Of a DNA stretch of 64,000 nucleotides, positions 1-64,000 are shown in pieces (the stretch's first letter is position 1; every line of letters starts with the position of its first letter). Below the pieces are notes generated by a model. That model worked only from the letters and a program-made list of their open reading frames with translations. It ran no database searches and had not been told where the DNA came from. Origin of the DNA: an uncultured Sphingomonadales bacterium (lineage in GTDB: Bacteria > Pseudomonadota > Alphaproteobacteria > Sphingomonadales > Rhodothalassiaceae). A program made the position numbers and the translations under genes. The DNA is taken from assembly GCA_947499155.1 (NCBI GenBank), contig CANMND010000001.1, positions 124,001 to 188,000 of the forward strand, in the 5' to 3' direction.

Positions 1-163
1 CCTCCACATAGACATGGCATGTAGCGCAAGAACAGCAGCCCCCACAGATCGCAGCCAGATCTTCAATCCCTGCCTGCCGAATATTTTCCATAACCGTCAT
101 TCCGACGCGGCCTTCAATCACATGTTCCCGGTCGGACCAGTCGGTCACATAAATTTTTGGCAT
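1..163 (-). CDS. 2Fe-2S ferredoxin, N-terminal part (cut by window edge)
   Basis: Only the first 54 or so codons are inside the window. The reading frame begins MPKIYVTDW and runs into a Cys-x5-Cys-x2-Cys cluster (the stretch CGGCCSCATC) about 40 residues in, which is the [2Fe-2S] loop of plant/adrenodoxin-type ferredoxins; the fourth ligand lies beyond the edge. Such proteins carry single electrons, in alphaproteobacteria often to cytochrome P450s or iron-sulfur assembly. In-frame ATGs at 178 and 172 would add five or three residues; 163 is preferred because family members begin with this strand and a GGAG lies just upstream. The adrenodoxin-like assignment is an inference from the spacing. 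Confidence 0.85.
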   Translation of the reverse strand, partial: MPKIYVTDWSDREHVIEGRVGMTVMENIRQAGIEDLAAICGGCCSCATCHVYVE

Positions 164-220
164 AAACTCCATCTCCATAAGATTTAACTCGCCATTGCTG
201 CATCGAATGCAGGATCAGGC

Positions 221-787
221 TTAGGGGTTCTCATCTATCGCAGAACAGAAAACTGCTTCTCGCGCGATGTATCTGACTTTATCAACACATTTTCTGTCAC
301 ATGACGATCGTAATAATCGGAAATAGCTCATAAGGACAGTCTGAACTAATTCCCGTTTTTCATTCTCAGATGCTGACCGGCCCATCTTCTTTGGTCCTTG
401 TCCCCATTCGCATTGCACCAGCATGGCTTGTTGTGCGTGCTCTGCCTCAATTTCTGCGATCAACAGTGCGTCATAAACCACCGAAAGTGACTTATCCCTT
501 AACATCGTTTGCTTTATCTGCCTGCGATAGCTTCGCATCGGGAGAATGACACCTTCTCGCCAGTCTGCGACATGGGCACTCATACGTTCCAGCGCCTTCA
601 TGTCGAGTGCACAGTCTTTGATGACTGCCTGATAACAGCAGAAAAGCACCAGATTGATATCGGCGCCTTCACCATCTTGCAGAGTTAACAAGCGCTCGGT
701 AACGCCAGCTTTGCTGTATAGTAAGCGCGCATAGGCCTTGAATGCGGCAAATTCCGCGTCCATGCCAGATATTTCAGCCTGCGTCAT
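221..787 (-). CDS. TIGR02444 family protein
   Basis: The protein (188 aa) matches the TIGR02444/DUF2390 pattern: an aromatic/small N-terminal helix, then a segment of the type LLTLQDGEGADINLVLFCC and a helical, Arg-rich C-terminal half. The family is small, helical, probably cytosolic, and of unknown function. An upstream in-frame start at 874 would overlap ubiX by 100 bp; the ATG at 787 gives a 14 bp overlap with the ubiX stop and is preferred. The overlap suggests co-transcription and translational coupling with ubiX. No functional claim can be made from sequence. Confidence 0.75.
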   Translation of the reverse strand: MTQAEISGMDAEFAAFKAYARLLYSKAGVTERLLTLQDGEGADINLVLFCCYQAVIKDCALDMKALERMSAHVADWREGVILPMRSYRRQIKQTMLRDKSLSVVYDALLIAEIEAEHAQQAMLVQCEWGQGPKKMGRSASENEKRELVQTVLMSYFRLLRSSCDRKCVDKVRYIAREAVFCSAIDENP

Positions 788-1358
788 GGCTGCCCAGCGA
801 GGGGCCGGTCCAGCGAGGAGCCAGCCCCACATCGATTTGAAACAGGTCAAGAACCCGTCCGATACTATGGTCAATCATTTCTTCCAAAGACTTCGGTCGG
901 CCATAGAAGGATGGCATTGGCGGGGCGATCACAGCTCCCAGATCCATCGCATCCATCATCAACTTGCAATGGCCTTTATGAAGCGGTGTTTCGCGAGGCA
1001 TAAGTACCAGCCGGCGCTGTTCTTTCAAAGTGACGTCTGCCGCACGGCTGATGAGATCATCGGCGTAGGAATGGGTAATGGCGGATAAAAGTTTCATGGA
1101 ACAGGCCGCCACGATCATCCCGTCAGTATGAAAGGAGCCACTGGCAATAGATGCCGCCAGATCACCGGGCTTATAGACATGGTGAGCGAGTCCTTCCACA
1201 TCGGACACCGTCCAGTCCGTTTCAATGGGTATAGTGCGCCGTGCCGTGCGGCTCAGCACCAGATGTGTTTCCACAGTGCCCAACTTTTTGAGAACCTCCA
1301 GCAGGCGAATGCCGTAGACAGGGCCACTTGCTCCCCCAATTCCCACAATCAGCCGCAT
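774..1358 (-). CDS. ubiX: Flavin prenyltransferase UbiX
   Basis: UbiX joins dimethylallyl phosphate to FMN, making the prenylated FMN cofactor needed by UbiD-type decarboxylases such as the one in ubiquinone synthesis. The 194-residue protein opens with the nucleotide-binding GIGGASGPVYG loop, has the CSMKLLSAI segment and the RAADVTLKEQRRLVLMPRETPLH block, then PPMPSFYGRP near the C terminus, all diagnostic of the family; the length is normal. The ATG at 1358 has AGGAG seven bases upstream; a TTG three bases earlier is less likely. No ubiD is in the window. It overlaps the downstream TIGR02444 gene. Confidence 0.95.
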   Translation of the reverse strand: MRLIVGIGGASGPVYGIRLLEVLKKLGTVETHLVLSRTARRTIPIETDWTVSDVEGLAHHVYKPGDLAASIASGSFHTDGMIVAACSMKLLSAITHSYADDLISRAADVTLKEQRRLVLMPRETPLHKGHCKLMMDAMDLGAVIAPPMPSFYGRPKSLEEMIDHSIGRVLDLFQIDVGLAPRWTGPSLGSHDAG

Positions 1359-1548
1359 CAAAACACTCCTGATTATCCACTCAAATAGATGCGCTCTACT
1401 TCAGGTCGTTACCTGCCAGAGTAACGGCCTCTTATCAGAATGTCTTGTGCCATGACACAAGGCATATCTGGAAGCAAAGTAAGAATAAACGCATTTACAA
1501 GTACGGCAAGCCACCCCGACCAGACGCCCCCCCCACATAGCAATCACA

Positions 1549-1600
1549 CGTTCGGTATATTCCGATATCACACTTGCCATCTTTCGTACCGAACGGTACA
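1549..1600. promoter_or_regulatory. Operator-like inverted repeat
   Basis: CGTTCGGTA at 1549-1557 is repeated in inverse as TACCGAACG at 1587-1595. The second half is itself nearly palindromic (GTACCG-AA-CGGTAC, 1586-1599). Such a layout is typical of dimeric repressors of the TetR type, but no such regulator is adjacent, so the binder is unknown. Confidence 0.4.
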
Positions 1601-1681
1601 GTCCTTCACGTCGGCGGCTATGTATGATGAACGACATCGTCGTCTTCGAACCACTGGTCCAGTTATGGGCCCACCTTTTAT

Positions 1682-1714
1682 ACGGACCGTCTCTTAAATG
1701 GCGGTCCGTTTTTT
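1682..1714 (+). terminator. Intrinsic terminator with no upstream + strand gene
   Basis: ACGGACCG (1682-1689) pairs perfectly with CGGTCCGT (1702-1709), loop of 12 bases, followed by a run of six T. As no + strand coding gene precedes it, it may end a small RNA that begins near the palindromes at 1549-1600. Confidence 0.65.
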
Positions 1715-1911
1715 CACGCTCTTTGACGGCACCCATTTGCCCTTTCTACAACAAAACATATTTTACACATTATAATAATAATAAAATAATTAATAGAATG
1801 ATTATAATAATGTATGAAAACTCGCAATATCATTCAAATAGCGTGCGTATACACTCACTACTATGATATAAATAATATAGCTAAATGGGTCTAAGGTGTG
1901 AGGGTAAGCAT

Positions 1912-3336
1912 ATGGCATCAACATCTGGCAATGAGTTATCATGTTTAAAAAAACTTCTAATCGTTGACCCTGCTCATGAAGGAGACGATGGCGCCGCCGC
2001 TGAGATCTCTCACCTCATTGATGATTACAAGTTGATTTATAGTATAGAATCAAAAATACCCGAATCTATCAAATACCAGTATTTTTGCGCTGCCCTTGTC
2101 TTGACAGATCGCGTCAACATGACAGCTACTCTGCATCAAAAATTGTGTACACTTTCTAAAATCTTAAGAACCATTGCTATAGTCGACAACTCAGAACAAG
2201 GCACTGCCCGGGTCAGTACTCTTCTCAAAAACGGTGCTCTTTATGATTTCCATACTCTGCCCCTGGATCCACAACGCTTCAGCCATATGATTGGACATTT
2301 ACGCGGTCTTGACCGGATATATGCAGCGTCACATCATGCAAATGGATCGTCAGGGCCTGCACTTCCACCCATTATCGGAACATCATCTCTCATCAATGCT
2401 GTCAAAGTTCAAATCGGACATTATGCCAATACAGACTTTCCGGTATTGATCACCGGTGAATCTGGCACTGGCAAAGAACTTGCCGCACGTGCGATCCATC
2501 TAAAATCGAGCCGCGCCAACAGCCCGTTTCTTGCCATTAATTGCGCAGCCATTCCGCAATCGCTTGCCGGATCCGAATTGTTTGGACATGAAAAAGGTGC
2601 CTTTACCGATGCTCACGCTTCACGGCCCGGATGCTTTGAACAGGCCTCAGGCGGCACCTTGTTTCTGGATGAAATTGGCGATCTTCCCCTGGATATCCAA
2701 TCCCAATTGCTGCGTGTTCTGGAGAACGGTCATCTTTACCGTATCGGTGGTCAGGAGCCGCGAAAAATTGACGTGCGCATCATAGCTGCATCCAATATTA
2801 ACATGGATAAAGCTGTACTCGCAGGCCGCTTCCGTTTCGACCTCTACCACCGGATCAATGTCCTTCCACTTAATATGCCCCCCTTGCGGGACCGGGAAGG
2901 CGATGCGCTTTTACTTGCCCGCGCATTCATTAACAAGATCGCCCATGACAATGATTTAGCCGTCTCAACTCTTTCAGACGACGCAATGCGCCTTATACTC
3001 ACCTATCGCTGGCCGGGGAACGTACGACAGTTGCAAAATGCCATATCCCGCGCAGTCACTTTGGCAAGTGATAATAAAATCAGGGCGCGCGACCTCAATA
3101 TTAATATAGACACACTCAAAGGACACCCGTTCATGACTCTGGCAAAAGCTCGCGCTGATACAGAGCGTGCCCTCGTCCGAAAAGCCATCCACGCATTCAG
3201 AGGAAACATCAGTCGCGCCGCCAGCGAGCTGGGGGTATCACGGGTTGGTCTTTATCGGCTGATGAAACGCCACGAACTTGATCACCGGAAAATGCTTAAT
3301 GGGGGAGCAGATCATGAGGAAAAGAGCGAACTATAG
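1912..3336 (+). CDS. Sigma54-type enhancer-binding regulator with variant GAFTDA motif
   Basis: A 474-residue activator in three parts. Residues about 10-140 form a degenerate receiver-like domain without a clear phospho-Asp pocket. The AAA+ domain has Walker A GESGTGKE at 182-189, the sigma54-contact loop as GAFTDA at 229-234 (normally GAFTGA), and Walker B GTLFLDEIGDL near 250. A Fis-type helix-turn-helix ends the protein (ISRAASELGVSRVGLYRL). The ATG at 1912 is chosen over 1885 because GAGGG sits seven bases upstream. The layout resembles VpsR/FleQ-like regulators of surface polymers. It overlaps the next gene by 23 bp, so both are probably co-expressed, and it is the obvious candidate activator of the fibre operon whose promoter lies at 7610. 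The Gly-to-Asp change may weaken sigma54 contact. Confidence 0.88.
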   Translation: MASTSGNELSCLKKLLIVDPAHEGDDGAAAEISHLIDDYKLIYSIESKIPESIKYQYFCAALVLTDRVNMTATLHQKLCTLSKILRTIAIVDNSEQGTARVSTLLKNGALYDFHTLPLDPQRFSHMIGHLRGLDRIYAASHHANGSSGPALPPIIGTSSLINAVKVQIGHYANTDFPVLITGESGTGKELAARAIHLKSSRANSPFLAINCAAIPQSLAGSELFGHEKGAFTDAHASRPGCFEQASGGTLFLDEIGDLPLDIQSQLLRVLENGHLYRIGGQEPRKIDVRIIAASNINMDKAVLAGRFRFDLYHRINVLPLNMPPLRDREGDALLLARAFINKIAHDNDLAVSTLSDDAMRLILTYRWPGNVRQLQNAISRAVTLASDNKIRARDLNINIDTLKGHPFMTLAKARADTERALVRKAIHAFRGNISRAASELGVSRVGLYRLMKRHELDHRKMLNGGADHEEKSEL

Positions 3337-4627
3337 AGCTCAGTCAAATTCACTTTTACCAGTCTTGCTCATCAGTGCTTGTCTCTCACCAACAACCCTA
3401 TTGGCCCAGGACGCATCGCCGGTCGATCAGCCCACACTTGCCGAACTGGAACGCATGAAGGCACAGATCGAGCGGCAAAAACAGCAATTGTCGGGCCAAA
3501 TCAAGCAACTTGCAGATCAACAACGGGTAATCAACTCACAAGCACAACAAATCGACCGCATGATCAATCGTCTGTCCCCGCAGAATTCAATCCCGGAGAT
3601 GGCTGTGCCACCTGATGCGAAGCAGGCTAGATCAGCACAAGCGCCAAGCCAAACCAAAGACCCCGACACACCCGTGGGACAACGAGCTGAAGCCGAACAG
3701 GCTGAACGCAGGACAACAACAGATATACCAATTTTTGCCGATATTGGTGGTGTACTGACACCAAGAGGACAATTCGCCCTTGAGCCTCGAGTAGATTACA
3801 CACATTCCGGCGTCACGCGTTTCTTTTTTCAAGGAGTAGAAATCGTTGATGTCGTGCTTGTCGGTCTGTTTGAATTGACCGATGCTGACCGTAACACGCT
3901 CACAAATTCCCTGACCGCACGCTATGGCATAACGGATCGCTTCGAAATCGACGCGGAAGTCTCCTATCTTTTTCGAAATGACCGCATCACCAATGAAGCG
4001 GTCAGTCTCGACAATCAGACCCTTGTTCGTGACCTGAGCGGCAATGGTGTAGGAGACGCAGAAATAGGTCTTCATTATCAATTAAATCGCGCGGGACGAG
4101 GCAGTCCGGTTTTCGTCGCCAATTTTCGCGCCAAATCAGACTTGGGCGAAGGGCCGTTTGAAATTGCCAGAGATCAGGATGGCCTGGAACTGGAACTGCC
4201 GGTTGGATCAGGATTCTGGACGCTGGAGCCCAGCATGACCATGCTCTACACACTGGATCCTGCCGTCCTGTTTTTCAATACCGGCTATCTTTTCAATATG
4301 GCCAAGGACGTTAACGCCCAAATCGGTGACACAATCGTTTCACGAGTCAATCCAGGTGACAGCATCCGCGCCGGATTTGGCATTGGCGTCGGACTGAATG
4401 AAACGCTCTCATTCAGTCTTGGTTATGAACATAATTACGTATTGGGAACAAAAACTCGGATTGAACAGTCCCGGTTCAAAACCAACTCTCTCCACGTCGG
4501 CAGCTTTTTATTCGGTCTGAGCCTCGCCCTGACCGACAATTTGGGGCTTAACCTCAGTACTCAACTGGGTGTAACCGATGACGCACCGGACATGCGTATC
4601 AGCCTGCGTTTGCCAATTCGTTTTTAG
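3314..4627 (+). CDS. FapF-like outer-membrane export protein (coiled coil plus beta barrel)
   Basis: The 437-residue protein has a signal peptide (cleavage near LLAQDAS), a Gln/Arg-rich coiled coil at about residues 42-88, a short polar linker, and from about residue 137 a run of alternating amphipathic strands ending in Phe (LPIRF), the usual outer-membrane barrel ending. This order is that of FapF, the trimeric barrel whose coiled-coil N-terminus gates export of Fap amyloid in Pseudomonas. The ATG at 3314 has GGGGGAG six bases upstream, inside the end of the regulator gene. It ends only 7 bp from the convergent stop of the fibre operon. The assignment rests on architecture and neighbours; a general transporter of the same fold is the alternative. 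Confidence 0.72.
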   Translation: MRKRANYRAQSNSLLPVLLISACLSPTTLLAQDASPVDQPTLAELERMKAQIERQKQQLSGQIKQLADQQRVINSQAQQIDRMINRLSPQNSIPEMAVPPDAKQARSAQAPSQTKDPDTPVGQRAEAEQAERRTTTDIPIFADIGGVLTPRGQFALEPRVDYTHSGVTRFFFQGVEIVDVVLVGLFELTDADRNTLTNSLTARYGITDRFEIDAEVSYLFRNDRITNEAVSLDNQTLVRDLSGNGVGDAEIGLHYQLNRAGRGSPVFVANFRAKSDLGEGPFEIARDQDGLELELPVGSGFWTLEPSMTMLYTLDPAVLFFNTGYLFNMAKDVNAQIGDTIVSRVNPGDSIRAGFGIGVGLNETLSFSLGYEHNYVLGTKTRIEQSRFKTNSLHVGSFLFGLSLALTDNLGLNLSTQLGVTDDAPDMRISLRLPIRF

Positions 4628-4634
4628 TGTGTGT

Positions 4635-5207
4635 TTACTGACGGTTATTTATCAAAGTAGATGCTCTGGCGATCTCGCTCATGCGTAGAGACATGCGCCC
4701 CGCCTGGGCAAGAGCATCCATATTCTCCATTACGATAGTCATCTCCATCCTTTGGGCAATGCTGATACCATTGCGCGTGTTTTCGATGATCATGGTACCA
4801 GGACCACCAGATGGCAGGGATACACCATCTGCGACTGCGATACCCTTTGGTCCAATGGTGATGGCGCCACTGCCCACCACCAGTGGCAGACCGCTGTCAA
4901 GAGTCGCCATCTGATTGGGTATAACCGGGATCAGCTTGCCATCTGATTGTACGGAAAAATGTGTTTCAACAATCGGTGCACCACCCACAAGAGTCTGGAT
5001 TGTCAGGCCAAGCAAAATGTCAAACGCTCCGATGCGAAAACCGCCACGTGCGGTATCAAGGGTACTGTCTGACATGGGCACAAGATCATGGAACGGGTCT
5101 TCATCAGCCAAAGACGCAAGAGGCGGGGCAACAAGCATCACCGCAAAAAACGCGCACCCTGCTCCCAATCGTCTTTTTCCTGATATGCCCGGACGCATTA
5201 TCTTCAT
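4635..5207 (-). CDS. Secreted Fap-associated protein with double-glycine-like leader
   Basis: A 190-residue exported protein: signal peptide up to about residue 34 (LASLAD), then an element beginning DPFHD at 37 and ending ARGG at 53-56. Met45, Leu50 and Ala53 occupy the -12, -7 and -4 places before Gly55-Gly56, the pattern cut by C39 proteases. After the GG come FRIG and a beta-like region rich in Gly and Ile. Proteins with this RGGF-plus-strand layout recur beside C39-family genes; I cannot assign a particular fap letter. Last gene of the fibre operon, 36 bp after the protease gene. An in-frame ATG at 5198 is an alternative start. Confidence 0.65.
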   Translation of the reverse strand: MKIMRPGISGKRRLGAGCAFFAVMLVAPPLASLADEDPFHDLVPMSDSTLDTARGGFRIGAFDILLGLTIQTLVGGAPIVETHFSVQSDGKLIPVIPNQMATLDSGLPLVVGSGAITIGPKGIAVADGVSLPSGGPGTMIIENTRNGISIAQRMEMTIVMENMDALAQAGRMSLRMSEIARASTLINNRQ

Positions 5208-5243
5208 CTTTCTGGCCAGGCGGGGCCCTACAAATTCTGCACC

Positions 5244-5987
5244 TCAAAAGCTGTTGGCACCACGCCAAAGCTGTACGGTAAAGTCTGACAGGGAATGCTG
5301 GGACAGGCTTGACCCCAGCGGAGCCTTAACGCGAACAGACCAGTCGCTGTGCCGGTTGAAGTTCTCACGCCCTTTTCCCACTCTGCTTCGGATGACAAAA
5401 GCAACGCCATCCCAGATTTCATTGAATTCGGCCCGGGTCATGACCCGCATGCCCAGGGCAGGGTCGCCCAGCAATACCTCGTCCCCCTGAATGCCCTTGA
5501 GCACAATAAAATGCCGGTATCCAAAGGTATTGACCAAAACAATGGCCGGAATGCCTGCCTTGTCCAGCCTGTCAAGATCAAGACGAAATCCGTCTGACCT
5601 GAAACCCATGCCTTCAAGATATGTTTTCATGTCTAAAAGTGAGAAACCGACTTTTTGAATTTTGTCCTTGTCGCCGGCCTCATACATGGCACGGAAAACG
5701 TCCATCTCACTTACCGGAACGCCGTAATGATGAGCTAAAAGCGTAGCCGTTGCAGCCGAACCGCAACTGAAGTCAAAACGCTGCGGCACTACATTACGAA
5801 AGCGCGCCTCGCGCATCGTCTCAACGGATATCTGAAATGTTCCCCCAAAGCCCGGTACATATAACGTGCCCGCCGAGGCTAACTTGAAAAATCCCGGATT
5901 GATCGACAAAACAAGTGCGATAATCAGTGCCACACCCGATCCACGGATAAAGCCAGGTCTTCTCATATGTGTAAATCTGGTGGTCAT
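5244..5987 (-). CDS. C39-like cysteine protease, FapD-like
   Basis: This 247-residue protein has an N-terminal hydrophobic segment (about 17-39, signal peptide or anchor) and a papain-like C39 domain: Gln69, the nucleophile Cys75 in DFSCGSAA, His159 in GYRHFIVLKG and Asp175 in LGDPALG. All catalytic positions are present. C39 domains normally remove double-glycine leaders inside ABC exporters; here the domain is stand-alone and exported, as in FapD of the Pseudomonas fap operon. The start overlaps the stop of the previous gene as ATGA, so the two are translationally coupled. Its likely substrates are the two neighbouring secreted proteins with GG leaders (inference). Confidence 0.85.
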   Translation of the reverse strand: MTTRFTHMRRPGFIRGSGVALIIALVLSINPGFFKLASAGTLYVPGFGGTFQISVETMREARFRNVVPQRFDFSCGSAATATLLAHHYGVPVSEMDVFRAMYEAGDKDKIQKVGFSLLDMKTYLEGMGFRSDGFRLDLDRLDKAGIPAIVLVNTFGYRHFIVLKGIQGDEVLLGDPALGMRVMTRAEFNEIWDGVAFVIRSRVGKGRENFNRHSDWSVRVKAPLGSSLSQHSLSDFTVQLWRGANSF

Positions 5988-6403
5988 TTGACAAAAACAT
6001 TGACCTGAATGCTGCTCTGGAAATTAACATTATTACCAGTATTAAACATCAGGGAGTTAATCCCCGATAGCTGCTCGATGGTGTTTCTGGATATGCCGCC
6101 ATTGGTAAAATGACCGCTCATGCTGGTGTCAGAAACACCTGCCGTCTGGTTGGACAGATTGACTGCGAGATCGCCAAGATTAAGGCTCGCACCACCTGCC
6201 ATGCCACCCAACTCCACTTCAGCAAAAGGTGAAAAGTCGGAAAATGGGTCTGTCGCCTCATTTACGCTGCTGTCCGATGGAGCAATCTGTTGCCCCACCT
6301 CTTGTACTGCCTGGGCGGTTTGCGCCGTAGCCAGAGCAGGTAATAATAACAGCGAAGTCGAAAATATGGTGGCTGTCACCCCACGCAGATAAAAACTGGT
6401 CAT
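5984..6403 (-). CDS. Small secreted fibre-like protein with double-glycine-like leader
   Basis: A 139-residue exported protein, signal peptide ending near ALATAQ (residue 28). Residues 52-71 begin DPFSDF and end MAGG, with Phe60, Glu64-Leu65 and Met68 at -12, -8/-7 and -4 of Gly70-Gly71: a textbook double-glycine leader, co-linear with that of the protein at 4635-5207. The C terminus has SGINSL, NTG and a Gln-Ser-Ser-Ile-x-Val-Asn run that also appears at the end of the large repeat protein encoded just upstream, suggesting a nucleator or minor fibre subunit. The ATG at 6403 follows AGGAGG by five bases. No database family is recognised from memory. Confidence 0.65.
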   Translation of the reverse strand: MTSFYLRGVTATIFSTSLLLLPALATAQTAQAVQEVGQQIAPSDSSVNEATDPFSDFSPFAEVELGGMAGGASLNLGDLAVNLSNQTAGVSDTSMSGHFTNGGISRNTIEQLSGINSLMFNTGNNVNFQSSIQVNVFVK

Positions 6404-6489
6404 CCCATCCTCCTGCAAATGCATGGATTTCGCAGCGGAAGCAGGTGTGGGCCTTAACCCACTCCTGCTCGCCGAAGCCGGATGGCCTG

Positions 6490-7467
6490 TCAGCCACCAA
6501 ACGAATTGTTGATGGTGGCGTTGACATTAATAACGGAATTCTGGTTAGCAAAACCCGTGTTGTAATGCTGTTGCACCAGACCGTTTATACCGCTAGTCGT
6601 GTTGCTGTTGATATTGCCGGTATAGATACTACCACCCTCACAGCAGTCTTCGCCTGAAGAAGGTGTACCAGCAGTCAGGGATATCCCGCTCACGCTTGTG
6701 CTAAGTGATGTATTGCTGAGCATGATGTCACCAACACTGAGATCAAGATCATAGCCATCATCGTCGGAACTGTCATTGAATGAGCCATTCAATGAATTAT
6801 CCACATCCAGGCCATCATCATCGGAATTATCGTCGGTTGTGGTGTTTCCGGAATTGTCGATGTCAGTTCCATCAGAATCCGAGCGGTCCGAACTATCATT
6901 CCCCGAATTATCAATGTCAGATCCGTCGTCATCCGAATTATCGTCTACATTAGTAGTCGTGGTGTCTGATGAATTGTTGGAATCGGACGTATTACCCGAA
7001 TTATCAACGTCCAATAAGTCATCATCCGAATTATCATCGGTACTTGTAGTCGTAGTTGTTGTATCTGACGAATTGTTGGAATCGGTAGTATTCCCAGAAT
7101 TATCAACGTCCAATAAGTCATCATCCGAATTATCGTCGGTATTTGTAGTCGTGGTTGCTGTGTCTGATGAATTGTTGGAATCGGTAGTATTCCCAGAATT
7201 ATCAACGTCTTGACCGTCATTATCCTGATCATTGGCAGCCAAATCACCGCCGGCATTACCACCGTCGCCAGCTTGAGAACTGTCACTCGCACTTCCTGTT
7301 CCGGAATTCTGGTTGGTGCCAGCATCTTGTGCACCTTGCGAGCCATTATCGGCCTGCTTTACAACATCGGGACCGTTATCATCAGCCTCTTGTGCATAGG
7401 CACCACCTGCCAAAGCAATACTCAATCCAAGGGCCGACGCTGTCATTAAAAGAAAAGACCGTGTCAT
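6490..7467 (-). CDS. Acidic Asp/Ser/Asn/Thr-rich repeat protein, probable fibre subunit
   Basis: First gene of the operon. The 325-residue protein has a signal peptide (ending AGGAYAQ), a Gly/Gln/Asn-rich spacer, then 33-residue repeats built on DVDNSGNT, DSNNSSD, a Thr run and DDNSDDD, followed by shorter degenerate units, and a C-terminal domain with a Cys-Cys pair (GEDCCEGG) and the SGING...NTG...Gln-Asn motif shared with the gene at 5984. Fap and curli fibre proteins are also secreted and repeat-built with Asn/Gln/Gly at key sites, but this composition is far more acidic and could bind calcium. ATG 7467 is chosen for GGAGA eight bases upstream; 7491 lacks one. A fibre role is inferred from context. 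Confidence 0.7.
   Translation of the reverse strand: MTRSFLLMTASALGLSIALAGGAYAQEADDNGPDVVKQADNGSQGAQDAGTNQNSGTGSASDSSQAGDGGNAGGDLAANDQDNDGQDVDNSGNTTDSNNSSDTATTTTNTDDNSDDDLLDVDNSGNTTDSNNSSDTTTTTTSTDDNSDDDLLDVDNSGNTSDSNNSSDTTTTNVDDNSDDDGSDIDNSGNDSSDRSDSDGTDIDNSGNTTTDDNSDDDGLDVDNSLNGSFNDSSDDDGYDLDLSVGDIMLSNTSLSTSVSGISLTAGTPSSGEDCCEGGSIYTGNINSNTTSGINGLVQQHYNTGFANQNSVINVNATINNSFGG
6798..7213 (-). repeat. In-frame tandem repeats, 99 bp period with degenerate shorter units
   Basis: Two adjacent 99 bp units (7002-7100 and 7101-7199), a related 93 bp unit from 6909 and shorter 54-57 bp units down to about 6798, all within the acidic repeat protein. Each starts at a conserved TATCAACGTC-like string on the + strand. 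Neighbouring units are highly similar, so recent expansion or slippage is likely. Confidence 0.85.
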
Positions 7468-7609
7468 TGCATGTCTCCATTCAAATTCCATTTCACCGCC
7501 TAATGGCAGCAGGGATCACAGACGTTTGGGGCTCATTGCAACAAATCGGAAGGTCTCCGGCCTTCTCAAAGGTTGGACCTAATCCCCCAACACCGTTGGC
7601 GAAGACAGT

Positions 7610-7624
7610 GCAATTTACATACCA
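7610..7624 (-). promoter_or_regulatory. Sigma54-type -24/-12 promoter for the fibre operon
   Basis: Read on the minus strand, TGG-TATG-TAAA-TTGC has the exact TGG-N8-TTGC spacing of sigma54 promoters (consensus TGGCACG-N4-TTGC), with GG near 7623 and GC near 7610. It lies about 145 bp before the operon start codon at 7467. The middle bases are not optimal. Confidence 0.5.
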
Positions 7625-7829
7625 AAACTATAAAATAAGAAAATATCATTTAAATTCATTGAGATACCGGACAATATCAAATGATTTTGATTGAAGTCAG
7701 AGATAAAGCTGTTACTTATGGTTAACGCACTGTCCGGACCATCCTGATGACAATCACAAACGACGCGCCAGCCCGTTGAAATATAACAAAATACGGCACA
7801 TTGCCCACTTTTCACTTTTGTAACAGACT

Positions 7830-7855
7830 GTCGCTCCCAAACTGGAGGGAGCGAC
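7830..7855. promoter_or_regulatory. Palindrome, candidate upstream activator site
   Basis: GTCGCTCCC (7830-7838) and GGGAGCGAC (7847-7855) form a perfect 9 bp inverted repeat with an 8 bp spacer. No T-run follows on either strand, so it is unlikely to be a terminator. It is about 230 bp upstream of the putative sigma54 promoter, where enhancer sites commonly sit. An imperfect IHF-like sequence (TATCAAATGATT, 7675-7686) lies between. The rest of the 530 bp between operon and tRNA-Lys shows no gene. Confidence 0.4.
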
Positions 7856-7954
7856 CATCTGAATGGTGAAAGGTGGCTGTAATTACTGGCCAGCACGTGC
7901 AAAAAAATACTGCACCTATGGAAAGCGGGACTGGCCCAAAGCCCAATTAAAAAG

Positions 7955-7989
7955 CAAAAAAGCGCCCGGCCAATAAGGTCCAAGCGCTT
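7955..7989 (-). terminator. Terminator of tRNA-Lys
   Basis: On the minus strand AAGCGCTTGG (7989-7980) pairs with CCGGGCGCTT (7969-7960), ten pairs with two G-U, then a T-run. It follows the tRNA by seven bases. Confidence 0.8.
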
Positions 7990-7996
7990 TATCTGA

Positions 7997-8071
<75 letters not shown>

Positions 8072-8183
8072 GCACATGACAGCCTTTAACCGAAAAACTG
8101 ACAAGGCGCGTTTCTTAACCCATCCAAAGAGGCCTGTCCAGAAAGGAATCGCTCTTCACTTTCCTACGGTTGCAATGCGCCCA

Positions 8184-8223
8184 ACTAAAAGGCCGGACAC
8201 AGTATTGTACCCGGCCTTTTAGT
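8184..8223 (-). terminator. Terminator of tRNA-Pro(GGG)
   Basis: ACTAAAAGGCCGG (8184-8196) and CCGGCCTTTTAGT (8211-8223) are a perfect 13 bp inverted repeat with 14-base loop, seven bases beyond the tRNA 3' end. A/T runs in the stem make it usable in both directions. Confidence 0.85.
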
Positions 8224-8230
8224 CACAAAA

Positions 8231-8307
8231 TGGTCGGAGCGGCGGGATTTGAACCCACGACCCCTACACCCCCAGTGTAGTGCGCTACCAGGCTGCGCTA
8301 CGCTCCG
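8231..8307 (-). tRNA. tRNA-Pro (GGG)
   Basis: Acceptor CGGAGCG/CGCTCCG, D-arm TAGCGCAGCCTGGTAGCGCA, anticodon stem CTACA/TGTAG with loop CTGGGGG (anticodon GGG), T-arm GGGTTCAAATCC, and encoded ACCA end. Confidence 0.96.
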
Positions 8308-8610
8308 TAAGCGACGGTCGAACTTATAGGCGGCAATATGGGGAGGACGCAACCATGAAAACACATCATCTGCGATTTACGATCTGCAGACGCATTTTTG
8401 CCCTTACTTCTCACGCCTGGCACTTGCGGCCGCCTGTCAGCGGACCTCTGTGCCGTGCCGTACGATTATGATAAGTATTGTCAAAATCTACCGCAAAACC
8501 CTTCTCTGGAGCATATCCTTGCGTGGCGGGCATCAGGCGGTGCAATCATAAAGCTATAACAGCCTGATCGATCGCGCACCTGATTGTAGGATATACGCCG
8601 CAATTTTTGC
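8308..8610. other. Intergenic region, no feature recognised
   Basis: About 300 bp upstream of tRNA-Pro and downstream of the DUF1801 gene. A 63-codon + strand frame overlaps the tRNA and looks random. It probably holds the tRNA promoter; no strong boxes were identified. Confidence 0.5.
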
Positions 8611-9030
8611 TCAATCCGCATATTTCTGGCGCATATGGGAGAATGACAAGGCGACCAGTTCTTCCAGAACCGTCATATCAATATCTGACAAACGATTGAT
8701 ATAAAGGCAGGATTTTCCTGTTTTGTATTTCCCCAAACACACCAAAAGCCGTTCATAGTCTGAAAAGCCAGGCATGATATATAAAACCAGATTTGCTTTC
8801 CGGGGCGAAAACCCGGTCAGCATCCACGTTCCCTCTTGCCCGCTATCATAGCGATAGTGATATGTACCAAAGCCAATGATCGATGGCCCCCACATCACAG
8901 CCGGCTCGCCGGTAATCTTGCGCATCAAGGATAAAAGCGTAAGGCCATCGGCCCGGCGCGTTTCATTTTCAATTGAGTTGATAAAATCTTCCGGGGACTG
9001 GTCCGTCTGTTTTGTTTTATTTTCAGCCAT
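8611..9030 (-). CDS. DUF1801 domain protein
   Basis: A 139-residue soluble protein with the DUF1801/YdhG-like core: an N-terminal helix (SPEDFINSIENETRRADGLTL), GEPAVMWGPSIIGFGTYHYRY, then KANLVLYIMPGF and KTGKSCLYINRLSDID near the end. The domain is small, alpha/beta and of unknown function, sometimes linked to iron or stress. Start at 9030 is chosen because GGAGG precedes it within a usable distance; 9048 has no clear site. It lies 23 bp after merR and may be read through from the plsX operon. Confidence 0.85.
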   Translation of the reverse strand: MAENKTKQTDQSPEDFINSIENETRRADGLTLLSLMRKITGEPAVMWGPSIIGFGTYHYRYDSGQEGTWMLTGFSPRKANLVLYIMPGFSDYERLLVCLGKYKTGKSCLYINRLSDIDMTVLEELVALSFSHMRQKYAD

Positions 9031-9052
9031 CAGACGGTTACCTCCCATTCAC

Positions 9053-9619
9053 TTAATCCAGCATGGCTCTAAGCGCTTTCAACTCTTCCAGAATGTCTGC
9101 CAGAACGTCAGCCGAAATATCTACTGTATGAGCATGACCAGATGAAGGTGCTACCGGCCCCGTGTCTTTATCCGCACCGGACGACGACGCAATATCTGAA
9201 GACGGATCTGGATGAGACTGCCTTCCACTCGACGAGGCTTCATCTTCGAATGATCCAGCGACTCCTGCCAGAACTGCTTTTACACCCTGTTCACGAAAGC
9301 GCTTTTGCACACCCTTGATGGTGATACCCTCTTCATAAAGAAGAGTTTTGATCGCACGCAAAAGTTCAATGTCTACAGGCCGGTAATAGCGCCGGTTACC
9401 ACCCCTCTTTAAAGGTTTTATCTGTGTGAAACGGGTTTCCCAGAAGCGCAGGACATGCTGTGGCAAATCAAGCAGCTCAGACACTTCGCCAATGGTGCGA
9501 AAAGCCCGGCCCGATTTTTCCGAAGCGGGCTTGTCCTCATTCATGGAAGAATTTGAGCGCATGCGCATTTCTGGGCCAGACATGGCACCATGATCTTTAT
9601 CAGACTTTTGAAGAGCCAT
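9053..9619 (-). CDS. MerR family transcriptional regulator
   Basis: A 188-residue protein. After a polar tail of some 40 residues comes a MerR winged helix: [25 protein letters not shown], then [23 protein letters not shown] and [17 protein letters not shown] low-complexity Ser/Asp-rich linker and a short helical end ([13 protein letters not shown]) follow; no Cys cluster for metal sensing is seen. In alphaproteobacteria a MerR gene of this kind regularly follows ihfA. Start has AGGAG six bases upstream. Target genes and inducer are unknown. Confidence 0.9.
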
Positions 9620-9636
9620 GGAGTTCTCCTGATGGC

Positions 9637-9951
9637 TCAGGCCCGGTCCTTTCCGGACAACGAGGCGTTGATGCGGTCTTTCATCACCTGACTCGGGCGA
9701 AAAACCAGAACTCGGCGTGGCTCGATCGGCACTTCTTCACCCGTCTTGGGATTTCGGCCAATGCGACCACCCTTGTCTCGCAGAACAAAGCTGCCAAAGG
9801 ACGATATCTTCACATTCTGACCGGACACCAAAGCATCATCAATGGCCCCCAGTACCTGTTCTACCAGGTCGGCAGATTCGTTTCGCGACAAGCCGACTTC
9901 CTGATAAACCGCTTCAGACAGTTCCGCCCGCGTCACAGTATGTTTCGACAT
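9637..9951 (-). CDS. ihfA: Integration host factor subunit alpha
   Basis: A 104-residue HU/IHF-fold protein that, with IhfB, bends DNA at promoters, recombination sites and origins. Seen here: [17 protein letters not shown] at the start, [27 protein letters not shown] forming the beta arm, and [18 protein letters not shown] at the end, which is IhfA-like rather than HU. The ATG at 9951 is preferred to 9957 or 9969 because GGAGG lies eight bases upstream. IHF could also serve the sigma54-type promoter of the fibre operon in this window. Confidence 0.94.
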
Positions 9952-10082
9952 GGCCATATCCTCCGACATTAGAGACTTTAGCGTATGTTGATAAAGACAG
10001 CATGTCAATCAACGTCTTAGAGCGCACTTATGAGATTGTACCCGATATCTGTTGTCAGTGTTGTGCCAAGGCTATTCGCGCC

Positions 10083-11060
10083 TTACCAACGCAACAGGGA
10101 GGCTCCCCATGTAAAGCCGCCTCCCATGGCTTCCAGCAGAAGCAGGTCGCCTTCCTTTATTCGGCCATCACGAACTGCCACATCTAGGGCCAAGGGGATG
10201 GATGCTGCCGATGTGTTGGAGTGCTTACCCACTGTTACAACCACCTTTTCAGGCGGAAGTCCCAGCTTGCGCGACGTGCCATCCAGAATACGTTTGTTGG
10301 CCTGATGGGGTATAAGCCAGTCAAGATCGTCGGCCGTCAGTCCAACAGCGTCGAGCGATTCGTTAACAACGGATGCAAGATTTACAACGGCATGACGAAA
10401 TACGTCCCGTCCTTTCATCCGCAAATGGCCGACTGTTCCTGTACTTGAAGGGCCACCGTCCACATAAAGCAGATCACGATAGCGCCCGTCGGAATGGAGA
10501 TGGCTGGTCAGAATACCGCGATCATCTGACGTGCCCTTGCCTTCATGCGCTTCCAGAACCACAGCTCCTGCCCCATCGCCAAACAAAACGCATGTGGTTC
10601 TGTCCTCAAAATCAAGGATGCGGGAGAAGGTTTCAGCACCGATCACCAGCGCCCGCTTGACCTGGCCTGCCTTGATAAAGTTATCCGCTGTCGCAAGAGC
10701 GTAGACAAAGCCCGAGCAGACCGCTTGCATATCAAAGGCAAATCCACTGGTCATTCCAAGCGCTGCCTGAACCGTTGCGGCACTGGCAGGAAATGTCTGG
10801 TCTGGCGTCGCCGTAGCCAAAACGATCATATCAAGGGACTCAGCGTCTATCCCTGCCATTTCCAGCGCACGCTCCGCCGCCTTGATCGCCAGATCAGATG
10901 TCTTTTCATCATCGGCTGCAAAATGACGGACATTGATACCAGTTCTTGAGACGATCCACTCGTCGCTGGTATCGACCATGCGCGTCATTTCTTCATTGGT
11001 AACGATGCGCTTTGGCAGGTAACTGCCGGTACCGCGTACTATAGAGCGAATTATTTTCAC
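10083..11060 (-). CDS. fabH: 3-oxoacyl-ACP synthase III (FabH)
   Basis: FabH starts fatty-acid synthesis by condensing acetyl-CoA with malonyl-ACP. The 325-residue thiolase-fold protein shows the catalytic Cys in [10 protein letters not shown], His in [11 protein letters not shown] and Asn in [12 protein letters not shown], plus [10 protein letters not shown]. Length is standard. Translation begins with GTG at 11060, immediately after the plsX stop, with AGGA just upstream, so it is coupled to plsX; the gene order plsX-fabH-ihfA-merR is common in alphaproteobacteria. Confidence 0.96.
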
Positions 11061-12191
11061 TTATTCCTGACCTGTCTTCTGGCTCTTGGCCTCTTTATCG
11101 ATATTTTCAGCTGGTGCCTCGTCCGCTGCGTCTTCTTCGGTTTTTGCAATAGCAATACCGCGCAGATCTTCAGATATCAGATGGACCAGATTATGGCGCG
11201 CCATATCGATAGCTACACCAATGGCAGTGGCAAACCCCAGAGCACTGGCACCGCCATGGCTTTTCACCACCAGACCATTCAATCCCAACATGACCGCCCC
11301 ATTATGGTTGTTGGGATCAAGGTGCGATTTCAAACTGCGAAGGCCACGCCTTGCAAGGCCATAGCCCAAGCGAGACCCCACGGACGATCGAAAGGCATCC
11401 CCCAAGAGATTGGCGATTAACCTTGCAGTCCCCTCGGCGGTTTTCAAGGCGACATTGCCTGTAAAGCCGTCGGTTACGACCACATCAGCGACACCTTCAC
11501 TTATTTTGTCGCCTTCAATAAAGCCGGTAAAATCCAAAGGCAGAACCGACGTGCGTAAAATCTCGGCGGCCTCTTTTACTTCTTCATTACCCTTCAACTC
11601 CTCAACACCGATATTGAGAAGGCTAACCCGCGGTTTTTGCAGACCCAGTACAGAGCGGGCAAAAGCTGCGCCCATGACTGAGAATTCCACAAGGTTGGAT
11701 GCGTCACATTCAACATTGGCGCCAAGATCAAGCATAACGCATTCCCCCTTGTAGGTGGGAAGCAATGATGCAAGAGCCGGACGATCAATGGTGGAATGGG
11801 TGCGCAATATAAACTTGGCCAGTGCCATCAGCGCCCCGGTGTTGCCCGCAGAAACGGCGACAGCAGCCTCACCGGACTTTACCGCTTCAATCGCAAGACC
11901 CATTGATGATTTCCGTCCCCGGCGCAAGGCACGGCCTGGCTTGTCATTACCAGAAACCACATCGTCTGTATGAATGAGTTCGCTAACCCGCTTCAATCCA
12001 GGCCTTGCTTCCAAAAGAGGAGCAATCACTTGTTCGCGACCAAAGAACAGAAAGCGACTGTCGGGATAGCGCTCTCGGGCAATGTCAGCCCCTTCAACTA
12101 TGAAGGCCGGGGCATTATCCCCGCCCATAGCATCGAGCGCCACTCTTAATTCAGTCTTCAATGAAATCCGCCCCCGATAAAATTCGGCCAT
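11061..12191 (-). CDS. plsX: Phosphate acyltransferase PlsX
   Basis: PlsX converts acyl-ACP to acyl-phosphate for glycerophospholipid synthesis on the inner face of the membrane. Diagnostic stretches are VALDAMGGDNAP near the start, VSAGNTGALMALAKF, GANVECDASNLVEFSVMG and VVTDGFTGNVALKTAEG. The start is uncertain: ATG 12191 has no clear ribosome site, TTG 12209 would add six residues, and TTG 12161 (just before KTELRVALDAMGG) has a GGGGGCGG nearby. The C-terminal 40 residues after ISEDLRGI are an acidic, Ala/Glu-rich tail longer than usual. Confidence 0.94.
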   Translation of the reverse strand: MAEFYRGRISLKTELRVALDAMGGDNAPAFIVEGADIARERYPDSRFLFFGREQVIAPLLEARPGLKRVSELIHTDDVVSGNDKPGRALRRGRKSSMGLAIEAVKSGEAAVAVSAGNTGALMALAKFILRTHSTIDRPALASLLPTYKGECVMLDLGANVECDASNLVEFSVMGAAFARSVLGLQKPRVSLLNIGVEELKGNEEVKEAAEILRTSVLPLDFTGFIEGDKISEGVADVVVTDGFTGNVALKTAEGTARLIANLLGDAFRSSVGSRLGYGLARRGLRSLKSHLDPNNHNGAVMLGLNGLVVKSHGGASALGFATAIGVAIDMARHNLVHLISEDLRGIAIAKTEEDAADEAPAENIDKEAKSQKTGQE

Positions 12192-12272
12192 ATAGCCGGG
12201 CCAAGACAAGGATACAGACTCTAAGCCAGCAGGCCCGGCCTGCGTTGCAAAATAGCGGCAATTTGTATCCTA

Positions 12273-12797
12273 TCAAGCTTTGTCAGAGAGATTCTTCAAA
12301 ATAGCAAAAGGATTGGAACGCTGTTGTGCCTCTTGCGCCTCTTCTTCCGTATCAACGCCCGTGGGTAACTCCACGCCCGGAGCACGGGGAAAAGGATCAA
12401 GGGCAAGGGCCAGTGTCTGGGCAAGAACCTCTGCCACATCAACTTCGCCGTCTATCAATTCCTCGATATCTTCTGCATTGACATCCAGTACCGATTCCTC
12501 TTGCTCTTCCGTCAGGGGGCCGATGCAGTAATGAATGGAGAACGACTCTTCAACAGTCGAAGAGACAGGCTTGAAACTGACTACACAGGATTGTCGGATA
12601 TTTGCACTCAAATGCCCTTTTACCCGGAGTCCATCGGGAAGATAGCTCACCTCTGCCTCACCCTGCAAACGATCCACAGATTGCAGGCCAAACCGGTCAG
12701 CAAGGACAACGCGTGTCTTTTCATCCGCCTTAAGGTTGATGATTTTCGGGCTGTGCACCACATCTTCGCGCTGCACAATATATGAAAAATGTCTCAT
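12273..12797 (-). CDS. DUF177 (YceD) family protein
   Basis: A 174-residue protein of the YceD/DUF177 family, linked to 23S rRNA maturation and normally placed before rpmF-plsX. Seen: an N-terminal beta-rich part, GHLSANIRQSCVVSFKPV, the acidic stretch DIEELIDGEVDVAEVLAQTLALALDPFPRAPG, and an Asn/Pro C terminus. In this genome rpmF is not between it and plsX. The ATG overlaps the upstream stop by 4 bp (ATGA) with GGAGG seven bases before, showing tight coupling with the chaperone gene. Confidence 0.88.
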   Translation of the reverse strand: MRHFSYIVQREDVVHSPKIINLKADEKTRVVLADRFGLQSVDRLQGEAEVSYLPDGLRVKGHLSANIRQSCVVSFKPVSSTVEESFSIHYCIGPLTEEQEESVLDVNAEDIEELIDGEVDVAEVLAQTLALALDPFPRAPGVELPTGVDTEEEAQEAQQRSNPFAILKNLSDKA

Positions 12798-13399
12798 CCG
12801 GGCACCTCCTGCTCGGTTGGGTTATTTGTGTTCGCAGTCAAAGTCGCGTCCGGTGCGAGAAAACTAACGACGCCTGAACACATAAGAGCGCTATCCTGTT
12901 TTGCCAGATGTTCTTTCTGAATTAAGACATAAGTCGCCAATTTACGGGCATTGTCCTCACCTGGGATTGGACCACCGCGCCAGACATTCCGAGCCAGGAC
13001 CTCTTCCACTTTCAGCGCTTCTCCCGACTCGAGCGCGGCATCATAAGCGCTTAATCGTCCAAAATAGGCACTCGCCATATCTTTTATATGCTTGCCGACC
13101 GACACATCTCCCACCCCCATTTCGCGCAAGGACCTGTCCAGATCTGCAAACATCGCTTCTTGCACCATCATCTGAAGATCCGTACAGGCGTCATTTGCCG
13201 CCCGCAGGCGTGCCAATGCCAAATACACATGTAAAACAATCATGTCGAAACGACCGTCAACCGTATCTGGCACTAAAAAGCGCGCATAAAAGTCGGTCTG
13301 CCGTGCTTGCGCCACGATTGCCGCATACATCTTGTTTGCAGCCTCGCGCTTTCGCGCGGGGGTAAGCAGCCGCTTAAAAAAAGTGCTCAAAGAAGACAT
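12794..13399 (-). CDS. Ubiquinol-cytochrome c chaperone family protein
   Basis: A 201-residue helical protein of the Cbp3/UQCC family that in mitochondria aids cytochrome b synthesis and bc1 assembly; bacterial roles are little studied. The family marks are ARQTDFYARFLVPDTVDGRFDMIVLHVYLALARL, VQEAMFADLDRSLREMGVGDVSVGKHIKDMASAYFGR and a final helix with LATYVL. The last 30 residues after LAPD are low complexity. First gene of the minus-strand block running to merR, divergent from the lipoprotein gene at 13516; the 116 bp between them should hold both promoters. Confidence 0.88.
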   Translation of the reverse strand: MSSLSTFFKRLLTPARKREAANKMYAAIVAQARQTDFYARFLVPDTVDGRFDMIVLHVYLALARLRAANDACTDLQMMVQEAMFADLDRSLREMGVGDVSVGKHIKDMASAYFGRLSAYDAALESGEALKVEEVLARNVWRGGPIPGEDNARKLATYVLIQKEHLAKQDSALMCSGVVSFLAPDATLTANTNNPTEQEVPG

Positions 13400-13515
13400 G
13401 ACCCTTTGTACAGACTTGACGATGGGGGAGCAAAAGTGGCTCTATCTCGTGATAATTCGCTGCTTGTCCTTAAAAGGTCAAGCATTCGCTTGTCGATAAT
13501 CAATTGGGATCCTAC

Positions 13516-14004
13516 ATGACGACATCGCGACGTGCACATCTGGCCCGCTCTTTTTTTGCGGTCGCTACGGTCGGCATTCTTCTTTCGGCCTGCACTACAG
13601 CTACACAAACCCGTGGCTATGTAGTGGACGAAGAATTGGCCGGTGCCATTTCCCCCGGCGTTGATAATCGCATGTCCGTTCAGGATATGATGGGGTCTCC
13701 GTCGGCTACCAGCGATTTTGGAGACGAGTCCTGGTATTATATCTCGCGCGAGACAGTCACGCGCGGCTTCATCAAGGAACGACCCCTGACCCAGACCGTA
13801 ATCGAAGTCCAATTCGACGACAGCGGCACGGTGTCTGAAGTCCAACGCTATGAACTTGCTGATGCCGAAGATATCAAACCACGCAGTACCACCACACCTA
13901 TCCGCGGCAAGACTCTGGGATTTTTTGAGCAACTCCTGCGCGGTATTGGTCGTGTTGGCCCCGGAGGCCCCGCCGGTGGAGCCGGAAGACGGCCTGGTAC
14001 CTGA
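13516..14004 (+). CDS. SmpA/OmlA (BamE-like) outer-membrane lipoprotein
   Basis: A 162-residue lipoprotein: signal sequence with lipobox LSAC (Cys26) and a SmpA/OmlA fold seen in GVDNRMSVQDMMGSPSATSDFGDESWYYISRE and TQTVIEVQFDDSGTVSEVQRYE. BamE belongs to the Bam complex that folds outer-membrane barrels. The C terminus is a Gly/Pro-rich tail (about 20 residues). A TTG at 13504 could add four residues but ATG 13516 is normal. Divergent from the Cbp3-like gene, as seen in other alphaproteobacteria. Confidence 0.9.
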   Translation: MTTSRRAHLARSFFAVATVGILLSACTTATQTRGYVVDEELAGAISPGVDNRMSVQDMMGSPSATSDFGDESWYYISRETVTRGFIKERPLTQTVIEVQFDDSGTVSEVQRYELADAEDIKPRSTTTPIRGKTLGFFEQLLRGIGRVGPGGPAGGAGRRPGT

Positions 14005-14037
14005 CCTCAATCCACTCTTCCTGTTTAGATAAAAACT

Positions 14038-14065
14038 ATGGCGCCCTGGTCCCCCAGAGCGCCAT
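14038..14065. terminator. Hairpin between convergent lipoprotein and hppA genes
   Basis: ATGGCGC (14038-14044) pairs with GCGCCAT (14059-14065), with inner CTGG/CCAG pairs. It separates two convergent genes and can serve both; the T-run is short (TGTTTGT). Confidence 0.6.
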
Positions 14066-14092
14066 GTTTGTCTGATGTAACAAGTTGTCTGT

Positions 14093-16183
14093 TTAGGCTG
14101 CCAAAAATGCCAGCATCAGCAGTGCGACAATATTGGTGATCTTGATCATCGGATTGACAGCCGGACCTGCCGTATCCTTGTAAGGATCGCCAACGGTATC
14201 ACCGGTGACTGCAGCCTTGTGGGCTTCAGATCCCTTGCCACCGTGATGGCCGTCTTCGATATATTTTTTTGCGTTGTCCCACGCACCACCACCGGCGGTC
14301 ATGGAGATCGCAACAAAAAGCCCTGAGACAATCACGCCCAGCAACAAGGCACCAACTGCCGCAAAAGCCTGCGCCTGCCCTGCAATCAGATTGATCACGA
14401 TATAAGTCGCAATCGGTGCAAGAACCGGCAGCAGGGAAGGCACAATCATCTCCCTGATGGCATATTTGGTCAAAAGGTCCACTGCCCTTGCATAATCAGG
14501 CTTTTCTGTGCCCTTCATGATACCAGGCTTTTCGCGGAACTGGCGGCGAACCTCTTCAACCACCGCACCACCAGCGCGTCCAACGGCAGTCATGCCAAGA
14601 GCGCCAAACAGATAGGGAAGTAAAGCACCCAGAATAAGACCGACAACTACATAGGGATTGGACAAACTAAAATCGACTGTCAGGTCCTCAAAATAGATCC
14701 CGATATCAGCCGTATAGGCAGAAAACAGGACCAGCGCTGCAAGGCCCGCAGAGCCGATGGCATATCCCTTGGTGACTGCCTTGGTGGTATTCCCAACCGC
14801 ATCAAGGGCATCGGTCCTGTCCCGGACGGTTTCGTCCAGATTGGCCATTTCCGCAATGCCACCGGCATTGTCTGTGACCGGTCCATAGGCATCAAGTGCG
14901 ACAACCATGCCTGCAAGGGCCAGCATGGCTGTTGCAGCAAAGCCAAGACCCAAAACACCGGCAAAGCTGTAAGCGATAATAATACCGCCACAGATAACGA
15001 TAACCGGCAGGGCTGTTGACTCAAGAGAGACCGCAAGGCCCTGGATCACATTGGTGCCGTGACCGGTTTCTGACATCCGTGCAATCGAACGCACCGGACG
15101 ATATTCTGTGCTGGTATAATATTCCGTAATATAGATGAGAAGCCCGGTGATTACGAGGCCGACAACACCGCACCAGTACAAGTCCATGCCAGTAAAGCTG
15201 CCGGATGGTGTTTCAAAACTGCGTGCAAGGCCTTCAGCACCAAGTGCCCAGTCCATGGCAAAATAGATTGCAATCAGGGACAGGACCGACGTGACGATAA
15301 AGCCTTTGTAAAGTGCGCCCATGATCGACTGTTTTGAGCCAAGGCGGACAAAAAACGTGCCGATGATGGAGGTGACAACGCAAACGCCGCCAATGATCAG
15401 TGGCAAAGCCATCAGATCAGCAGCCCCGCTGGTGAGATAAAGAGCAGACAGCACCATGGTTGCGCCAACTGTCACCACATAGGTTTCAAACAGGTCAGCG
15501 GCCATTCCGGCGCAGTCACCCACATTATCGCCGACATTATCGGCAATCACCGCCGGGTTGCGTGGGTCATCCTCTGGAATACCGGCTTCCACCTTGCCAA
15601 CAAGATCAGCTCCCACATCGGCACCCTTGGTGAAGATACCACCGCCCAGACGGGCGAAGATTGAGATCAAGGATGCACCAAAGCCCAGCGCCACCAGAGA
15701 ATCAATGACCGTGCGATCAGTCGCCTCAAGCCCCAGACCTATGGTGAGGAACGTGAAATACCCTGCAACTGCCAGCAATGCGAGGCCCGCAACCAGCATG
15801 CCGGTGACGGCACCGGCGCGAAAAGCGATGGACAGACCGGTTTGCAGGCTTTCGCGTGCACCCTCCGTGGTCCTCACATTGGCCCGCACTGAAATCAGCA
15901 TGCCAATATAGCCCGCAGCACCCGACAAGACGGCGCCTAGCACAAAGCCGATTGCTGCCCAAAGTCCCAGAAAGAAAAACAGCACGACAGTTACAACCAC
16001 CCCAACGATTGCGATAGTGCGATATTGTCTGTTGAGATAGGCACCGGCGGCCACCTGGATAAAACCGGCGATTTCCTGCATCCGCTCATTGCCGGGACTG
16101 GCCGACAAAATAGAACGGGTTGCCCAAATTCCATACAAAACAGCCAAAACCCCGGCTGCTATGGAGGCGTACAAGACTGGCAT
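14093..16183 (-). CDS. hppA: Proton-translocating pyrophosphatase, K+-independent type
   Basis: A 696-residue membrane pump of about 16 helices that uses pyrophosphate hydrolysis to export protons. The substrate site [21 protein letters not shown] and the C-terminal [17 protein letters not shown] motif are intact. The key position in [10 protein letters not shown] is Lys (residue 468, equivalent to the Ala/Lys switch of the family), which predicts the K+-independent, H+-pumping subclass. Start has GGGG upstream. It lies alone between a terminator and a 220 bp gap that holds a short (GA)n run. Confidence 0.96.
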
Positions 16184-16404
16184 GAACGATATCCCCTCTT
16201 ATTGTTTATAAACATGGCGGGCAAAGCGACCCGCCGCACCCCGCCCTTCTCTATGGCGGTGGCTGCACAAGAGAACTTTAGGCACGGCTTCGCCCGGACG
16301 CAAGAAGGCATTCCTGGCACATATCACGAGAGAGAGAGAGAGCGCAGCCCTAAAGAGCGTGTCGTACGCAGTATAGTAATTTCTGCTTGATGATCTGAAC
16401 TGGC

Positions 16405-16932
16405 CTAGCCGGGGACGCGTTGTGCGTTGGTGATCCGCACAGCATGAACGCGATTTTTACCCATGGATTGCCCCATAGTTTTATGGGCTGCGGCTTCCAG
16501 GCGCTTATGCAAAAGCGTAAAATCAAGCGCACCAGGCCTGTCCCCTCGTGTAGTCTGGACATCATTCAGGCCTCGCAAAAATGCATCCCGCAATTCAGGC
16601 AAGCGCGCAGCGACATAGGACTGGTTGTCCGGGCCATCCACCTCAAACGCCAGATCAACCCACATATAGCCCAATATTGCTTTATCAGCATCAATCAAGG
16701 GCACCGCAAAGCGCTGCACAGTTACCACCAGAAGATCGATAGGGTCTTCGACTTTTTCCGGTTCTGCGGGTATTTTCTCCTCAATGACTGCAGCTTGATC
16801 GTCACCTGCCGTCAGGAAATAAACCGCACCGCCACCAAGCAGCAGGCCACCAAGGGTAAAAAGCGCAATCAAAAGAACATTTACGCCTTTTTCGGATCCG
16901 GCTTCATTGTCTTGCTGCTTTGATTTTGCCAT
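16405..16932 (-). CDS. FliL-like membrane protein
   Basis: A 175-residue protein with a basic N terminus, one transmembrane helix (about 18-43, VNVLLIALFTLGGLLLGGGAVYFL split by Gly), and a periplasmic domain that fits the FliL/stomatin-like family (FAVPLIDADKAILGYMWVDLAFEV, ARLPELRDAFLRGL, ITNAQRVPG). FliL works at the flagellar stator, yet no flagellar gene is nearby. It may be an orphan FliL or a related protein. GGAGA lies about eight bases before the ATG. It sits 50 bp after thiL on the same strand. Confidence 0.65.
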   Translation of the reverse strand: MAKSKQQDNEAGSEKGVNVLLIALFTLGGLLLGGGAVYFLTAGDDQAAVIEEKIPAEPEKVEDPIDLLVVTVQRFAVPLIDADKAILGYMWVDLAFEVDGPDNQSYVAARLPELRDAFLRGLNDVQTTRGDRPGALDFTLLHKRLEAAAHKTMGQSMGKNRVHAVRITNAQRVPG

Positions 16933-16981
16933 ACGCTCTTCTCCACCATTTTAGTGTTCTGCTGTCTGGTCGTTTCAAAGG

Positions 16982-17938
16982 TCAGGGGTGACGATAGCCA
17001 CCATATCCCCAGTCATGAAGCTTGCCATCCCTATCAGACAACTGAACACCACTGCCCGTTCGGATGACACCTATCTTTGTAACTGGGACGCCGGTCTGTT
17101 TCGCTTTTTCTTGCAGAATTGCTTCAAACTCAGGCGAGACCGTGAACAACAATTCATAATCGTCTCCGCCAGTCAGGGCATTTTCCAAAAGCCGACCGTT
17201 AATATCAACATATGATTGAACCTCAGGCGACAAGGGAACCTGGTTGATTTCGACATCAGCTCCCACACCACTTTGCCGACAGATATGGCCAAGATCGCCA
17301 ACAAGTCCGTCAGACACATCAATAGCGGCCGTTGCAATTCCCTGAATGGACATACCAAGGTTCAATCGCGGCTCAGGCGTATAATAGCGCGCGACAAGAT
17401 GATCATCCCAACCCAACTCATCTTTAAGACACAATAACCCAAGGGCAGAATCCCCAATGGTCCCGCTGACATAAATGGCGTCGCCTGCGCGCGCCCCGTT
17501 GCGTCTTAAAGCGCTTCCATGGGGCACAGAACCGATTGCTGTAACAGAAAGGGTGAGCCTGTCAGCACCGGAAATTGTATCCCCCCCATAAAGGGCGACG
17601 TTAAATGCTTTTTGATCACGTGCAAGACCTTCAACAAATTTGCGGGTAAATGTCTCGTCCAGTTCACCTGGATAGGCAATGGCCAGAAGATAGCCCAGTG
17701 GATATGCCCCCATGGCGGCCAGATCGGACAGATTAACCCGCAGCAGCCTCGACGCAATTACGTCTGCCGGGTCGGTCGCAAAAAAATGCCGACCTGCTAC
17801 CATCATATCTTTGGTGAAAACCAGATCCTGGCCAGCGGGTGGCGTCAGAATTGCCGCGTCATCCGTTAGGCCAAGGGACGGTGATCCCGGTGTTGTCAGC
17901 CGTGCAAAAATGGAGTCGATCAATTCGAATTCATCCAT
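16982..17938 (-). CDS. thiL: Thiamine-monophosphate kinase
   Basis: ThiL phosphorylates thiamine monophosphate to the active diphosphate. The 318-residue protein has the PurM/ThiL fold: GLTDDAAIL near the N terminus, DLVFTKDMMVAGRHF, the Mg/ATP region RLLRVNLSDLAAMGAYP, NVALYGGDTISG, AIDVSDGLVGDL and NALTGGDDYELLF. The length is typical. It follows nusB by 35 bp, and rib-nusB-thiL linkage is widespread in Proteobacteria. Confidence 0.95.
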   Translation of the reverse strand: MDEFELIDSIFARLTTPGSPSLGLTDDAAILTPPAGQDLVFTKDMMVAGRHFFATDPADVIASRLLRVNLSDLAAMGAYPLGYLLAIAYPGELDETFTRKFVEGLARDQKAFNVALYGGDTISGADRLTLSVTAIGSVPHGSALRRNGARAGDAIYVSGTIGDSALGLLCLKDELGWDDHLVARYYTPEPRLNLGMSIQGIATAAIDVSDGLVGDLGHICRQSGVGADVEINQVPLSPEVQSYVDINGRLLENALTGGDDYELLFTVSPEFEAILQEKAKQTGVPVTKIGVIRTGSGVQLSDRDGKLHDWGYGGYRHP

Positions 17939-17973
17939 ATCGCACTCTGCTCTGTTCCGTCATGTCACAACGG

Positions 17974-18495
17974 TTATTTACGGGGGCCACCTCTCAGCTC
18001 ACGGCTCATCTTGTCCAGAACGCCATTGGCAAAGGCCGGTTCAGCCCCATCAAAAAATGCGTGGGCTACATCCATATATTCATTAATAACTACAGCAGTT
18101 GGCACATCGGGGCGGGCCAGAAGCTCATAGGTTGCCGCACGCAATATCGCCCGCAAGACCGACTCAAGCCGATCAAGTGGCCAATTGGCAGCGAGCACTG
18201 AGACCAGCTTTTCATCAATCTCTTTTACTCGCTCGATAGTGCCCAGAACCAGATCTGCAAACAGGTCCTGGTCTGGCGCTGCATACAGATCACCTTCTAT
18301 TTCCTGCCCCAAACGAAAGGCACGAAATTCTGTCACGACATGTCGCGGATCCGCATCAGGATTGTGCTCAAGCTGATAAAGTGCCTGTACGGCACCAAGA
18401 CGCGCCGCTGCCCGTGCGCCGCCTGCAGGCTTTTTCCCAGTGGGGCGCCTGCCACGTCGAGTGCGCTTTGGTCCATAATCGGCATCGCCCGTCAT
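17974..18495 (-). CDS. nusB: Transcription antitermination factor NusB
   Basis: A 173-residue protein. The N terminus carries about 30 extra basic residues (KRTRRGRRPTGKK), then the helical NusB domain: ARLGAVQALYQLEHN, DLFADLVLGTIERVKEIDEKL, PLDRLESVLRAILRAATYELL and PTAVVINEYMDVAHAFFDG. NusB with NusE binds boxA of rRNA operons. The ATG at 18495 overlaps the ribH stop as ATGA; a longer frame from 18594 would lie inside ribH and is not used. Confidence 0.95.
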   Translation of the reverse strand: MTGDADYGPKRTRRGRRPTGKKPAGGARAAARLGAVQALYQLEHNPDADPRHVVTEFRAFRLGQEIEGDLYAAPDQDLFADLVLGTIERVKEIDEKLVSVLAANWPLDRLESVLRAILRAATYELLARPDVPTAVVINEYMDVAHAFFDGAEPAFANGVLDKMSRELRGGPRK

Positions 18496-18950
18496 TGAAC
18501 CACTCCAAAATGCTGTTTCAAATGCAGCATATCCAGACAGGCGCTGGCTGCAGCCCTGCCCTTGTTCCCTTTTTTGCGGTCGGCGCGCGCCCAAGCCTGA
18601 TCACGGTTTTCAGTAGTCAGAATTCCATAGCCGATGGCAAGACGATCGCGGACGGCCAAATCTTGTAGTCCCCGTGCGCTTTCCCCACAAACATAATCAT
18701 AATGCGTGGTTTCACCGCGGATGACCACACCCAGCCCCACATAACCATCATATTTCGAGTCAGAATCACGCCGCCCCGCTTCGGCTGCAAAAGCGATGGC
18801 AGCCGGAATCTCAAAGGCTCCCGGAACGCTTACCCGATCAAACGCCACCCCTTTTTCATCAAGGAATGCAGCAGCGCCGGCAAACAATTCATCTGCCAAA
18901 TCTTCGTAAAAGCGGGCTTCCACGATCAGAATGCGAAGAGAGTGTGTCAT
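18492..18950 (-). CDS. ribH: 6,7-dimethyl-8-ribityllumazine synthase
   Basis: RibH condenses the ribityl pyrimidine with dihydroxybutanone phosphate, the penultimate riboflavin step. The 152-residue protein shows VEARFYEDLADEL, SVPGAFEIPAAI, GYVGLGVVIRGETTHYDYVCGES and IGYGILTTENRDQAWARA, all family hallmarks including His of ETTHYD. It follows ribBX by 6 bp and overlaps nusB by 4 bp. Confidence 0.96.
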   Translation of the reverse strand: MTHSLRILIVEARFYEDLADELFAGAAAFLDEKGVAFDRVSVPGAFEIPAAIAFAAEAGRRDSDSKYDGYVGLGVVIRGETTHYDYVCGESARGLQDLAVRDRLAIGYGILTTENRDQAWARADRKKGNKGRAAASACLDMLHLKQHFGVVQ

Positions 18951-18956
18951 ATCCAG

Positions 18957-20078
18957 TCAGTCATTAGAGGGAATGGTGCGCTGTTCTACGATATTGAGGC
19001 CATAGCCCTCAAGGCCCACGATATTATGTTTCGTATTCGACAGCAGAATCAGGTCACGGACGCCAAGATCAAGCAAAATCTGCGCTCCGATTCCATAATT
19101 GCGCAAGTTAGCTGCATTGGTCGCGGGTTTTTTGCCAGGAGGAGCATGACGAACCTTCATATCCTCGGTCAATCGATCAGGGCGGACATCACGAATGATC
19201 ACCACCACCCCGCGGCCAGCCTTGCCAATCTCATCCATGGCTGATTGCAATTGTCCGGCCCGTCCACTGGCTTCACACAGAATATCATCGAACAGGTTAA
19301 CTGCATGCATTCGGACCATAACAGGTTCCGGCGTTGTAACATCGCCTTTCACCAACGCTATGTGCTCGGCATATTCTGCAGTGTTCACATAGACCTTCAT
19401 GTGCCAGTCGCCACCATGCTGGCTGGTAAAATAGCCCTCGTCCACAGCGTCAACCAGACTGTCATTCTGCAGGCGATAAGCAATCAGATCCCGGATCGTC
19501 GCGACCTTCAATCCATGCAGTTGCGCAAATCCCATCAAGTCCGGCAAGCGCGCCATGGTGCCGTCTTCGTTCATGATCTCGCAGATCACAGCAGATGGAT
19601 TAAGTCCCGCGAGACGGGCGATATCAACCGATGCTTCCGTATGTCCCGCGCGGACCAGAACCCCGCCATCACGCGCCACCAACGGAAAGACATGCCCAGG
19701 CGTTGCCAGATCATCCGCTCCACGGGCAGAATCGATAGCGACCTGAATTGTCCGCGCACGATCCGCAGCTGAAATGCCGGTTGTCACCCCTTCCCGCGCC
19801 TCGATGGATACAGTGAAGGCCGTCTGGTGACGGCTTTTGTTGTTCTGGCTCATCAAAGGCAGGTTGAGTGCTTCTGCCCGTCGTCTGCTTAGGGACAGGC
19901 ACACCAGACCACGACCATAACGCGCCATGAAATTAATCGCCTCAGGTGTCGCCATCTGGGCGGGGATAATTAGATCACCCTCATTTTCACGGTCTTCATC
20001 ATCGACAAGGATAAACATACGCCCGTTTCGTGCGTCTTCGATGACCTCTTCAATATCGGACAGAAATCCCTGTGCCAT
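18957..20078 (-). CDS. ribB: 3,4-dihydroxy-2-butanone-4-phosphate synthase with degenerate GTP cyclohydrolase II domain (RibBX type)
   Basis: The N-terminal 205 residues are an intact Rib[17 protein letters not shown], the [10 protein letters not shown] loop, [15 protein letters not shown] and [15 protein letters not shown]. The C-terminal half aligns with RibA by its VRMHA segment and closing [18 protein letters not shown], but the zinc-ligand Cys-x10-Cys-x-Cys is gone (the region reads [15 protein letters not shown]). It should therefore lack GTP cyclohydrolase II activity, as described for RibBX variants common in Proteobacteria. A separate ribA must exist elsewhere. Start has AAGGAA upstream; lies 15 bp after ribE. 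Confidence 0.93.
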
Positions 20079-20093
20079 ACAACTTCCTTAACT

Positions 20094-20693
20094 TTACCGG
20101 GTAAAGCCCGTCATACGGGCGAGATAGCGGGCGAGAATATCGATTTCAAGATTGACCCGGTCACCCGCTTTTGCCGAATGAAATGCCGTTTCCTTCAGGC
20201 TGTGCGGTATGAGATTGACCGAAAAAGCAGCATTCGGCGTATCGATCACATCGTTTACAGTCAAGGATACTCCATTGACCGCAAGCGAGCCTTTCTTTGC
20301 CACATAAGGCGCAAGCTCTGCTGGCAGGGATATTCTAAAACGTTGCGAACCCTCTTGCTGCACGACATCAAGAATTTCACCTACAGCATCCACATGCCCC
20401 GTGACAATATGCCCGCCCAGTTCGTCCCCCACTTTCAAGGAACGCTCCAGATTGACAGCCGTCCCTTCTGTCCATGTTCCTAAAGCGGTGCAGGAAAATG
20501 TTTCCGTACTGGCATCAACTGAAAACCAGCCCGATCCTTTATCCACAACAGTGAGGCATACACCGGACACAGCGATGGATGCGCCGATGGCGATGCTGTC
20601 CGTTTCATAGGCGGTGGCGATTTCGATACGCACATCGTCCTTTTTTTCAAGGCTGCGGACATGCCCGACATCGGTGATGATTCCCGTGAACAC
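20094..20693 (-). CDS. ribE: Riboflavin synthase alpha chain
   Basis: The 199-residue enzyme dismutates two lumazines to riboflavin. It consists of two similar barrels: MFTGIITDVGHV with SIAVSGVCLTVV, and GGHIVTGHVDAVG with GSLAVNGVSLTVNDV. Start is GTG at 20693 with GGAG six bases upstream. It sits between ribD (17 bp) and ribBX in a single operon. Confidence 0.96.
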   Translation of the reverse strand: MFTGIITDVGHVRSLEKKDDVRIEIATAYETDSIAIGASIAVSGVCLTVVDKGSGWFSVDASTETFSCTALGTWTEGTAVNLERSLKVGDELGGHIVTGHVDAVGEILDVVQQEGSQRFRISLPAELAPYVAKKGSLAVNGVSLTVNDVIDTPNAAFSVNLIPHSLKETAFHSAKAGDRVNLEIDILARYLARMTGFTR

Positions 20694-20710
20694 TATTCAC
20701 TCCTCATTGG

Positions 20711-21787
20711 TCATGCGCGTTCATAGACATGAAGTTGGTCATTACCAAGCGATCGTTGCTCACATAGTCGAAATCGCTGGCTGTCCTGTGTTACATTCTC
20801 AACACCAAGCGGTCCAACAGCAGCCTTGCCGTCTCCACCAATCAATGATGGGCCTGTATAAAGATAAAGCCGGTCCACCAGATTCTCTTTTAAAAACGCT
20901 GTAGCAACCCCAGCGCCACCTTCTACCAACAGGCGGGTGATACCCCTGTCTGCCAGCGCCCTTAGCACGGCCGGAATTGAAACGCCTGCTAGAGCGGACT
21001 GAGCCTGCACCTTGAGAACAGAACCCTCACTGCTGTCATCGTCCTGCCCGGCGTCCACAGCTTTCGTATACCACCATCCCGAAGGCACAGGCTCCGGTGG
21101 TTGAGAACACAGCAAAATCCGCTGCGGTGATCTATCTGACAACCCCGGAAGACGACAGTCCAAGCGCGGATTATCAGCGTGATAAGTCCCGGAACCCACA
21201 AGAATGGCATCATGACGCGCCCGCAACAGATGACCGTGGTCCCGTGCTTCTTCCCCTGTAATCCACTGGCTATGGCCTGTAACACTGGCAATCCGGCCAT
21301 CCAGCGATTGGGCGATTTTCAGGCTGACCAATGGGCGGTTTTCACGGACTTTCAACAAAAACCCACGATTAAGGTCAGCGGCATCATCGGCAAGCACCCC
21401 CAGCCTTGTCGCGATTCCCGCCGCCTCCAGCGCCGCCATGCCCTTGCCCGCTGTACGAGGATCGGGATCTTCCAGTGCCACCACCACCCGCGTCACCCCT
21501 GCCTTGATCAGCGCCTCGGCACAAGGCGGCGTCTGGCCATGATGGGCGCAAGGCTCAAGTGTCACATAAGCCGTAGCACCCCGCGCTTCTTCCGCTGCAC
21601 GTGCCAGTGCGACCTGTTCTGCATGGGGACGCCCGCCCGGCTGTGTCCATCCACGGGCGATGATATGATCATTTTTGACGAGGATACAACCAACCGCCGG
21701 ATTAGGCGCAACACGACCAAGCCCCCGCCTGGCAAGACGCAAAGCCATGGTCATTAAGGCGTAATCTCTGTTCGCCTCATCCATCAT
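20711..21787 (-). CDS. ribD: Bifunctional riboflavin deaminase/reductase RibD
   Basis: A 358-residue enzyme. The N-terminal deaminase has the zinc motif HAE (GGRPHAEQVAL) and PCAHHGQTPPCAEAL; the C-terminal reductase has SLKIAQSLDGRIA, GSGTYHADNPRLDCR and LLVEGGAGVATAFL. It performs the second and third steps of riboflavin synthesis. Tandem ATGs mark the start. It follows nrdR by 33 bp; nrdR-ribD adjacency is a well known alphaproteobacterial order. Confidence 0.96.
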   Translation of the reverse strand: MMDEANRDYALMTMALRLARRGLGRVAPNPAVGCILVKNDHIIARGWTQPGGRPHAEQVALARAAEEARGATAYVTLEPCAHHGQTPPCAEALIKAGVTRVVVALEDPDPRTAGKGMAALEAAGIATRLGVLADDAADLNRGFLLKVRENRPLVSLKIAQSLDGRIASVTGHSQWITGEEARDHGHLLRARHDAILVGSGTYHADNPRLDCRLPGLSDRSPQRILLCSQPPEPVPSGWWYTKAVDAGQDDDSSEGSVLKVQAQSALAGVSIPAVLRALADRGITRLLVEGGAGVATAFLKENLVDRLYLYTGPSLIGGDGKAAVGPLGVENVTQDSQRFRLCEQRSLGNDQLHVYERA

Positions 21788-21820
21788 GGCAGATGTTCCT
21801 TTGGACCACTCAGGTTCTGG

Positions 21821-22300
21821 TCAGTCGCTGAAATCATCTGTTTGCGAATCGGACCCTTGCAAGGTTGACAGGAAATTTTCAAAGTCCTGCGCTTCCCGGA
21901 AGTTCCGGTAAACAGAGGCATAGCGCACATAGGCCACCTGATCGAGGCTGGAAAGCGCATCCATCACAAGCTGTCCGATGGTGTCGGTTTTCACCTCTGA
22001 ATCACCCATAGACTCAAGGCGTCGCACCAGACCATTGACCATACGCTCCACGCGCTCGGCTTCGACCGGACGCTTGCGCAGGGCAATATCAATAGACCGC
22101 TGCAGCTTGTCCCGCTCGAAAGGCACCCGCCTGCCGCTACGCTTGAGGACGGTCAATTCGCGCAACTGCACCCTTTCAAATGTGGTGAACCGCGCCCCGC
22201 AACCAGGACAAAAGCGACGACGCCTGATGGCAGATCGGTCTTCTGTCGGTCGCGAGTCCTTTACCTGTGTGTCTTCATTTCCGCAAAACGGGCAACGCAT
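21821..22300 (-). CDS. nrdR: Transcriptional repressor NrdR
   Basis: A 159-residue repressor of ribonucleotide reductase genes. The zinc ribbon starts the protein ([18 protein letters not shown] and [17 protein letters not shown]), followed by an ATP-cone ([22 protein letters not shown] through [11 protein letters not shown]). Length is normal. It lies 50 bp after glyA, and the glyA-nrdR-rib order is conserved. Confidence 0.97.
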
Positions 22301-22350
22301 GCCATCCCTTTCCCATCACGAAAATCACGCCATCTTGTCACGCAGGCTGC

Positions 22351-23667
22351 TTACCCCAATGGATAAATAGGAAAACGGCCACATAATTCCCGAACCTTCA
22401 AGCGAACGCCTTCTTCAACTGCACCATTATTGTCTGCACCATTGGCGGCAAGCCCGTCCAGAACTTCAGTAATCCAGTCGCCAATGCTTTCAAATTCAGC
22501 AATGCCAAATCCGCGCGTGGTACCCGCTGGAGAACCGACGCGAATACCTGACGTGATAAACGGCTTTTCAGGATCAAACGGCACACCATTCTTGTTACAG
22601 GTGATGCTGGAACGCTCCAATGCCTCGTCTGCGGCCTTGCCGGTGAGTCCCTTAGGACGCAGATCGACAAGAACCAGATGCGTGTCTGTCCCGCCTGAAA
22701 CCAGATCAAAGCCGTTCTTGCGCAATCTCTCTCCCAAAGCCCGGGCGTTTTGCTGAACAGCTTTTGCATAGGTTTTGAACGATGGCTGCAAGGCCTCCCC
22801 GAAGGCCACCGCCTTGGCGGCAATCACATGCATCAAGGGGCCACCCTGCATGCCTGGAAAGACGGCAGAATTGAATTTCTTGCCCAGGTCTTCGTCATTG
22901 GACAAGATCATGCCACCACGCGGGCCGCGCAGGGTTTTGTGGGTTGTGGTTGTCACCACATGGGCATGAGGCAAGGGGTTGGGGTGAACTCCGCCTGCAA
23001 CCAGCCCTGCAAAATGGGCCATGTCCACCATAAGCCAGGCGCCAACGCTGTCTGCAATCTCACGGAAGCGGGCAAAGTCGATCACGCGTGAATAGGCAGA
23101 GCCACCTGCAATAATCATCCGCGGCTTATGCTTGACCGCAAGGGCTGCCACTTCGTCATAGTCAATCAAGCCGTCCTCGCGCTTTACGCCATAGGGAACT
23201 GCATTGAACCATTTCCCTGATATATTGGGCGGTGCACCATGGGTGAGATGGCCGCCGGCATCCAGTGACATTCCCAAAATGGTATCTCCGGGATTAAGCA
23301 GGGCCAGAAAAACCGCACCGTTTGCCTGCGCTCCTGAATGGGGCTGAACATTGATATAAGAGCAGCCAAACAGCTTTTTTGCCCTGTCAATCGCCAGTTG
23401 TTCGCCCACATCGACAAATTCGCAGCCCTGATAATAGCGACGCCCCGGATACCCTTCTGCGTATTTATTGGTAAGCACTGAGCCCTGCGCTTCCAGAACA
23501 GCCCGGCTGACAATATTTTCAGATGCGATCAACTCGATCTGGTTCTGCTGGCGGACCAGTTCATCACCAATAGACTTGGCCAGATCGGGATCGGTGTCAG
23601 CGAGTGAACGATTGAAAAATCCGCTATCAGCCGGGTTTGGCGTCTGTATTTTTTCAGCAAGCGACAT
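22351..23667 (-). CDS. glyA: Serine hydroxymethyltransferase
   Basis: A PLP enzyme that converts serine to glycine and feeds one-carbon units to folate. The 438-residue protein contains [48 protein letters not shown] and the PLP lysine in [15 protein letters not shown], then [14 protein letters not shown] 23667 is chosen (AAGGA nine bases before) over TTG 23688. It precedes nrdR on the same strand. Confidence 0.96.
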
Positions 23668-23696
23668 AACAGGCAATCCTTTGCACAATAAAAGGC

Positions 23697-24155
23697 TTAG
23701 TCGTTGGACCCAATGATCGGTTCACCCAGCTTGTTGACGCGGCGCTGGTGCCGTCCCCCCTCAAATTCAGTTGCCAGAAACACATCCAGCACCTCTGTCG
23801 CCATAACATCACCCACCAGACGCGAACCCATGGCAAGCACATTGGCATCATTATGCTGGCGTGCCAGTCTCGCCGACAAGGGTTCGCTGCACAAGGCACA
23901 ACGTACTTCTGGGTGGCGGTTTGCGGCAATCGATATCCCTACCCCTGAGCCACAGATGACCAGACCGCGTTCCGATTTTCCGGACGCAATATCATCTGCA
24001 AGCTTATAGCCATAATCGGGATAATCCACGCTCTCAGACGTGTGCGCACCAAGATCACGCACCTCCCAGCCCAGGGATTTCAGATGGGTGACAAGCACCT
24101 GCTTTAAAGGCAAACCTGCATGGTCTGCTGCAACAGAGATGACTTTTGCGACCAT
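23697..24155 (-). CDS. rpiB: Ribose-5-phosphate isomerase B
   Basis: A 152-residue RpiB/LacAB-type isomerase of the pentose phosphate pathway. Seen are [21 protein letters not shown], the active-site [17 protein letters not shown] with its Cys, and [11 protein letters not shown]. The ATG at 24155 (MVAKVIS) is used; the frame continues upstream to 24218 without conserved sequence. First gene of the minus-strand run toward thiL; rpiB-glyA-nrdR linkage is usual in this class. Confidence 0.95.
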
Positions 24156-24404
24156 AAGGGACCTGTCCTGTCGGTTGCCGAATTGCTGAGTGGGAAATCG
24201 AACACGAAACGAACCCATTGGGATAACGCCTGCCTCTTATCACATAACTCTTGCTTGCGCCAAGGATCAGAGCGGGCGAACTTTCTGTGGTTTATTCGTG
24301 TCTTCAAAATCCGACAATAGAGGTCACGTCACACTTCATACAGAAATTAAAATCTTATTAATTAAGAATTACCTGATAAATAATGTCAAATACTTAGATG
24401 ACTC

Positions 24405-24433
24405 TTGAATTTATAGTTGCGCATTGCAATAAT
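24405..24433 (+). promoter_or_regulatory. Candidate sigma70 promoter of the MucR gene in an AT-rich gap
   Basis: TTGAAT (24405-24410), 17 bases, then AATAAT (24428-24433), 36 bp before the start codon. The 310 bp gap between rpiB and this gene is AT-rich from about 24340, which suits MucR-type proteins that bind AT-rich DNA and often repress themselves. No other gene is seen in the gap. Confidence 0.4.
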
Positions 24434-24468
24434 ATAGGTAGTTTTCGAAACTGTTATGGGAACGTACC

Positions 24469-24897
24469 ATGAATGATAAATCTAACGAAAAAATGTCAAA
24501 AGAAGAAAGACTTCAAATGGTAGCGGATATTGTGACAGCTTATGTCAGTCATAATCCTCTCCCTTCTTCACACTTGCCAGAAGTCATTGCTACAGTTCAT
24601 GAGTCTCTGGCAAAGCTTGAGACAGGTGATCAAGAAGAGCCTGCTGTGGCGCAAAAACCTGCGGTGCCGATCAAGCGATCGATCACTGATGATTACATCA
24701 TTTGTCTTGAGGATGGAAAACAGCTTAAAATGCTGAAACGCTATCTGCGGACAAAATATGACATGACCCCCGAACAATATCGGGCAAAATGGAATCTGCC
24801 CGCAGATTACCCCATGGTTGCACCCAGCTATTCCAGACGCCGGTCACAATTTGCCAAGGATATTGGTCTTGGGCGCGGTGGCCGCAGTAAAAACTGA
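24469..24897 (+). CDS. MucR/Ros family regulator with altered zinc site
   Basis: A 142-residue regulator: helical N terminus (RLQMVADIVTAYVSHN), an acidic linker, then the Ros/MucR DNA-binding domain ICLEDGKQLKMLKRYLRTKYDMTPEQYRAKW, given here in part, and a basic tail (SRRRSQFAKDIGLGRGGRSKN). In the zinc-binding type the ligands are Cys-x2-Cys (or Asp) and two His; here they are Cys79, Asp82, Tyr92 and Tyr97, so zinc binding is doubtful. Zinc-free Ros homologues are known in Rhizobiales. MucR proteins control exopolysaccharide, motility and cell cycle genes and act as H-NS-like silencers. GGGA lies about eight bases upstream. Confidence 0.92.
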   Translation: MNDKSNEKMSKEERLQMVADIVTAYVSHNPLPSSHLPEVIATVHESLAKLETGDQEEPAVAQKPAVPIKRSITDDYIICLEDGKQLKMLKRYLRTKYDMTPEQYRAKWNLPADYPMVAPSYSRRRSQFAKDIGLGRGGRSKN

Positions 24898-25014
24898 CGG
24901 GCTACGTCCTGTAGCCGAAATATGCGTCCCCAATCACCCAGGGATTGACCTTGGGCGAGAGACTTCTATGGTCCTGCGCTATCTTTCAATCATGATCGGA
25001 AGGAGGCGCAGCCC

Positions 25015-26160
25015 ATGGATTTTGAACTGACAGAAGAACAGGCCCTTATCCGTGATATGGCGCGCCAGTTTGCCAATCAGACCCTGTTGCCCAACGCTGC
25101 CCATTGGGATGAGGAGAAAATCTTTCCCAAAGACGCGCTCCGGGCAGCAGCAGATTTGGGCTTTGCCTCTATTTATGTGGATGAAGCCCATGGCGGCGTT
25201 GGCCTCACCAGAGTAGAAGCTGCCCTGATCATGGAGCAGCTTTCCTATGGCTGCCCTTCAACCGCTGCCTATATTTCCATCCATAATATGGTCAATTGGA
25301 TGATTGCCCATTTTGGCAATGACAGCCAACGGGAGCGCTGGACCGACTCATTGTCCAGCATGGAAAAATTCGCAAGCTATTGCCTGACCGAGCCCTCTTC
25401 AGGGTCAGATGCCGCCTCTCTCAAGACCAAAGCCCTGAAAGACGGCGATCATTATGTCTTGAATGGCAGCAAGGCCTTTATTTCAGGCGCGGGCGATCAT
25501 GGCGCAGATATCTATCTGGTCATGGTCCGCACCGGTGAAGTCGGCCCCAAAGGCATATCGTGCATTATCGTTGAAAAGGGCACTAAGGGCATGAGCTTTG
25601 GCGCCCAGGAAAAAAAGCTCGGCTGGCATTCGCAACCCACAGCTACCGTCAATTTTGACGATTGCCGGGTTCCTGCTGAAAACCTGATTGGCAAGGAAGG
25701 CGATGGCTTTAAAATCGCTATGCAGGGCCTTGATGGTGGACGGCTCAATATTGGTGCCTGCTCCATAGGCGGGGCGCAATTTGCCCTCGACACAGCCATT
25801 TCTTATGTGAAGGAACGCAAGCAGTTCGGCCGCGCCATTGCCGAATTTCAGGCCACACAATTCAAGCTGGCTGATATGGCGACGGAACTGGAGGCGGCCC
25901 GCTTGCTGCTTTATTCCGCCGCACAAAAAGTCACGGCCAAAACACCGGACGCCACAGCGCATGCCGCCATGGCCAAACGTCTGGCAACCGACACCGGCTT
26001 TCGCGTTACCAATGACGCGCTACAGCTTCATGGCGGCTATGGCTATCTGATGGATTACCCGATCGAGCGGGTGCTGCGTGACCTGCGGGTGCACCAGATT
26101 CTGGAAGGCACCAATGAAATCATGCGCGTGATCACGGCCCGGCATTTGCTGAAAGACTAG
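25015..26160 (+). CDS. Acyl-CoA dehydrogenase, isobutyryl-CoA type
   Basis: A 381-residue flavoenzyme with the three-domain acyl-CoA dehydrogenase fold: ACLTEP-like CLTEPSSGSDAASLKT, the KAFISGAGDHGADIYLVMVRTG strand region, QFGRAIAEFQATQFKLADM, and the catalytic Glu in ILEGTNEIMRVI. The overall pattern (SYGCPSTAAYISIHNMVNWMI) is closest to isobutyryl-CoA dehydrogenases of valine breakdown. AGGAGG lies ahead of the ATG. It stands alone: no other branched-chain catabolic gene is adjacent, so the substrate is uncertain. Confidence 0.9.
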   Translation: MDFELTEEQALIRDMARQFANQTLLPNAAHWDEEKIFPKDALRAAADLGFASIYVDEAHGGVGLTRVEAALIMEQLSYGCPSTAAYISIHNMVNWMIAHFGNDSQRERWTDSLSSMEKFASYCLTEPSSGSDAASLKTKALKDGDHYVLNGSKAFISGAGDHGADIYLVMVRTGEVGPKGISCIIVEKGTKGMSFGAQEKKLGWHSQPTATVNFDDCRVPAENLIGKEGDGFKIAMQGLDGGRLNIGACSIGGAQFALDTAISYVKERKQFGRAIAEFQATQFKLADMATELEAARLLLYSAAQKVTAKTPDATAHAAMAKRLATDTGFRVTNDALQLHGGYGYLMDYPIERVLRDLRVHQILEGTNEIMRVITARHLLKD

Positions 26161-26197
26161 AGAGACGTTGGCGGCAAAATACGACTTGCCGCCAGTG

Positions 26198-28219
26198 CTA
26201 CCCTTCGATTTTTGAGAAGATTGCCACCTGATCCACCGCTTGACGGATCTGTGCCAACAGGGCCAGACGATTGCGGCGCAGCTTTGCATCGTCTGCGTTC
26301 ACTGTCACATGATCAAAGAAGGCATCAATGGGCGCGCGCAAGGTTGCAAGCACCCGCATTGCCCCTTCAAAATCCTCAGCCTTCAAGGCAGGGGTGACTT
26401 CACCCTCAACGGCCATCAGCTTTTCATACAACTGACGCTCTTCTGCCGCTTCAAAACCGGCTGGATCAACTGCACCCCAATCGGTAGTTTTGTCCTTTTT
26501 GCCCTCAATTTTGAGGATATTGGCAGCACGCTTGTAGCCTGCCAGCAGAGTGGCCCCGTCATCTGTCCCAAGGAACGCATCCAGCGCTTTTTCCCGAGCC
26601 AACAGGCGTACCAGATCATCCTCATCACCAAGAGAGAAAACCGCATCAATCAGATCATGCCGCACGCCCTGCTCGCGCTGCTGAACCTTTAAGCGGTCTG
26701 CAATAAAGCCTAGAAGGTCGTCTGATATTTTCAAATGCGTTTGCAGTGAAAGACGCAAACTGTTTTCCACAATCAGGCGGATCACACCAAGGGCAGCGCG
26801 CCTTAAGGCAAAGGGGTCTTTGGAGCCGGTGGGCTTTTCATCAATGGCAAAAAAGCCCGTGAGGGTATCGAGCTTTTCCGCCAGTGCTACACAAACGGAT
26901 ACCGGGTCTGTCGGGCAACGGTCATTGGGGCCTTTGGGGGCATAATGCTCTTCAATGGCACGGGCGACATCTTGATGTTCGCCTTGTGCTTCTGCAACCC
27001 TGCGCCCCACAAGGCCCTGCAATTCAGGAAATTCCCCGACCATACCCGCCGTCAAGTCCGCTTTCATGAGACGGGCTGCACGCCGTACATGATCGACTGA
27101 GGCATTGTTGAACTTTTCAGCTAGATTCACAGAAAGTTTTTCGATCCGCGTCACCCTTTCGGCCACGGTCCCCAACTTTTCATGGAAGACGATATCTCCA
27201 AGGGCAGGAACCCTGTCTTCCAGCGGGATTTTCAGATCCTGTTCCCAGAAAAAGCGTGCGTCCGACAGGCGGGCCGACAAGACCCGCTCATTCCCGGCAA
27301 CAATAAGCTCACCGCCATCTTTGGCGTCCGTATTGGCAACACAAATAAAATTGGGTGCCAGTCCCCCGGTTTTGGGATCGCGCAGGGAAAAGAATTTCTG
27401 ATGCACCTTCATTGAAGTCATCAGGACTTCTTCCGGCACTTCCAAAAATGCCTCGTCAAAGCGTCCAAGATATGGAACAGGCCATTCGGTCAACCCGGCA
27501 TTCTCGCCCAAAAGCCCGTCATCAACAATCAGTTCAAGACCATGCGCAGACGCCAGCTTTTGCGCGCGTTCAAGAATAATCTGTCGCCGATCGGCCCGGT
27601 CGAGAATGACAAAGGCGGCACGCAGTTTCTCGCGATAGTCGACAAAACCTGAAACGCCAAACCTGCCATCAGACAAAAAACGGTGGCCGCGGGTTTCATT
27701 ACCGCTTTCAAGGCCGTCAATGGCAATCGGCACCACCTGCTCGTCGAACAGGCCAAGGATTGACAAAAGCGGCCGGACCCAGCGCAGGTCGGATGTGCCA
27801 GAGCGCATGGATTTGGGCCAGGGGAAACTGCGAATGATATCGGGCACCAGTTCCGCCAGGACATGACCCGTGGGTCGGCCTTCCTGTTCGATTTTGGCAA
27901 AAAGAAAGGTGCCTTTTTTCTCGGCCCGTTCTTCAATCATCGCACCTTCAGGCAGGCTGCTTTTAAATCCTTCGATAGCACGATCAGGCGCATCGGACCG
28001 GGGACCACGGCGCTCTTCCGACAGATCAGGCTGCTTTGCAGGCAAACCATCGACCACCAGTACCAAACGGCGCGGAGTAACGTGGCTTTCCATTTTATCG
28101 AAGGAAAGATTTGCCCCTTTCAGGGCATTGGCCATCAGCCGTTCCAGATCGGCACAGGCCTTTTCCTGCATGCGGGCGGGAATTTCTTCAGACAGCAGTT
28201 CAAGCAGAAACTCAGCCAT
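26198..28219 (-). CDS. glyS: Glycyl-tRNA synthetase beta subunit
   Basis: A 673-residue subunit of the alpha2-beta2 glycyl-tRNA synthetase. Markers are [15 protein letters not shown] at the start, [22 protein letters not shown]-like [16 protein letters not shown], the HD-like [15 protein letters not shown] segment, [17 protein letters not shown], and a C-terminal anticodon helix region. In the usual motif KSMRWG the Trp is Ser here. ATG 28219 is used, with GAGGAGG ahead; it overlaps the glyQ stop by 8 bp. The normally present protein between glyQ and glyS in some alphas is absent. Confidence 0.96.
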
Positions 28220-29096
28220 GGGCCGCCTCCTCATGTCTGGCCCACTCTTCCGCGCACATCTTTGTCAAGGCCCGCACCCGCCCGATATATGCCTGTCGTT
28301 CCGTTACCGAAATGACCCCACGTGCATCCAGCAGGTTAAAGCTGTGGCTGGCCTTGATGCACTGGTCATAGGCAGGCAGCACGAGATCACGGGCGATCAG
28401 GGCAGCACATTCGGCTTCGGCGTCCCGGAAATGCTGAAACAAGGTATCCGTATTGGCATATTCAAAATTGAACGCGGAAAACTGCCGCTCATTTTCCAAA
28501 AACACATCGCCGTAGCTTACGCCCTGACCGTTGAAATCAAGGTCATAGACATTGTCCACGCCCTGGACATACATGGCGAGCCGCTCCAGCCCATAGGTCA
28601 GTTCCCCAGACACTGGCCTGCAATCGATGCCACCCACCTGCTGAAAATAGGTATATTGCGTCACTTCCATGCCGTCGCACCAGACTTCCCAGCCCAGCCC
28701 CCATGCGCCCAGTGTCGGGCTTTCCCAATCATCTTCAACAAAGCGGATATCGTGGCGTTCCATATCGATACCGATTTTGCGCAATGACCCAAGATACAAA
28801 TCCTGCATATCGGCCGGATTGGGTTTCAAGATCACCTGATACTGGTAATAATGCTGCAAGCGGTTGGGATTTTCGCCATAACGCCCGTCAGTCGGTCGGC
28901 GGCAAGGTTGAACATAGGCCGCCTTCCAGGGCTTTGGGCCAAGGCTTTTAAGCGTGGTTGCTGGATGAAATGTCCCCGCCCCCACTTCCACATCATAGGG
29001 TTGCAGGATCACACAGCCCTGCTCTGCCCAATAATGGTGCAGCGCAAGAATCAGCCCCTGAAAGGATTTCACGGGATCGTTTGAGGCGACAGGCAT
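28212..29096 (-). CDS. glyQ: Glycyl-tRNA synthetase alpha subunit
   Basis: The 294-residue catalytic subunit that activates glycine and charges tRNA-Gly with GlyS. Clear family blocks: [94 protein letters not shown]-like sequence, and [20 protein letters not shown] 29096 is preceded by an in-frame GTG at 29099; ribosome site weak. Confidence 0.97.
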
Positions 29097-29216
29097 CACA
29101 GATTATCCAGCAAGACTAACGGCAAAAAAGTGTGGCGGACAGTAGTCAGACACGCGCGCTCTGGTCAAGACGACATCTGATAGTACGGGCGACTGGTCGC
29201 CTCTCATAAACGAATA

Positions 29217-30065
29217 TCATAGACCAAACCGGTTCCACATCATGCGGGCCTCAGCAGCAGCCAGAAGGTCATCAGCATAAGATGAAACCGTCAGATCAGA
29301 GCCGATACGGGATCCCGGGCCACCCAAAATGCCAGCAAGAAAGCCTTTTTTGCGGGTGACCGTGTGGAATTTCACTTTTTTACCGAAGCGCTGGCGCAAT
29401 ATGGTTCTGGGTTCACCAATACCATCAACAAGTCCAATCTCTACTGCACGCACACCCAGCCAGACGTCCCCTGTGAAAAGTCCAGGTGTATCAACTTTCA
29501 AGCGCCGCCCCCGTCGGTCTTTCACCATGTCCTTGAAATAAGTATGAATTCCCGCCTGAAGGCCTTTTATCCAGGTGATATCCTCAGCTTTTTCAGGGGA
29601 GAAGGCATCAAGGCGTGCCTTGTTTTCCCCCGCTGTGTACATGCGGCGATCAACGCCAAGCTTTTCCATAAGGCCAGTAAAGCCAAAGCCTGCAGCAACC
29701 ACGCCAATAGAGCCGATGATTGATGCTTCATGGACGAAAATCTCATCCCCGGCGAGGGCAAGCATATAACCTCCAGACGCGGCCACATCCTCGGCAAAGC
29801 TCAAAACTGGTATATCTTTTTCACGCCCAAGATCACGTATTCTTTGCATTATCTGCGCTGATTGCACCGGGGATCCGCCGGGTGAATTGATAATCAGCGC
29901 TACCGCTTTCAATCCCTTGCGTGAGAAGGCCTCCTCAATCAGAGGCAACATCCCGGCAAAGCTCATACCCGGCTTAAAGCGACTGCCGACGCCAATAGGA
30001 CCAGTGAGAGGGAGGACACTTACCACCCCATGTCCCCGCCCAAAAAGTCGTCCGAAAAAACCCAC
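29217..30065 (-). CDS. S49 family peptidase (SppA/SohB-like)
   Basis: A 282-residue membrane-associated serine protease of the signal-peptide-peptidase A family. The catalytic Ser lies in EDVAASGGYMLALAGD and the general-base Lys in GENKARLDAFSPEKAED; INSPGGSPVQSAQIM and GSIGVVAAGFG are also typical. The start is GTG at 30065, since AAGGAG stands seven bases upstream; the frame open to 30104 has no such site. No strong N-terminal membrane helix is seen. In alphaproteobacteria this gene regularly lies between glyQ and the N6-methyltransferase gene, as here. Confidence 0.92.
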   Translation of the reverse strand: MGFFGRLFGRGHGVVSVLPLTGPIGVGSRFKPGMSFAGMLPLIEEAFSRKGLKAVALIINSPGGSPVQSAQIMQRIRDLGREKDIPVLSFAEDVAASGGYMLALAGDEIFVHEASIIGSIGVVAAGFGFTGLMEKLGVDRRMYTAGENKARLDAFSPEKAEDITWIKGLQAGIHTYFKDMVKDRRGRRLKVDTPGLFTGDVWLGVRAVEIGLVDGIGEPRTILRQRFGKKVKFHTVTRKKGFLAGILGGPGSRIGSDLTVSSYADDLLAAAEARMMWNRFGL

Positions 30066-30143
30066 TGTATCGCTCCTTGCCAGACGGCACCGATGCGCCG
30101 TCATAATATATTCGATAACACGCCAGCCAATCGGATAGAGATA

Positions 30144-30947
30144 CTATCTCCGCCCTGACTGGCACAATTTCTCCCAGCCGGCACGGGTAAGGTCCAGACT
30201 GGCCCGGCCACGTAATATCGCATCTACCTCCGGGGTAAAGCCCCCTTGCTGATCATGCAAAACCAGGCCGGGCAACAGCATGGCCGCCCCCTTCATACCC
30301 TTGCGTCCCTGAACCAGGACCCGCTTTGCAGGCTGGCCTGCGCGCGGCCACAAAGGACATAGCGCAATTTCGCCCGCTCGACCATGCAGCAAGGACAATA
30401 ACTCGTCCAATCGGTCCGCCCGATGAATGAAGGTAATGGAGCCTTTGTCACGAACCATATTCAGGCAAAAGCCAATCCAGTCCGAAAGCCGGGATTTCCC
30501 GCCAACGAAGGCCCGCGCCCGACTCTCTGCCGGTGGCAGATAGCAGGTTTCGGCTTCAAAATAAGGGGGATTGGCCAAAGCGTGATCGAAACGCCCGCAC
30601 CCAGGAATATCGCTGCGATCACTCACATCATGATGCAGGAAGCTGACCCGGTCCTGAAACCCGTTGAGAACGGCATTTCTGCTTGCCAGATCCACTATAT
30701 GAGAATCACTGTCGATCCCTGTTACACGGATATCCGGATAAAGTGCTGCCAGATAAAGAGCTGCACCACCACTGCCCGACCCTGCCTCGATCACAGTCTG
30801 GCTACCCGCCAGCGGAGTAACCGCCGCTGCCAGCAACAAGGTGTCCGTCGTCACCCTGACACCACGATGAGGCTGAAGCAGCCGCAAACGGCCATCCAGC
30901 AAGCTGTCTTCCCTTAGTCCTTCGTGATTTGTGTGTTTTATCACCAT
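30144..30947 (-). CDS. TrmN6-like tRNA1(Val) adenine-N6 methyltransferase
   Basis: A 267-residue SAM-dependent methyltransferase with motif I VIEAGSGSGGAALYLAALYP, acidic post-I GIDSD, and the N6-adenine signature NPPYFEAE. The N-terminal part (LLDGRLRLLQPHRGVRVTTDTLLLAAAV) is the YfiC/TrmN6-type substrate region, predicting m6A37 formation in tRNA1(Val). It is 16 bp after the DUF2007 gene and probably in one transcript with it. Substrate is inferred from the family. Confidence 0.88.
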   Translation of the reverse strand: MVIKHTNHEGLREDSLLDGRLRLLQPHRGVRVTTDTLLLAAAVTPLAGSQTVIEAGSGSGGAALYLAALYPDIRVTGIDSDSHIVDLASRNAVLNGFQDRVSFLHHDVSDRSDIPGCGRFDHALANPPYFEAETCYLPPAESRARAFVGGKSRLSDWIGFCLNMVRDKGSITFIHRADRLDELLSLLHGRAGEIALCPLWPRAGQPAKRVLVQGRKGMKGAAMLLPGLVLHDQQGGFTPEVDAILRGRASLDLTRAGWEKLCQSGRR

Positions 30948-30963
30948 AAAATGTCAGCGCTGG

Positions 30964-31194
30964 TCACGACTCGTCTGTCGTCAGATCATCTCCCAGACCT
31001 GCCGCCTCCAAAACGCTGCGCGCCTCTGTTAAGCTGTCATCAGGCACCATCAAACGCTGGGGCAGAACCCCAACACTTCCCTCAATAAAGCTTATGTTGC
31101 TGTCAAATACCTGCGCAGGTATTTCGGCGTCTTTCAACAAGGACTGTGCATAGGACAGCAGGACGGGATTCGTTGTCTTAAGGATAGGGCGCAC
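30964..31194 (-). CDS. DUF2007 domain protein
   Basis: A 76-residue protein of the DUF2007 type (putative signal-transducing, ferredoxin-like fold): LKTTNPVLLSYAQSLLKDAEIPAQVFDSNISFIEGSVGVLPQRLMVPDDSLTEARSVLEAAG in outline, shown here as LLSYAQSLLKDAEIPAQVFD and LPQRLMVPDDSLTEAR. Start is GTG at 31194 with GAGGAGG four bases upstream. Divergent from the polyprenyl synthetase gene; this pairing is conserved across alphaproteobacteria. Function unknown. Confidence 0.9.
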   Translation of the reverse strand: MRPILKTTNPVLLSYAQSLLKDAEIPAQVFDSNISFIEGSVGVLPQRLMVPDDSLTEARSVLEAAGLGDDLTTDES

Positions 31195-31378
31195 ACGGCC
31201 TCCTCTGGTTGATCAGGCGTCAAAAGCATAGCGGCACAATGGTCACTGCGCCAAGCCATGATATAGCTGTGGCAAGAATGACACTTGTTTTACCAGGGCA
31301 AGGACACGTATTTTGCACGCGCCTGTCATGGGAACAGATTTTCCCGTTAATTTTAAAGCTTAAGGCTAAGGAGGCCAG

Positions 31379-32413
31379 GTGGGTAAGATCTCATCCATCG
31401 GAGCACATCGAAAGGGCGAACGCACCAAATCTGTCGAAAAGGCGCTGGATACTCTACAAACTCTGGTCGCCGACGATATGGCCCGCGTAAATGAAACGAT
31501 TCTCGCCCGTATGCATAGCCCTGTGGCACTTATTCCAACACTTGCAGGGCATCTGATCGCATCTGGTGGCAAGAGATTACGCCCGATGCTGACACTCGCC
31601 GGGGCCCGGCTTGTCGGCTATGAAGGTGATCGCCACACCAAACTTGCCGCTTGCGTAGAGTTCATCCACACCGCGACTCTGCTTCATGACGATGTCGTCG
31701 ATGACAGTGATCTCAGGCGCGGCCGCGACGCTGCCAATGTGCTTTGGGGCAACAAACCGAGCGTTCTGGTGGGTGATTTTTTGTTCTCACGCGCTTTTGA
31801 ACTGATGGTGGAAGACGGCTCACTGAAAGTGCTGAAACTCCTCAGTCACGCCTCGTCCGTCATTGCCGAAGGCGAAGTATTGCAGCTATCCATCGCGAAC
31901 GATCTGGAGACGCCCGAAGAATCATATCTTGATGTGATCGAGGCAAAAACCGCAGCCCTCTTTGAGGCCGCGACCCAAATCGCCGCCGTAGTTGCTGAAC
32001 GGCCTGAAAACGAGGAAATGGCATTGGCAAGCTTTGGTCGAAATCTTGGTATAGCGTTCCAGCTTGTGGACGATGCACTGGATTATTCTGCCCGTCAGGC
32101 AACATTGGGCAAAACCATCGGTGATGACTTCCGGGAAGGCAAAATCACACTGCCGGTCATTCTCGCCTATCGCCGCGGCACGGCTGAAGAGCGCGAATTC
32201 TGGAAACGCACCATCGAGGACATGGACCAAAGGGACGAAGACCTGCCCCACGCCCTTGCCCTGATGGACAAGCACCGGGCCTTTCATGACACCATCGACC
32301 GGGCCCGCCATTATGGCGCCATCGCCCGTGATGCCCTCGCTATCTTCCAGCCCGGCAAAACCCACAAGGCGCTCAATGACATCGTGACGTTCTGTATTGA
32401 ACGGGCCTATTGA
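31379..32413 (+). CDS. ispB: Polyprenyl (octaprenyl/decaprenyl) diphosphate synthase
   Basis: The enzyme builds the isoprenoid tail of ubiquinone. The 344-residue all-helical protein has the first Asp-rich motif LLHDDVVDDSDLRRG, the second LVDDALDYSA, plus GGKRLRPML and GKTIGDDFREGKITLPVI. Start is GTG at 31379 with AGGAGG four bases upstream. The 184 bp gap to the divergent DUF2007 gene has no further gene. Chain length (C40 or C50) cannot be told from sequence by eye. Confidence 0.95.
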   Translation: MGKISSIGAHRKGERTKSVEKALDTLQTLVADDMARVNETILARMHSPVALIPTLAGHLIASGGKRLRPMLTLAGARLVGYEGDRHTKLAACVEFIHTATLLHDDVVDDSDLRRGRDAANVLWGNKPSVLVGDFLFSRAFELMVEDGSLKVLKLLSHASSVIAEGEVLQLSIANDLETPEESYLDVIEAKTAALFEAATQIAAVVAERPENEEMALASFGRNLGIAFQLVDDALDYSARQATLGKTIGDDFREGKITLPVILAYRRGTAEEREFWKRTIEDMDQRDEDLPHALALMDKHRAFHDTIDRARHYGAIARDALAIFQPGKTHKALNDIVTFCIERAY

Positions 32414-32506
32414 AAAACATGTGAAGAGCAAGACACCCTCCCCAGAACATTGAGCGCTTGCATAGGTTCAGACAGACCGCTATACAGCCCGCCTGCGTGC
32501 CTTTTT

Positions 32507-32583
32507 CGGGGAGTAGCTCAGCCTGGTAGAGCACTGTGTTCGGGACGCAGGGGCCGGAGGTTCGAATCCTCTCTCCCCGACCA
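32507..32583 (+). tRNA. tRNA-Pro (CGG)
   Basis: Acceptor CGGGGAG/CTCCCCG, D-arm TAGCTCAGCCTGGTAGAGCA, anticodon stem CTGTG/CGCAG with loop TTCGGGA (anticodon CGG), T-arm GGAGGTTCGAATCCTCT and encoded ACCA. Confidence 0.96.
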
Positions 32584-32605
32584 ATAGAAAATTGTAACGG
32601 TTACC

Positions 32606-32635
32606 AAGGTGCCCCGCCTTATGGCGGGCACCTTT
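32606..32635 (+). terminator. Terminator of tRNA-Pro(CGG)
   Basis: AAGGTGCC and GGCACCTT flank an inner CGCC-TTAT-GGCG hairpin with one bulged C; TTT follows. It starts 22 bp after the tRNA. Confidence 0.65.
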
Positions 32636-32734
32636 GCCGTAAGGCACCGGCTGCACATGACTGGGTACTCGCACAACTGACCGGACCTGGTCCATAGCTC
32701 CACAGCAGCCTGTGCACGGCGCAAACCCTGGCTC

Positions 32735-32908
32735 TTGTGTAACAATTTTCCTGATTTTTACAACACAAACTGTCTTGTGGCGGATGTGACTGCCACAAAT
32801 ACCGTTGTGAGACGATTTTGGTCATTTTTGTCTCACAATGAAATTTGTGTGACATGTAACTTCCATAACGTCGTTTGTGGGAGCTTTCTGAAGGTATTGG
32901 CTTCACCA
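32735..32908. promoter_or_regulatory. Phased array of TTGTG/CACAA half-sites
   Basis: TTGTG starts at 32735, 32775, 32805, 32845 and 32875; CACAA starts at 32764, 32794 and 32834, with one-mismatch forms at 32864 (CATAA) and 32904 (CACCA). This gives four CACAA-N6-TTGTG palindromes at 32764-32779, 32794-32809, 32834-32849 and 32864-32879, spaced 30, 40 and 30 bp, all on one helical face. The 70 bp from 32735 and from 32805 are about 60% identical and share A/T runs. It is a 500 bp gene-free gap between tRNA-Pro and the gene at 33085, about 180 bp ahead of that gene. The binding protein is unknown. Confidence 0.6.
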
Positions 32909-33084
32909 GATTCAGGTACAGAGGTTTCCCGTCGGTTTCCCTTCTTTGCGGTGGTTATGCAGGCGCCCAGGGTCGATGGACAATGACAGCTATTTGCGAG
33001 AAATAACTTTCCAGACTCTTGCATAGCGGACGTGTCTTGTGCAGTCATATGTGTCATGAGGGGTAACAGCAGAAAGACCGCCTG

Positions 33085-33720
33085 ATGGCAGATAGTCATA
33101 TACATGTTCCGGGTCATGTTATCGGCATACTCTTGTCGACACTCCTCGCATGTTTAGGCAGTCCGGCCTTTGCCCAGGATGTCATGCAAACGGATCTTGA
33201 CCGTTGCATGGAAATTGAAATCTCCATAGACAGACTGGCGTGTTTTGAAGCGCTCGCCACCCGGCCAGAGACAGTCAGCGCCACCGGTGCGGAAAAGCCA
33301 ATTCAACCGGCAGTGACCGGAAATACCGGTCTGGACAGCACAAGCGGATTTGAACAAACCCGGCCCATGCCTTTACCTGCCGCGCCTGTTCCACCAGCAG
33401 CTCCTGTGTCAACCTCACAAGGCATGGCAACGCCGCCTGCCCCAAATGCTGAACCTTTTGATGATTTCGGTCTGCCGAAAAAGCCTGTCACAGAAGAGCG
33501 TGATAACAAAACAAGGGAACTGGTTCTTGCGTCTGCAAAGCGTGATCAGCGAGGCAACATCGTCTTTACTATGCAAGATGGCCAGGTCTGGCGGCAAACA
33601 GACAAGGCTCCCATTATTATGCCCTCATACGGCGATCAGGCCGTTATTGAAAAAGGCTTCCCTGCCGGCTTTCGCATGCGCCTCAACAAGCGGACGATCC
33701 GAGTCGAACGCCTAAAATAA
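33085..33720 (+). CDS. Exported protein of unknown function
   Basis: A 211-residue protein with a signal peptide (hydrophobic stretch about 13-28, cleavage near SPAFAQDV), two Cys-containing helices just after it (LDRCMEIEISIDRLACFEALA), a long Pro/Ala-rich linker (about 70-130), and a beta-rich C-terminal domain (NIVFTMQDGQVWRQTDKAPI, GDQAVIEKGFPAGFRMRLNKRTIRVERL). The Cys-helix plus DGQVWRQ layout recurs in proteobacterial periplasmic proteins, but no function is known to me. It starts 247 bp after the end of the TTGTG/CACAA region's core and may be its target. No RBS of note; a GGGGT lies farther upstream. Confidence 0.75.
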   Translation: MADSHIHVPGHVIGILLSTLLACLGSPAFAQDVMQTDLDRCMEIEISIDRLACFEALATRPETVSATGAEKPIQPAVTGNTGLDSTSGFEQTRPMPLPAAPVPPAAPVSTSQGMATPPAPNAEPFDDFGLPKKPVTEERDNKTRELVLASAKRDQRGNIVFTMQDGQVWRQTDKAPIIMPSYGDQAVIEKGFPAGFRMRLNKRTIRVERLK

Positions 33721-33767
33721 CAAATTTCAGAATTCACCTGTCCAGATTGGGATATCCAGAGCACTTA

Positions 33768-33817
33768 TTGCGCGAGTTATAGCAATAATTGTGCGCGAAA
33801 ATAGCGCGAATCGCGCT
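33768..33817. promoter_or_regulatory. GCGCGA motif cluster before the TonB receptor gene
   Basis: TTGCGCGA (33768-33775), GTGCGCGA (33791-33798) and the near-perfect palindrome AGCGCGA-A-TCGCGCT (33803-33817). The single-base centre rules out a hairpin, so it is better read as an operator for the receptor gene 145 bp downstream. Confidence 0.3.
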
Positions 33818-33960
33818 TTCGACCGTTTAATTTTATAAAAACCAAAAACCGACTCGGCCTGCACCGGTACGGTATCTTTACCTGATATGAGCCATCCCCA
33901 TACCATTCTACTTCCACGATATATATTTTATATTACATGCATAATTTGGGGAAATTCGAA

Positions 33961-36900
33961 ATGACAAACCGATATCCGCGCCATTGGCGCGCGTGGCTGT
34001 TAGGCACGGCGGCGTCTCTTGCCACTGTTGCCTTTTATACTTCAGGGAGCGAAGTGCTGGCACAGGAATCCGACCAGGATCAAGCTGACGCATCCCTTGA
34101 GCAGATTATAGTTACCGGATCGCGAATTCGCCGGGACGCCTTTTCAGCCACAACTCCCATTCAGGTTTTGGATGCCAGTGAAAACCGTAAGCTTGGGATC
34201 AGTTCACTGACCGAAATGCTGCAACGCTCGACAGTCTCGACCGGTCAGCAGATTGACGGCACGTTCAACTCCAATGCCGGAAATTCCAATGCAACAGAAG
34301 CCCCGCCCGATGGCGGTATCGGCTCGTCCAATATCGACCTGCGCGGTCTTGGCCCTGAACGGACACTGGTTCTGGTCAATGGACGCAGATTTGGTACAGC
34401 TGGTGCACGTGGCGCTCCTGCGCAACCGGATATCGGCCTCATTCCCCTGGGCATGGTGGAAAGTGTTGATCTGCTGACCGGCGGCTATTCAACTATTTAC
34501 GGTGCCGATGCGGTGGCCGGTGTCGTCAATGTCCGCTTGCGCAGTGATTTTGAGGGTCTTGAAGTGTTCGGCAATGTGGAACTGCCGGAAGCCGGAGGCG
34601 GAGAAGTATACCAGACATCTCTTGTCACAGGTATCACAAGCGATCGCGGAAACATGACTTTTGGCTTCGAGTATTTCAAGCAGGAGCGTGTGGCGACCGG
34701 CAATCGCAAATTCAGCCAGTGTCTGCGATCAATTGAAGTCAGCGAAGACGGCCAGCGCTTTGACCCTTGCCGCAGCGGCTTTTTCGACAATGTGGTGGTG
34801 ATCAGTAACGACTTCATACCTGGTATTGAGCCCGGAAGCCCATTCCCGGGAACAGGGCCGGACGGAATGAGCGTCTTTGATTCCCTGTTCTTCTTTTACA
34901 CACCGGGACAATCAGACATCGGCGTGCCCAATTTCTCGTCAGGATTTGGTCTGCCCGCTGCACCGGACCCGCAGGTGGCCGACTTCCCCGGTGAAGATGG
35001 GGATGCAGGGTCTGTTTTCCCATTCCTTGACTTTTATAACGATCAGGACGAACGGCGTCAGGCGGATCTGGTTCGTCCGGCCGAACGTTTCTCATTCGTC
35101 TCAAATGGTCATCTCGATATGGATTGGGGCAATAATGAAGAGTTTTACTACGAAGCCTATTACTTCAATCGCAAAAATGATGTGATCGCTGCCAAGGAAC
35201 AGATATTTGCTGATGTTCCAGCGTTCATTCCACAAGAAGACGCCAATGGGAACATTATTGTGGATGCCACAGGCGCACCCATTCTGGTGGATAACCCATT
35301 CAATCCGTTTCCGGTCAGTGTAGCACCAATCATAACGCTGGATGATCTTCCACAGAATTTCCATGTCAACGTTCAGCAAATTCGTGCTGTGGCAGGAATG
35401 CGTGGCGAAATTGGCGGCGGCTGGTTTAAGGACAACAACTGGTCCTATGATGCCTTCTTTGCCTATGACCGAGGTACAGGCTTCCAGTCCCAGTCAATTT
35501 TATTCGAGCCAAACCTGATCCTTTCTACACAGACCATGCGCCTTGATGCAGACGGCAACGTCATTTGCGGGGTTCCCTTGACTGCCAATGACAACGGCTT
35601 TCTGACGCCAAATGACTGCGTGCCCGTCAATCTGTTTGCATCGTCCATCTATGAGGATGGAGAGGGCCGCTTTTCATCACAAGCAGAACGTGATTTCCTC
35701 ACTGGACTCAGAACAAACCGGACAGTCACCCAGCAATATAATGCATCTGCATTTTTCACCGGCGACCTGTTTAAAATTCCCGGCGGAGACATTGTAGGAA
35801 CAGCTGTCGGATTTGAATGGCGCAAAGACACCATCAACTCACAAAATGGCATCGTCGGCGTCCAGGGACTGAATGGCGCGGAGAATCCATTGCAGGAAGG
35901 CCAAACCGTCGGTCAGCGCTGGATCTATGATATTTATGGTGAGTTTTCTGCACCGATCATGCGTGACAAGACATTTGTCAACCTCTTCCAGATTGACGGT
36001 TCTGTCCGTTACACCAAAGAAGAAAACTTTGGTAGTGAGGTGACATGGCGTCTGATGGGGATCTATCGGCCCGTTGACTACATTACGTTTATCGGATCAA
36101 GAAGCACGTCATTCCGCGCGCCAAATCTGCGTGAACAGTTCCTCGCAGACCAGGGCCAGGGCGTTTCCGGTGCCATTGACCCTTGCCGCGCTCAAAATGT
36201 CAGCTTGCTGGATCCATCAGATCCGCAAACCCAGCGTCTGATTGACAATTGCGAGCTGAGCGGCGCAGATACGACGCTTCTTGGCCTTGCAGGGACAGTG
36301 ACCATTCCCGTCACAGTGGGCGGGTCGCAATCATTGATTGCGGAGACCTCTACATCTGTTACCGGGACGGTTCAGTTCAGTCAGCCCTGGTTTAACAGCT
36401 TTGATTGGGATTTCGCCGCCACCTACTACGATATCGAGATCAAGAACACGGTTTCAGAACTCTCTCCCAGCGTCATTGTTTCACGTTGCTTTAATGACGA
36501 ACCCAATCTCGCCAGCCCTTTCTGTGAACGGGTAACGCGCGCAGATACAGGTAATCGTGGCAATAATGCCCTGCAGCTTGTGGATGCCTCATTCATCAAT
36601 GTCGGCCTTGAAACTGTTACCGGGGTTGATTTCACGTCACGCTTTCATACGGCGTTTGATGGTGTATTCGGGCAACCACTTGATGTCACATGGGCAGCCG
36701 GTGCCAATCGTTTGTTTGAACAGAACCGTCTGACATTTACCCGCGATGATTTGGTGGACAATGCAGGCCGTATCGGCAATCCCAAATGGCAGTTCAACTC
36801 CACTGTCTCATTGCTGTGGGACCGCTATCAGCTTTTGTGGCAAGCTCGCTATATCGGCCAGACGGAGTTCGACGAAGACATTCTTGATCCGTTTGAGGCA

Positions 36901-37158
36901 CCGCGCGACAGCACGGAATTGGCCGGAAATGTACTTACGTTTGACGACGCTGTAGCAGAGCGGCGTCTTTATAACGACATTTCCATGTCGGCTGATTTTA
37001 ACCGTGTCGTTCTTACAGTTGGTGTGAACAATATCACTGATCAGGCCCCACCACTGATCGACGACAGTGAAGGTCCAAACCGCAATAATGTCGTGACATC
37101 ATCTGGCTTTGATCTTTTGGGACGGACTTTTTTCATGAATGCTACTGTCCGCTTCTGA
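33961..37158 (+). CDS. Large TonB-dependent outer-membrane receptor
   Basis: A 1065-residue receptor. Signal peptide up to about residue 35 (SEVLAQES), a TonB-box-like LEQIIVTGSRIRR, plug domain with SSLTEMLQRS, SNIDLRGLGPERTLVLVNGRR and GGYSTIYGADAVAGVVNV, and a long barrel ending in Phe (NATVRF). The FRAPNLREQFL segment is typical of the carbohydrate/peptide-type receptors. It has several Cys pairs in extracellular loops. No STN signalling domain, so it is not sigma-regulated through itself. ATG 33961 follows GGGGA; 33937 is an alternative. Substrate unknown; no transporter or catabolic gene is beside it. Confidence 0.93.
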   Translation: MTNRYPRHWRAWLLGTAASLATVAFYTSGSEVLAQESDQDQADASLEQIIVTGSRIRRDAFSATTPIQVLDASENRKLGISSLTEMLQRSTVSTGQQIDGTFNSNAGNSNATEAPPDGGIGSSNIDLRGLGPERTLVLVNGRRFGTAGARGAPAQPDIGLIPLGMVESVDLLTGGYSTIYGADAVAGVVNVRLRSDFEGLEVFGNVELPEAGGGEVYQTSLVTGITSDRGNMTFGFEYFKQERVATGNRKFSQCLRSIEVSEDGQRFDPCRSGFFDNVVVISNDFIPGIEPGSPFPGTGPDGMSVFDSLFFFYTPGQSDIGVPNFSSGFGLPAAPDPQVADFPGEDGDAGSVFPFLDFYNDQDERRQADLVRPAERFSFVSNGHLDMDWGNNEEFYYEAYYFNRKNDVIAAKEQIFADVPAFIPQEDANGNIIVDATGAPILVDNPFNPFPVSVAPIITLDDLPQNFHVNVQQIRAVAGMRGEIGGGWFKDNNWSYDAFFAYDRGTGFQSQSILFEPNLILSTQTMRLDADGNVICGVPLTANDNGFLTPNDCVPVNLFASSIYEDGEGRFSSQAERDFLTGLRTNRTVTQQYNASAFFTGDLFKIPGGDIVGTAVGFEWRKDTINSQNGIVGVQGLNGAENPLQEGQTVGQRWIYDIYGEFSAPIMRDKTFVNLFQIDGSVRYTKEENFGSEVTWRLMGIYRPVDYITFIGSRSTSFRAPNLREQFLADQGQGVSGAIDPCRAQNVSLLDPSDPQTQRLIDNCELSGADTTLLGLAGTVTIPVTVGGSQSLIAETSTSVTGTVQFSQPWFNSFDWDFAATYYDIEIKNTVSELSPSVIVSRCFNDEPNLASPFCERVTRADTGNRGNNALQLVDASFINVGLETVTGVDFTSRFHTAFDGVFGQPLDVTWAAGANRLFEQNRLTFTRDDLVDNAGRIGNPKWQFNSTVSLLWDRYQLLWQARYIGQTEFDEDILDPFEAPRDSTELAGNVLTFDDAVAERRLYNDISMSADFNRVVLTVGVNNITDQAPPLIDDSEGPNRNNVVTSSGFDLLGRTFFMNATVRF

Positions 37159-37174
37159 TTGATACCAAAAACAG

Positions 37175-37198
37175 CAAACGGCCCTTCGGGGCCGTTTG
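37175..37198. terminator. Strong terminator between TonB receptor and sensor kinase
   Basis: CAAACGGCCC and GGGCCGTTTG around a stable TTCG tetraloop, with flanking A and T runs. It sits between convergent genes and serves both. Confidence 0.85.
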
Positions 37199-37237
37199 GC
37201 ATTCAGCACTGCCGGTCTGGTATCAGATAACCGCAGC

Positions 37238-38776
37238 CTATTTTTCGGCGTCAGGCAAGGTCACTGTAATCTTTGTTCCCTTACCTTTCGCGCTGGAGAT
37301 ATCCAAAGTACCCTTGTGAACATCCACAAAAGCTGCCACCAGCGGCAGACCAAGACCTGTCCCTTCGTGTCGGCGCGTCATGGTGCCATCCACCTGACCG
37401 AACGGCGTCAGCGCTTTCTCGATTTCTTCTTCTGACATGCCAGATCCTGTATCTTCGACGATGAGCCGGCAGCCGCCATTCTGCGCCGGCTCTGCTGTAA
37501 CGTATATATGGCCACCGGAATCGGTAAACTTGATTGAATTGGTCAGAAGATTGAGCAAAATCTGTTTACACAGCCTGCGATCAGCGGAAAATGTGAATGT
37601 TTCGGGTGTGACCTTATAGTCAAGGACAAGGCCTGCCTCTTGCGAGCGCGCCCTGACAAGTCGGATGCATTGGGTCAGCAATTCTTCTGTATCCACTTCT
37701 GATGGATACATCTCAAGTCGACCGGCCTCTACTTTTGACAAGTCCAGTATATCATTGATGATCAGTAACAAGTCTTTGCCTGACCGATAGACATCAGCCG
37801 CATAGCCCTTGTAGCGGGCATCACCCAAGGGCCCCAGAACCTCGCGTTCAATAATTTCAGAAAAGCCGAGAATGGCATTAAGTGGCGTGCGCAATTCATG
37901 GCTCATATTGGCCATGAACTCCGACTTTGTCCTGTTGGCCAATTCAGCCGCATCCCGACTTTTTCGCAATTCTTCTTCGCGGCGCTTTTCGGCCCGGATA
38001 TCGCGCCCGATAATCAAGACCATAGTCTCGCCATCCATTTCGATGGATTCTGCTGAAAAGCTGATGGGGAACACAGTCCCATCAGAACCGCGAAGCTCTG
38101 TCTGCATATCCCGTAAAGACCCATAGCGCCTTATAGCCGCAGCTATTTTGACGGCCATGGTCTCGTCTTCCCAAATCTCAATATCGAAAATGCTTTTGCC
38201 CAATATTTCACGGCGATCCATTCCGACAGCTCGGGCAAAATTGTCATTAACATCAAGAAAAACGCCACTTTTCAGGTAAGACAGCGACATCATGTCAGGC
38301 GTTGCCTGAAAGACACGCTCAAACAAGGTGTTGGAGCGTTCATGGGCACGCTCTGTATCCTTAAGCAAGGTGATATCAATGCAGGTTGCCAGAATTGCAG
38401 GGCCATCGATCCAGTCAACCAGAGTCGCCCGGCAATTCACCCACATCTCTTTCCCATTGACGGCACTCAGACGAAACTGGATATCATCCAGTGTGTCCTC
38501 TCCCCTCATACGGGCACCGACATTGGCTGAGACCCGGGCACGATCCTTTTCATGGATCCAGTGCAATATGGGGATGTTCATGACGTTATCGGCAAATTCC
38601 AGCCCGACCATTTGTGCCATGGCTCTGTTGAGATAAAGCGGCTCCGCGCCACGGTGAACGACAAAACCCTGCATGGACATGTCGATCATCTGCGCAACGG
38701 CACTAGGAGAAAGCAATTCAGCCCGCAGAATAAAATCTCGCTTTACCGGTAAATTCAAATAATTGGGTTCCTGCAT
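37238..38776 (-). CDS. PAS-domain sensor histidine kinase
   Basis: A 512-residue soluble kinase: two PAS domains (about 25-140 and 150-270), a short coiled linker, HisKA with phospho-His in FMANMSHELRTPLNAILGF (about residue 296) and an HATPase domain with QILLNLLTNSIKF (N box), DTGSGMSEEEIEKALTPFGQ (G1/F) and HEGTGLGLPLV (G2). There is no transmembrane helix, so it senses a cytosolic cue such as redox or ligand. No response regulator is adjacent, making it an orphan; the layout resembles PleC/DivJ-like and other alphaproteobacterial kinases that signal to DivK-type partners. Confidence 0.92.
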   Translation of the reverse strand: MQEPNYLNLPVKRDFILRAELLSPSAVAQMIDMSMQGFVVHRGAEPLYLNRAMAQMVGLEFADNVMNIPILHWIHEKDRARVSANVGARMRGEDTLDDIQFRLSAVNGKEMWVNCRATLVDWIDGPAILATCIDITLLKDTERAHERSNTLFERVFQATPDMMSLSYLKSGVFLDVNDNFARAVGMDRREILGKSIFDIEIWEDETMAVKIAAAIRRYGSLRDMQTELRGSDGTVFPISFSAESIEMDGETMVLIIGRDIRAEKRREEELRKSRDAAELANRTKSEFMANMSHELRTPLNAILGFSEIIEREVLGPLGDARYKGYAADVYRSGKDLLLIINDILDLSKVEAGRLEMYPSEVDTEELLTQCIRLVRARSQEAGLVLDYKVTPETFTFSADRRLCKQILLNLLTNSIKFTDSGGHIYVTAEPAQNGGCRLIVEDTGSGMSEEEIEKALTPFGQVDGTMTRRHEGTGLGLPLVAAFVDVHKGTLDISSAKGKGTKITVTLPDAEK

Positions 38777-38997
38777 ATTCTCGTCCGGACTGAGTTACAC
38801 CAGCAGTGTGAAAAAAATGATACAGAGACGATCTGAACGTATCTCACCTGCACTGACCTATAAAAGCAGCCAATTAGAACATGAACAAGCAAACAAACTC
38901 TTATCATGATTGATGTTTCACAATGTATTTCAACCTGTAACGTCGCCATTGGGGGTTTTCATTGCCACACGCAACCAACTGTGCCATCGAATAAGCC

Positions 38998-39918
38998 ATG
39001 TTAAGTCTTGGTGATATGACGGTCGCAACAGGAACGCTCCTGCGTGTCAGCCCTTTGATTCGTCGCCTTGTGGCGCCCAATCCAGGCCCTTTTACCGGTA
39101 CGGGGACCGGAACTTATGTCATTGGCCGCCACGCGGTCGCCGTTATTGATCCGGGCCCTGATTGTCCCGATCATATAGATGCACTGCTGTCTGGCCTGGG
39201 AGAGGAACGCGTCAGTCACATTTTCGTGACCCACACCCATCGCGACCACAGCCCGGCCTCGCGCCCGCTTCAAAATAGAACTGGTGCCCCCATTCTGGCC
39301 TTTGGGCCCCACGGAGTGGCCCAGCGACAAGACCTGCCACCGGCCCTGGCATTTGGTGATGTGGAAGAAGGGGCAGATCACGATTTCCAGCCTGATTTCA
39401 CCTTGTCTGATGGGGATATCATCACTGGTAAAGGCTGGGAGCTGGAAGCAATCTGGACTCCGGGACACACATCCAACCATCTGTGCTTTGCATTCGGTGC
39501 CGAGCGAGCTTTATTTACAGGCGACCATGTAATGGGCTGGTCAAGCAGTATCATTTCCCCGCCAGATGGTGATATGGGAACCTATATGAAGTCACTGGAA
39601 CGGGTTCGTAAGCGTCAAGACGCAGTTCTCTGGCCCACACATGGCCCGCCTATCCGAAATCCACGCGCCCATGTTGAGGCTTTAATCGCCCACAGAAAAA
39701 GCCGTGAGCAAGGAATTATGTCTCTTTTGCGCGACGGCACCGATAAAGTCCCTGCTATCGTAAGTGCGTTATATACCAATCTTCCCAAAGCTATGCATCC
39801 GGCAGCCGAGCGTTCTGTCCTTGCTCATCTGGTGGACCTTCATGACCGTGGGATAATCGCTTTAAACGGGTCTTTTGACCGTACCGGTCGATTTCGACTG
39901 CGCCAAAACAGCCCGTAA
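38998..39918 (+). CDS. MBL-fold metallo-hydrolase (LACTB2-like)
   Basis: A 306-residue metallo-beta-lactamase-fold protein. The dinuclear metal site is HTHRDHSPAS; further ligands are in WTPGHTSNHLCF and TGDHVMGWSSSII, with WPTHGPPI later. The C terminus has a helical winged-helix-like tail (VPAIVSALYTNLPKAMHPAAERSVLAHLVDLHDRG in outline), as in LACTB2-type nucleases/hydrolases. Start may instead be ATG at 39016. It lies alone, 78 bp before nadA on the same strand. Substrate unknown. Confidence 0.9.
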   Translation: MLSLGDMTVATGTLLRVSPLIRRLVAPNPGPFTGTGTGTYVIGRHAVAVIDPGPDCPDHIDALLSGLGEERVSHIFVTHTHRDHSPASRPLQNRTGAPILAFGPHGVAQRQDLPPALAFGDVEEGADHDFQPDFTLSDGDIITGKGWELEAIWTPGHTSNHLCFAFGAERALFTGDHVMGWSSSIISPPDGDMGTYMKSLERVRKRQDAVLWPTHGPPIRNPRAHVEALIAHRKSREQGIMSLLRDGTDKVPAIVSALYTNLPKAMHPAAERSVLAHLVDLHDRGIIALNGSFDRTGRFRLRQNSP

Positions 39919-39996
39919 AAGCTCAAGTTAACACAAACCCTCTCCAAAAACAGTTGAAGCCGTCCTATATACACGGCAGAAAGCCTCATCACAGTT

Positions 39997-41073
39997 ATGG
40001 TGATGACGATCAATCAAGTGGACCAGTTGATGATGGATGACATGACATTCAACATTTTCGAGCCTTCACCAGAGCCGGTGATCGATCCCGCCATTGATAT
40101 TGAAGCGGAAATTGATCGCCTGCGTCATGAACGAAACGCAATCATCCTGGCCCATTACTATCAGGACCCGGCGATTCAGGATATTGCAGACTTTGTTGGT
40201 GACAGTCTTGACCTGTCGCGCAAGGCCGCAGCGACTGATGCAGATGTGATTGCATTTTGTGGCGTTCGCTTCATGGCGGAAGTTGCCAAAATTCTGTCGC
40301 CTGAGAAAACAGTTGTCCTGCCTGACATGCGGGCCGGGTGCAGTCTGGAAGAAAGCTGCCCGCCCGAGGAATTCGCAGCCTTCCGCCACGCTCATCCAGA
40401 CCATATCGCCATCACCTATGTGAACTGCTCAGCAGCGGTTAAGGCTGAAACCGATATCATCGTCACATCATCCAATGCAGTGGCGATTATCAACCAATTG
40501 CCAAAAGACCAGAAAATTCTGTTCGCACCGGACCGCCATCTGGGCGCCTGGCTATCAGAAAAATCCGGCCGCGAAATGGTTCTGTGGCCGGGCACCTGCA
40601 TCGTGCATGAGCGCTTTAGCGAGCGTGAATTGATCAAGCTCAAGGCACAATATCCCGATGCGCCGGTTGCAGCCCATCCTGAATGTCCGGTGCAGATACT
40701 GGATCTGGCTGACCATGTGGGTTCAACCAGCTCGATCCTGAAATTTGCAGGTGAAAGTACCGCAGACACTGTGATCGTTGCCACGGAACCGGGCATCATC
40801 CACCAGATGCAGAAAGCCCGCCCGGACAAGACCTTTATCGGTGCGCCGGGAGCGGACGGCAACTGTAACTGTAACATGTGCCCCTTCATGGCCATGAACA
40901 GCATGGAAAAGCTCTATGTTGCCTTGCGCGACCTTGAGCCGCAGATTGTTCTTGATGAAGATGTGCGCCTGCGCGCTCTCAAGCCATTGCAGCGCATGCT
41001 GGAAATGAGTCCGGCAGCAGCACCGGCAACCGACTTGTCCACAGTGCACACAGACACAGCCGTCAGCGCGTGA
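39997..41073 (+). CDS. nadA: Quinolinate synthase A
   Basis: NadA uses a [4Fe-4S] cluster to condense iminoaspartate with dihydroxyacetone phosphate, making quinolinate for NAD. The 358-residue protein has the three ligand cysteines in DMRAGCSLEESC, WPGTCIVHERF and DGNCNCNMCPFMAMN, plus AHYYQDPAIQDIADFVGDSL. nadB and nadC are not in the window. ATGs at 40006, 40033 and 40036 or later are alternatives to 39997. Its stop overlaps the next start as GTGA. Confidence 0.96.
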   Translation: MVMTINQVDQLMMDDMTFNIFEPSPEPVIDPAIDIEAEIDRLRHERNAIILAHYYQDPAIQDIADFVGDSLDLSRKAAATDADVIAFCGVRFMAEVAKILSPEKTVVLPDMRAGCSLEESCPPEEFAAFRHAHPDHIAITYVNCSAAVKAETDIIVTSSNAVAIINQLPKDQKILFAPDRHLGAWLSEKSGREMVLWPGTCIVHERFSERELIKLKAQYPDAPVAAHPECPVQILDLADHVGSTSSILKFAGESTADTVIVATEPGIIHQMQKARPDKTFIGAPGADGNCNCNMCPFMAMNSMEKLYVALRDLEPQIVLDEDVRLRALKPLQRMLEMSPAAAPATDLSTVHTDTAVSA

Positions 41074-41294
41074 ACATACTTGACCCACACACAATGCGGT
41101 TGATGGTCCGTGCGGCCATCAGCATGTGTGTGGGTCTTATTTTACTGATGGTCGCCAGCAGCGGCTGGCTTGGCTATGATGGGTCTCTTATCCGCATAGT
41201 ACTTATAGGGGCCATTGTGGCCAATGGTCTGGCGGCGCTTTATTTCATGCGTTACCTTTTGACGATCATTCGCGCATATTTGGCCGGGCGATAG
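41070..41294 (+). CDS. Small membrane protein coupled to nadA
   Basis: A 74-residue protein with two predicted membrane helices (about 12-31 and 41-63) and a short basic C terminus. Start is GTG overlapping the nadA stop as GTGA, the classic sign of translational coupling, so it is probably real. No family recognised. Confidence 0.6.
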   Translation: MNILDPHTMRLMVRAAISMCVGLILLMVASSGWLGYDGSLIRIVLIGAIVANGLAALYFMRYLLTIIRAYLAGR

Positions 41295-41497
41295 GCCGGG
41301 CTTTGCGGCTTGATACAAAGCCCCGCAAGCGTTGCTCTCATAGGTCCGCTCGGCAAGGAAGTCGCTCCATCCTGTACATCTGAGAGCAGACCCTCGCCTT
41401 GTACCACCGGACGGGCCGGTTGTAGCCGGGAAAGCGTTGGTGGGAAGATAAGCGCCGCGACTCCCCGACACACTCATTCCACGACACCAGCCCAGCC

Positions 41498-41525
41498 GTC
41501 ATCCCACGGCTTGACCGTGGGATCC
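41498..41525 (-). repeat. REP-like palindromic element, copy 1
   Basis: A 28 bp palindromic sequence, on the minus strand GGATCCCACGG, TCAAG-like loop, then CCGTGGGATGAC. It is in inverse orientation to copy 2, 31 bp away. The 380 bp gap 41295-41678 contains these copies and no gene. Confidence 0.75.
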
Positions 41526-41556
41526 ACTTGACCAACACCTGCAAAAGCGTTGACAT

Positions 41557-41584
41557 GGATTCCATGGTCAAGCCATGGAATGAC
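41557..41584 (+). repeat. REP-like palindromic element, copy 2
   Basis: Same 28 bp family as copy 1, with the stem changed to TTCCATGG/CCATGGAA while pairing is kept. Confidence 0.75.
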
Positions 41585-41678
41585 AAAGTAAATACAAGTC
41601 AGGGAATGATGAAATAAAAACAAGGAGGGAAATGACGTTTTCACGTGCAGAACGTGCCTGACAGAAACAGGAGACATC

Positions 41679-41876
41679 ATGAAAGACATTATTATTCGTA
41701 CACTCAAAGATGCAAAATATGTTTTTCTTTACTTTATTGGCGTATTTATAATTAGAATTCCTGACAAAATTAGCGGCATGGAAGCAAGTTGGCCGCATAT
41801 AATGGTATTTGTATTGATAGTCTTTCTGTGTGCGAGGCTGTGGCATAATTACAAGCATAAACCTGATCCTGCATAA
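41679..41876 (+). CDS. Small hypothetical membrane protein
   Basis: A 65-residue AT-rich gene with AGGAGA five bases before the ATG. The protein has two hydrophobic segments (about 13-27 and 38-54) and a charged tail (HNYKHKPDPA). No family recognised. Base composition is lower in GC than neighbours, and it follows REP-like repeats, so it may be acquired. Confidence 0.5.
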   Translation: MKDIIIRTLKDAKYVFLYFIGVFIIRIPDKISGMEASWPHIMVFVLIVFLCARLWHNYKHKPDPA

Positions 41877-42024
41877 GCTTTCATATACTCATATTTACAT
41901 GCTGGGGTACGTCACGGCTTATCACCGGGCTATTATCATAAACGTCTGGGCATGACATTACCGATGACCTAGTGTCATTACCCTAAGCTTCACGATAAGG
42001 TCCATCTCAGCCCGGAGCGCCTTC

Positions 42025-43554
42025 ATGCCCGCCTTTGTCACCGAAACGCTGATTTTCCTCACCACGCTTTTCATCTTTATCCTAGGTCTGGGCGTTCTCG
42101 CCATTGCGGTTCTTTATGTCATCGACCGCACGCAGACAAAGCATGCCATAAGGCGCAATTATCCGGTCATTGGCCGCATGCGCTATATCATGGAAGATCT
42201 GGGAACCTTCTTCCGCCAGTATTTCTTTGCCATGGACCGGGAAGAAATGCCCTTTAACCGGGCGCAGCGCAGCTATGTGTACCAGGCGGCCAAAAATGTG
42301 GACACGACGGGTGCCTTTGGCTCTACCCGGGACATCCGTCCATCAGGGACTGTCCTTTTCGTCAACTGTCCATTTCCTACCCTTGAGCGCGATGCTGAAG
42401 AAACCGTACCCGTCACCATAGGCGACGGTATGTGCGACGAGCCGTATTCCACCAGCAGCCTGTTTAACGTCTCGGCCATGAGCTATGGAGCCCTGTCAAA
42501 ACCCGCTGTCCAGGCCCTGTCCAGAGGCTGTGGCGCGGCAGGCGCCTGGCTCAACACCGGTGAAGGCGGCCTGTCCCCCTACCACGAGGAAGGTGGAGCG
42601 GATGTGGTCTTTCAGCTTGGAACTGCCAAATATGGTGCCCGCAATATCCATGGCGGGTTATCTGACGAAAGGTTGCGCGCCATCGCGGAACACCGCCAGA
42701 TCAAAATGATTGAATTAAAGCTCAGTCAGGGCGCAAAACCCGGCAAGGGCGGCATACTTCCCGGAGCAAAAGTAACGGAAGAAATCGCCCGGATCAGAGG
42801 AATTTCCGCTGGTCATGATTCTATAAGTCCAAACCGCCATCCAGAAATCAACAACGCCGATGAACTGCTCGACATGATCAACCGCCTGCGCGATATCTCA
42901 GGCAAGCCCACCGGATTTAAATGTGTCGTTGGCGCTTATGGTTGGTTTGAGGACTTGTTCGAGGCGATCCACAAACGCGGCATCCAGTCGGCACCGGATT
43001 TCATCACCATCGATTCATCTGAAGGCGGAACAGGCGCGGCTCCTACCAGTCTCATGGACTATGTCGGTCTGCCTTTGCCGGAAAGCCTGCCCATGGTCGT
43101 TGACCTGGTCAAGGGTTATGGCCTGCGTGACCGCATAAAAATCGTTGCATCCGGCAAGCTTATCAACCCTGCCGATGTGGCCTGGGCCTTGTGTGTGGGA
43201 GCGGACTTCGTCAATTCCGCGCGGGGCTTCATGTTTGCGCTTGGCTGCATACAGGCCATGCAGTGCAACAAGAACACCTGCCCCACTGGTGTCACCACCC
43301 ACGATCCAAGACTGCAACGGGGCCTTGACGTGACCGACAAGTCCGAGCGCGTCGCCAACTATATCCGCCACATGCACAAGGAAGTTGGCATCATCGCCCA
43401 TAGCTGCGGTGTAACTGAACCACGGCAATTGCGACGCATGCACGCCCGCATCGTCAGGCCAAACGGGCGATCGGTCCCTCTTAACGAACTTTATCCCGAT
43501 ATCATTTCAGACTCACTGCGCAAGGATTCGAGGGCATTCCGGCCCTCTGCCTGA
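42025..43554 (+). CDS. FMN-binding glutamate synthase family protein
   Basis: A 509-residue protein: N-terminal membrane helix (about 6-34), then a (beta/alpha)8 domain like the central part of the glutamate synthase large subunit. Seen are FNVSAMSYGALSKPAVQALSRG, GEGGLSPYH, QFKLSQGAKPGKGGILPG-like KLSQGAKPGKGGILPGAKVT, FITIDSSEGGTGAAPTS, and the 3Fe-4S Cys region MQCNKNTCPTGVTTHDP. The amidotransferase and dehydrogenase parts are absent, so classical glutamate synthesis is unlikely; the role is unknown. GGAG lies seven bases before the ATG. A direct repeat TG(A/T)CATTACC occurs at 41953 and 41973 upstream. Confidence 0.92.
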   Translation: MPAFVTETLIFLTTLFIFILGLGVLAIAVLYVIDRTQTKHAIRRNYPVIGRMRYIMEDLGTFFRQYFFAMDREEMPFNRAQRSYVYQAAKNVDTTGAFGSTRDIRPSGTVLFVNCPFPTLERDAEETVPVTIGDGMCDEPYSTSSLFNVSAMSYGALSKPAVQALSRGCGAAGAWLNTGEGGLSPYHEEGGADVVFQLGTAKYGARNIHGGLSDERLRAIAEHRQIKMIELKLSQGAKPGKGGILPGAKVTEEIARIRGISAGHDSISPNRHPEINNADELLDMINRLRDISGKPTGFKCVVGAYGWFEDLFEAIHKRGIQSAPDFITIDSSEGGTGAAPTSLMDYVGLPLPESLPMVVDLVKGYGLRDRIKIVASGKLINPADVAWALCVGADFVNSARGFMFALGCIQAMQCNKNTCPTGVTTHDPRLQRGLDVTDKSERVANYIRHMHKEVGIIAHSCGVTEPRQLRRMHARIVRPNGRSVPLNELYPDIISDSLRKDSRAFRPSA

Positions 43555-43591
43555 ATAGGAATAATGGGTCTTAAGTAAATTACTGGCGTGA

Positions 43592-44626
43592 TCAGCGCCA
43601 CCCCGCCCGGTCGAATACCCTTTGTGCTGCCGGCTGATTTTCGCCATAGATCGAGACATTCAACGGATCAATTTTGAATGTGCCCATGCTGTCAAGGGCT
43701 TCATTATCAAGACTCAGGCCTTCGACCACCGGATACTCGTTATTTCCACCGGCGAAATATCGTTGAGCGCTATCGCTTGCCAGATAAGTAAGGAATTTGA
43801 TGGCAGAATCCTTGTTGGGCGCATGCTTCATCAGACCGGCTCCCGATATATTCACATGAGTTCCACGCCCTTCCTGATTGGGAAAGACCACCTGAAGACT
43901 ATCTTCCACCAACTGGTCGGCGGGCGCGTCAGACAAGGACAGTCGGGCGAAATAATAACTGTTGGCGACAGCTATAGCGCACTCTCCGGCTGCTGCAGCG
44001 CGCAATTGATCAATGTCGCCACCTTGCGGCCGGCGCGCCATATTGGCGACCACACCACGGGCCCACTTTTCGGCACCCTCTTCGCCATGATGGGCGATCA
44101 TCGCGGCCATCAGTGACAGATTGTAGATATTGGACGACGAACGAATGCAAATTTGTCCGCGCCATTTGGGATCGGCCAGATCCTCATAGGTATTGATTTC
44201 TGCGGGATCGGCCATCGAACGATTAACGAAAATCAGCCGGGCACGGGATGAAAATCCGAACCAGTCACCATCGGGGTGACGCAAGCTTGCAGGAATACGG
44301 GCATTCAGGCCTTTATTGTCAATCGGCTGGAACAACCCCGCTTCTTCTGCCCGCCACAAGCGACCCGCATCAACGGTTATCAGAATATCCGCAGGGCTAT
44401 TGCGCCCCTCCTGTCGAATTCGCTCGATCAGCACATCGCCTTCACCCTCAAGCCTATTGACCCGTATTCCGGTCTTTTTGGTGAAATCAGAATAAAGCTG
44501 TTCATCGGTCTGATAATGGCGAGAGGAGTATATATTGACCTCTTGAGCCAGTACACTGGCCGCTGCAAGAGCGACTGCCGTCACAGTCAAAGCACATATC
44601 GAAATCAGTCTGCGAGGGGCACCCAT
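43592..44626 (-). CDS. Ferric iron ABC transporter substrate-binding protein
   Basis: A 344-residue periplasmic protein of the FbpA/FutA family: signal peptide (ending ASVLAQE), VNIYSSRHYQTDEQLYSDFTKKTG, the transferrin-like Fe site including Tyr in YSSRHYQTD and the YY pair of NSYYFARL, and FLTYLASDSAQRYFAGGNNEYPV. It binds Fe3+ and hands it to the permease encoded at 44712-46436. Start is ATG 44626 or 44638. Divergently organised with nothing else; a Fur-like sequence lies upstream. Confidence 0.93.
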   Translation of the reverse strand: MGAPRRLISICALTVTAVALAAASVLAQEVNIYSSRHYQTDEQLYSDFTKKTGIRVNRLEGEGDVLIERIRQEGRNSPADILITVDAGRLWRAEEAGLFQPIDNKGLNARIPASLRHPDGDWFGFSSRARLIFVNRSMADPAEINTYEDLADPKWRGQICIRSSSNIYNLSLMAAMIAHHGEEGAEKWARGVVANMARRPQGGDIDQLRAAAAGECAIAVANSYYFARLSLSDAPADQLVEDSLQVVFPNQEGRGTHVNISGAGLMKHAPNKDSAIKFLTYLASDSAQRYFAGGNNEYPVVEGLSLDNEALDSMGTFKIDPLNVSIYGENQPAAQRVFDRAGWR

Positions 44627-44643
44627 AATGGACTCCACATAAT

Positions 44644-44662
44644 GTTATTAAGAACTATTATC
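44644..44662 (-). promoter_or_regulatory. Possible Fur-like box before the iron-binding protein gene
   Basis: On the minus strand GATAATAGTTCTTAATAAC, 18 bases before the start codon, resembles the 19 bp Fur consensus (GATAATGATAATCATTATC) at about 11 to 12 of 19 places. Confidence 0.35.
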
Positions 44663-44711
44663 AAAACGTATAGAGTATGGCCAGTATCGAAATCAACCCC
44701 TGAATTCGACC

Positions 44712-46436
44712 TTAACGGTTAGCAAAAGCAGGATAGCGGCGCCTGAATGCAGACGACACAGCCTTGAGGCCCGGCCAAAGCGCCCGCCTGCGCTGTCCTG
44801 GGCGCGACTCCCCTATAAGGCGTGACAGGATGTAAACCGGAATGAGACCTACAATAACAATGGTAAGCGCAGGCGTCGCGGCCTCAGCGAGGCGTTCATC
44901 AGCAGCCAGATTATGGGCTTGAACGGCCAGTGTATCGAAATTGAAGGGGCGCATGATCATGGTAGCGGGCAATTCCTTCATGACTTCGACGAAAACCAGC
45001 AGGAACGCGGTAAATAGCGGCCCCTTCAACAAGGGGCCATGAATCCGCAACAGGGTCTGGAGGCGCCCGACACCAAGAGTTGAAGATGCGGCGTCCATGG
45101 AGGGTGTGATTTTATCCAGACCGGCGCGGGTTGTTTGCTGTGCCAGAGCCAAAAATCTGACCAGATAAGCGAAAACCAGTGCCGTGATTGATCCGGTCAA
45201 CAAGAGCCCGGTTGAATAGTCAAACTGCGCCCGTGTGAGCGAATCAAGCCAGTTATCAAACCAGGCCAGTGGGATAAGCACGCCCACTGCGATAATCGAG
45301 CCGGGTATGGCATATCCAAGTCCTGCAACACGGGCCGTCAGGCGGGTCAGGGGTGTTGCTCCCATACGAACCGCATAGGAAATGAAAACCGCAAGCACAA
45401 CGGCAAGGCAGGCGGTGATGGCCGCAAGGCCAACGGTATTTTCCACCAGTGCCAGATAACGCGCACCAAATTGGGCATCGCCTCCCTTAAAGGCAAGATG
45501 TCCCAGAATGATCGCCGGCAGAACAAATCCCAGGAACAACGGCAGGAAACATGCAGCCGCCGCCAGCCACCCTCGCCAACCTGCAAGACGTTGAATGCCA
45601 AGAGGTCGCACCCTGCGCGAGGTGTCATGATAGCGCGCCTTGCGCCGACTGAGACGCTCCAACAGCATCAAAAGGGCAACAAATCCCAATAGAACACTGG
45701 CAAGCTGGGCCGCCGCTACCCGGTCGCCAAACGAAAACCATGTGCGATAGATGCCGGTGGTAAATGTCTGGACCCCGAAATATGAAACAGCCCCAAAATC
45801 GGCCAATGTTTCCATCAGGGCCAGGGCAACTCCAGCGGCCAGTGCCGGGCGCGCCATCGGCATGGCCACCCTGTAAAAAGCTTTGGAAGGAGAGCAGCCC
45901 AGAGTCCGGCTGGCTTCGACAACACATTCACATTGTGAGATAAAAGCCGCCCGCGCAGCCAGATAGACATAAGGATAAAGCGCCAGAATAAAAACAAGGA
46001 TCGCGCCGCCCAGTGAACGGACTTCTGGAAAATAGAAGTCTCGCGGCCCAAGTCCGGTCAGTGACCGAATCAGGCTCTGGACAGGTCCCGATACCTGCAG
46101 AAAATCTGTATAGGCATAGGCAAGCACATAGGCAGGTACAGCAAGGGGCAAAATGAGCGCCCATTCAAACAAGGCGCGGCCTGGAAAGGCGTTCATGGTG
46201 ACAAGCCATGCAGCACCTGTACCCAAAAGGAAGGTGCCAATCCCCACACCTACAATCAGCCATATGGAATTAATCACATAACGGGGCAGGACTGTTTGCG
46301 CCAGATGGACGAAACTGCCGTCTCCGTGCATAAAAAGATGCGCCAGAACGGTCACGATCGGCAGCCCGACGACCAACAAGACGCATACAAGAATTGCGCC
46401 ATTAAGACTGAAAATTTGCGAAACAGATCGCACCAT
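44712..46436 (-). CDS. Ferric iron ABC transporter permease
   Basis: A 574-residue double permease (FbpB/SfuB type) of about 12 membrane helices in two similar halves. Each half has the EAA-type loop: VEASRTLGCSPSKAFYRVAMPMARPA and MDAASSTLGVGRLQTLLRIHGPLLKG. Start is set at ATG 46436 (CGGAG before it); 46487 is possible. It precedes the binding-protein gene (85 bp) on the same strand. No FbpC ATPase is adjacent, so one must be encoded elsewhere. Confidence 0.93.
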   Translation of the reverse strand: MVRSVSQIFSLNGAILVCVLLVVGLPIVTVLAHLFMHGDGSFVHLAQTVLPRYVINSIWLIVGVGIGTFLLGTGAAWLVTMNAFPGRALFEWALILPLAVPAYVLAYAYTDFLQVSGPVQSLIRSLTGLGPRDFYFPEVRSLGGAILVFILALYPYVYLAARAAFISQCECVVEASRTLGCSPSKAFYRVAMPMARPALAAGVALALMETLADFGAVSYFGVQTFTTGIYRTWFSFGDRVAAAQLASVLLGFVALLMLLERLSRRKARYHDTSRRVRPLGIQRLAGWRGWLAAAACFLPLFLGFVLPAIILGHLAFKGGDAQFGARYLALVENTVGLAAITACLAVVLAVFISYAVRMGATPLTRLTARVAGLGYAIPGSIIAVGVLIPLAWFDNWLDSLTRAQFDYSTGLLLTGSITALVFAYLVRFLALAQQTTRAGLDKITPSMDAASSTLGVGRLQTLLRIHGPLLKGPLFTAFLLVFVEVMKELPATMIMRPFNFDTLAVQAHNLAADERLAEAATPALTIVIVGLIPVYILSRLIGESRPGQRRRALWPGLKAVSSAFRRRYPAFANR

Positions 46437-46659
46437 AAACTCCGTCCAGAATTGGCATGACATTGCCAATAGCCGATTAGCGTACACTCCCCAAGAAGAA
46501 AATGCGACTTACTTGCATATTCAACAACTCATATGTTCTTGTCCGGACACATGATTGCCTTTATGGCCAGCAGATATTCGCCAAGACATAAGGATCCATG
46601 CACGTTCGGCATAATCAACATGGACCTTTTCATCTGCGCTATGGGATGATTAGCCAATC

Positions 46660-48606
46660 ATGACCTCTCATCGTTTGTCCTTGCCTTATGCCTCCCTTGA
46701 CTGGAAGGACGAGACTCCAGTGTCGCGAGTCTGGGATGATGTCTATTTCAGTATTGGCAAGGGCCTTGAGGAAAGCCGCACAGTTTTCCTTGAGGGCAGC
46801 GGCTTGCCCGCTCTGTGGCATGAAGCGCAGTATCTTGTTGTGGGTGAAACAGGCTTTGGAAGCGGCCTTAATTTTCTTGCCCTGTGGCAAGCATGGTCCG
46901 CGGAAAGAGCGACAGCTCAAATTCATTTCATTTCAACAGAATCCCGGCCCATGCGGCCAGAGGATATGGCCCGTGCCCTTAAGCCCTACCCCGAACTTGC
47001 GCGCTTTTCCTCGGCCCTGGTCGCCCAATGGCCGCCTGCTTTTCCCGGCCTTCATCAGTTGATCTTTGAAGGCGGAAAAATTCAGCTTACCCTTTGTTTT
47101 GGTGACGCTTCTACTATGCTGTCCCACCTTGAATGCCAGATGGATGCCTGGTTCCTCGACGGTTTTGCACCAGCCAGAAACCCTGAGATGTGGCAAAAGC
47201 CCCTTTACACGCAGCTTGCCCGCCTCAGCAAACCTGACGCACGCCTCGCAACTTTCACGGCGGCAGGTCATGTCCGCCGCGGTCTTGAAGACGCAGGCTT
47301 TATAATGGAGAAGCGCCCCGGATTCGATGGAAAGCGCGAACGCCTGACAGGCCGCTTCAAGGGCAAGGCCACCACCACTTTATCAGACAATATCGAACCA
47401 TGGTTTGCCATGCCGCCCATATCAGGCGGCCCGGTCGCCATTATTGGGGATGGGATTGCAGCGCACTGGCTGATTGCTGCTTGCCGACAACAGGGTCTGA
47501 ACACGATCCAGATTGCGCAGAAGGATCAGGAGCGTCTGCCTGCTGCCATTTTAACTCCACGCCTGGATCTTGGACCTGGCGCACCGGCGCGACTTGCAAT
47601 CCAAAGTCTGCTGCATTGCTGGCGCGCTTATGATGCGCTTGATATCTGGGCGGGGCCGCGCGGTGTCCTTTGTCCGCTTGTGGGCAAAACCGAACAAAAA
47701 CGAAGTCTGGCCGCCATTGAGGCGCTGAACTGGCCACAGGATCTGCTGCAGCATCTCAGCTCCACTGAGGCCTCAGCCCTGTTAGGCAGTCGCCTTAACA
47801 GCCCTGCCCTTTACTGGCCAAAAGCAGGATGTGTTATCCCGGAACTGGTCATCGAGGCTCTGGGGCGTGCGGACAGCCATATCGAGGCCCGCGCAGACCG
47901 GATCAGGCAATGCCCGGAAGGCTGGCAGGTCCTGAGTGAGGATGGCGTGATAATATCCAGCACTCCCAGCCTCGTGGTGGCCGCAGGGCCAGGAACCCAG
48001 GCCTTGCTTGGGCCTGATATGCCGATGACAGGCTATCGCCACGGCCAGATTGCATGCCTGCCGCCTGCCCATGCGCCTGAGATCGCTCTTGGTCACCGAC
48101 AGTATCTCATCCCCACCCTTAAGCTAAAGCAAGGGGACACACGTATAATGGGCAGCAGTTTCAGAATCGCAGCCGGTCCCAATGACCTTGATTTGGACGA
48201 GGACAAGGCAGCAAACGCCGAGATGACAGCCGCCCTGGGCCACATGGCACCGGATATGCCAATCGGTGAGCCAGTCGATCACTGGTCCGGCCTGCGCCTT
48301 GTCAGCCCTGATCATCAGCCGTTCATGGGACCTGTGATAGACCATGACTGGATTAAACATGCCTACGCACCGGCACGCCTTGATAAACGGCGACGCGATC
48401 TGCCTCCCATGCGCCACAAAAAGGGTCTTTATTTATTGTCAGGACTTGGGGCGCGGGGGTTTCAGACTGCTCCTTTACTGGCGCACAGCCTTGCCTGTCA
48501 GATTGCGGGGCGACCTGCCCCATTGGAGCGAGCGCAAAGACATGCCCTTCACCCTGCACGCATCTTGATGCGGCAGATTATTCGTGGCGAAATTAGCCTG
48601 GACTAA
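46660..48606 (+). CDS. mnmC: Bifunctional tRNA wobble uridine enzyme MnmC
   Basis: A 648-residue two-domain protein. The N-terminal MnmD part (1-240) is a SAM methyltransferase: GETGFGSGLNFLALWQ and DAWFLDGFAPARNPEMW. The C-terminal FAD oxidoreductase part begins with GPVAIIGDGIAAHWLIAACRQQG (the usual GxGxxG ends in Ala) and ends with GARGFQTAPLLAHSLA. Together they finish mnm5s2U at position 34 of tRNAs. No clear ribosome site before the ATG. It may be followed in one transcript by tamA, 54 bp on. Confidence 0.92.
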   Translation: MTSHRLSLPYASLDWKDETPVSRVWDDVYFSIGKGLEESRTVFLEGSGLPALWHEAQYLVVGETGFGSGLNFLALWQAWSAERATAQIHFISTESRPMRPEDMARALKPYPELARFSSALVAQWPPAFPGLHQLIFEGGKIQLTLCFGDASTMLSHLECQMDAWFLDGFAPARNPEMWQKPLYTQLARLSKPDARLATFTAAGHVRRGLEDAGFIMEKRPGFDGKRERLTGRFKGKATTTLSDNIEPWFAMPPISGGPVAIIGDGIAAHWLIAACRQQGLNTIQIAQKDQERLPAAILTPRLDLGPGAPARLAIQSLLHCWRAYDALDIWAGPRGVLCPLVGKTEQKRSLAAIEALNWPQDLLQHLSSTEASALLGSRLNSPALYWPKAGCVIPELVIEALGRADSHIEARADRIRQCPEGWQVLSEDGVIISSTPSLVVAAGPGTQALLGPDMPMTGYRHGQIACLPPAHAPEIALGHRQYLIPTLKLKQGDTRIMGSSFRIAAGPNDLDLDEDKAANAEMTAALGHMAPDMPIGEPVDHWSGLRLVSPDHQPFMGPVIDHDWIKHAYAPARLDKRRRDLPPMRHKKGLYLLSGLGARGFQTAPLLAHSLACQIAGRPAPLERAQRHALHPARILMRQIIRGEISLD

Positions 48607-48660
48607 TATTACTGTGTACAGTTTGTTGAATTGAAGAGCCGGAGATTAAATTCAAATCTT

Positions 48661-50502
48661 ATGAGATCCATCTATTATAATATGGGTCTTCTTTTGTTGT
48701 TGGCGAGCGTTGCATCACCGACTATGGCGCAGACCCCGGCACAAAATGAAAATGACAGTGAAAATCCGGCTGCTAGTTCCGAGGCCGGCATACCCTATGA
48801 TGTGGTCATTGAAGGGGCCAACAGCTCTGTCACAGCCCTATTAAAACGCCTCTCCATTCTGATCCGGGATCAGGGCAAGATCCCTCGTTCCTACGGTATG
48901 CTCTATGCCCGCATCGAACAGGATCTTAAAGCATTTGACCGAGCACTGCGTTCGGAAGGCTATTATGACAGCCACATAACACGCCAGATCGACAGCACGA
49001 AAGACAAGGCCCGGATCACCCTGCGAATTTTCCCCGGTCCGCGCTATATGGTAGAAAGTGTGGATCTGGCCTTCATTGGCGAGCAACCGGATGAGGCCAT
49101 CCAGGACCAACTGCGCACTTTCGTCCGTCTGGATGGTAGCAAGCCCGCACGTGCAGCCGATATCGTCGATGCCGAAGACCGGATCATGCTGGCTTTGCCG
49201 CAATTGGGGTATCCGCTGGCCCGGACTCTGGATCGCCGGGTTGTAATCGACCATGACAGCGATACGGCCCGCATCACCTATCGGATTAATGCAGGCCCCG
49301 CCATTGAGTTTGGCCCAGTCCGCTTTACCGGCGCAAACCGCGTCAAGGAAAACTATCTCAACCGCCTTGTTCCCTGGGAAAGCGGTGATCCCTATGACCA
49401 GTCTCTTGTGGAACAGTTCCGTCGGACTCTGATCGCCACACGCCTGTTTGGCAGCGTACGGATCGGCTTTGCCGAAGATGTCGCCATTATGCGTGAGGCA
49501 AGCGGGACAATTGCGCCTGAGCTTCTCTTTGACCTCACGGAAGCCAGCCAACGCAGCATTTCGCTTGGTGCAGGATATTCTACCGGGGAAGGCTTTGGTG
49601 CTGGCGTCACATGGGAACATGACAATCTGTTTGGTGCACAAGAACGCCTGACTGTCACTTTGACTGCCGCCGAAATCAGGCAGGCCCTCACCGCCGACCT
49701 GCGCAAGCCCAATTTTCGCAGGCGTGACCAGGCCTTGATACTTGGCGTTGGCGTCGTACGGGATGATACCGATGCCTTTGAAAGCCTTGAACTGGGTGGT
49801 CGTGCGGGAATTGAACGCGTTATCGGTCGTTTCTGGAACTTTGGAGCAACGATTGAAGCAGGCTTTACCGATGTTCGCGAAGGCGATGAAAGACGCACAT
49901 TCCTGCTGTGGGCCATGCCACTTAGTGCTGCGTTTGACAACCGCGATGATCTGCTGAATCCGACAGAAGGTATCTATGTACGGGCAGCCGTTACGCCGCA
50001 TCTGGCAGAACAAAGCGGTTTTTTCAGCTTTTACAAGTCAGAAATAGCAGCAAGCACATATCAGGCCCTGGATAATAACGATGATATCGTTTTGGCTGCA
50101 CGCGTAGCTTTTGGCTCGATCCAGGGGGCAAAAACCGCACGCCTGCCAGCCAGCCGCCGCTTTTATGCCGGTGGTGGTGGATCAGTGCGCGGTTTTGGTT
50201 TCCAGAATGTGGGCCCATTTGATGAATTCGGTGATCCAGCAGGCGGACGGTCACTGTTTGAAGGGTCGTTTGAAGCCCGGTTCAAGCTCAGCTCAACCAT
50301 AGGAATTGTCCCCTTTGTCGATGTGGGTGAAGTGACCGATGACAAACTGCCCCGGTTCGACAGTCTGCGTTGGGGGGCAGGCCTTGGGTTTCGCTATTAT
50401 ACGTCCTTTGCACCCATCAGAATCGACCTTGCGACGCCCATTAACCGCAGGCCTGGCGAAAGCCGCATTCAGTTCTACATCAGCATAGGGCAAAACTTTT
50501 GA
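48661..50502 (+). CDS. tamA: TamA outer-membrane translocation/assembly module protein
   Basis: A 613-residue Omp85 protein: signal peptide (ending SPTMAQ), three POTRA domains (about 40-250), and a 16-strand barrel with the lid-lock motif VRGFGFQNVGP and terminal Phe (IGQNF). TamA with TamB helps move lipids or autotransporters to the outer membrane. The start is uncertain: ATG 48661 is used, TTG 48631 or ATG 48682 are possible. The stop overlaps the tamB start (TTGA). Confidence 0.92.
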   Translation: MRSIYYNMGLLLLLASVASPTMAQTPAQNENDSENPAASSEAGIPYDVVIEGANSSVTALLKRLSILIRDQGKIPRSYGMLYARIEQDLKAFDRALRSEGYYDSHITRQIDSTKDKARITLRIFPGPRYMVESVDLAFIGEQPDEAIQDQLRTFVRLDGSKPARAADIVDAEDRIMLALPQLGYPLARTLDRRVVIDHDSDTARITYRINAGPAIEFGPVRFTGANRVKENYLNRLVPWESGDPYDQSLVEQFRRTLIATRLFGSVRIGFAEDVAIMREASGTIAPELLFDLTEASQRSISLGAGYSTGEGFGAGVTWEHDNLFGAQERLTVTLTAAEIRQALTADLRKPNFRRRDQALILGVGVVRDDTDAFESLELGGRAGIERVIGRFWNFGATIEAGFTDVREGDERRTFLLWAMPLSAAFDNRDDLLNPTEGIYVRAAVTPHLAEQSGFFSFYKSEIAASTYQALDNNDDIVLAARVAFGSIQGAKTARLPASRRFYAGGGGSVRGFGFQNVGPFDEFGDPAGGRSLFEGSFEARFKLSSTIGIVPFVDVGEVTDDKLPRFDSLRWGAGLGFRYYTSFAPIRIDLATPINRRPGESRIQFYISIGQNF

Positions 50503-53500
50503 CCGATCAGCCAGGGACAGATACACAACAACCCAAACGCCGTTGGTGGCGTGTAATCGTGCTTGGTCTTGGCGGCCTTGTCATACTTTCCATTGCCCTT
50601 GCCGCAATCGGCCTCGCCTTCCTTGACAGCGCGCCCGGCAAACGCTGGCTCACTACATTCGTCAATAACCAACTGGAGGCTGAAGGTATAAAAATCAGCC
50701 GACTTAAAGGGGCGCTTTATTCCGAATTGCGTAGCGATGAAGTCATTTTTTCTGATGAAGACGGGCCTTATCTGCGTTTGCAGGATATGCATATATCCTG
50801 GAAAGCTATCGCCCTGATCAAAACCCGTCTTGAAATCAAGACACTGACAATTGAGGAAGCACATCTGCTGCGCTTGCCGCAGGGCGAGGACCCAAAGCCC
50901 ACATCATCATCAGCCATAAAACGCCCCACATTACCTAAGCTACCTGTGGATATAGCCATCACAGGGCTGGCGGTGCCCCAGATCATAATCGCCGATGACA
51001 TATGGGATGTCGGCGCAACATTGTCCGCCAGTGCTCAATCCGTCTATCTGGGATCACATGTTGCCAGCCTTGATGCCGTCCTCACAAGACTTGATGATGC
51101 GGAAAAAGACGCAATATCCGTGGAGCTTGATTATCACGAGACAGGGGGAAGACTGGCGCTTGCCCTTAATATTTCTGGCGCTTCCGGTGGCCTTATCACG
51201 TCTGTCCTCTCAGCGCAGAAAGACGAAGATTTCAGTCTTAGGCTCAAAGGGGATGGTCCGCTTGATGCCTGGTCGGGCAGCCTTTTAACCCAACTGGGTG
51301 AACGGCTTCAGTTTGACGGGACACTCGCAACGTCCGGGACCCGTCTTTCGGTTCAAGGCAAAGCTCGCCAATCCGGGTTTTTGCCCGCACCTTATGCTGC
51401 ACTTCTTGAACCGGAAACAAACCTGTCGCTGGAAGCCGACATCAACAACCCCGACAAATTGCCGCTTGTCCTCTCCGCCACCAGCCCTGCAGGCCATATC
51501 CATCTTGACGGTATTCTTGCGCCAGAAAATGCCGAGAATCTCGCCCTTGATTATGAGATATCCCTTGATGATCCGAGCCGGATTTCTGAGCTTACAGATA
51601 GTATTTCCTTAAAATCTGCCAGCCTCAAAGGTACCATCAACGGCACTGTGGACGCCCTTCGGCTGAGGGGCGCTCTCCACCTGGAATCGCCCGCCCTTAA
51701 TGACATAGGCAATGCCGCAAATATCACCGCAGATATCACAGCAAGACGTGATGGACCGGTCATAACAGCCTCCATCACCAGCAAAGCAGACGGCATTGCC
51801 ATCAATGAACTCGGCCCGTTCCCAGTCGGACTGACTGTTACCGCACGCTATAATGAAACGGATAAAAAGCTGACCCTTGATCAGGTGCAAGCCACCCTTC
51901 CCGGTGCTATTGTCACATCGAAAGGCTGGCTGTCTTTGGAAAGTGAAATGCTGGCACTTGAAGCCGGTCTTGTTATCAAGGAGTTGGGAGACCTTCCTTA
52001 TCCTCTCCCTGCCACAGGGGCCATTCAGGCGGCTATTATTCTGGAGAAACAGCCCACTGACGGACGCCTTGTGTTTGATATCACAGTCGATGGCACGGAC
52101 ATGTCCGCTGATGATGAAACCGTCAATGCCCTGCTTGGACCCAGTCCACATATGGACCTAGTGGCGATTCTGGAGCCTGACAGTCAACGCCTTAGCGTCA
52201 ATAAAATGTCCCTTGATACAATGGGCCTCACTCTTGAAGCCGCTGGCAATGCTGTGCTTGACGGCAGCGCAGTCGCACTTGACTATGCCTTGCGACTCCA
52301 TGATCTGGCACAAATTACGGGCGATATTCCGCTGGTTGTCGCAGGCGGCCTTACCCTTACAGGCACCCTGTCCGGCCCTGCCGATGCCCTGACTGTCACC
52401 ACTGAAAGCCGAATTGACCAGATTGATATCCAGAACGTCCCCTTGCGAAATATCCATCTCACGGCGGAGGCAAAAGGACTGAGAGACGACACACCATCCG
52501 TCACTCTGGGGGCTGATGCCCAAAGCCGGTTCGGCCCTCTGCATCTCGAAGCACAGGCAATGATGGCAAAAGACGGCGCTATATCGCTTCCCGCCTTTCT
52601 GATGAGCATTGGAGCCGCACGGTTAGATGGCGCACTGGAGAGATCAGCCGATGGTCTGATTACAGGAGCGATCACCGGCACATCGGGCAGTCTTGCTGAA
52701 CTAGCCGAAGGTGCCAGAACGGGCATTCGGGGTGATCTCAGCCTTGATGCCCGGCTTGATGCCGAAAATGGCATACAGCGGATCCGGGCAGATATCGATG
52801 CCAATAAGCTCGTGCTTCCCATGGGTAACAGCGAATTGCTGGAAATGGAAAGTCTCCATCTTACGTCTGATTTACAGTTGACCGATGACCTGCCCCTTGG
52901 CCAGGCCCAACTGGAAATGACGGACATGAGAATGGGGTTTACCCGTCTCACGCAGATTGTGCTCACCGCCGATGGGCGCCAGGATACACTCCGTATAAAA
53001 GGTCAAGCTGACGGCGACTGGCGCGGCGCCCTTGCCCTTGAAGGCGGCCTTGTGTGGCAGGTGCAAGATGTGGGACAGGCCCTTCTGTCTCTTGATTTGG
53101 ATGGCACCTTGTTTGGCCAGATTATCGAGACACCTGAACCGATCACCACCCGCATGGATGAAGAAAGCTGGCAGCTTGAACCATTTCGCCTGACAGTCGC
53201 CAATGGCCACATTGATGGGCATGCTGGAAAAGAAGCAGACCGAATATCCGTTTCCCTGTCGCTTGATAGTCTGCCACTGGAACTGGTGAACATCATGGCA
53301 CCCCGCCTACTTCCCACCGGGACGCTATCGGCCGAGCTTGCCATTTTACAAACCGGCCAAGCCGTTGAAGCGAGCCTTGATGCCGTACTGGACAATGTAG
53401 CCCCGGCCCAAGCGGGTTTTGCACAAACACCGCCCATGACAGCGCAATTGGCAGCCCGTCTGGCCGACCAGCGCCTGACTGCGACCGGCTCTGCCACAGC

Positions 53501-54884
53501 AAAGGATGCCCTTCAGGCGGATTACACACTGGACCTGCCTTTAAGGGTCGATCTTCTGGAAGGCACATTCAACCTTATGGAAGAAGAGCCGTTAAACGGA
53601 GAGGTCGCATGGAACGGCGCACTGGCACCCCTGTTCATGGTTTTCAATCTTCCCCGCCATGAAGCCAGCGGTGACCTTAATGCGGACATGATCTTGTCGG
53701 GAACCATGAAAGATCCGCAAGTCAATGGAACAGTAGCACTTCGCGATGTGCGTTATGGACATCTGGACAGCGGATTTGTTGCAACCAATCTTGCCCTTGA
53801 TGCCCGTCTCAACAATCGCCGCCTCGTCATTGAAAGCCTGACAGGAGCCGATGGCAATAGCGGTACGCTAAAGGGCGAAGGCTGGGCAGAACTGACCGAG
53901 ACCGGAGCACTTCTCGCTGATATCGGCCTCAATCTCGAAGGCGTGACAGTTACACGCCGCGTTGATGTCACAGCCGTCACATCTGCCGATCTGCGCCTGC
54001 AACTGAATGAAAAAGATATGCGCGCATCCGGGACACTCTCACCGGACCGGGCAGATGTGGATATTGGGCGATCCGTCCCCAGCGACATTGTAACCATCGA
54101 AGTGGTTGAACTGCGTACGACAGAAGACGGCAACTCCATGCCCGCAGGCAAAAAAGATCGCCCCAATGACATTCCGTTTTTACTGGATTTCAAGGTCGAT
54201 GCCCCACGCCGTATCTTCGTCCGTGGTCGCGGCCTTGATTCTGAATGGGAAGCCCATCTGGTTATAAAGGGGACTGCGAACGCCCCGACCTTATCTGGCA
54301 CGGCTGGCCTGCTGAAGGGATCATTTGATTTCGCGGGCCGTCGCTTTACGCTTGATGGTGGGCAGATCATCTTCACCGGGGCCAGGAAAATAGACCCTTT
54401 GCTGGATATCAAGGCCCGAGAACAAATGAACGGTCATGATGTGACTTTGGCCTTGACCGGCCCCCTGTCAAAGCCTTCCATCAACCTTTCATCATCGCCC
54501 CCTTTGCCGGAAGATGAAATCCTGTCGCGTCTTTTGTTTGGTGAATCGGTCGCTGACCTGTCACCTTTGCAAGCCGTTCAGCTTGCATCTGCCCTCAGCA
54601 CATTGTCCGGGGGAGGTGGTCTTGATCTTGTGGGGGCGACGCGTTCAGTCCTTGGTCTGGACCGGCTTAATATCGACATGCCCGGTGATGATGCGGCAGG
54701 CACCCGTATTACCGGTGGAAAATATCTCACCGATGACGTCTATTTCGAAGTATCAACAGAAACCGGTTCGGGGATAACAAGAGGAACACTGGAATGGTCC
54801 CTTACCAAAAGCCTGAGTCTTAGAAGCCGTATGAGTTCAAGCCAGGATAACTCAATCACCTTGCGCTGGTCCTGGCGTTACTGA
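50499..54884 (+). CDS. tamB: TamB translocation/assembly module protein
   Basis: A 1461-residue AsmA-like bridge protein. Near the N terminus there is one membrane helix (about 18-43, [20 protein letters not shown] in part), then a very long beta-taco of repeats typical of DUF490, ending in the conserved C-terminal domain ([68 protein letters not shown]). It starts with TTG overlapping the tamA stop. It binds TamA at the outer membrane and may be a lipid conduit. Confidence 0.94.
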
Positions 54885-54955
54885 CTGACACTGCCATATG
54901 CAGGGGCCGTCTAGGATACCATTTAATCACACTATCAGTTTTGTGGAGACACGCG

Positions 54956-55861
54956 ATGCGTATCGCACTTCTGGCACGAAATCCGTCTCTTTACTCCCAC
55001 CAGCGCCTCATGGAGGCTGCTCGCCACCGTGGTCATGAGATAAACTGGGTCGACACCATGAAAGTCTATCTCAAAATGGGCGAAGACCGACCCGAGATGC
55101 GCTATAAGGGCGAAGAAATGCCCAACTATGATGCCGTCATCCCGCGTATTGGCGCATCCATCACCTTCTTTGGAACGGCAGTCTTGCGCCAGTTCGAAGT
55201 AATGGGAGTATATCCTCTCAACGAATCGGTCGCTATTTCACGCTCGCGGGACAAATTGCGCTCGATGCAGCTTTTGTCACGGCGCGGGGTGAAACTGCCA
55301 GTAACAGGTGTTGCCAATGGCACCCGCCAGACAGAAGATCTGATTCATATGATGGGTGGACCACCTCTGGTCATCAAACTGGTGGAAGGAACCCAGGGCG
55401 TGGGCGTGGTGCTGGGGGATACCATGCCAGCGGTGAAAAGCATGATAAACGCTTTTGCAGGACTTGAGGCCCATATTCTGGTTCAGGAATTTATCAAGGA
55501 AGCAGGAAATGAAGATATCCGGTGCCTTGTTGTTGGCGAAAAAGTGATCGCTTCCATGCGTCGCAAGGGGCCAGAAGGTGACTTCCGCTCAAATCTCCAC
55601 CGTGGCGGCTCCGCGCACAAAGTCAAAATTACGCCAGAAGAACGGGCAACAGCCGTCAAGGCGGCAAAGGTCATGGGCCTCAATGTTTGTGGTGTAGATA
55701 TGCTAAGGTCTGATCGTGGGCCATTGGTGATGGAAGTGAACTCCTCACCGGGGCTTGAGGGCATCGAAAAGGCAACAGGTCTCGATCTCGCAGAGAAAAT
55801 TATCATATTCCTGGAAAAGAATGCTCGTCCGCACCGGACCCGCACCAAGGGTCATGGATAG
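54956..55861 (+). CDS. RimK family ATP-grasp glutamate ligase
   Basis: A 301-residue ATP-grasp ligase: [28 protein letters not shown] in outline (start [13 protein letters not shown]), [55 protein letters not shown], and [17 protein letters not shown]. RimK adds glutamates to ribosomal protein S6 or other acceptors. GTGGAG precedes the ATG by seven bases. It is followed by an aspartoacylase-like gene (26 bp), a common pairing. Confidence 0.93.
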
Positions 55862-55887
55862 GCCAAGTTGGGATAGGATCACATCAT

Positions 55888-56949
55888 ATGGCGCGAAAGA
55901 TATCGTCTGACCGGCCTCCTTTTCTGATCTCAGGTCAGGAAATCTATGCAGGCTCCTCGGCACATATCAATGTCCCCCTGCCCAGTCAGTCAAGTTATAT
56001 GCCCATATCCATGCCGGTGCATGTCGTGCATGGCCGACAAAACGGACCCGTCCTTTTTTTGTCCGCTGCCGTCCATGGCGATGAAATAAACGGGATCGAG
56101 ATTATCCGCCAGGTTATGGCGCATTCCGCCCTTGCACGTATCCGGGGCACCCTGATTGCTGTTCCCATAGTTAATGTTTATGGCTTTACGACCCATACCC
56201 GTTATCTGCCTGATCGCCGCGACCTCAATCGCTCGTTTCCCGGCTCCCAGCATGGTTCACTTGCTTCGCGCCTTGCCCATGTATTTGCGACCGAAATCAT
56301 CGATCGGTCCACCCATGGCATCGATCTTCATACCGGTGCCAATCATCGCACCAACTACCCGCATATCCGCGCCAATCTCAGTAATCCTGACACCGAGGCC
56401 CTGGCCCGCGCCTTTGGTACGCCGGTCATAATCGACGCCAATATGCGTGATGGTTCCTTGCGGCAATATGCGGCTGACAAGGGGATCAGGTCATTGCTGT
56501 ATGAAGCGGGTGAAGCCCTGCGATTCAATCCTCTTGCCATTCGAGCCGGCGTACGTGGAGTCCTTAATGTCATGCGGGCGCTCGGCATGATAAGTGGCAA
56601 ATCCGGCACTGGGCAGACTGTCATCAAGGCCAGCACGTCTTCATGGGTAAGAGCCCCGCAAAGCGGCCTGCTGCGTCTTGAAGAAAAGCAAGGATCCAGA
56701 GTGGAAAAAGGTGCATGCCTAGGCACCATTTCCGATGCTGTGGGCCGAAATCAAACATCCGTTCTGGCACCTGCCACGGGGATCGTGATCGGTCACACCA
56801 TGCTACCAGTCGTAAATGAGGGTGATGCACTTTTCCATATTGCACGTTTTAATGACTCCGCCAAAGTCGAAGACGCTATAGAAAGCTTCCATACCAGTCA
56901 TATTGAGGGCCTTGGCCCCGGCGACTATCCGGGGCCTGTAGATAACTAG
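55888..56949 (+). CDS. Succinylglutamate desuccinylase/aspartoacylase family protein
   Basis: A 353-residue zinc carboxypeptidase-like (M14-related) hydrolase. Zinc motif HGDEINGIEI, substrate loop DRRDLNRSFPGSQ, third ligand in HGIDLHTGANHRTNYPH, then a C-terminal beta domain with SGTGQTVIKASTSSWVRAPQSG in outline (short form SSWVRAPQSGLLR). These enzymes split N-acyl amino acids or trim glutamyl chains. It sits right after the RimK-like ligase, suggesting an add/remove cycle of glutamyl or similar groups. Confidence 0.9.
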   Translation: MARKISSDRPPFLISGQEIYAGSSAHINVPLPSQSSYMPISMPVHVVHGRQNGPVLFLSAAVHGDEINGIEIIRQVMAHSALARIRGTLIAVPIVNVYGFTTHTRYLPDRRDLNRSFPGSQHGSLASRLAHVFATEIIDRSTHGIDLHTGANHRTNYPHIRANLSNPDTEALARAFGTPVIIDANMRDGSLRQYAADKGIRSLLYEAGEALRFNPLAIRAGVRGVLNVMRALGMISGKSGTGQTVIKASTSSWVRAPQSGLLRLEEKQGSRVEKGACLGTISDAVGRNQTSVLAPATGIVIGHTMLPVVNEGDALFHIARFNDSAKVEDAIESFHTSHIEGLGPGDYPGPVDN

Positions 56950-57020
56950 GTCAGTCAGAGGGCTGGTACATATGGTAGATCAACGCTACGCTGAAGTCGG
57001 AAATCAACCGGGAGGTGAAA

Positions 57021-57797
57021 ATGGCCGGTAGTGCGCCGATGGTAATGATTCACGGTATGTGGAGTCGGGGAAACTGTTGGAACAGGATGCGGGCGCATTT
57101 TGAAGCGCTTGGGCATGACGTTCTCACCCCCACCCTGCCCGGTCACGATATAGCTGCAGATGACCCGGCCCCGGAAAAGCTCGGCTCTTATTCCCTTGAT
57201 GATTATACGGATGCTCTGGAAGAAGAGATAAACGGTTTTGACCGGGATGCCATCCTGATCGGCCATTCCATGGGCGGTCTTCTGGCGCAGAAGGTGGCGT
57301 CACGGGGTCTGGGGTCAAAACTGATCTGCCTGGCTCCTGCGCCATCGGCTGGCATGTTCCCATTTCTTTGGGGACCAACACGTACCTTCCTTGGGACCAC
57401 GCTAAAGCCCGGATTTTGGAAGAAGCCCCACAAGGCCAGTTGGGAAGCAGCACGCAGGGCTGTGTTCAATGGCGGTGTGCCATTGGACGAGGCACAGCGC
57501 ATCTATGAAGACTATGTCTGGGAATCGGGCCGCGCACTTTTTGAATTGGGCTTTTGGTATCTTGATGGCGACCGGGCAGCAGCCGTCAATCGCGACCGTA
57601 TCCGCATTCCGGTTCTTGTGGGCGTTGGCGCAGAAGACCGCATAACACCACCCACCTGGGCACGCGCAGCCGCCCGGCGCTTTGAAGGCCGGGCGCGCTA
57701 TGAAGAATTCTCCGGCTATGGCCACTGGCTCATCGGAGAACCCGCCTGGCCAACCGTCGCCCGCCGCATCGAACGCTTTCTGGATACCGGGTTTTAA
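57021..57797 (+). CDS. Alpha/beta hydrolase
   Basis: A 258-residue hydrolase with nucleophile elbow GHSMGGLL, the oxyanion HGMWSRG, acid Asp in VGAEDRITPP and His in GYGHWLIGE. A small lid (about 120-160) is Trp/Lys-rich. GGAGG lies five bases before ATG 57021. Substrate unknown. Independent of the RimK pair (71 bp gap) but may be co-transcribed. Confidence 0.88.
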   Translation: MAGSAPMVMIHGMWSRGNCWNRMRAHFEALGHDVLTPTLPGHDIAADDPAPEKLGSYSLDDYTDALEEEINGFDRDAILIGHSMGGLLAQKVASRGLGSKLICLAPAPSAGMFPFLWGPTRTFLGTTLKPGFWKKPHKASWEAARRAVFNGGVPLDEAQRIYEDYVWESGRALFELGFWYLDGDRAAAVNRDRIRIPVLVGVGAEDRITPPTWARAAARRFEGRARYEEFSGYGHWLIGEPAWPTVARRIERFLDTGF

Positions 57798-57890
57798 TGC
57801 CACAGTCGTAAATTTTGCGCGCACGGTGTTCGTGCACGATAATTGACATTATATCAACTTTACTACATCGTATAGGCAGCACTGGGGAAA

Positions 57891-58235
57891 GTGGTGAGCA
57901 CTCGAAACAAGGGAGTCCCAGTGTCAGGATGTGAGGATACTCTGAGGCAAAGGACCTCAAAACTGCATCTCTTTGCCATACAGCGTTACCCGAGACTGAA
58001 AATCACACTTCATGCACGTGAACGCATGCTGGAGCGTAAAATTTCAGAAATTGATATCCGATCTATTCTGAAAACCGGAAATGTCGTTAAGGTCGAGCAA
58101 CAGGGACAAGAAGAAAAATGGAACGTCCGCGGGGAGACAGACGATCGACGAGAAATTGAAGTGGTAATCGCCCCACAAGACGCTTTCATCCGCGTAACGC
58201 TGATCACGACATGGGAACGCCGGATACCAAAATAA
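57891..58235 (+). CDS. DUF4258 protein, toxin-like
   Basis: A 114-residue protein. From residue 37 it matches the DUF4258 layout: LKITLHARERMLERKISEIDI, VVKVEQQGQEEKWNVRGET, and a final beta pair with FIRVTLITTW. The fold is close to RelE/MqsR-like RNase toxins. Its N-terminal 36 residues are not conserved; the true start could be later (GTG). GTG 57891 has GGGGAAA before it. 29 bp later comes an XRE-type antitoxin gene, so the pair is probably a type II toxin-antitoxin module, though activity is unproven. Confidence 0.7.
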   Translation: MVSTRNKGVPVSGCEDTLRQRTSKLHLFAIQRYPRLKITLHARERMLERKISEIDIRSILKTGNVVKVEQQGQEEKWNVRGETDDRREIEVVIAPQDAFIRVTLITTWERRIPK

Positions 58236-58264
58236 GTTTCAGCCAGGCTTGTGGAGTATGAACA

Positions 58265-58795
58265 ATGAGTAGCGACATAAAAGAAATCGTTTTGGACCAG
58301 TACGATATCAAGGACGCCGGTATTCCTTATCGCGTCACACTGGAAAATGCTGTGATCGCCGAAATTGATTCTTCAAGTGGGGACGTTCTCTCTACCGAAA
58401 TTCCCGCATTCGATACTCTCATGGCTTGCATAGCAGTGGCTCGCTGTCACCGCCCTGAAAAGCTGACTGGTGATGATCTAAGGTTTATGCGCCGGGCGCT
58501 TGGAGTTTCAGCCAAAGATTTTGCCGCCCAGATCAACGTCACCCCTGCAACACTCAGCCGCTGGGAAAAGGAAAAACAGCCCCTTGGTGAGCCTCAAGAG
58601 CGGCGGATCCGGCTCCTGGTTGTTGAAATATTAATTGATCTGGTGCCAGAGACCATGGTCGACCGGATGTGCATTCATCAAATCGGGCTAAAGACCGCGC
58701 CTGAGAACAGAGAGAGCCTGCGTTTTTCTTTTCATCTTCAAAAACGGGGCCGCAATCACGATGAAGGGTGGGACGAGCTTTTTAAAGCTGCGTGA
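58265..58795 (+). CDS. XRE-type helix-turn-helix protein, probable antitoxin
   Basis: A 176-residue protein. Residues 1-75 have a small domain (IPYRVTLENAVIAEIDSSSGDVL-like), and 76-125 a MqsA-like HTH: LRFMRRALGVSAKDFAAQINVTPATLSRWEKEKQPLG in outline (core LGVSAKDFAAQINVTPATLS). A helical C-terminal extension follows. GGAG lies eight bases before the ATG. Order toxin first, antitoxin second is that of mqsRA and higBA. Confidence 0.75.
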   Translation: MSSDIKEIVLDQYDIKDAGIPYRVTLENAVIAEIDSSSGDVLSTEIPAFDTLMACIAVARCHRPEKLTGDDLRFMRRALGVSAKDFAAQINVTPATLSRWEKEKQPLGEPQERRIRLLVVEILIDLVPETMVDRMCIHQIGLKTAPENRESLRFSFHLQKRGRNHDEGWDELFKAA

Positions 58796-58857
58796 TACAG
58801 CATAAAATCCGGCATCCACATGTTCACATGTACTCCAAAAGATCTTGTACCCCTCCC

Positions 58858-59295
58858 CTAAGCCGGCTGTTTTGCTCTGTCCGAAAGTGCGAGCAGCCAG
58901 CGTGTGATGACCATTCCCATTATCATGGCGATACCGAAATAGAGGACTTGTGACTCGCCAACCGCCAAAGCTGTAATCGCAGGACCGGGGCAAAAGCCCA
59001 CCATGCCCCAGCCGATTCCAAAAATGGCAGCACCGCCCACAAGTCTCATGTCAATATCGCGTTTTGTTGGCAGGGAAAAGGACGGGGCAAGAACTGGCGC
59101 CGGTCGCCTTAAAACAAAGCGATAGCCAACCCACGTGACAAACAAGGCAGACCCCATGACAAGGGCCAGACTTGGATCCCAATCTCCTGCCACATCAAGA
59201 AAGGACAGAACTTTCAAGGGATTGATCATGATCGAAATAACAAGCCCCAGTCCAAATATAAGCCCGATGGCGAAACTTCCCAGAAACTGTCGCAT
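58858..59295 (-). CDS. DUF6691/YeeE-YedE family membrane protein (second half)
   Basis: A 145-residue protein with four hydrophobic segments: FAIGLIFGLGLVISIMI, ALFVTWVGYRFVL, AAIFGIGWGMVGFCPGPAITAL and FGIAMIMGMVITRWLLAL. The GFCPGPAI motif with a Cys is typical of YeeE/YedE-type sulfur-compound transporters. Start ATG 59295 overlaps the upstream stop (TAATG). It forms a two-protein unit with the gene at 59295-59723. Confidence 0.88.
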   Translation of the reverse strand: MRQFLGSFAIGLIFGLGLVISIMINPLKVLSFLDVAGDWDPSLALVMGSALFVTWVGYRFVLRRPAPVLAPSFSLPTKRDIDMRLVGGAAIFGIGWGMVGFCPGPAITALAVGESQVLYFGIAMIMGMVITRWLLALSDRAKQPA

Positions 59296-59723
59296 TACCA
59301 CACTCCCAGAATGTGCCGCATGACATAGACCGTTAAAATCCCGGTTGCCATAAAACAGATGGTGGCGACGATGGAACGTTGTGACATTCGCGCGATACCG
59401 CACACGCCGTGCCCACTTGTGCAGCCACCGCCAAGTGCCGTCCCGGCCCCTACCAGAAAGCCACCTGCAACAATAATCGACAAGGGAACTACCAGTTCCA
59501 CGTCCGGCTTAATGCCTGTGACAAGCCAATAACCAAGAGGTGCTGCCAAAAGGCCAAGCAAAAATCCGCCACGCCAGGACCGGTCCGGCGTTTTGGCTGC
59601 AAAAAATCCACCCAATATGCCGCTTATCCCGGCAATGCGTCCGTAAAAAGCCATGGCAAAAACTGCCGACAGCCCGATAAGCGCACCGCCAGCAAGTGCT
59701 TCAACCGGTGTGAATTCGGTCAT
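59295..59723 (-). CDS. YeeE/YedE family membrane protein (first half)
   Basis: A 142-residue membrane protein: four segments, the conserved [20 protein letters not shown] motif with two Cys. Homologues with this motif move thiosulfate or related sulfur compounds. AGGGG lies before the ATG. With the next gene it makes the PmpA/PmpB-like pair; no sulfur-oxidising genes are adjacent, so substrate is inferred. Confidence 0.88.
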
Positions 59724-59790
59724 ATCTCGTTCCCCTCGTCACTATCGTGATACATTTCCTTGTATTTAAGTAGCATGGCACAAAAATGAA

Positions 59791-59817
59791 AGAGCCGCCC
59801 CAGCACGGGGCGGCTCT
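59791..59817 (-). terminator. Terminator after the small basic ORF
   Basis: AGAGCCGCCCC and GGGGCGGCTCT, 5-base loop, then on the minus strand TTCATTTTTG. It ends the minus-strand transcript containing 59888-59977. Confidence 0.8.
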
Positions 59818-59887
59818 TCATCTCAACAGCTCTGGTATAAAAGATCAGCCGCTATTTGCGGAAGTCCTTTATAAATGGAAAGGGTGC

Positions 59888-59977
59888 TTACTTCTTGCCT
59901 GCAGGCTTTGTCGGTGCCGGCTTTGGCTGGCCCGGTTTGTTTGGGCTCTGTGCAGGTTTGTTGCCTTTCATAGCCAT
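59888..59977 (-). CDS. Tiny Lys/Pro-rich ORF
   Basis: A 29-codon frame, basic and Pro-rich (NKPGQPKPAPTKPAGKK at the end), AAGGA eight bases before the ATG, stop TAA, and a strong terminator 70 bp on. Composition is like small cationic alphaproteobacterial peptides; no function known. Confidence 0.5.
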   Translation of the reverse strand: MAMKGNKPAQSPNKPGQPKPAPTKPAGKK

Positions 59978-60315
59978 TGTACGTAATCCTTGATTATAAC
60001 GTTGGAGACCATCTCCAACACATTGAACATTGGTCTTACTCGTGTGATTTTGTAGATACGATTTTTGCATAACGCGTCGTTAAGTCATGCATTTTAGACA
60101 TGCTTCCTTGTAAAATTATTCATAGGCAAGGCAAGACCTTGATTCTGATATGAAAATACCCATTTTCTCTTTATAGCTTCTACAATCTTCAGATGCTGGC
60201 TATCCCAATCTCACGGGCCCTTCACGACCTGTTTTGAACGATATTTCAGGAGTACATCCTTCATGCCTTTCAACGCTTCAAATATGATATTGTCCCTTTA
60301 TTGGACGCTATAGCC
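59978..60315. other. Intergenic region, AT-rich
   Basis: About 340 bp between the tiny Lys/Pro-rich ORF (minus) and the 2OG oxygenase (plus). No gene recognised; should hold both promoters. Confidence 0.5.
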
Positions 60316-60870
60316 ATGGACCATATTTGCGTCACAGTGCCTGGCGCATTTGATGAAAACGAATGCGCGTTATTGCGCCAGATGATCAAAACCGAAGACA
60401 CCCGACCCGGCGCCCTGTCAGGCGGGCTGACCGAGAAGAATATCCGTGCCTGTGACATTTTATGGCTGGATGATGAGCCGGGAACCGACTGGATATTCCG
60501 ACGCCTGACCCGGCTTGCAGCAGATGCAAACACCCAGGCGTTTGCTTTCCAGGTAGAGGGTTTTGACGAAGGTGCTCAACTCATTCGTTATGACGCTACC
60601 ATCAAGGGTTTTTATGACTGGCATACAGATCGTGGCCGCTCCAGACAGACCGAAACACGTAAACTCTCCATGTCGATCCAGATCAGCGATGAACACGCCT
60701 ATGAGGGAGGAAATCTGGAGCTGAATGGCGACGGAACACCTCTTCAGGCTTCCCGAACTCTGGGAACAGCCATTATATTTCCAAGCTTTGTTCTTCATCG
60801 GGTCACCCCTGTCACAAGGGGCGAACGCTCGGTTCTTGTTGCCTGGCTGCATGGACCGCCCTTTAGCTGA
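60316..60870 (+). CDS. 2-oxoglutarate/Fe(II) oxygenase
   Basis: A 184-residue double-stranded beta-helix dioxygenase. Fe ligands His and Asp are in FYDWHTDRG, the distal His in FPSFVLHRVTPV, and the 2OG Arg in RGERSVLVAW. YEGGNLEL is also typical of the PKHD/prolyl-hydroxylase type. ATG 60316 is used; TTG 60301 is possible. It is 91 bp before hemH on the same strand. Confidence 0.9.
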   Translation: MDHICVTVPGAFDENECALLRQMIKTEDTRPGALSGGLTEKNIRACDILWLDDEPGTDWIFRRLTRLAADANTQAFAFQVEGFDEGAQLIRYDATIKGFYDWHTDRGRSRQTETRKLSMSIQISDEHAYEGGNLELNGDGTPLQASRTLGTAIIFPSFVLHRVTPVTRGERSVLVAWLHGPPFS

Positions 60871-60961
60871 ACGGTGTCAAAAGTGAGTCTGTGCGTTTAT
60901 AAGGGGACATATAGAACTGGCTAGATAAGACGACCCTGCCAATAAGAAAGATATAATTCCC

Positions 60962-62011
60962 ATGCCTGACAAAGTGCGATCACATCTCCCCGAGGACCAC
61001 CCACCGCTACTGCCTGAGCGAACAGGCGTGCTGATCGTCAATCTGGGGACACCCGAAGGCACGGATACCGGTTCCATCAGGCGTTATTTGCGTGAATTTT
61101 TATCAGACCGGCGGGTGATTGAGCTCACCCCCCTTCTCTGGCAGCCAATCCTCAATTTATTCATTCTTCCCTTTCGCCCAGCAAAATCGGCAAAAGCCTA
61201 TACAGCCATATGGGACAAGCAACATAATGAGAGCCCGCTGAAGGTGATCACCCGTGCCCAAGGGGACGCACTGGCCGCCCGGTTCCAGGCCCGGAATATT
61301 CCCGTGGAGTGGGCCATGCGCTATGGTGCGCCGACCATTTCTGAAAAAATGCATAAGCTGGCAAATCAGGGATGCAACAAAATAGTGGTTCTGGCGCTTT
61401 ATCCCCAATACTCCGCCACCACCAGCGCCAGCGTTTTTGATCAGTGTTTTCGCGTGCTTATGACCATGCGCCGACAGCCCGCAATCCGTACTGTTGCGCC
61501 CTATCACGATCATCCGCTTTATATTGAGACACTTGCACAATCAGTCAAACGTCATATCAAGGAACAAGGCTGGGAACCGGATGTAATTGTGGCTTCCTTT
61601 CATGGCCTTCCCCAGGAATATTTTGACGCTGGCGACCCCTATCACTGTCATTGCCAGAAAACCGGACGTTTGCTGCGCGAGGCATTGGGGCGGGACGACA
61701 ACAGCTTCAAAGTCACCTTCCAGTCACGGTTCGGGCCTAAGGAGTGGTTGCAGCCCTATACAGACAAAAGTCTTGAAGCCCTTGCCCGGCAGGGTGTGAA
61801 AAATATTATGGTTGTAGCACCTGGCTTTGCTGCTGATTGCGTTGAAACTCTTGAAGAATTGAGCATTGAAGCCCGTGAAATATTTATAAAAGCCGGTGGA
61901 CAGCGTTTTTCAGTCGTTCCCTGCCTTAATGATCATCCCGATCATATAACGCTGCTTGAATCACTGATCATCAACAATCTGGGTGGCTGGACAGGAGCAG
62001 GCACGGAATAA
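60962..62011 (+). CDS. hemH: Ferrochelatase
   Basis: HemH inserts Fe2+ into protoporphyrin IX. The 349-residue protein has GVLIVNLGTPEGT, AMRYGAP, LYPQYSATTSAS, the catalytic His in VASFHGLPQEY, HCHCQKTGRLL, TFQSRFGPKEWLQPYTD and APGFAADCVETLEE. The N-terminal 20 residues are Pro-rich and extra. A terminator follows. Confidence 0.97.
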   Translation: MPDKVRSHLPEDHPPLLPERTGVLIVNLGTPEGTDTGSIRRYLREFLSDRRVIELTPLLWQPILNLFILPFRPAKSAKAYTAIWDKQHNESPLKVITRAQGDALAARFQARNIPVEWAMRYGAPTISEKMHKLANQGCNKIVVLALYPQYSATTSASVFDQCFRVLMTMRRQPAIRTVAPYHDHPLYIETLAQSVKRHIKEQGWEPDVIVASFHGLPQEYFDAGDPYHCHCQKTGRLLREALGRDDNSFKVTFQSRFGPKEWLQPYTDKSLEALARQGVKNIMVVAPGFAADCVETLEELSIEAREIFIKAGGQRFSVVPCLNDHPDHITLLESLIINNLGGWTGAGTE

Positions 62012-62035
62012 CGAGAACATTCTGGCACCATAAAA

Positions 62036-62063
62036 TGAAAGGCCCCGTTATGAGGGCCTTTCA
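62036..62063. terminator. Terminator after hemH
   Basis: TGAAAGGCCC and GGGCCTTTCA, 8-base loop. On the minus strand TTTCATTTTA follows, so it can also end the minus-strand ORFs at 62129-62375. Confidence 0.8.
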
Positions 62064-62128
62064 CCTTGGTCTGTGTCTTGCCTTGTGATTGCCTAGCTGC
62101 TTGCATTCGTTGGATTTGGTTATGGCAA

Positions 62129-62230
62129 TCAGCCCCGAATGCGCAGACTCATGCGTCCCTTGATGCGCCGGCGTGCGCGCCTTTGGTAAAGTTCTGATGC
62201 GGTTGAAGCTGTATTTTGTACGGTAATCAT
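62129..62230 (-). CDS. Tiny Arg-rich ORF A
   Basis: 33 codons, begins MITVQNTASTASELYQRRAR and ends in an Arg/Lys-rich tail (RRIKGRMSLRIRG); a GAGGAT lies about ten bases before the ATG. Adjacent to a similar tiny basic ORF and followed by a hairpin at 62036-62063. Coding status is unproven. Confidence 0.45.
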   Translation of the reverse strand: MITVQNTASTASELYQRRARRRIKGRMSLRIRG

Positions 62231-62285
62231 CACTCACTATCCTCGCCAATCTTTTTTTAATGACTGCTATATTGTGGGTTTGGTC

Positions 62286-62375
62286 TTAAGCCAGCCTTTG
62301 ATAGCGCTGGCGGCGACGCTCACGACGAACTGAACGCTTGATCTGTTCGATCTGGCTCATTGGTGTTCCGGTCAT
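62286..62375 (-). CDS. Tiny Arg-rich ORF B
   Basis: 29 codons: MTGTPMSQIEQIKRSVRRER, then RRQRYQRLA. AGGAG stands seven bases before the ATG, better than for many annotated genes. Two such basic peptides in tandem suggest a small operon rather than chance. No family recognised. Confidence 0.55.
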   Translation of the reverse strand: MTGTPMSQIEQIKRSVRRERRRQRYQRLA

Positions 62376-62783
62376 TGGTGTATCTCCTGTTCCTGCTGTC
62401 GTTATAATTTACCGATGTATCGTCTCGGTGTTGTAGTAACGTAGCACACCACGACGATAAGGCAAGTCCTTTTTTCCAGAAACACCACTCCAACAGCTAA
62501 AATAATTTAACAGACTGATTATAAAGAAGAAATATATACAGATACGTCTCGGAATTCAGCGGCCATGATGCCATGCATGGTTGGAATCTGTATTTTTGCA
62601 CCAGATATTTTTGAAAGTGAGTCGAATCCTGAAGGACCCTCTTGTTAGCGGATCAAGAGTTTTTCTCTGTCTCATGATGTCTTAAATATGGTTATGGAAA
62701 AAATTTTCGCATTTTTAGGAACGAAATGATCACGTCCAACATCTCTCAATAATAAGATTTATAATATCCAGGTAGGAATCAAA
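62376..62783. other. Intergenic region, AT-rich
   Basis: About 400 bp between the tiny minus-strand ORFs and the membrane protein gene. No gene seen; A/T-rich near 62500-62560 and 62690-62770. Likely contains divergent promoters. Confidence 0.5.
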
Positions 62784-63122
62784 ATGCTCACATACGCCCT
62801 GATCGCTTTTGCCGTAGCTGCCGTTGGCGGCCTTGTCCTTGCCTCATATGTCCTGCGTGACAAGTTTGCCCCTTGGGCTTTGTCACTTCTGCATGCTGGA
62901 TTGGGCGCTCTTGGCCTTCTCTTGCTGATTGCCCTGCTTCTCCAGGGAACAGTTTCACAAGGAGTTATGATTGCCTTTGTGCTTCTGGTAATCGCAGCGC
63001 TTGGCGGGTTCTTTCTTGCTTCATTTCATGTACGCAAGAGTCTGCCGCCAAAGGCTGTCGTGGTTATCCACGCTGGTGTAGCCGTAGCTGGATTCGTAGT
63101 GCTGCTGTTGCAGATTCTTTAA
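62784..63122 (+). CDS. Membrane protein with internal duplication
   Basis: A 112-residue hydrophobic protein of four helices made of two related halves: ALIAFAVAAVGGLVLASYVL with KFAPWALSLLHAGLGALGLL, and VLLVIAALGGFFLASFHVRK with LPPKAVVVIHAGVAVAGFVV. Each half has a Gly-rich helix, a basic loop and an HAG motif. AGGA is seven bases before the ATG. Four bp before the DUF2231 gene. Function unknown. Confidence 0.75.
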   Translation: MLTYALIAFAVAAVGGLVLASYVLRDKFAPWALSLLHAGLGALGLLLLIALLLQGTVSQGVMIAFVLLVIAALGGFFLASFHVRKSLPPKAVVVIHAGVAVAGFVVLLLQIL

Positions 63123-63126
63123 CGGT

Positions 63127-63564
63127 ATGCGCCATCCCTTACATCCGGCACTCGTTCATTTTCCAGTTGCCTGCTGGTCGCTTGCCGTTGCAGCCGATTT
63201 CGCCGGCATTTGGCTGGGGGAAGCGGCATGGCAATGGTCCGGCGGCTTGCTCGCGGTCGGCTGTGCTATGGCTTTGCCAGCTATGATGGCAGGCATGATG
63301 GAACTTGTTCGGGTGCCGGAAGGCGCTGCTATGCGTGACGCCTGGATCCATATGGGCGCCATGATTTGCGCCTTTGTATTCTTTGTCACGCGTCTAATAT
63401 TGAGATTGGATCATTTGCAACCACTCGCCCCGGACACACTTTCGCTCATACTTGATGCGTGCGGATTTGCTGCTCTTGCCATTGGCGGCTGGTTTGGCGG
63501 AAAACTGGTTTATGGCCACGGCATTGGCGGGGACCAGGCGAAAGACCAATCAACCGCGCTGTAG
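63127..63564 (+). CDS. DUF2231 membrane protein
   Basis: A 145-residue four-helix protein with the DUF2231 start HPLHPALVHFPVA, which has metal/haem-like His residues in the first turn, and GGWFGGKLVYGHGIG near the end. Family members are membrane redox-like proteins of unknown role. It starts 4 bp after the previous stop, so the two act together. Confidence 0.85.
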   Translation: MRHPLHPALVHFPVACWSLAVAADFAGIWLGEAAWQWSGGLLAVGCAMALPAMMAGMMELVRVPEGAAMRDAWIHMGAMICAFVFFVTRLILRLDHLQPLAPDTLSLILDACGFAALAIGGWFGGKLVYGHGIGGDQAKDQSTAL

Positions 63565-63582
63565 GTGTTCGAATGCGCGTGT

Positions 63583-63610
63583 GGATCCCACGATCAAGTC
63601 GTGGGATGAC
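63583..63610 (+). repeat. REP-like palindromic element, copy 3
   Basis: Same 28 bp family as copies at 41498 and 41557, with stem CCCACGA/TCGTGGG. Degenerate pieces (CGTGGGATGAC, CCGTGGGATGG) follow at about 63626 and 63649. Confidence 0.75.
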
Positions 63611-63710
63611 GTGTGGGTGTTTGACGTGGGATGACGCGTAGGAATGTACCGTGGGATGGCCTTTGGGTGTGTTGCATGGTCGCCGTCGAGATGGCTTGCG
63701 AGATGCCGGA

Positions 63711-63764
63711 GTGGATCGCCAGAAGTTGGTGGATCGCCAGAAGCTGGTGGATCGCCAGAAGTTG
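63711..63764. repeat. 18 bp tandem repeat, three copies
   Basis: GTGGATCGCCAGAAGTTG at 63711-63728 and 63747-63764, with one change (CTG) in the middle copy at 63729-63746. It lies in the gap after the DUF2231 gene. Confidence 0.9.
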
Positions 63765-63782
63765 GTGAATTGATATCCCGGG

Positions 63783-64000
63783 TCAGCGCTGGAACAGGGC
63801 TGCCAGTTCCACATGAGGCGACCATAAAAATTGATCAATTGGGCGCACCTCTATCAAACGATATCCACCATCGACCAAAGTTCGGGCATCACGAGCGAAC
63901 GTATTGGGATTGCACGAGATGGAAACGACAGTCGAAACATTACTGGAGGCAAGCGCCTCAGATTGAGCGGTGGCACCGGCACGGGGCGGATCTATCACCA
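63783..64000 (-). CDS. RlmD/RumA-type RNA uracil methyltransferase, C-terminal part (cut by window edge)
   Basis: The last 71 residues of a TrmA/RumA-family SAM-dependent m5U methyltransferase. Visible: IDPPRAGA, the catalytic Cys region [22 protein letters not shown], and [18 protein letters not shown] at the end. The start and the SAM motif lie past the edge. Acts on 23S rRNA or tRNA in relatives; which one cannot be told from this part. Confidence 0.9.

Follow-up and report, generated by a model that had tools for sequence, protein, structure and literature searches.

Two secreted proteins, encoded on either side of an exported C39 protease, share a 20-residue N-terminal element that we read, with a probability of roughly three in four, as the recognition and cleavage leader of a FapD-type protease within a Fap-like fibre secretion system. 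We favour this reading because the element keeps the register of C39 leaders, because the catalytic residues of the protease are intact and because FapD of Pseudomonas is a periplasmic enzyme that depends on its active-site cysteine. The genes lie in a 64,000-nucleotide stretch of DNA from an uncultured Sphingomonadales bacterium (contig CANMND010000001.1), called the window below; Table 1 lists their positions in it. The gene set, the catalytic residues, the element and its conservation can be read directly from the window and its relatives. A periplasmic C39 protease in fibre secretion is known from the published work on FapD; the literature searched gave no description of the element as its site.

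Table 1. Features of the locus, numbered from the first letter of the window.
Feature	Position	Strand	Remarks
Sigma-54 activator, candidate regulator	1885..3336	+	Pfam Sigma54_activat 3.1e-66; overlaps porin start
FapF-like outer-membrane porin	3314..4627	+	N-terminal coiled-coil-like region; NCBIfam FapF 3.3e-46, FilC 8.4e-17
FapE-family secreted protein, 190 aa	4635..5207	-	Sec-like signal, leader element, body, C-terminal N-rich motif
Leader element, FapE-type protein	5040..5099	-	residues 37-56, DPFHDLVPMSDSTLDTARGG; predicted cut after Gly56 (or Gly55)
Exported stand-alone C39 protease, FapD-like, 247 aa	5244..5987	-	Pfam C39 1.4e-20; NCBIfam FapD 6.2e-45
B-type small secreted subunit with second leader element, 139 aa	5984..6403	-	3' end overlaps protease start
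Leader element, B-type subunit	6191..6250	-	residues 52-71, DPFSDFSPFAEVELGGMAGG
Probable main fibre subunit, 325 aa	6490..7467	-	long acidic D/N/S repeats, N-rich C-terminus
Candidate sigma-54 promoter box TGGTATGTAAATTGC	7610..7624	-	upstream of 6490 gene; two mismatches

Gene content and protease of the locus

Judged by its genes, the locus is a relative of the functional-amyloid (Fap) operon of Pseudomonas, and an amyloid nature of its fibres may be assumed by analogy with these relatives. The genes for the main subunit, the B-type subunit, the protease and the FapE-family protein (named 6490, 5984, 5244 and 4635 after their first positions) follow one another in this order on the minus strand, while the activator and porin genes are consecutive on the plus strand; the genome measures 2.81 Mb. 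As in Fap, an exported C39 protease is encoded between a subunit gene and FapE, a FapF-type porin is present, the N-rich subunits carry signal peptides, and FapE bears the same element. The window differs from Fap in that its protease and porin fall under the NCBIfam FapD and FapF cut-offs, the protease belonging to a sister clade, and in that it encodes no recognised FapB or FapC but a B-type subunit with a leader of its own. Furthermore, its element ends in Gly-Gly instead of Gly-Arg/Lys, and its porin gene lies on the other strand, together with a sigma-54 activator.

The protease scores 73.9 bits against the Pfam C39 family PF03412, above the gathering cut-off of 22. Against NCBIfam FapD (NF058616) it reaches 153.2 bits, under the equivalog cut-off of 330, which marks it as related, and the tree places it in the sister clade. 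Models of ABC exporters match it in the peptidase part only, and its N-terminus is Sec-like as judged by eye. Gln69, Cys75, His159 and Asp175 are kept in 68/68 aligned proteases. In the PDB, the protease family matches best the GG protease LahT (6mpz, 6.5e-14), followed by PCAT1 (1.1e-10) and ComA (1.5e-6); the Cys, His and Asp line up in the LahT and PCAT1 alignments. The alphaproteobacterium Iodidimonas muriae JCM 17843 (locus L032) has a homologue that is 73% identical over protease residues 39-247. For the protease and the FapE-type protein, AlphaFold models built from two-sequence alignments were unusable (pLDDT 37.6 and 34.7).

The 4635 gene lies directly 3' of the protease gene, which is the position of FapE. 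Its product has no direct match in Pfam or NCBIfam, the NCBIfam FapE model NF058559 (cut-off 250 bits) included; an iterative HMM search started from it linked it with the genes that immediately follow canonical FapD. On the strength of this search and of the NCBIfam FapE match at locus L094, the 4635 product appears to be the FapE of a sister lineage. L094 exceeds the NCBIfam cut-offs for FapA (215.6 bits, cut-off 100), FapC (271.5, cut-off 195), FapE (345.5, cut-off 250) and FapD (419.9, cut-off 330).

NCBIfam FapB and FapC match neither the 6490 nor the 5984 product. The 6490 product has no leader element (best element score -4.3). Homologues of it are present in loci L033-L038, and the B-family HMM matches those of L034, L037 and L038 (2e-10, 2e-11 and 2e-7) and gives no match to the window's own 6490 product. 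The porin is related to FapF, with 157.9 bits against NF058560 and thus below the equivalog cut-off of 700; its FilC match is also below the curated NCBIfam cut-off, and a search of its linker for the leader element found none (score -3.3). Upstream of the 6490 gene lies a candidate sigma-54 promoter. Within the window alone, such boxes are not above chance (32 found, 28.3 expected); unlike this count, the comparison across relatives is suggestive of a promoter, as a box with at most two mismatches lies near the start of the 6490-type gene in 7/7 loci compared, window included, at +15 of the called gene start in L038.

The leader element in the window and among its relatives

Double-glycine leaders are familiar from bacteriocin exporters. 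In peptide exporters, the C39 protease takes up the leader as a helix of two turns, whose residues -4, -7 and -12 sit in a hydrophobic groove, and cleaves behind the Gly-Gly; for ComA, the leader follows the consensus Leu(-12)-x3-Glu(-8)-Leu(-7), ahead of the double glycine (PMC6363468). Both window proteins fit the sequence pattern of a double-glycine leader, which asks for a hydrophobic -12 and -7, Gly at -2 and Gly, Ala or Ser at -1; both end in Gly-Gly. At two positions of the C39 consensus they have Met or Phe (-12) and Thr or Glu (-8), the consensus Glu being found in the 5984 product alone. The -12/-8/-7 spacing and the Gly-Gly are those of the PCAT/AMS exporter leaders (LahT, PCAT1, ComA), whose proteases are also the best PDB matches. 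In contrast to these exporters, the window protease and the leader-bearing proteins look Sec-exported, the protease has no ABC transporter part, and its substrates would be proteins of a fibre system, not peptides. The preliminary description had located both elements and named Met45, Leu50 and Ala53 in one protein and Phe60, Leu65 and Met68 in the other. On re-reading, these residues and both element positions are correct, as is the placement of the leader behind a Sec-like signal and beside an exported protease with intact Gln, Cys, His and Asp.

A simple rival is that the pattern reflects chance small residues after a signal peptide. We scored it with 18-position profiles trained on the elements of other loci, the window and its sister species L033 being excluded. 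Among all 312 ORFs of at least 60 aa in the window, a combined profile of FapE-type and 5984-type elements gives its highest score to the 4635 product (26.5 bits) and its second highest to the 5984 product (11.2), followed by a third ORF at 9.9. Under the FapE-type profile alone, the 4635 product scores 28.2 and the 5984 product 4.6, the 99th percentile of background; under the 5984-type profile alone, the 5984 product comes first (13.7), an unrelated ORF second (13.2) and the 4635 product third (12.6). Among 3840 other ORFs of related loci, none reaches the combined score of the 4635 product and nine reach that of the 5984 product, seven of these being element-bearing proteins of the same loci. 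When the complete genome of the window was searched with an HMM built from 20 leaders of other genomes, the E-values were 7.7e-6 for the 4635 product, 0.36 for the 5984 product and 1.16 for a partial third match. The 4635 element is therefore strong by itself, and profile rank, genome HMM and column conservation already make coincidence very unlikely for this protein. The 5984 element is weak by itself, which speaks for coincidence, and depends on its family, in which the element is present in 31/31 proteins; the same loose pattern occurs in 63/1320 background proteins of 100-225 aa. A second point for coincidence is the -4 rule. The preliminary description had counted -4 among the hydrophobic positions, and the window has Ala (4635) and Met (5984) there, but as a conserved position it fails, being hydrophobic in 39/59 FapE-type and 14/31 B-type relatives. 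Against these points stand the first two ranks with a held-out profile and the presence of the element in 59/59 and 31/31 family members, so that we regard chance as an extremely improbable explanation of the pair.

The relatives were drawn from 196 genomes of the order, 29 of which have protease homologues (threshold 1e-15), and from 398 genomes of the phylum, 38 of which match the FapD model (threshold 1e-20). The sample comprises 68 proteases from 66 sources, window included, with all 29 other order-level places and most FapD-model places; G569:C11, G280:C23, G337:C26 and G380:C1, among the 46 listed FapD-model matches, were left out. A FapE-type gene lies beside 59/68 proteases, 54 found by position and five more in which the ORF start had been called too long. 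These 59 genes represent 58 different proteins from 57 loci, the L108 pair being identical and L103 and L127 nearly so. No FapE-type gene was found at the other nine proteases, namely six Fil-type loci, L060, L061 and L119, the last of which has a protease of the Gly clade described below and so counts against our reading; at L074, no downstream gene was seen. Small proteins with an LDxLTAG-like motif beside the C39 genes of L060 and L061 were considered as further carriers and set aside, as these two lie on long branches and have no FapE-type gene. The label canonical fap refers to NCBIfam matches; the FapE-type genes of L053, L058, L101 and L102 score against NCBIfam FapE but stay under its cut-off. 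A search of the 196 genomes of the order with a profile built from 14 FapE-type proteins picks out 20 of them, all among the 29 with a protease and each with a match adjoining it. The remaining 9/29 have no match at the threshold, and some of them have a FapE-type gene by position.

Across the FapE family, position -12 is hydrophobic (LIVMFAYWC) in 59/59 genes, with Ala or Cys in four, -7 is Leu or Met in 59/59, -8 is Glu in 35/59, -3 is Arg in 56/59, -2 is Gly in 59/59 and +1 is Phe or Tyr in 55/59. The pattern [LM]xxx[RT]G[GRK][FYMLI] occurs within the first 160 residues of 52/54 FapE-type genes found by position; the exceptions are L057, with His for Arg, and L111, where an ORF start called too far upstream shifts the element inwards. 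Since the search pattern fixes -7 and -2, part of these counts arises by construction, and the controls therefore matter: a stricter pattern is present in 58/59 FapE-type genes against 7/3840 other ORFs. The alignment across homologues thus bears out -12, -7 and -2, and restricts the second glycine to one clade.

It could also be that the FapE-type and B-type proteins merely share ancestry and that the leader has no role in recognition. The two families are linked by HMM, so their two elements could be one inherited N-terminus. However, the most conserved of 194 FapE columns, in an alignment that begins 12 residues before the profile window, are +1, -2 and -7, all inside the element, and the body of FapE is far more divergent; in addition, the element recurs in FapF linkers and FilA-like proteins. 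Common descent alone is accordingly an improbable account.

The residue at -1 and other carriers of the element

At -1, the FapE family has Gly in 33, Arg in 14 and Lys in 12 of 59 genes, and the B-type proteins have Gly in 21, Arg in eight, Lys in one and Gln in one (n=31). The two forms of the FapE element were scored with each other's profile. A profile of Gly forms only gives FapE the top rank within its locus, over all other ORFs, for 24/26 Arg/Lys genes, with the two FapE copies of L117 at ranks 2 and 3 of 77, and places the same window in 26/26. The Arg/Lys profile puts the Gly-form gene first in 25/33 and finds the same window in 32/33; eight of the 33 are not first, the worst being L120 at rank 20 of 54, which counts against the reading.

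The protease tree groups the 26 Arg/Lys rows in a supported clade (99/95) and 32/33 Gly rows in a second one (96/94), of which L119 is also a member. The remaining Gly row, L059, comes out as sister of the Arg/Lys clade; its branch is long and its placement unsure. The difference at -1 is a clade trait, and because the Gly versus Arg/Lys split follows the two protease clades it is not independent evidence of co-evolution. Protease positions 71, 77, 87, 105 and 110, for example, were considered as specificity residues and rejected, as their differences just track the two clades. The Gly clade, window included, represents a sister Fap-like system in which most proteases have a B-type gene immediately upstream; over the whole sample, such a gene directly precedes 31/68. 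At nine loci, a GG FapE and G-R/K/Q B-type proteins (10 genes) stand beside one common protease. This suggests either that the protease pocket tolerates Arg or Lys at P1 or that cleavage takes place behind the first Gly.

Degenerate C39-like domains in type I exporters hold their substrates as chaperones. By the same token, the element could be a docking tag instead of a cut site, by which the minor subunits are retained, chaperone-like, on the C39 domain or on FapF. C39 pockets are narrow at the GG site (PMC6363468), so Arg or Lys at P1 (26/59 FapE-type genes) and Arg, Lys or Gln (10/31 B-type genes) would fit poorly if the -1 bond were cut, and the binding residues at -12 and -7 and the first Gly are better conserved than the second Gly. 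Against a mere docking role stand the unbroken conservation of the catalytic residues and, in Pseudomonas, the lost secretion in the FapD cysteine mutant and the lack of N-terminal peptides in FapE (PMC5557850). We therefore consider docking without cleavage unlikely, if clearly the most serious of the alternatives, and retain the element as a leader that is both recognised and cut.

Beyond the two families, the element is found in FilA-like proteins of the putative Fil pilus system (FilA, FilB C39, FilC porin). The form M/L-x-D-x-x-L-x-x-x-T-G-Q occurs in FilA-like proteins adjoining the Fil-type C39 genes of L123, L124, L125 and L126 (4/6 loci), the FilA-like label resting on NCBIfam scores below cut-off for L123, L125 and L126; in L121 and L122, the element was sought and not found. 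The L125 protein also matches Pfam DUF6160. The window itself differs from Fil: its protease scores 116.1 bits (1.8e-33) against FilB (NF050078), whose cut-off is 475, and the window proteins scanned include no FilA match. In FapF, the linker between coiled coil and barrel carries the element in L051, L052, L053, L056, L057 and L058, where at most 1/200 shuffles score as high, with Arg, Ala or Thr at -1. All six loci belong to one family (f6) within the order; of the 65 porins tested, nine had at most 2/200 shuffles as high.

Proposed recognition, cleavage and fibre assembly

The precedent for our reading comes from Pseudomonas, where the periplasmic FapD requires its active-site Cys38 for secretion of FapC and a C38A exchange abolished secretion (PMC5557850). 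The preliminary description did not recognise periplasmic maturation of this kind as a described mechanism; as the locus is a relative of Fap, a periplasmic C39 protease needed for fibre secretion has already been described in that report. There, FapE is proposed as the likely FapD target, GG and GA motifs are pointed out in FapE and FapF, a cut in the FapF linker is also suggested, and the Fap proteins are said to have no canonical C39 sequence (PMC5557850). FapE was the sole Fap protein with complete N-terminal processing by mass spectrometry, and its missing peptides extend to about residue 70 (PMC5557850). In the FapE of L094, P1 of the element is residue 40, so these missing peptides reach beyond the element, a point against our reading.

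Other accounts vary in what they name as the substrate. It was stated to be undetermined in 2018 (PMC6173800), FapC is described as the protein modified by FapD (PMC10638192), FapF is noted to contain one of the double-glycine motifs that C39 proteases cleave (PMC5135000), and by 2025 FapD is still 'thought to process' FapE and FapF (PMC12822426). The naming of FapC, like the suggested cut in the linker of FapF when the window's porin lacks the element, weighs against our reading. No description of the element as a FapD site was found in the literature searched, which consisted mostly of open-access articles. Six canonical-type fap loci (L092, L094, L095, L096, L099 and L102), five of them with FapD over the NCBIfam cut-off, gave element scores of 34.7 to 41.9 for FapE and below 7 for the other operon genes. 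As FapE was in the training set, the low scores of the other genes are the informative part; that FapE alone scores high agrees with the FapE-only complete processing reported for Pseudomonas (PMC5557850).

From this we infer a cut site and an effect of cutting that can be outlined as follows. Subunits and protease would cross the inner membrane via Sec. In the periplasm, the FapD-like C39 protease would recognise the short helical N-terminal leader of the FapE-type (4635) and B-type (5984) proteins by a hydrophobic -12, acidic residues at -10 and -8, Leu or Met at -7 and Gly at -2, and would cut after Gly-Gly or, for FapE proteins of the other clade, behind or within Gly-Arg/Lys. Once the propeptide of roughly 20 residues is lost, the minor subunits may become able to pass through the FapF-like pore or to open it, after which they could anchor or nucleate the fibre, its bulk being supplied by the leaderless 6490 product. 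The preliminary observation is thereby confirmed and its interpretation partly supported: the C39-type register is kept at -12, -7 and -2 across relatives, and a fibre-secretion locus with an intact protease fits maturation tied to fibre assembly, but cleavage itself is the conditional part.

With somewhat less confidence, we lean towards a wider view in which FapD-type periplasmic C39 proteases across Pseudomonadota share a substrate code, [hydrophobic]-12 .. D-10 .. L/M-7 .. R-3 G-2 [G/R/K]-1 / [F/Y]+1. This code would mark FapE, which would then be the FapD target in Pseudomonas, along with another type of subunit, FilA and part of the FapF linkers, and the two protease clades would differ in the accepted -1 residue (Gly versus Arg/Lys), so that double-glycine processing would have moved from ABC exporters to the periplasm, drifting from the second Gly. 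An earlier survey recorded homologues of fapD and fapF, in pairs, from five further phyla (PMC6173800). Surveys that required FapB/C repeats (PMC12392863, PMC12822426) would probably pass over the Gly-clade system.

The target of FapD had been left open in Pseudomonas, and the element probably marks the position at which the protease cuts in this family of amyloid-fibre systems. It gives an exact residue for testing, both in Pseudomonas and in a sister system with a plain Gly-Gly site. If the reading is true, double-glycine leaders become linked to extracellular amyloid assembly.

A sigma-54-type box at the main-subunit gene

All seven loci considered, namely the window and the related loci L033-L038 around FapD-like C39 proteases, have a sigma-54-type box with at most two mismatches close to where their main-subunit gene starts. 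The same box is common to L035 and L036, and relative to the called main-subunit start it lies at -26 in L037 and at +15 in L038. In the window, the sigma-54 activator gene overlaps the start of the porin gene. The product of the window's main-subunit gene contains DDNSDDD-rich repeats, which, judged by sequence, look like calcium-binding Asp/Asn loops.

Features discussed in the text
Feature	Position	Context
Sigma-54-type box	window 7610-7624	near start of 6490-7467 main-subunit gene
Small secreted protein, strong element	L117:8001-8444	operon's upstream end
Small secreted protein, strong element	L117:12269-12703	operon's upstream end
Small secreted protein, strong element	L106:8457-8951	operon's upstream end
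B-type/protease/FapE-type trios	L108:4524-6106, 7388-8970	tandem copies
Protease/FapE pairs	L117:3967-5511, 8878-10423	one fap locus
Small secreted proteins, TAG motif	L060:6155-6505, L061:5975-6430	upstream of distant stand-alone C39 genes

Subunit variation and further leader-like elements

In the FapE-type proteins of L034-L039, long low-complexity inserts separate the leader half from the C-terminal motif. The ORFs measure 349-587 aa, counting a long start in the longest. Gene sets occur twice in two loci (Table); the trio of L108 is duplicated in tandem, with identical proteases and with neighbours that match in length and score. The elements, or C39-type leaders, of the three small secreted proteins from L117 and L106 include S-I-R-G-R-F and Q-R-G-G, and an NCBIfam scan of these products returned no match. 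The small secreted proteins of L060 and L061 contain L-x-D-x-x-L-D-x-[LV]-T-A-G, which we take to resemble bacteriocin-type GG leaders.

FapA as a possible protease target

Among 11 hand-picked products of the first operon gene in canonical-type fap loci (within L092-L104), one (L094) is assigned to NCBIfam FapA and another (L099) matches it under the cut-off. All 11 contain [LM]-[SGNT]-D-x-D-[FIY], continued in ten by x4-[SAG]-G, which places Gly at -1. Against FapA as a FapD target, a mass-spectrometric Pseudomonas study reports FapA peptides along the entire protein (PMC5557850); going by the shared motif, FapA may nevertheless be a further target of FapD.
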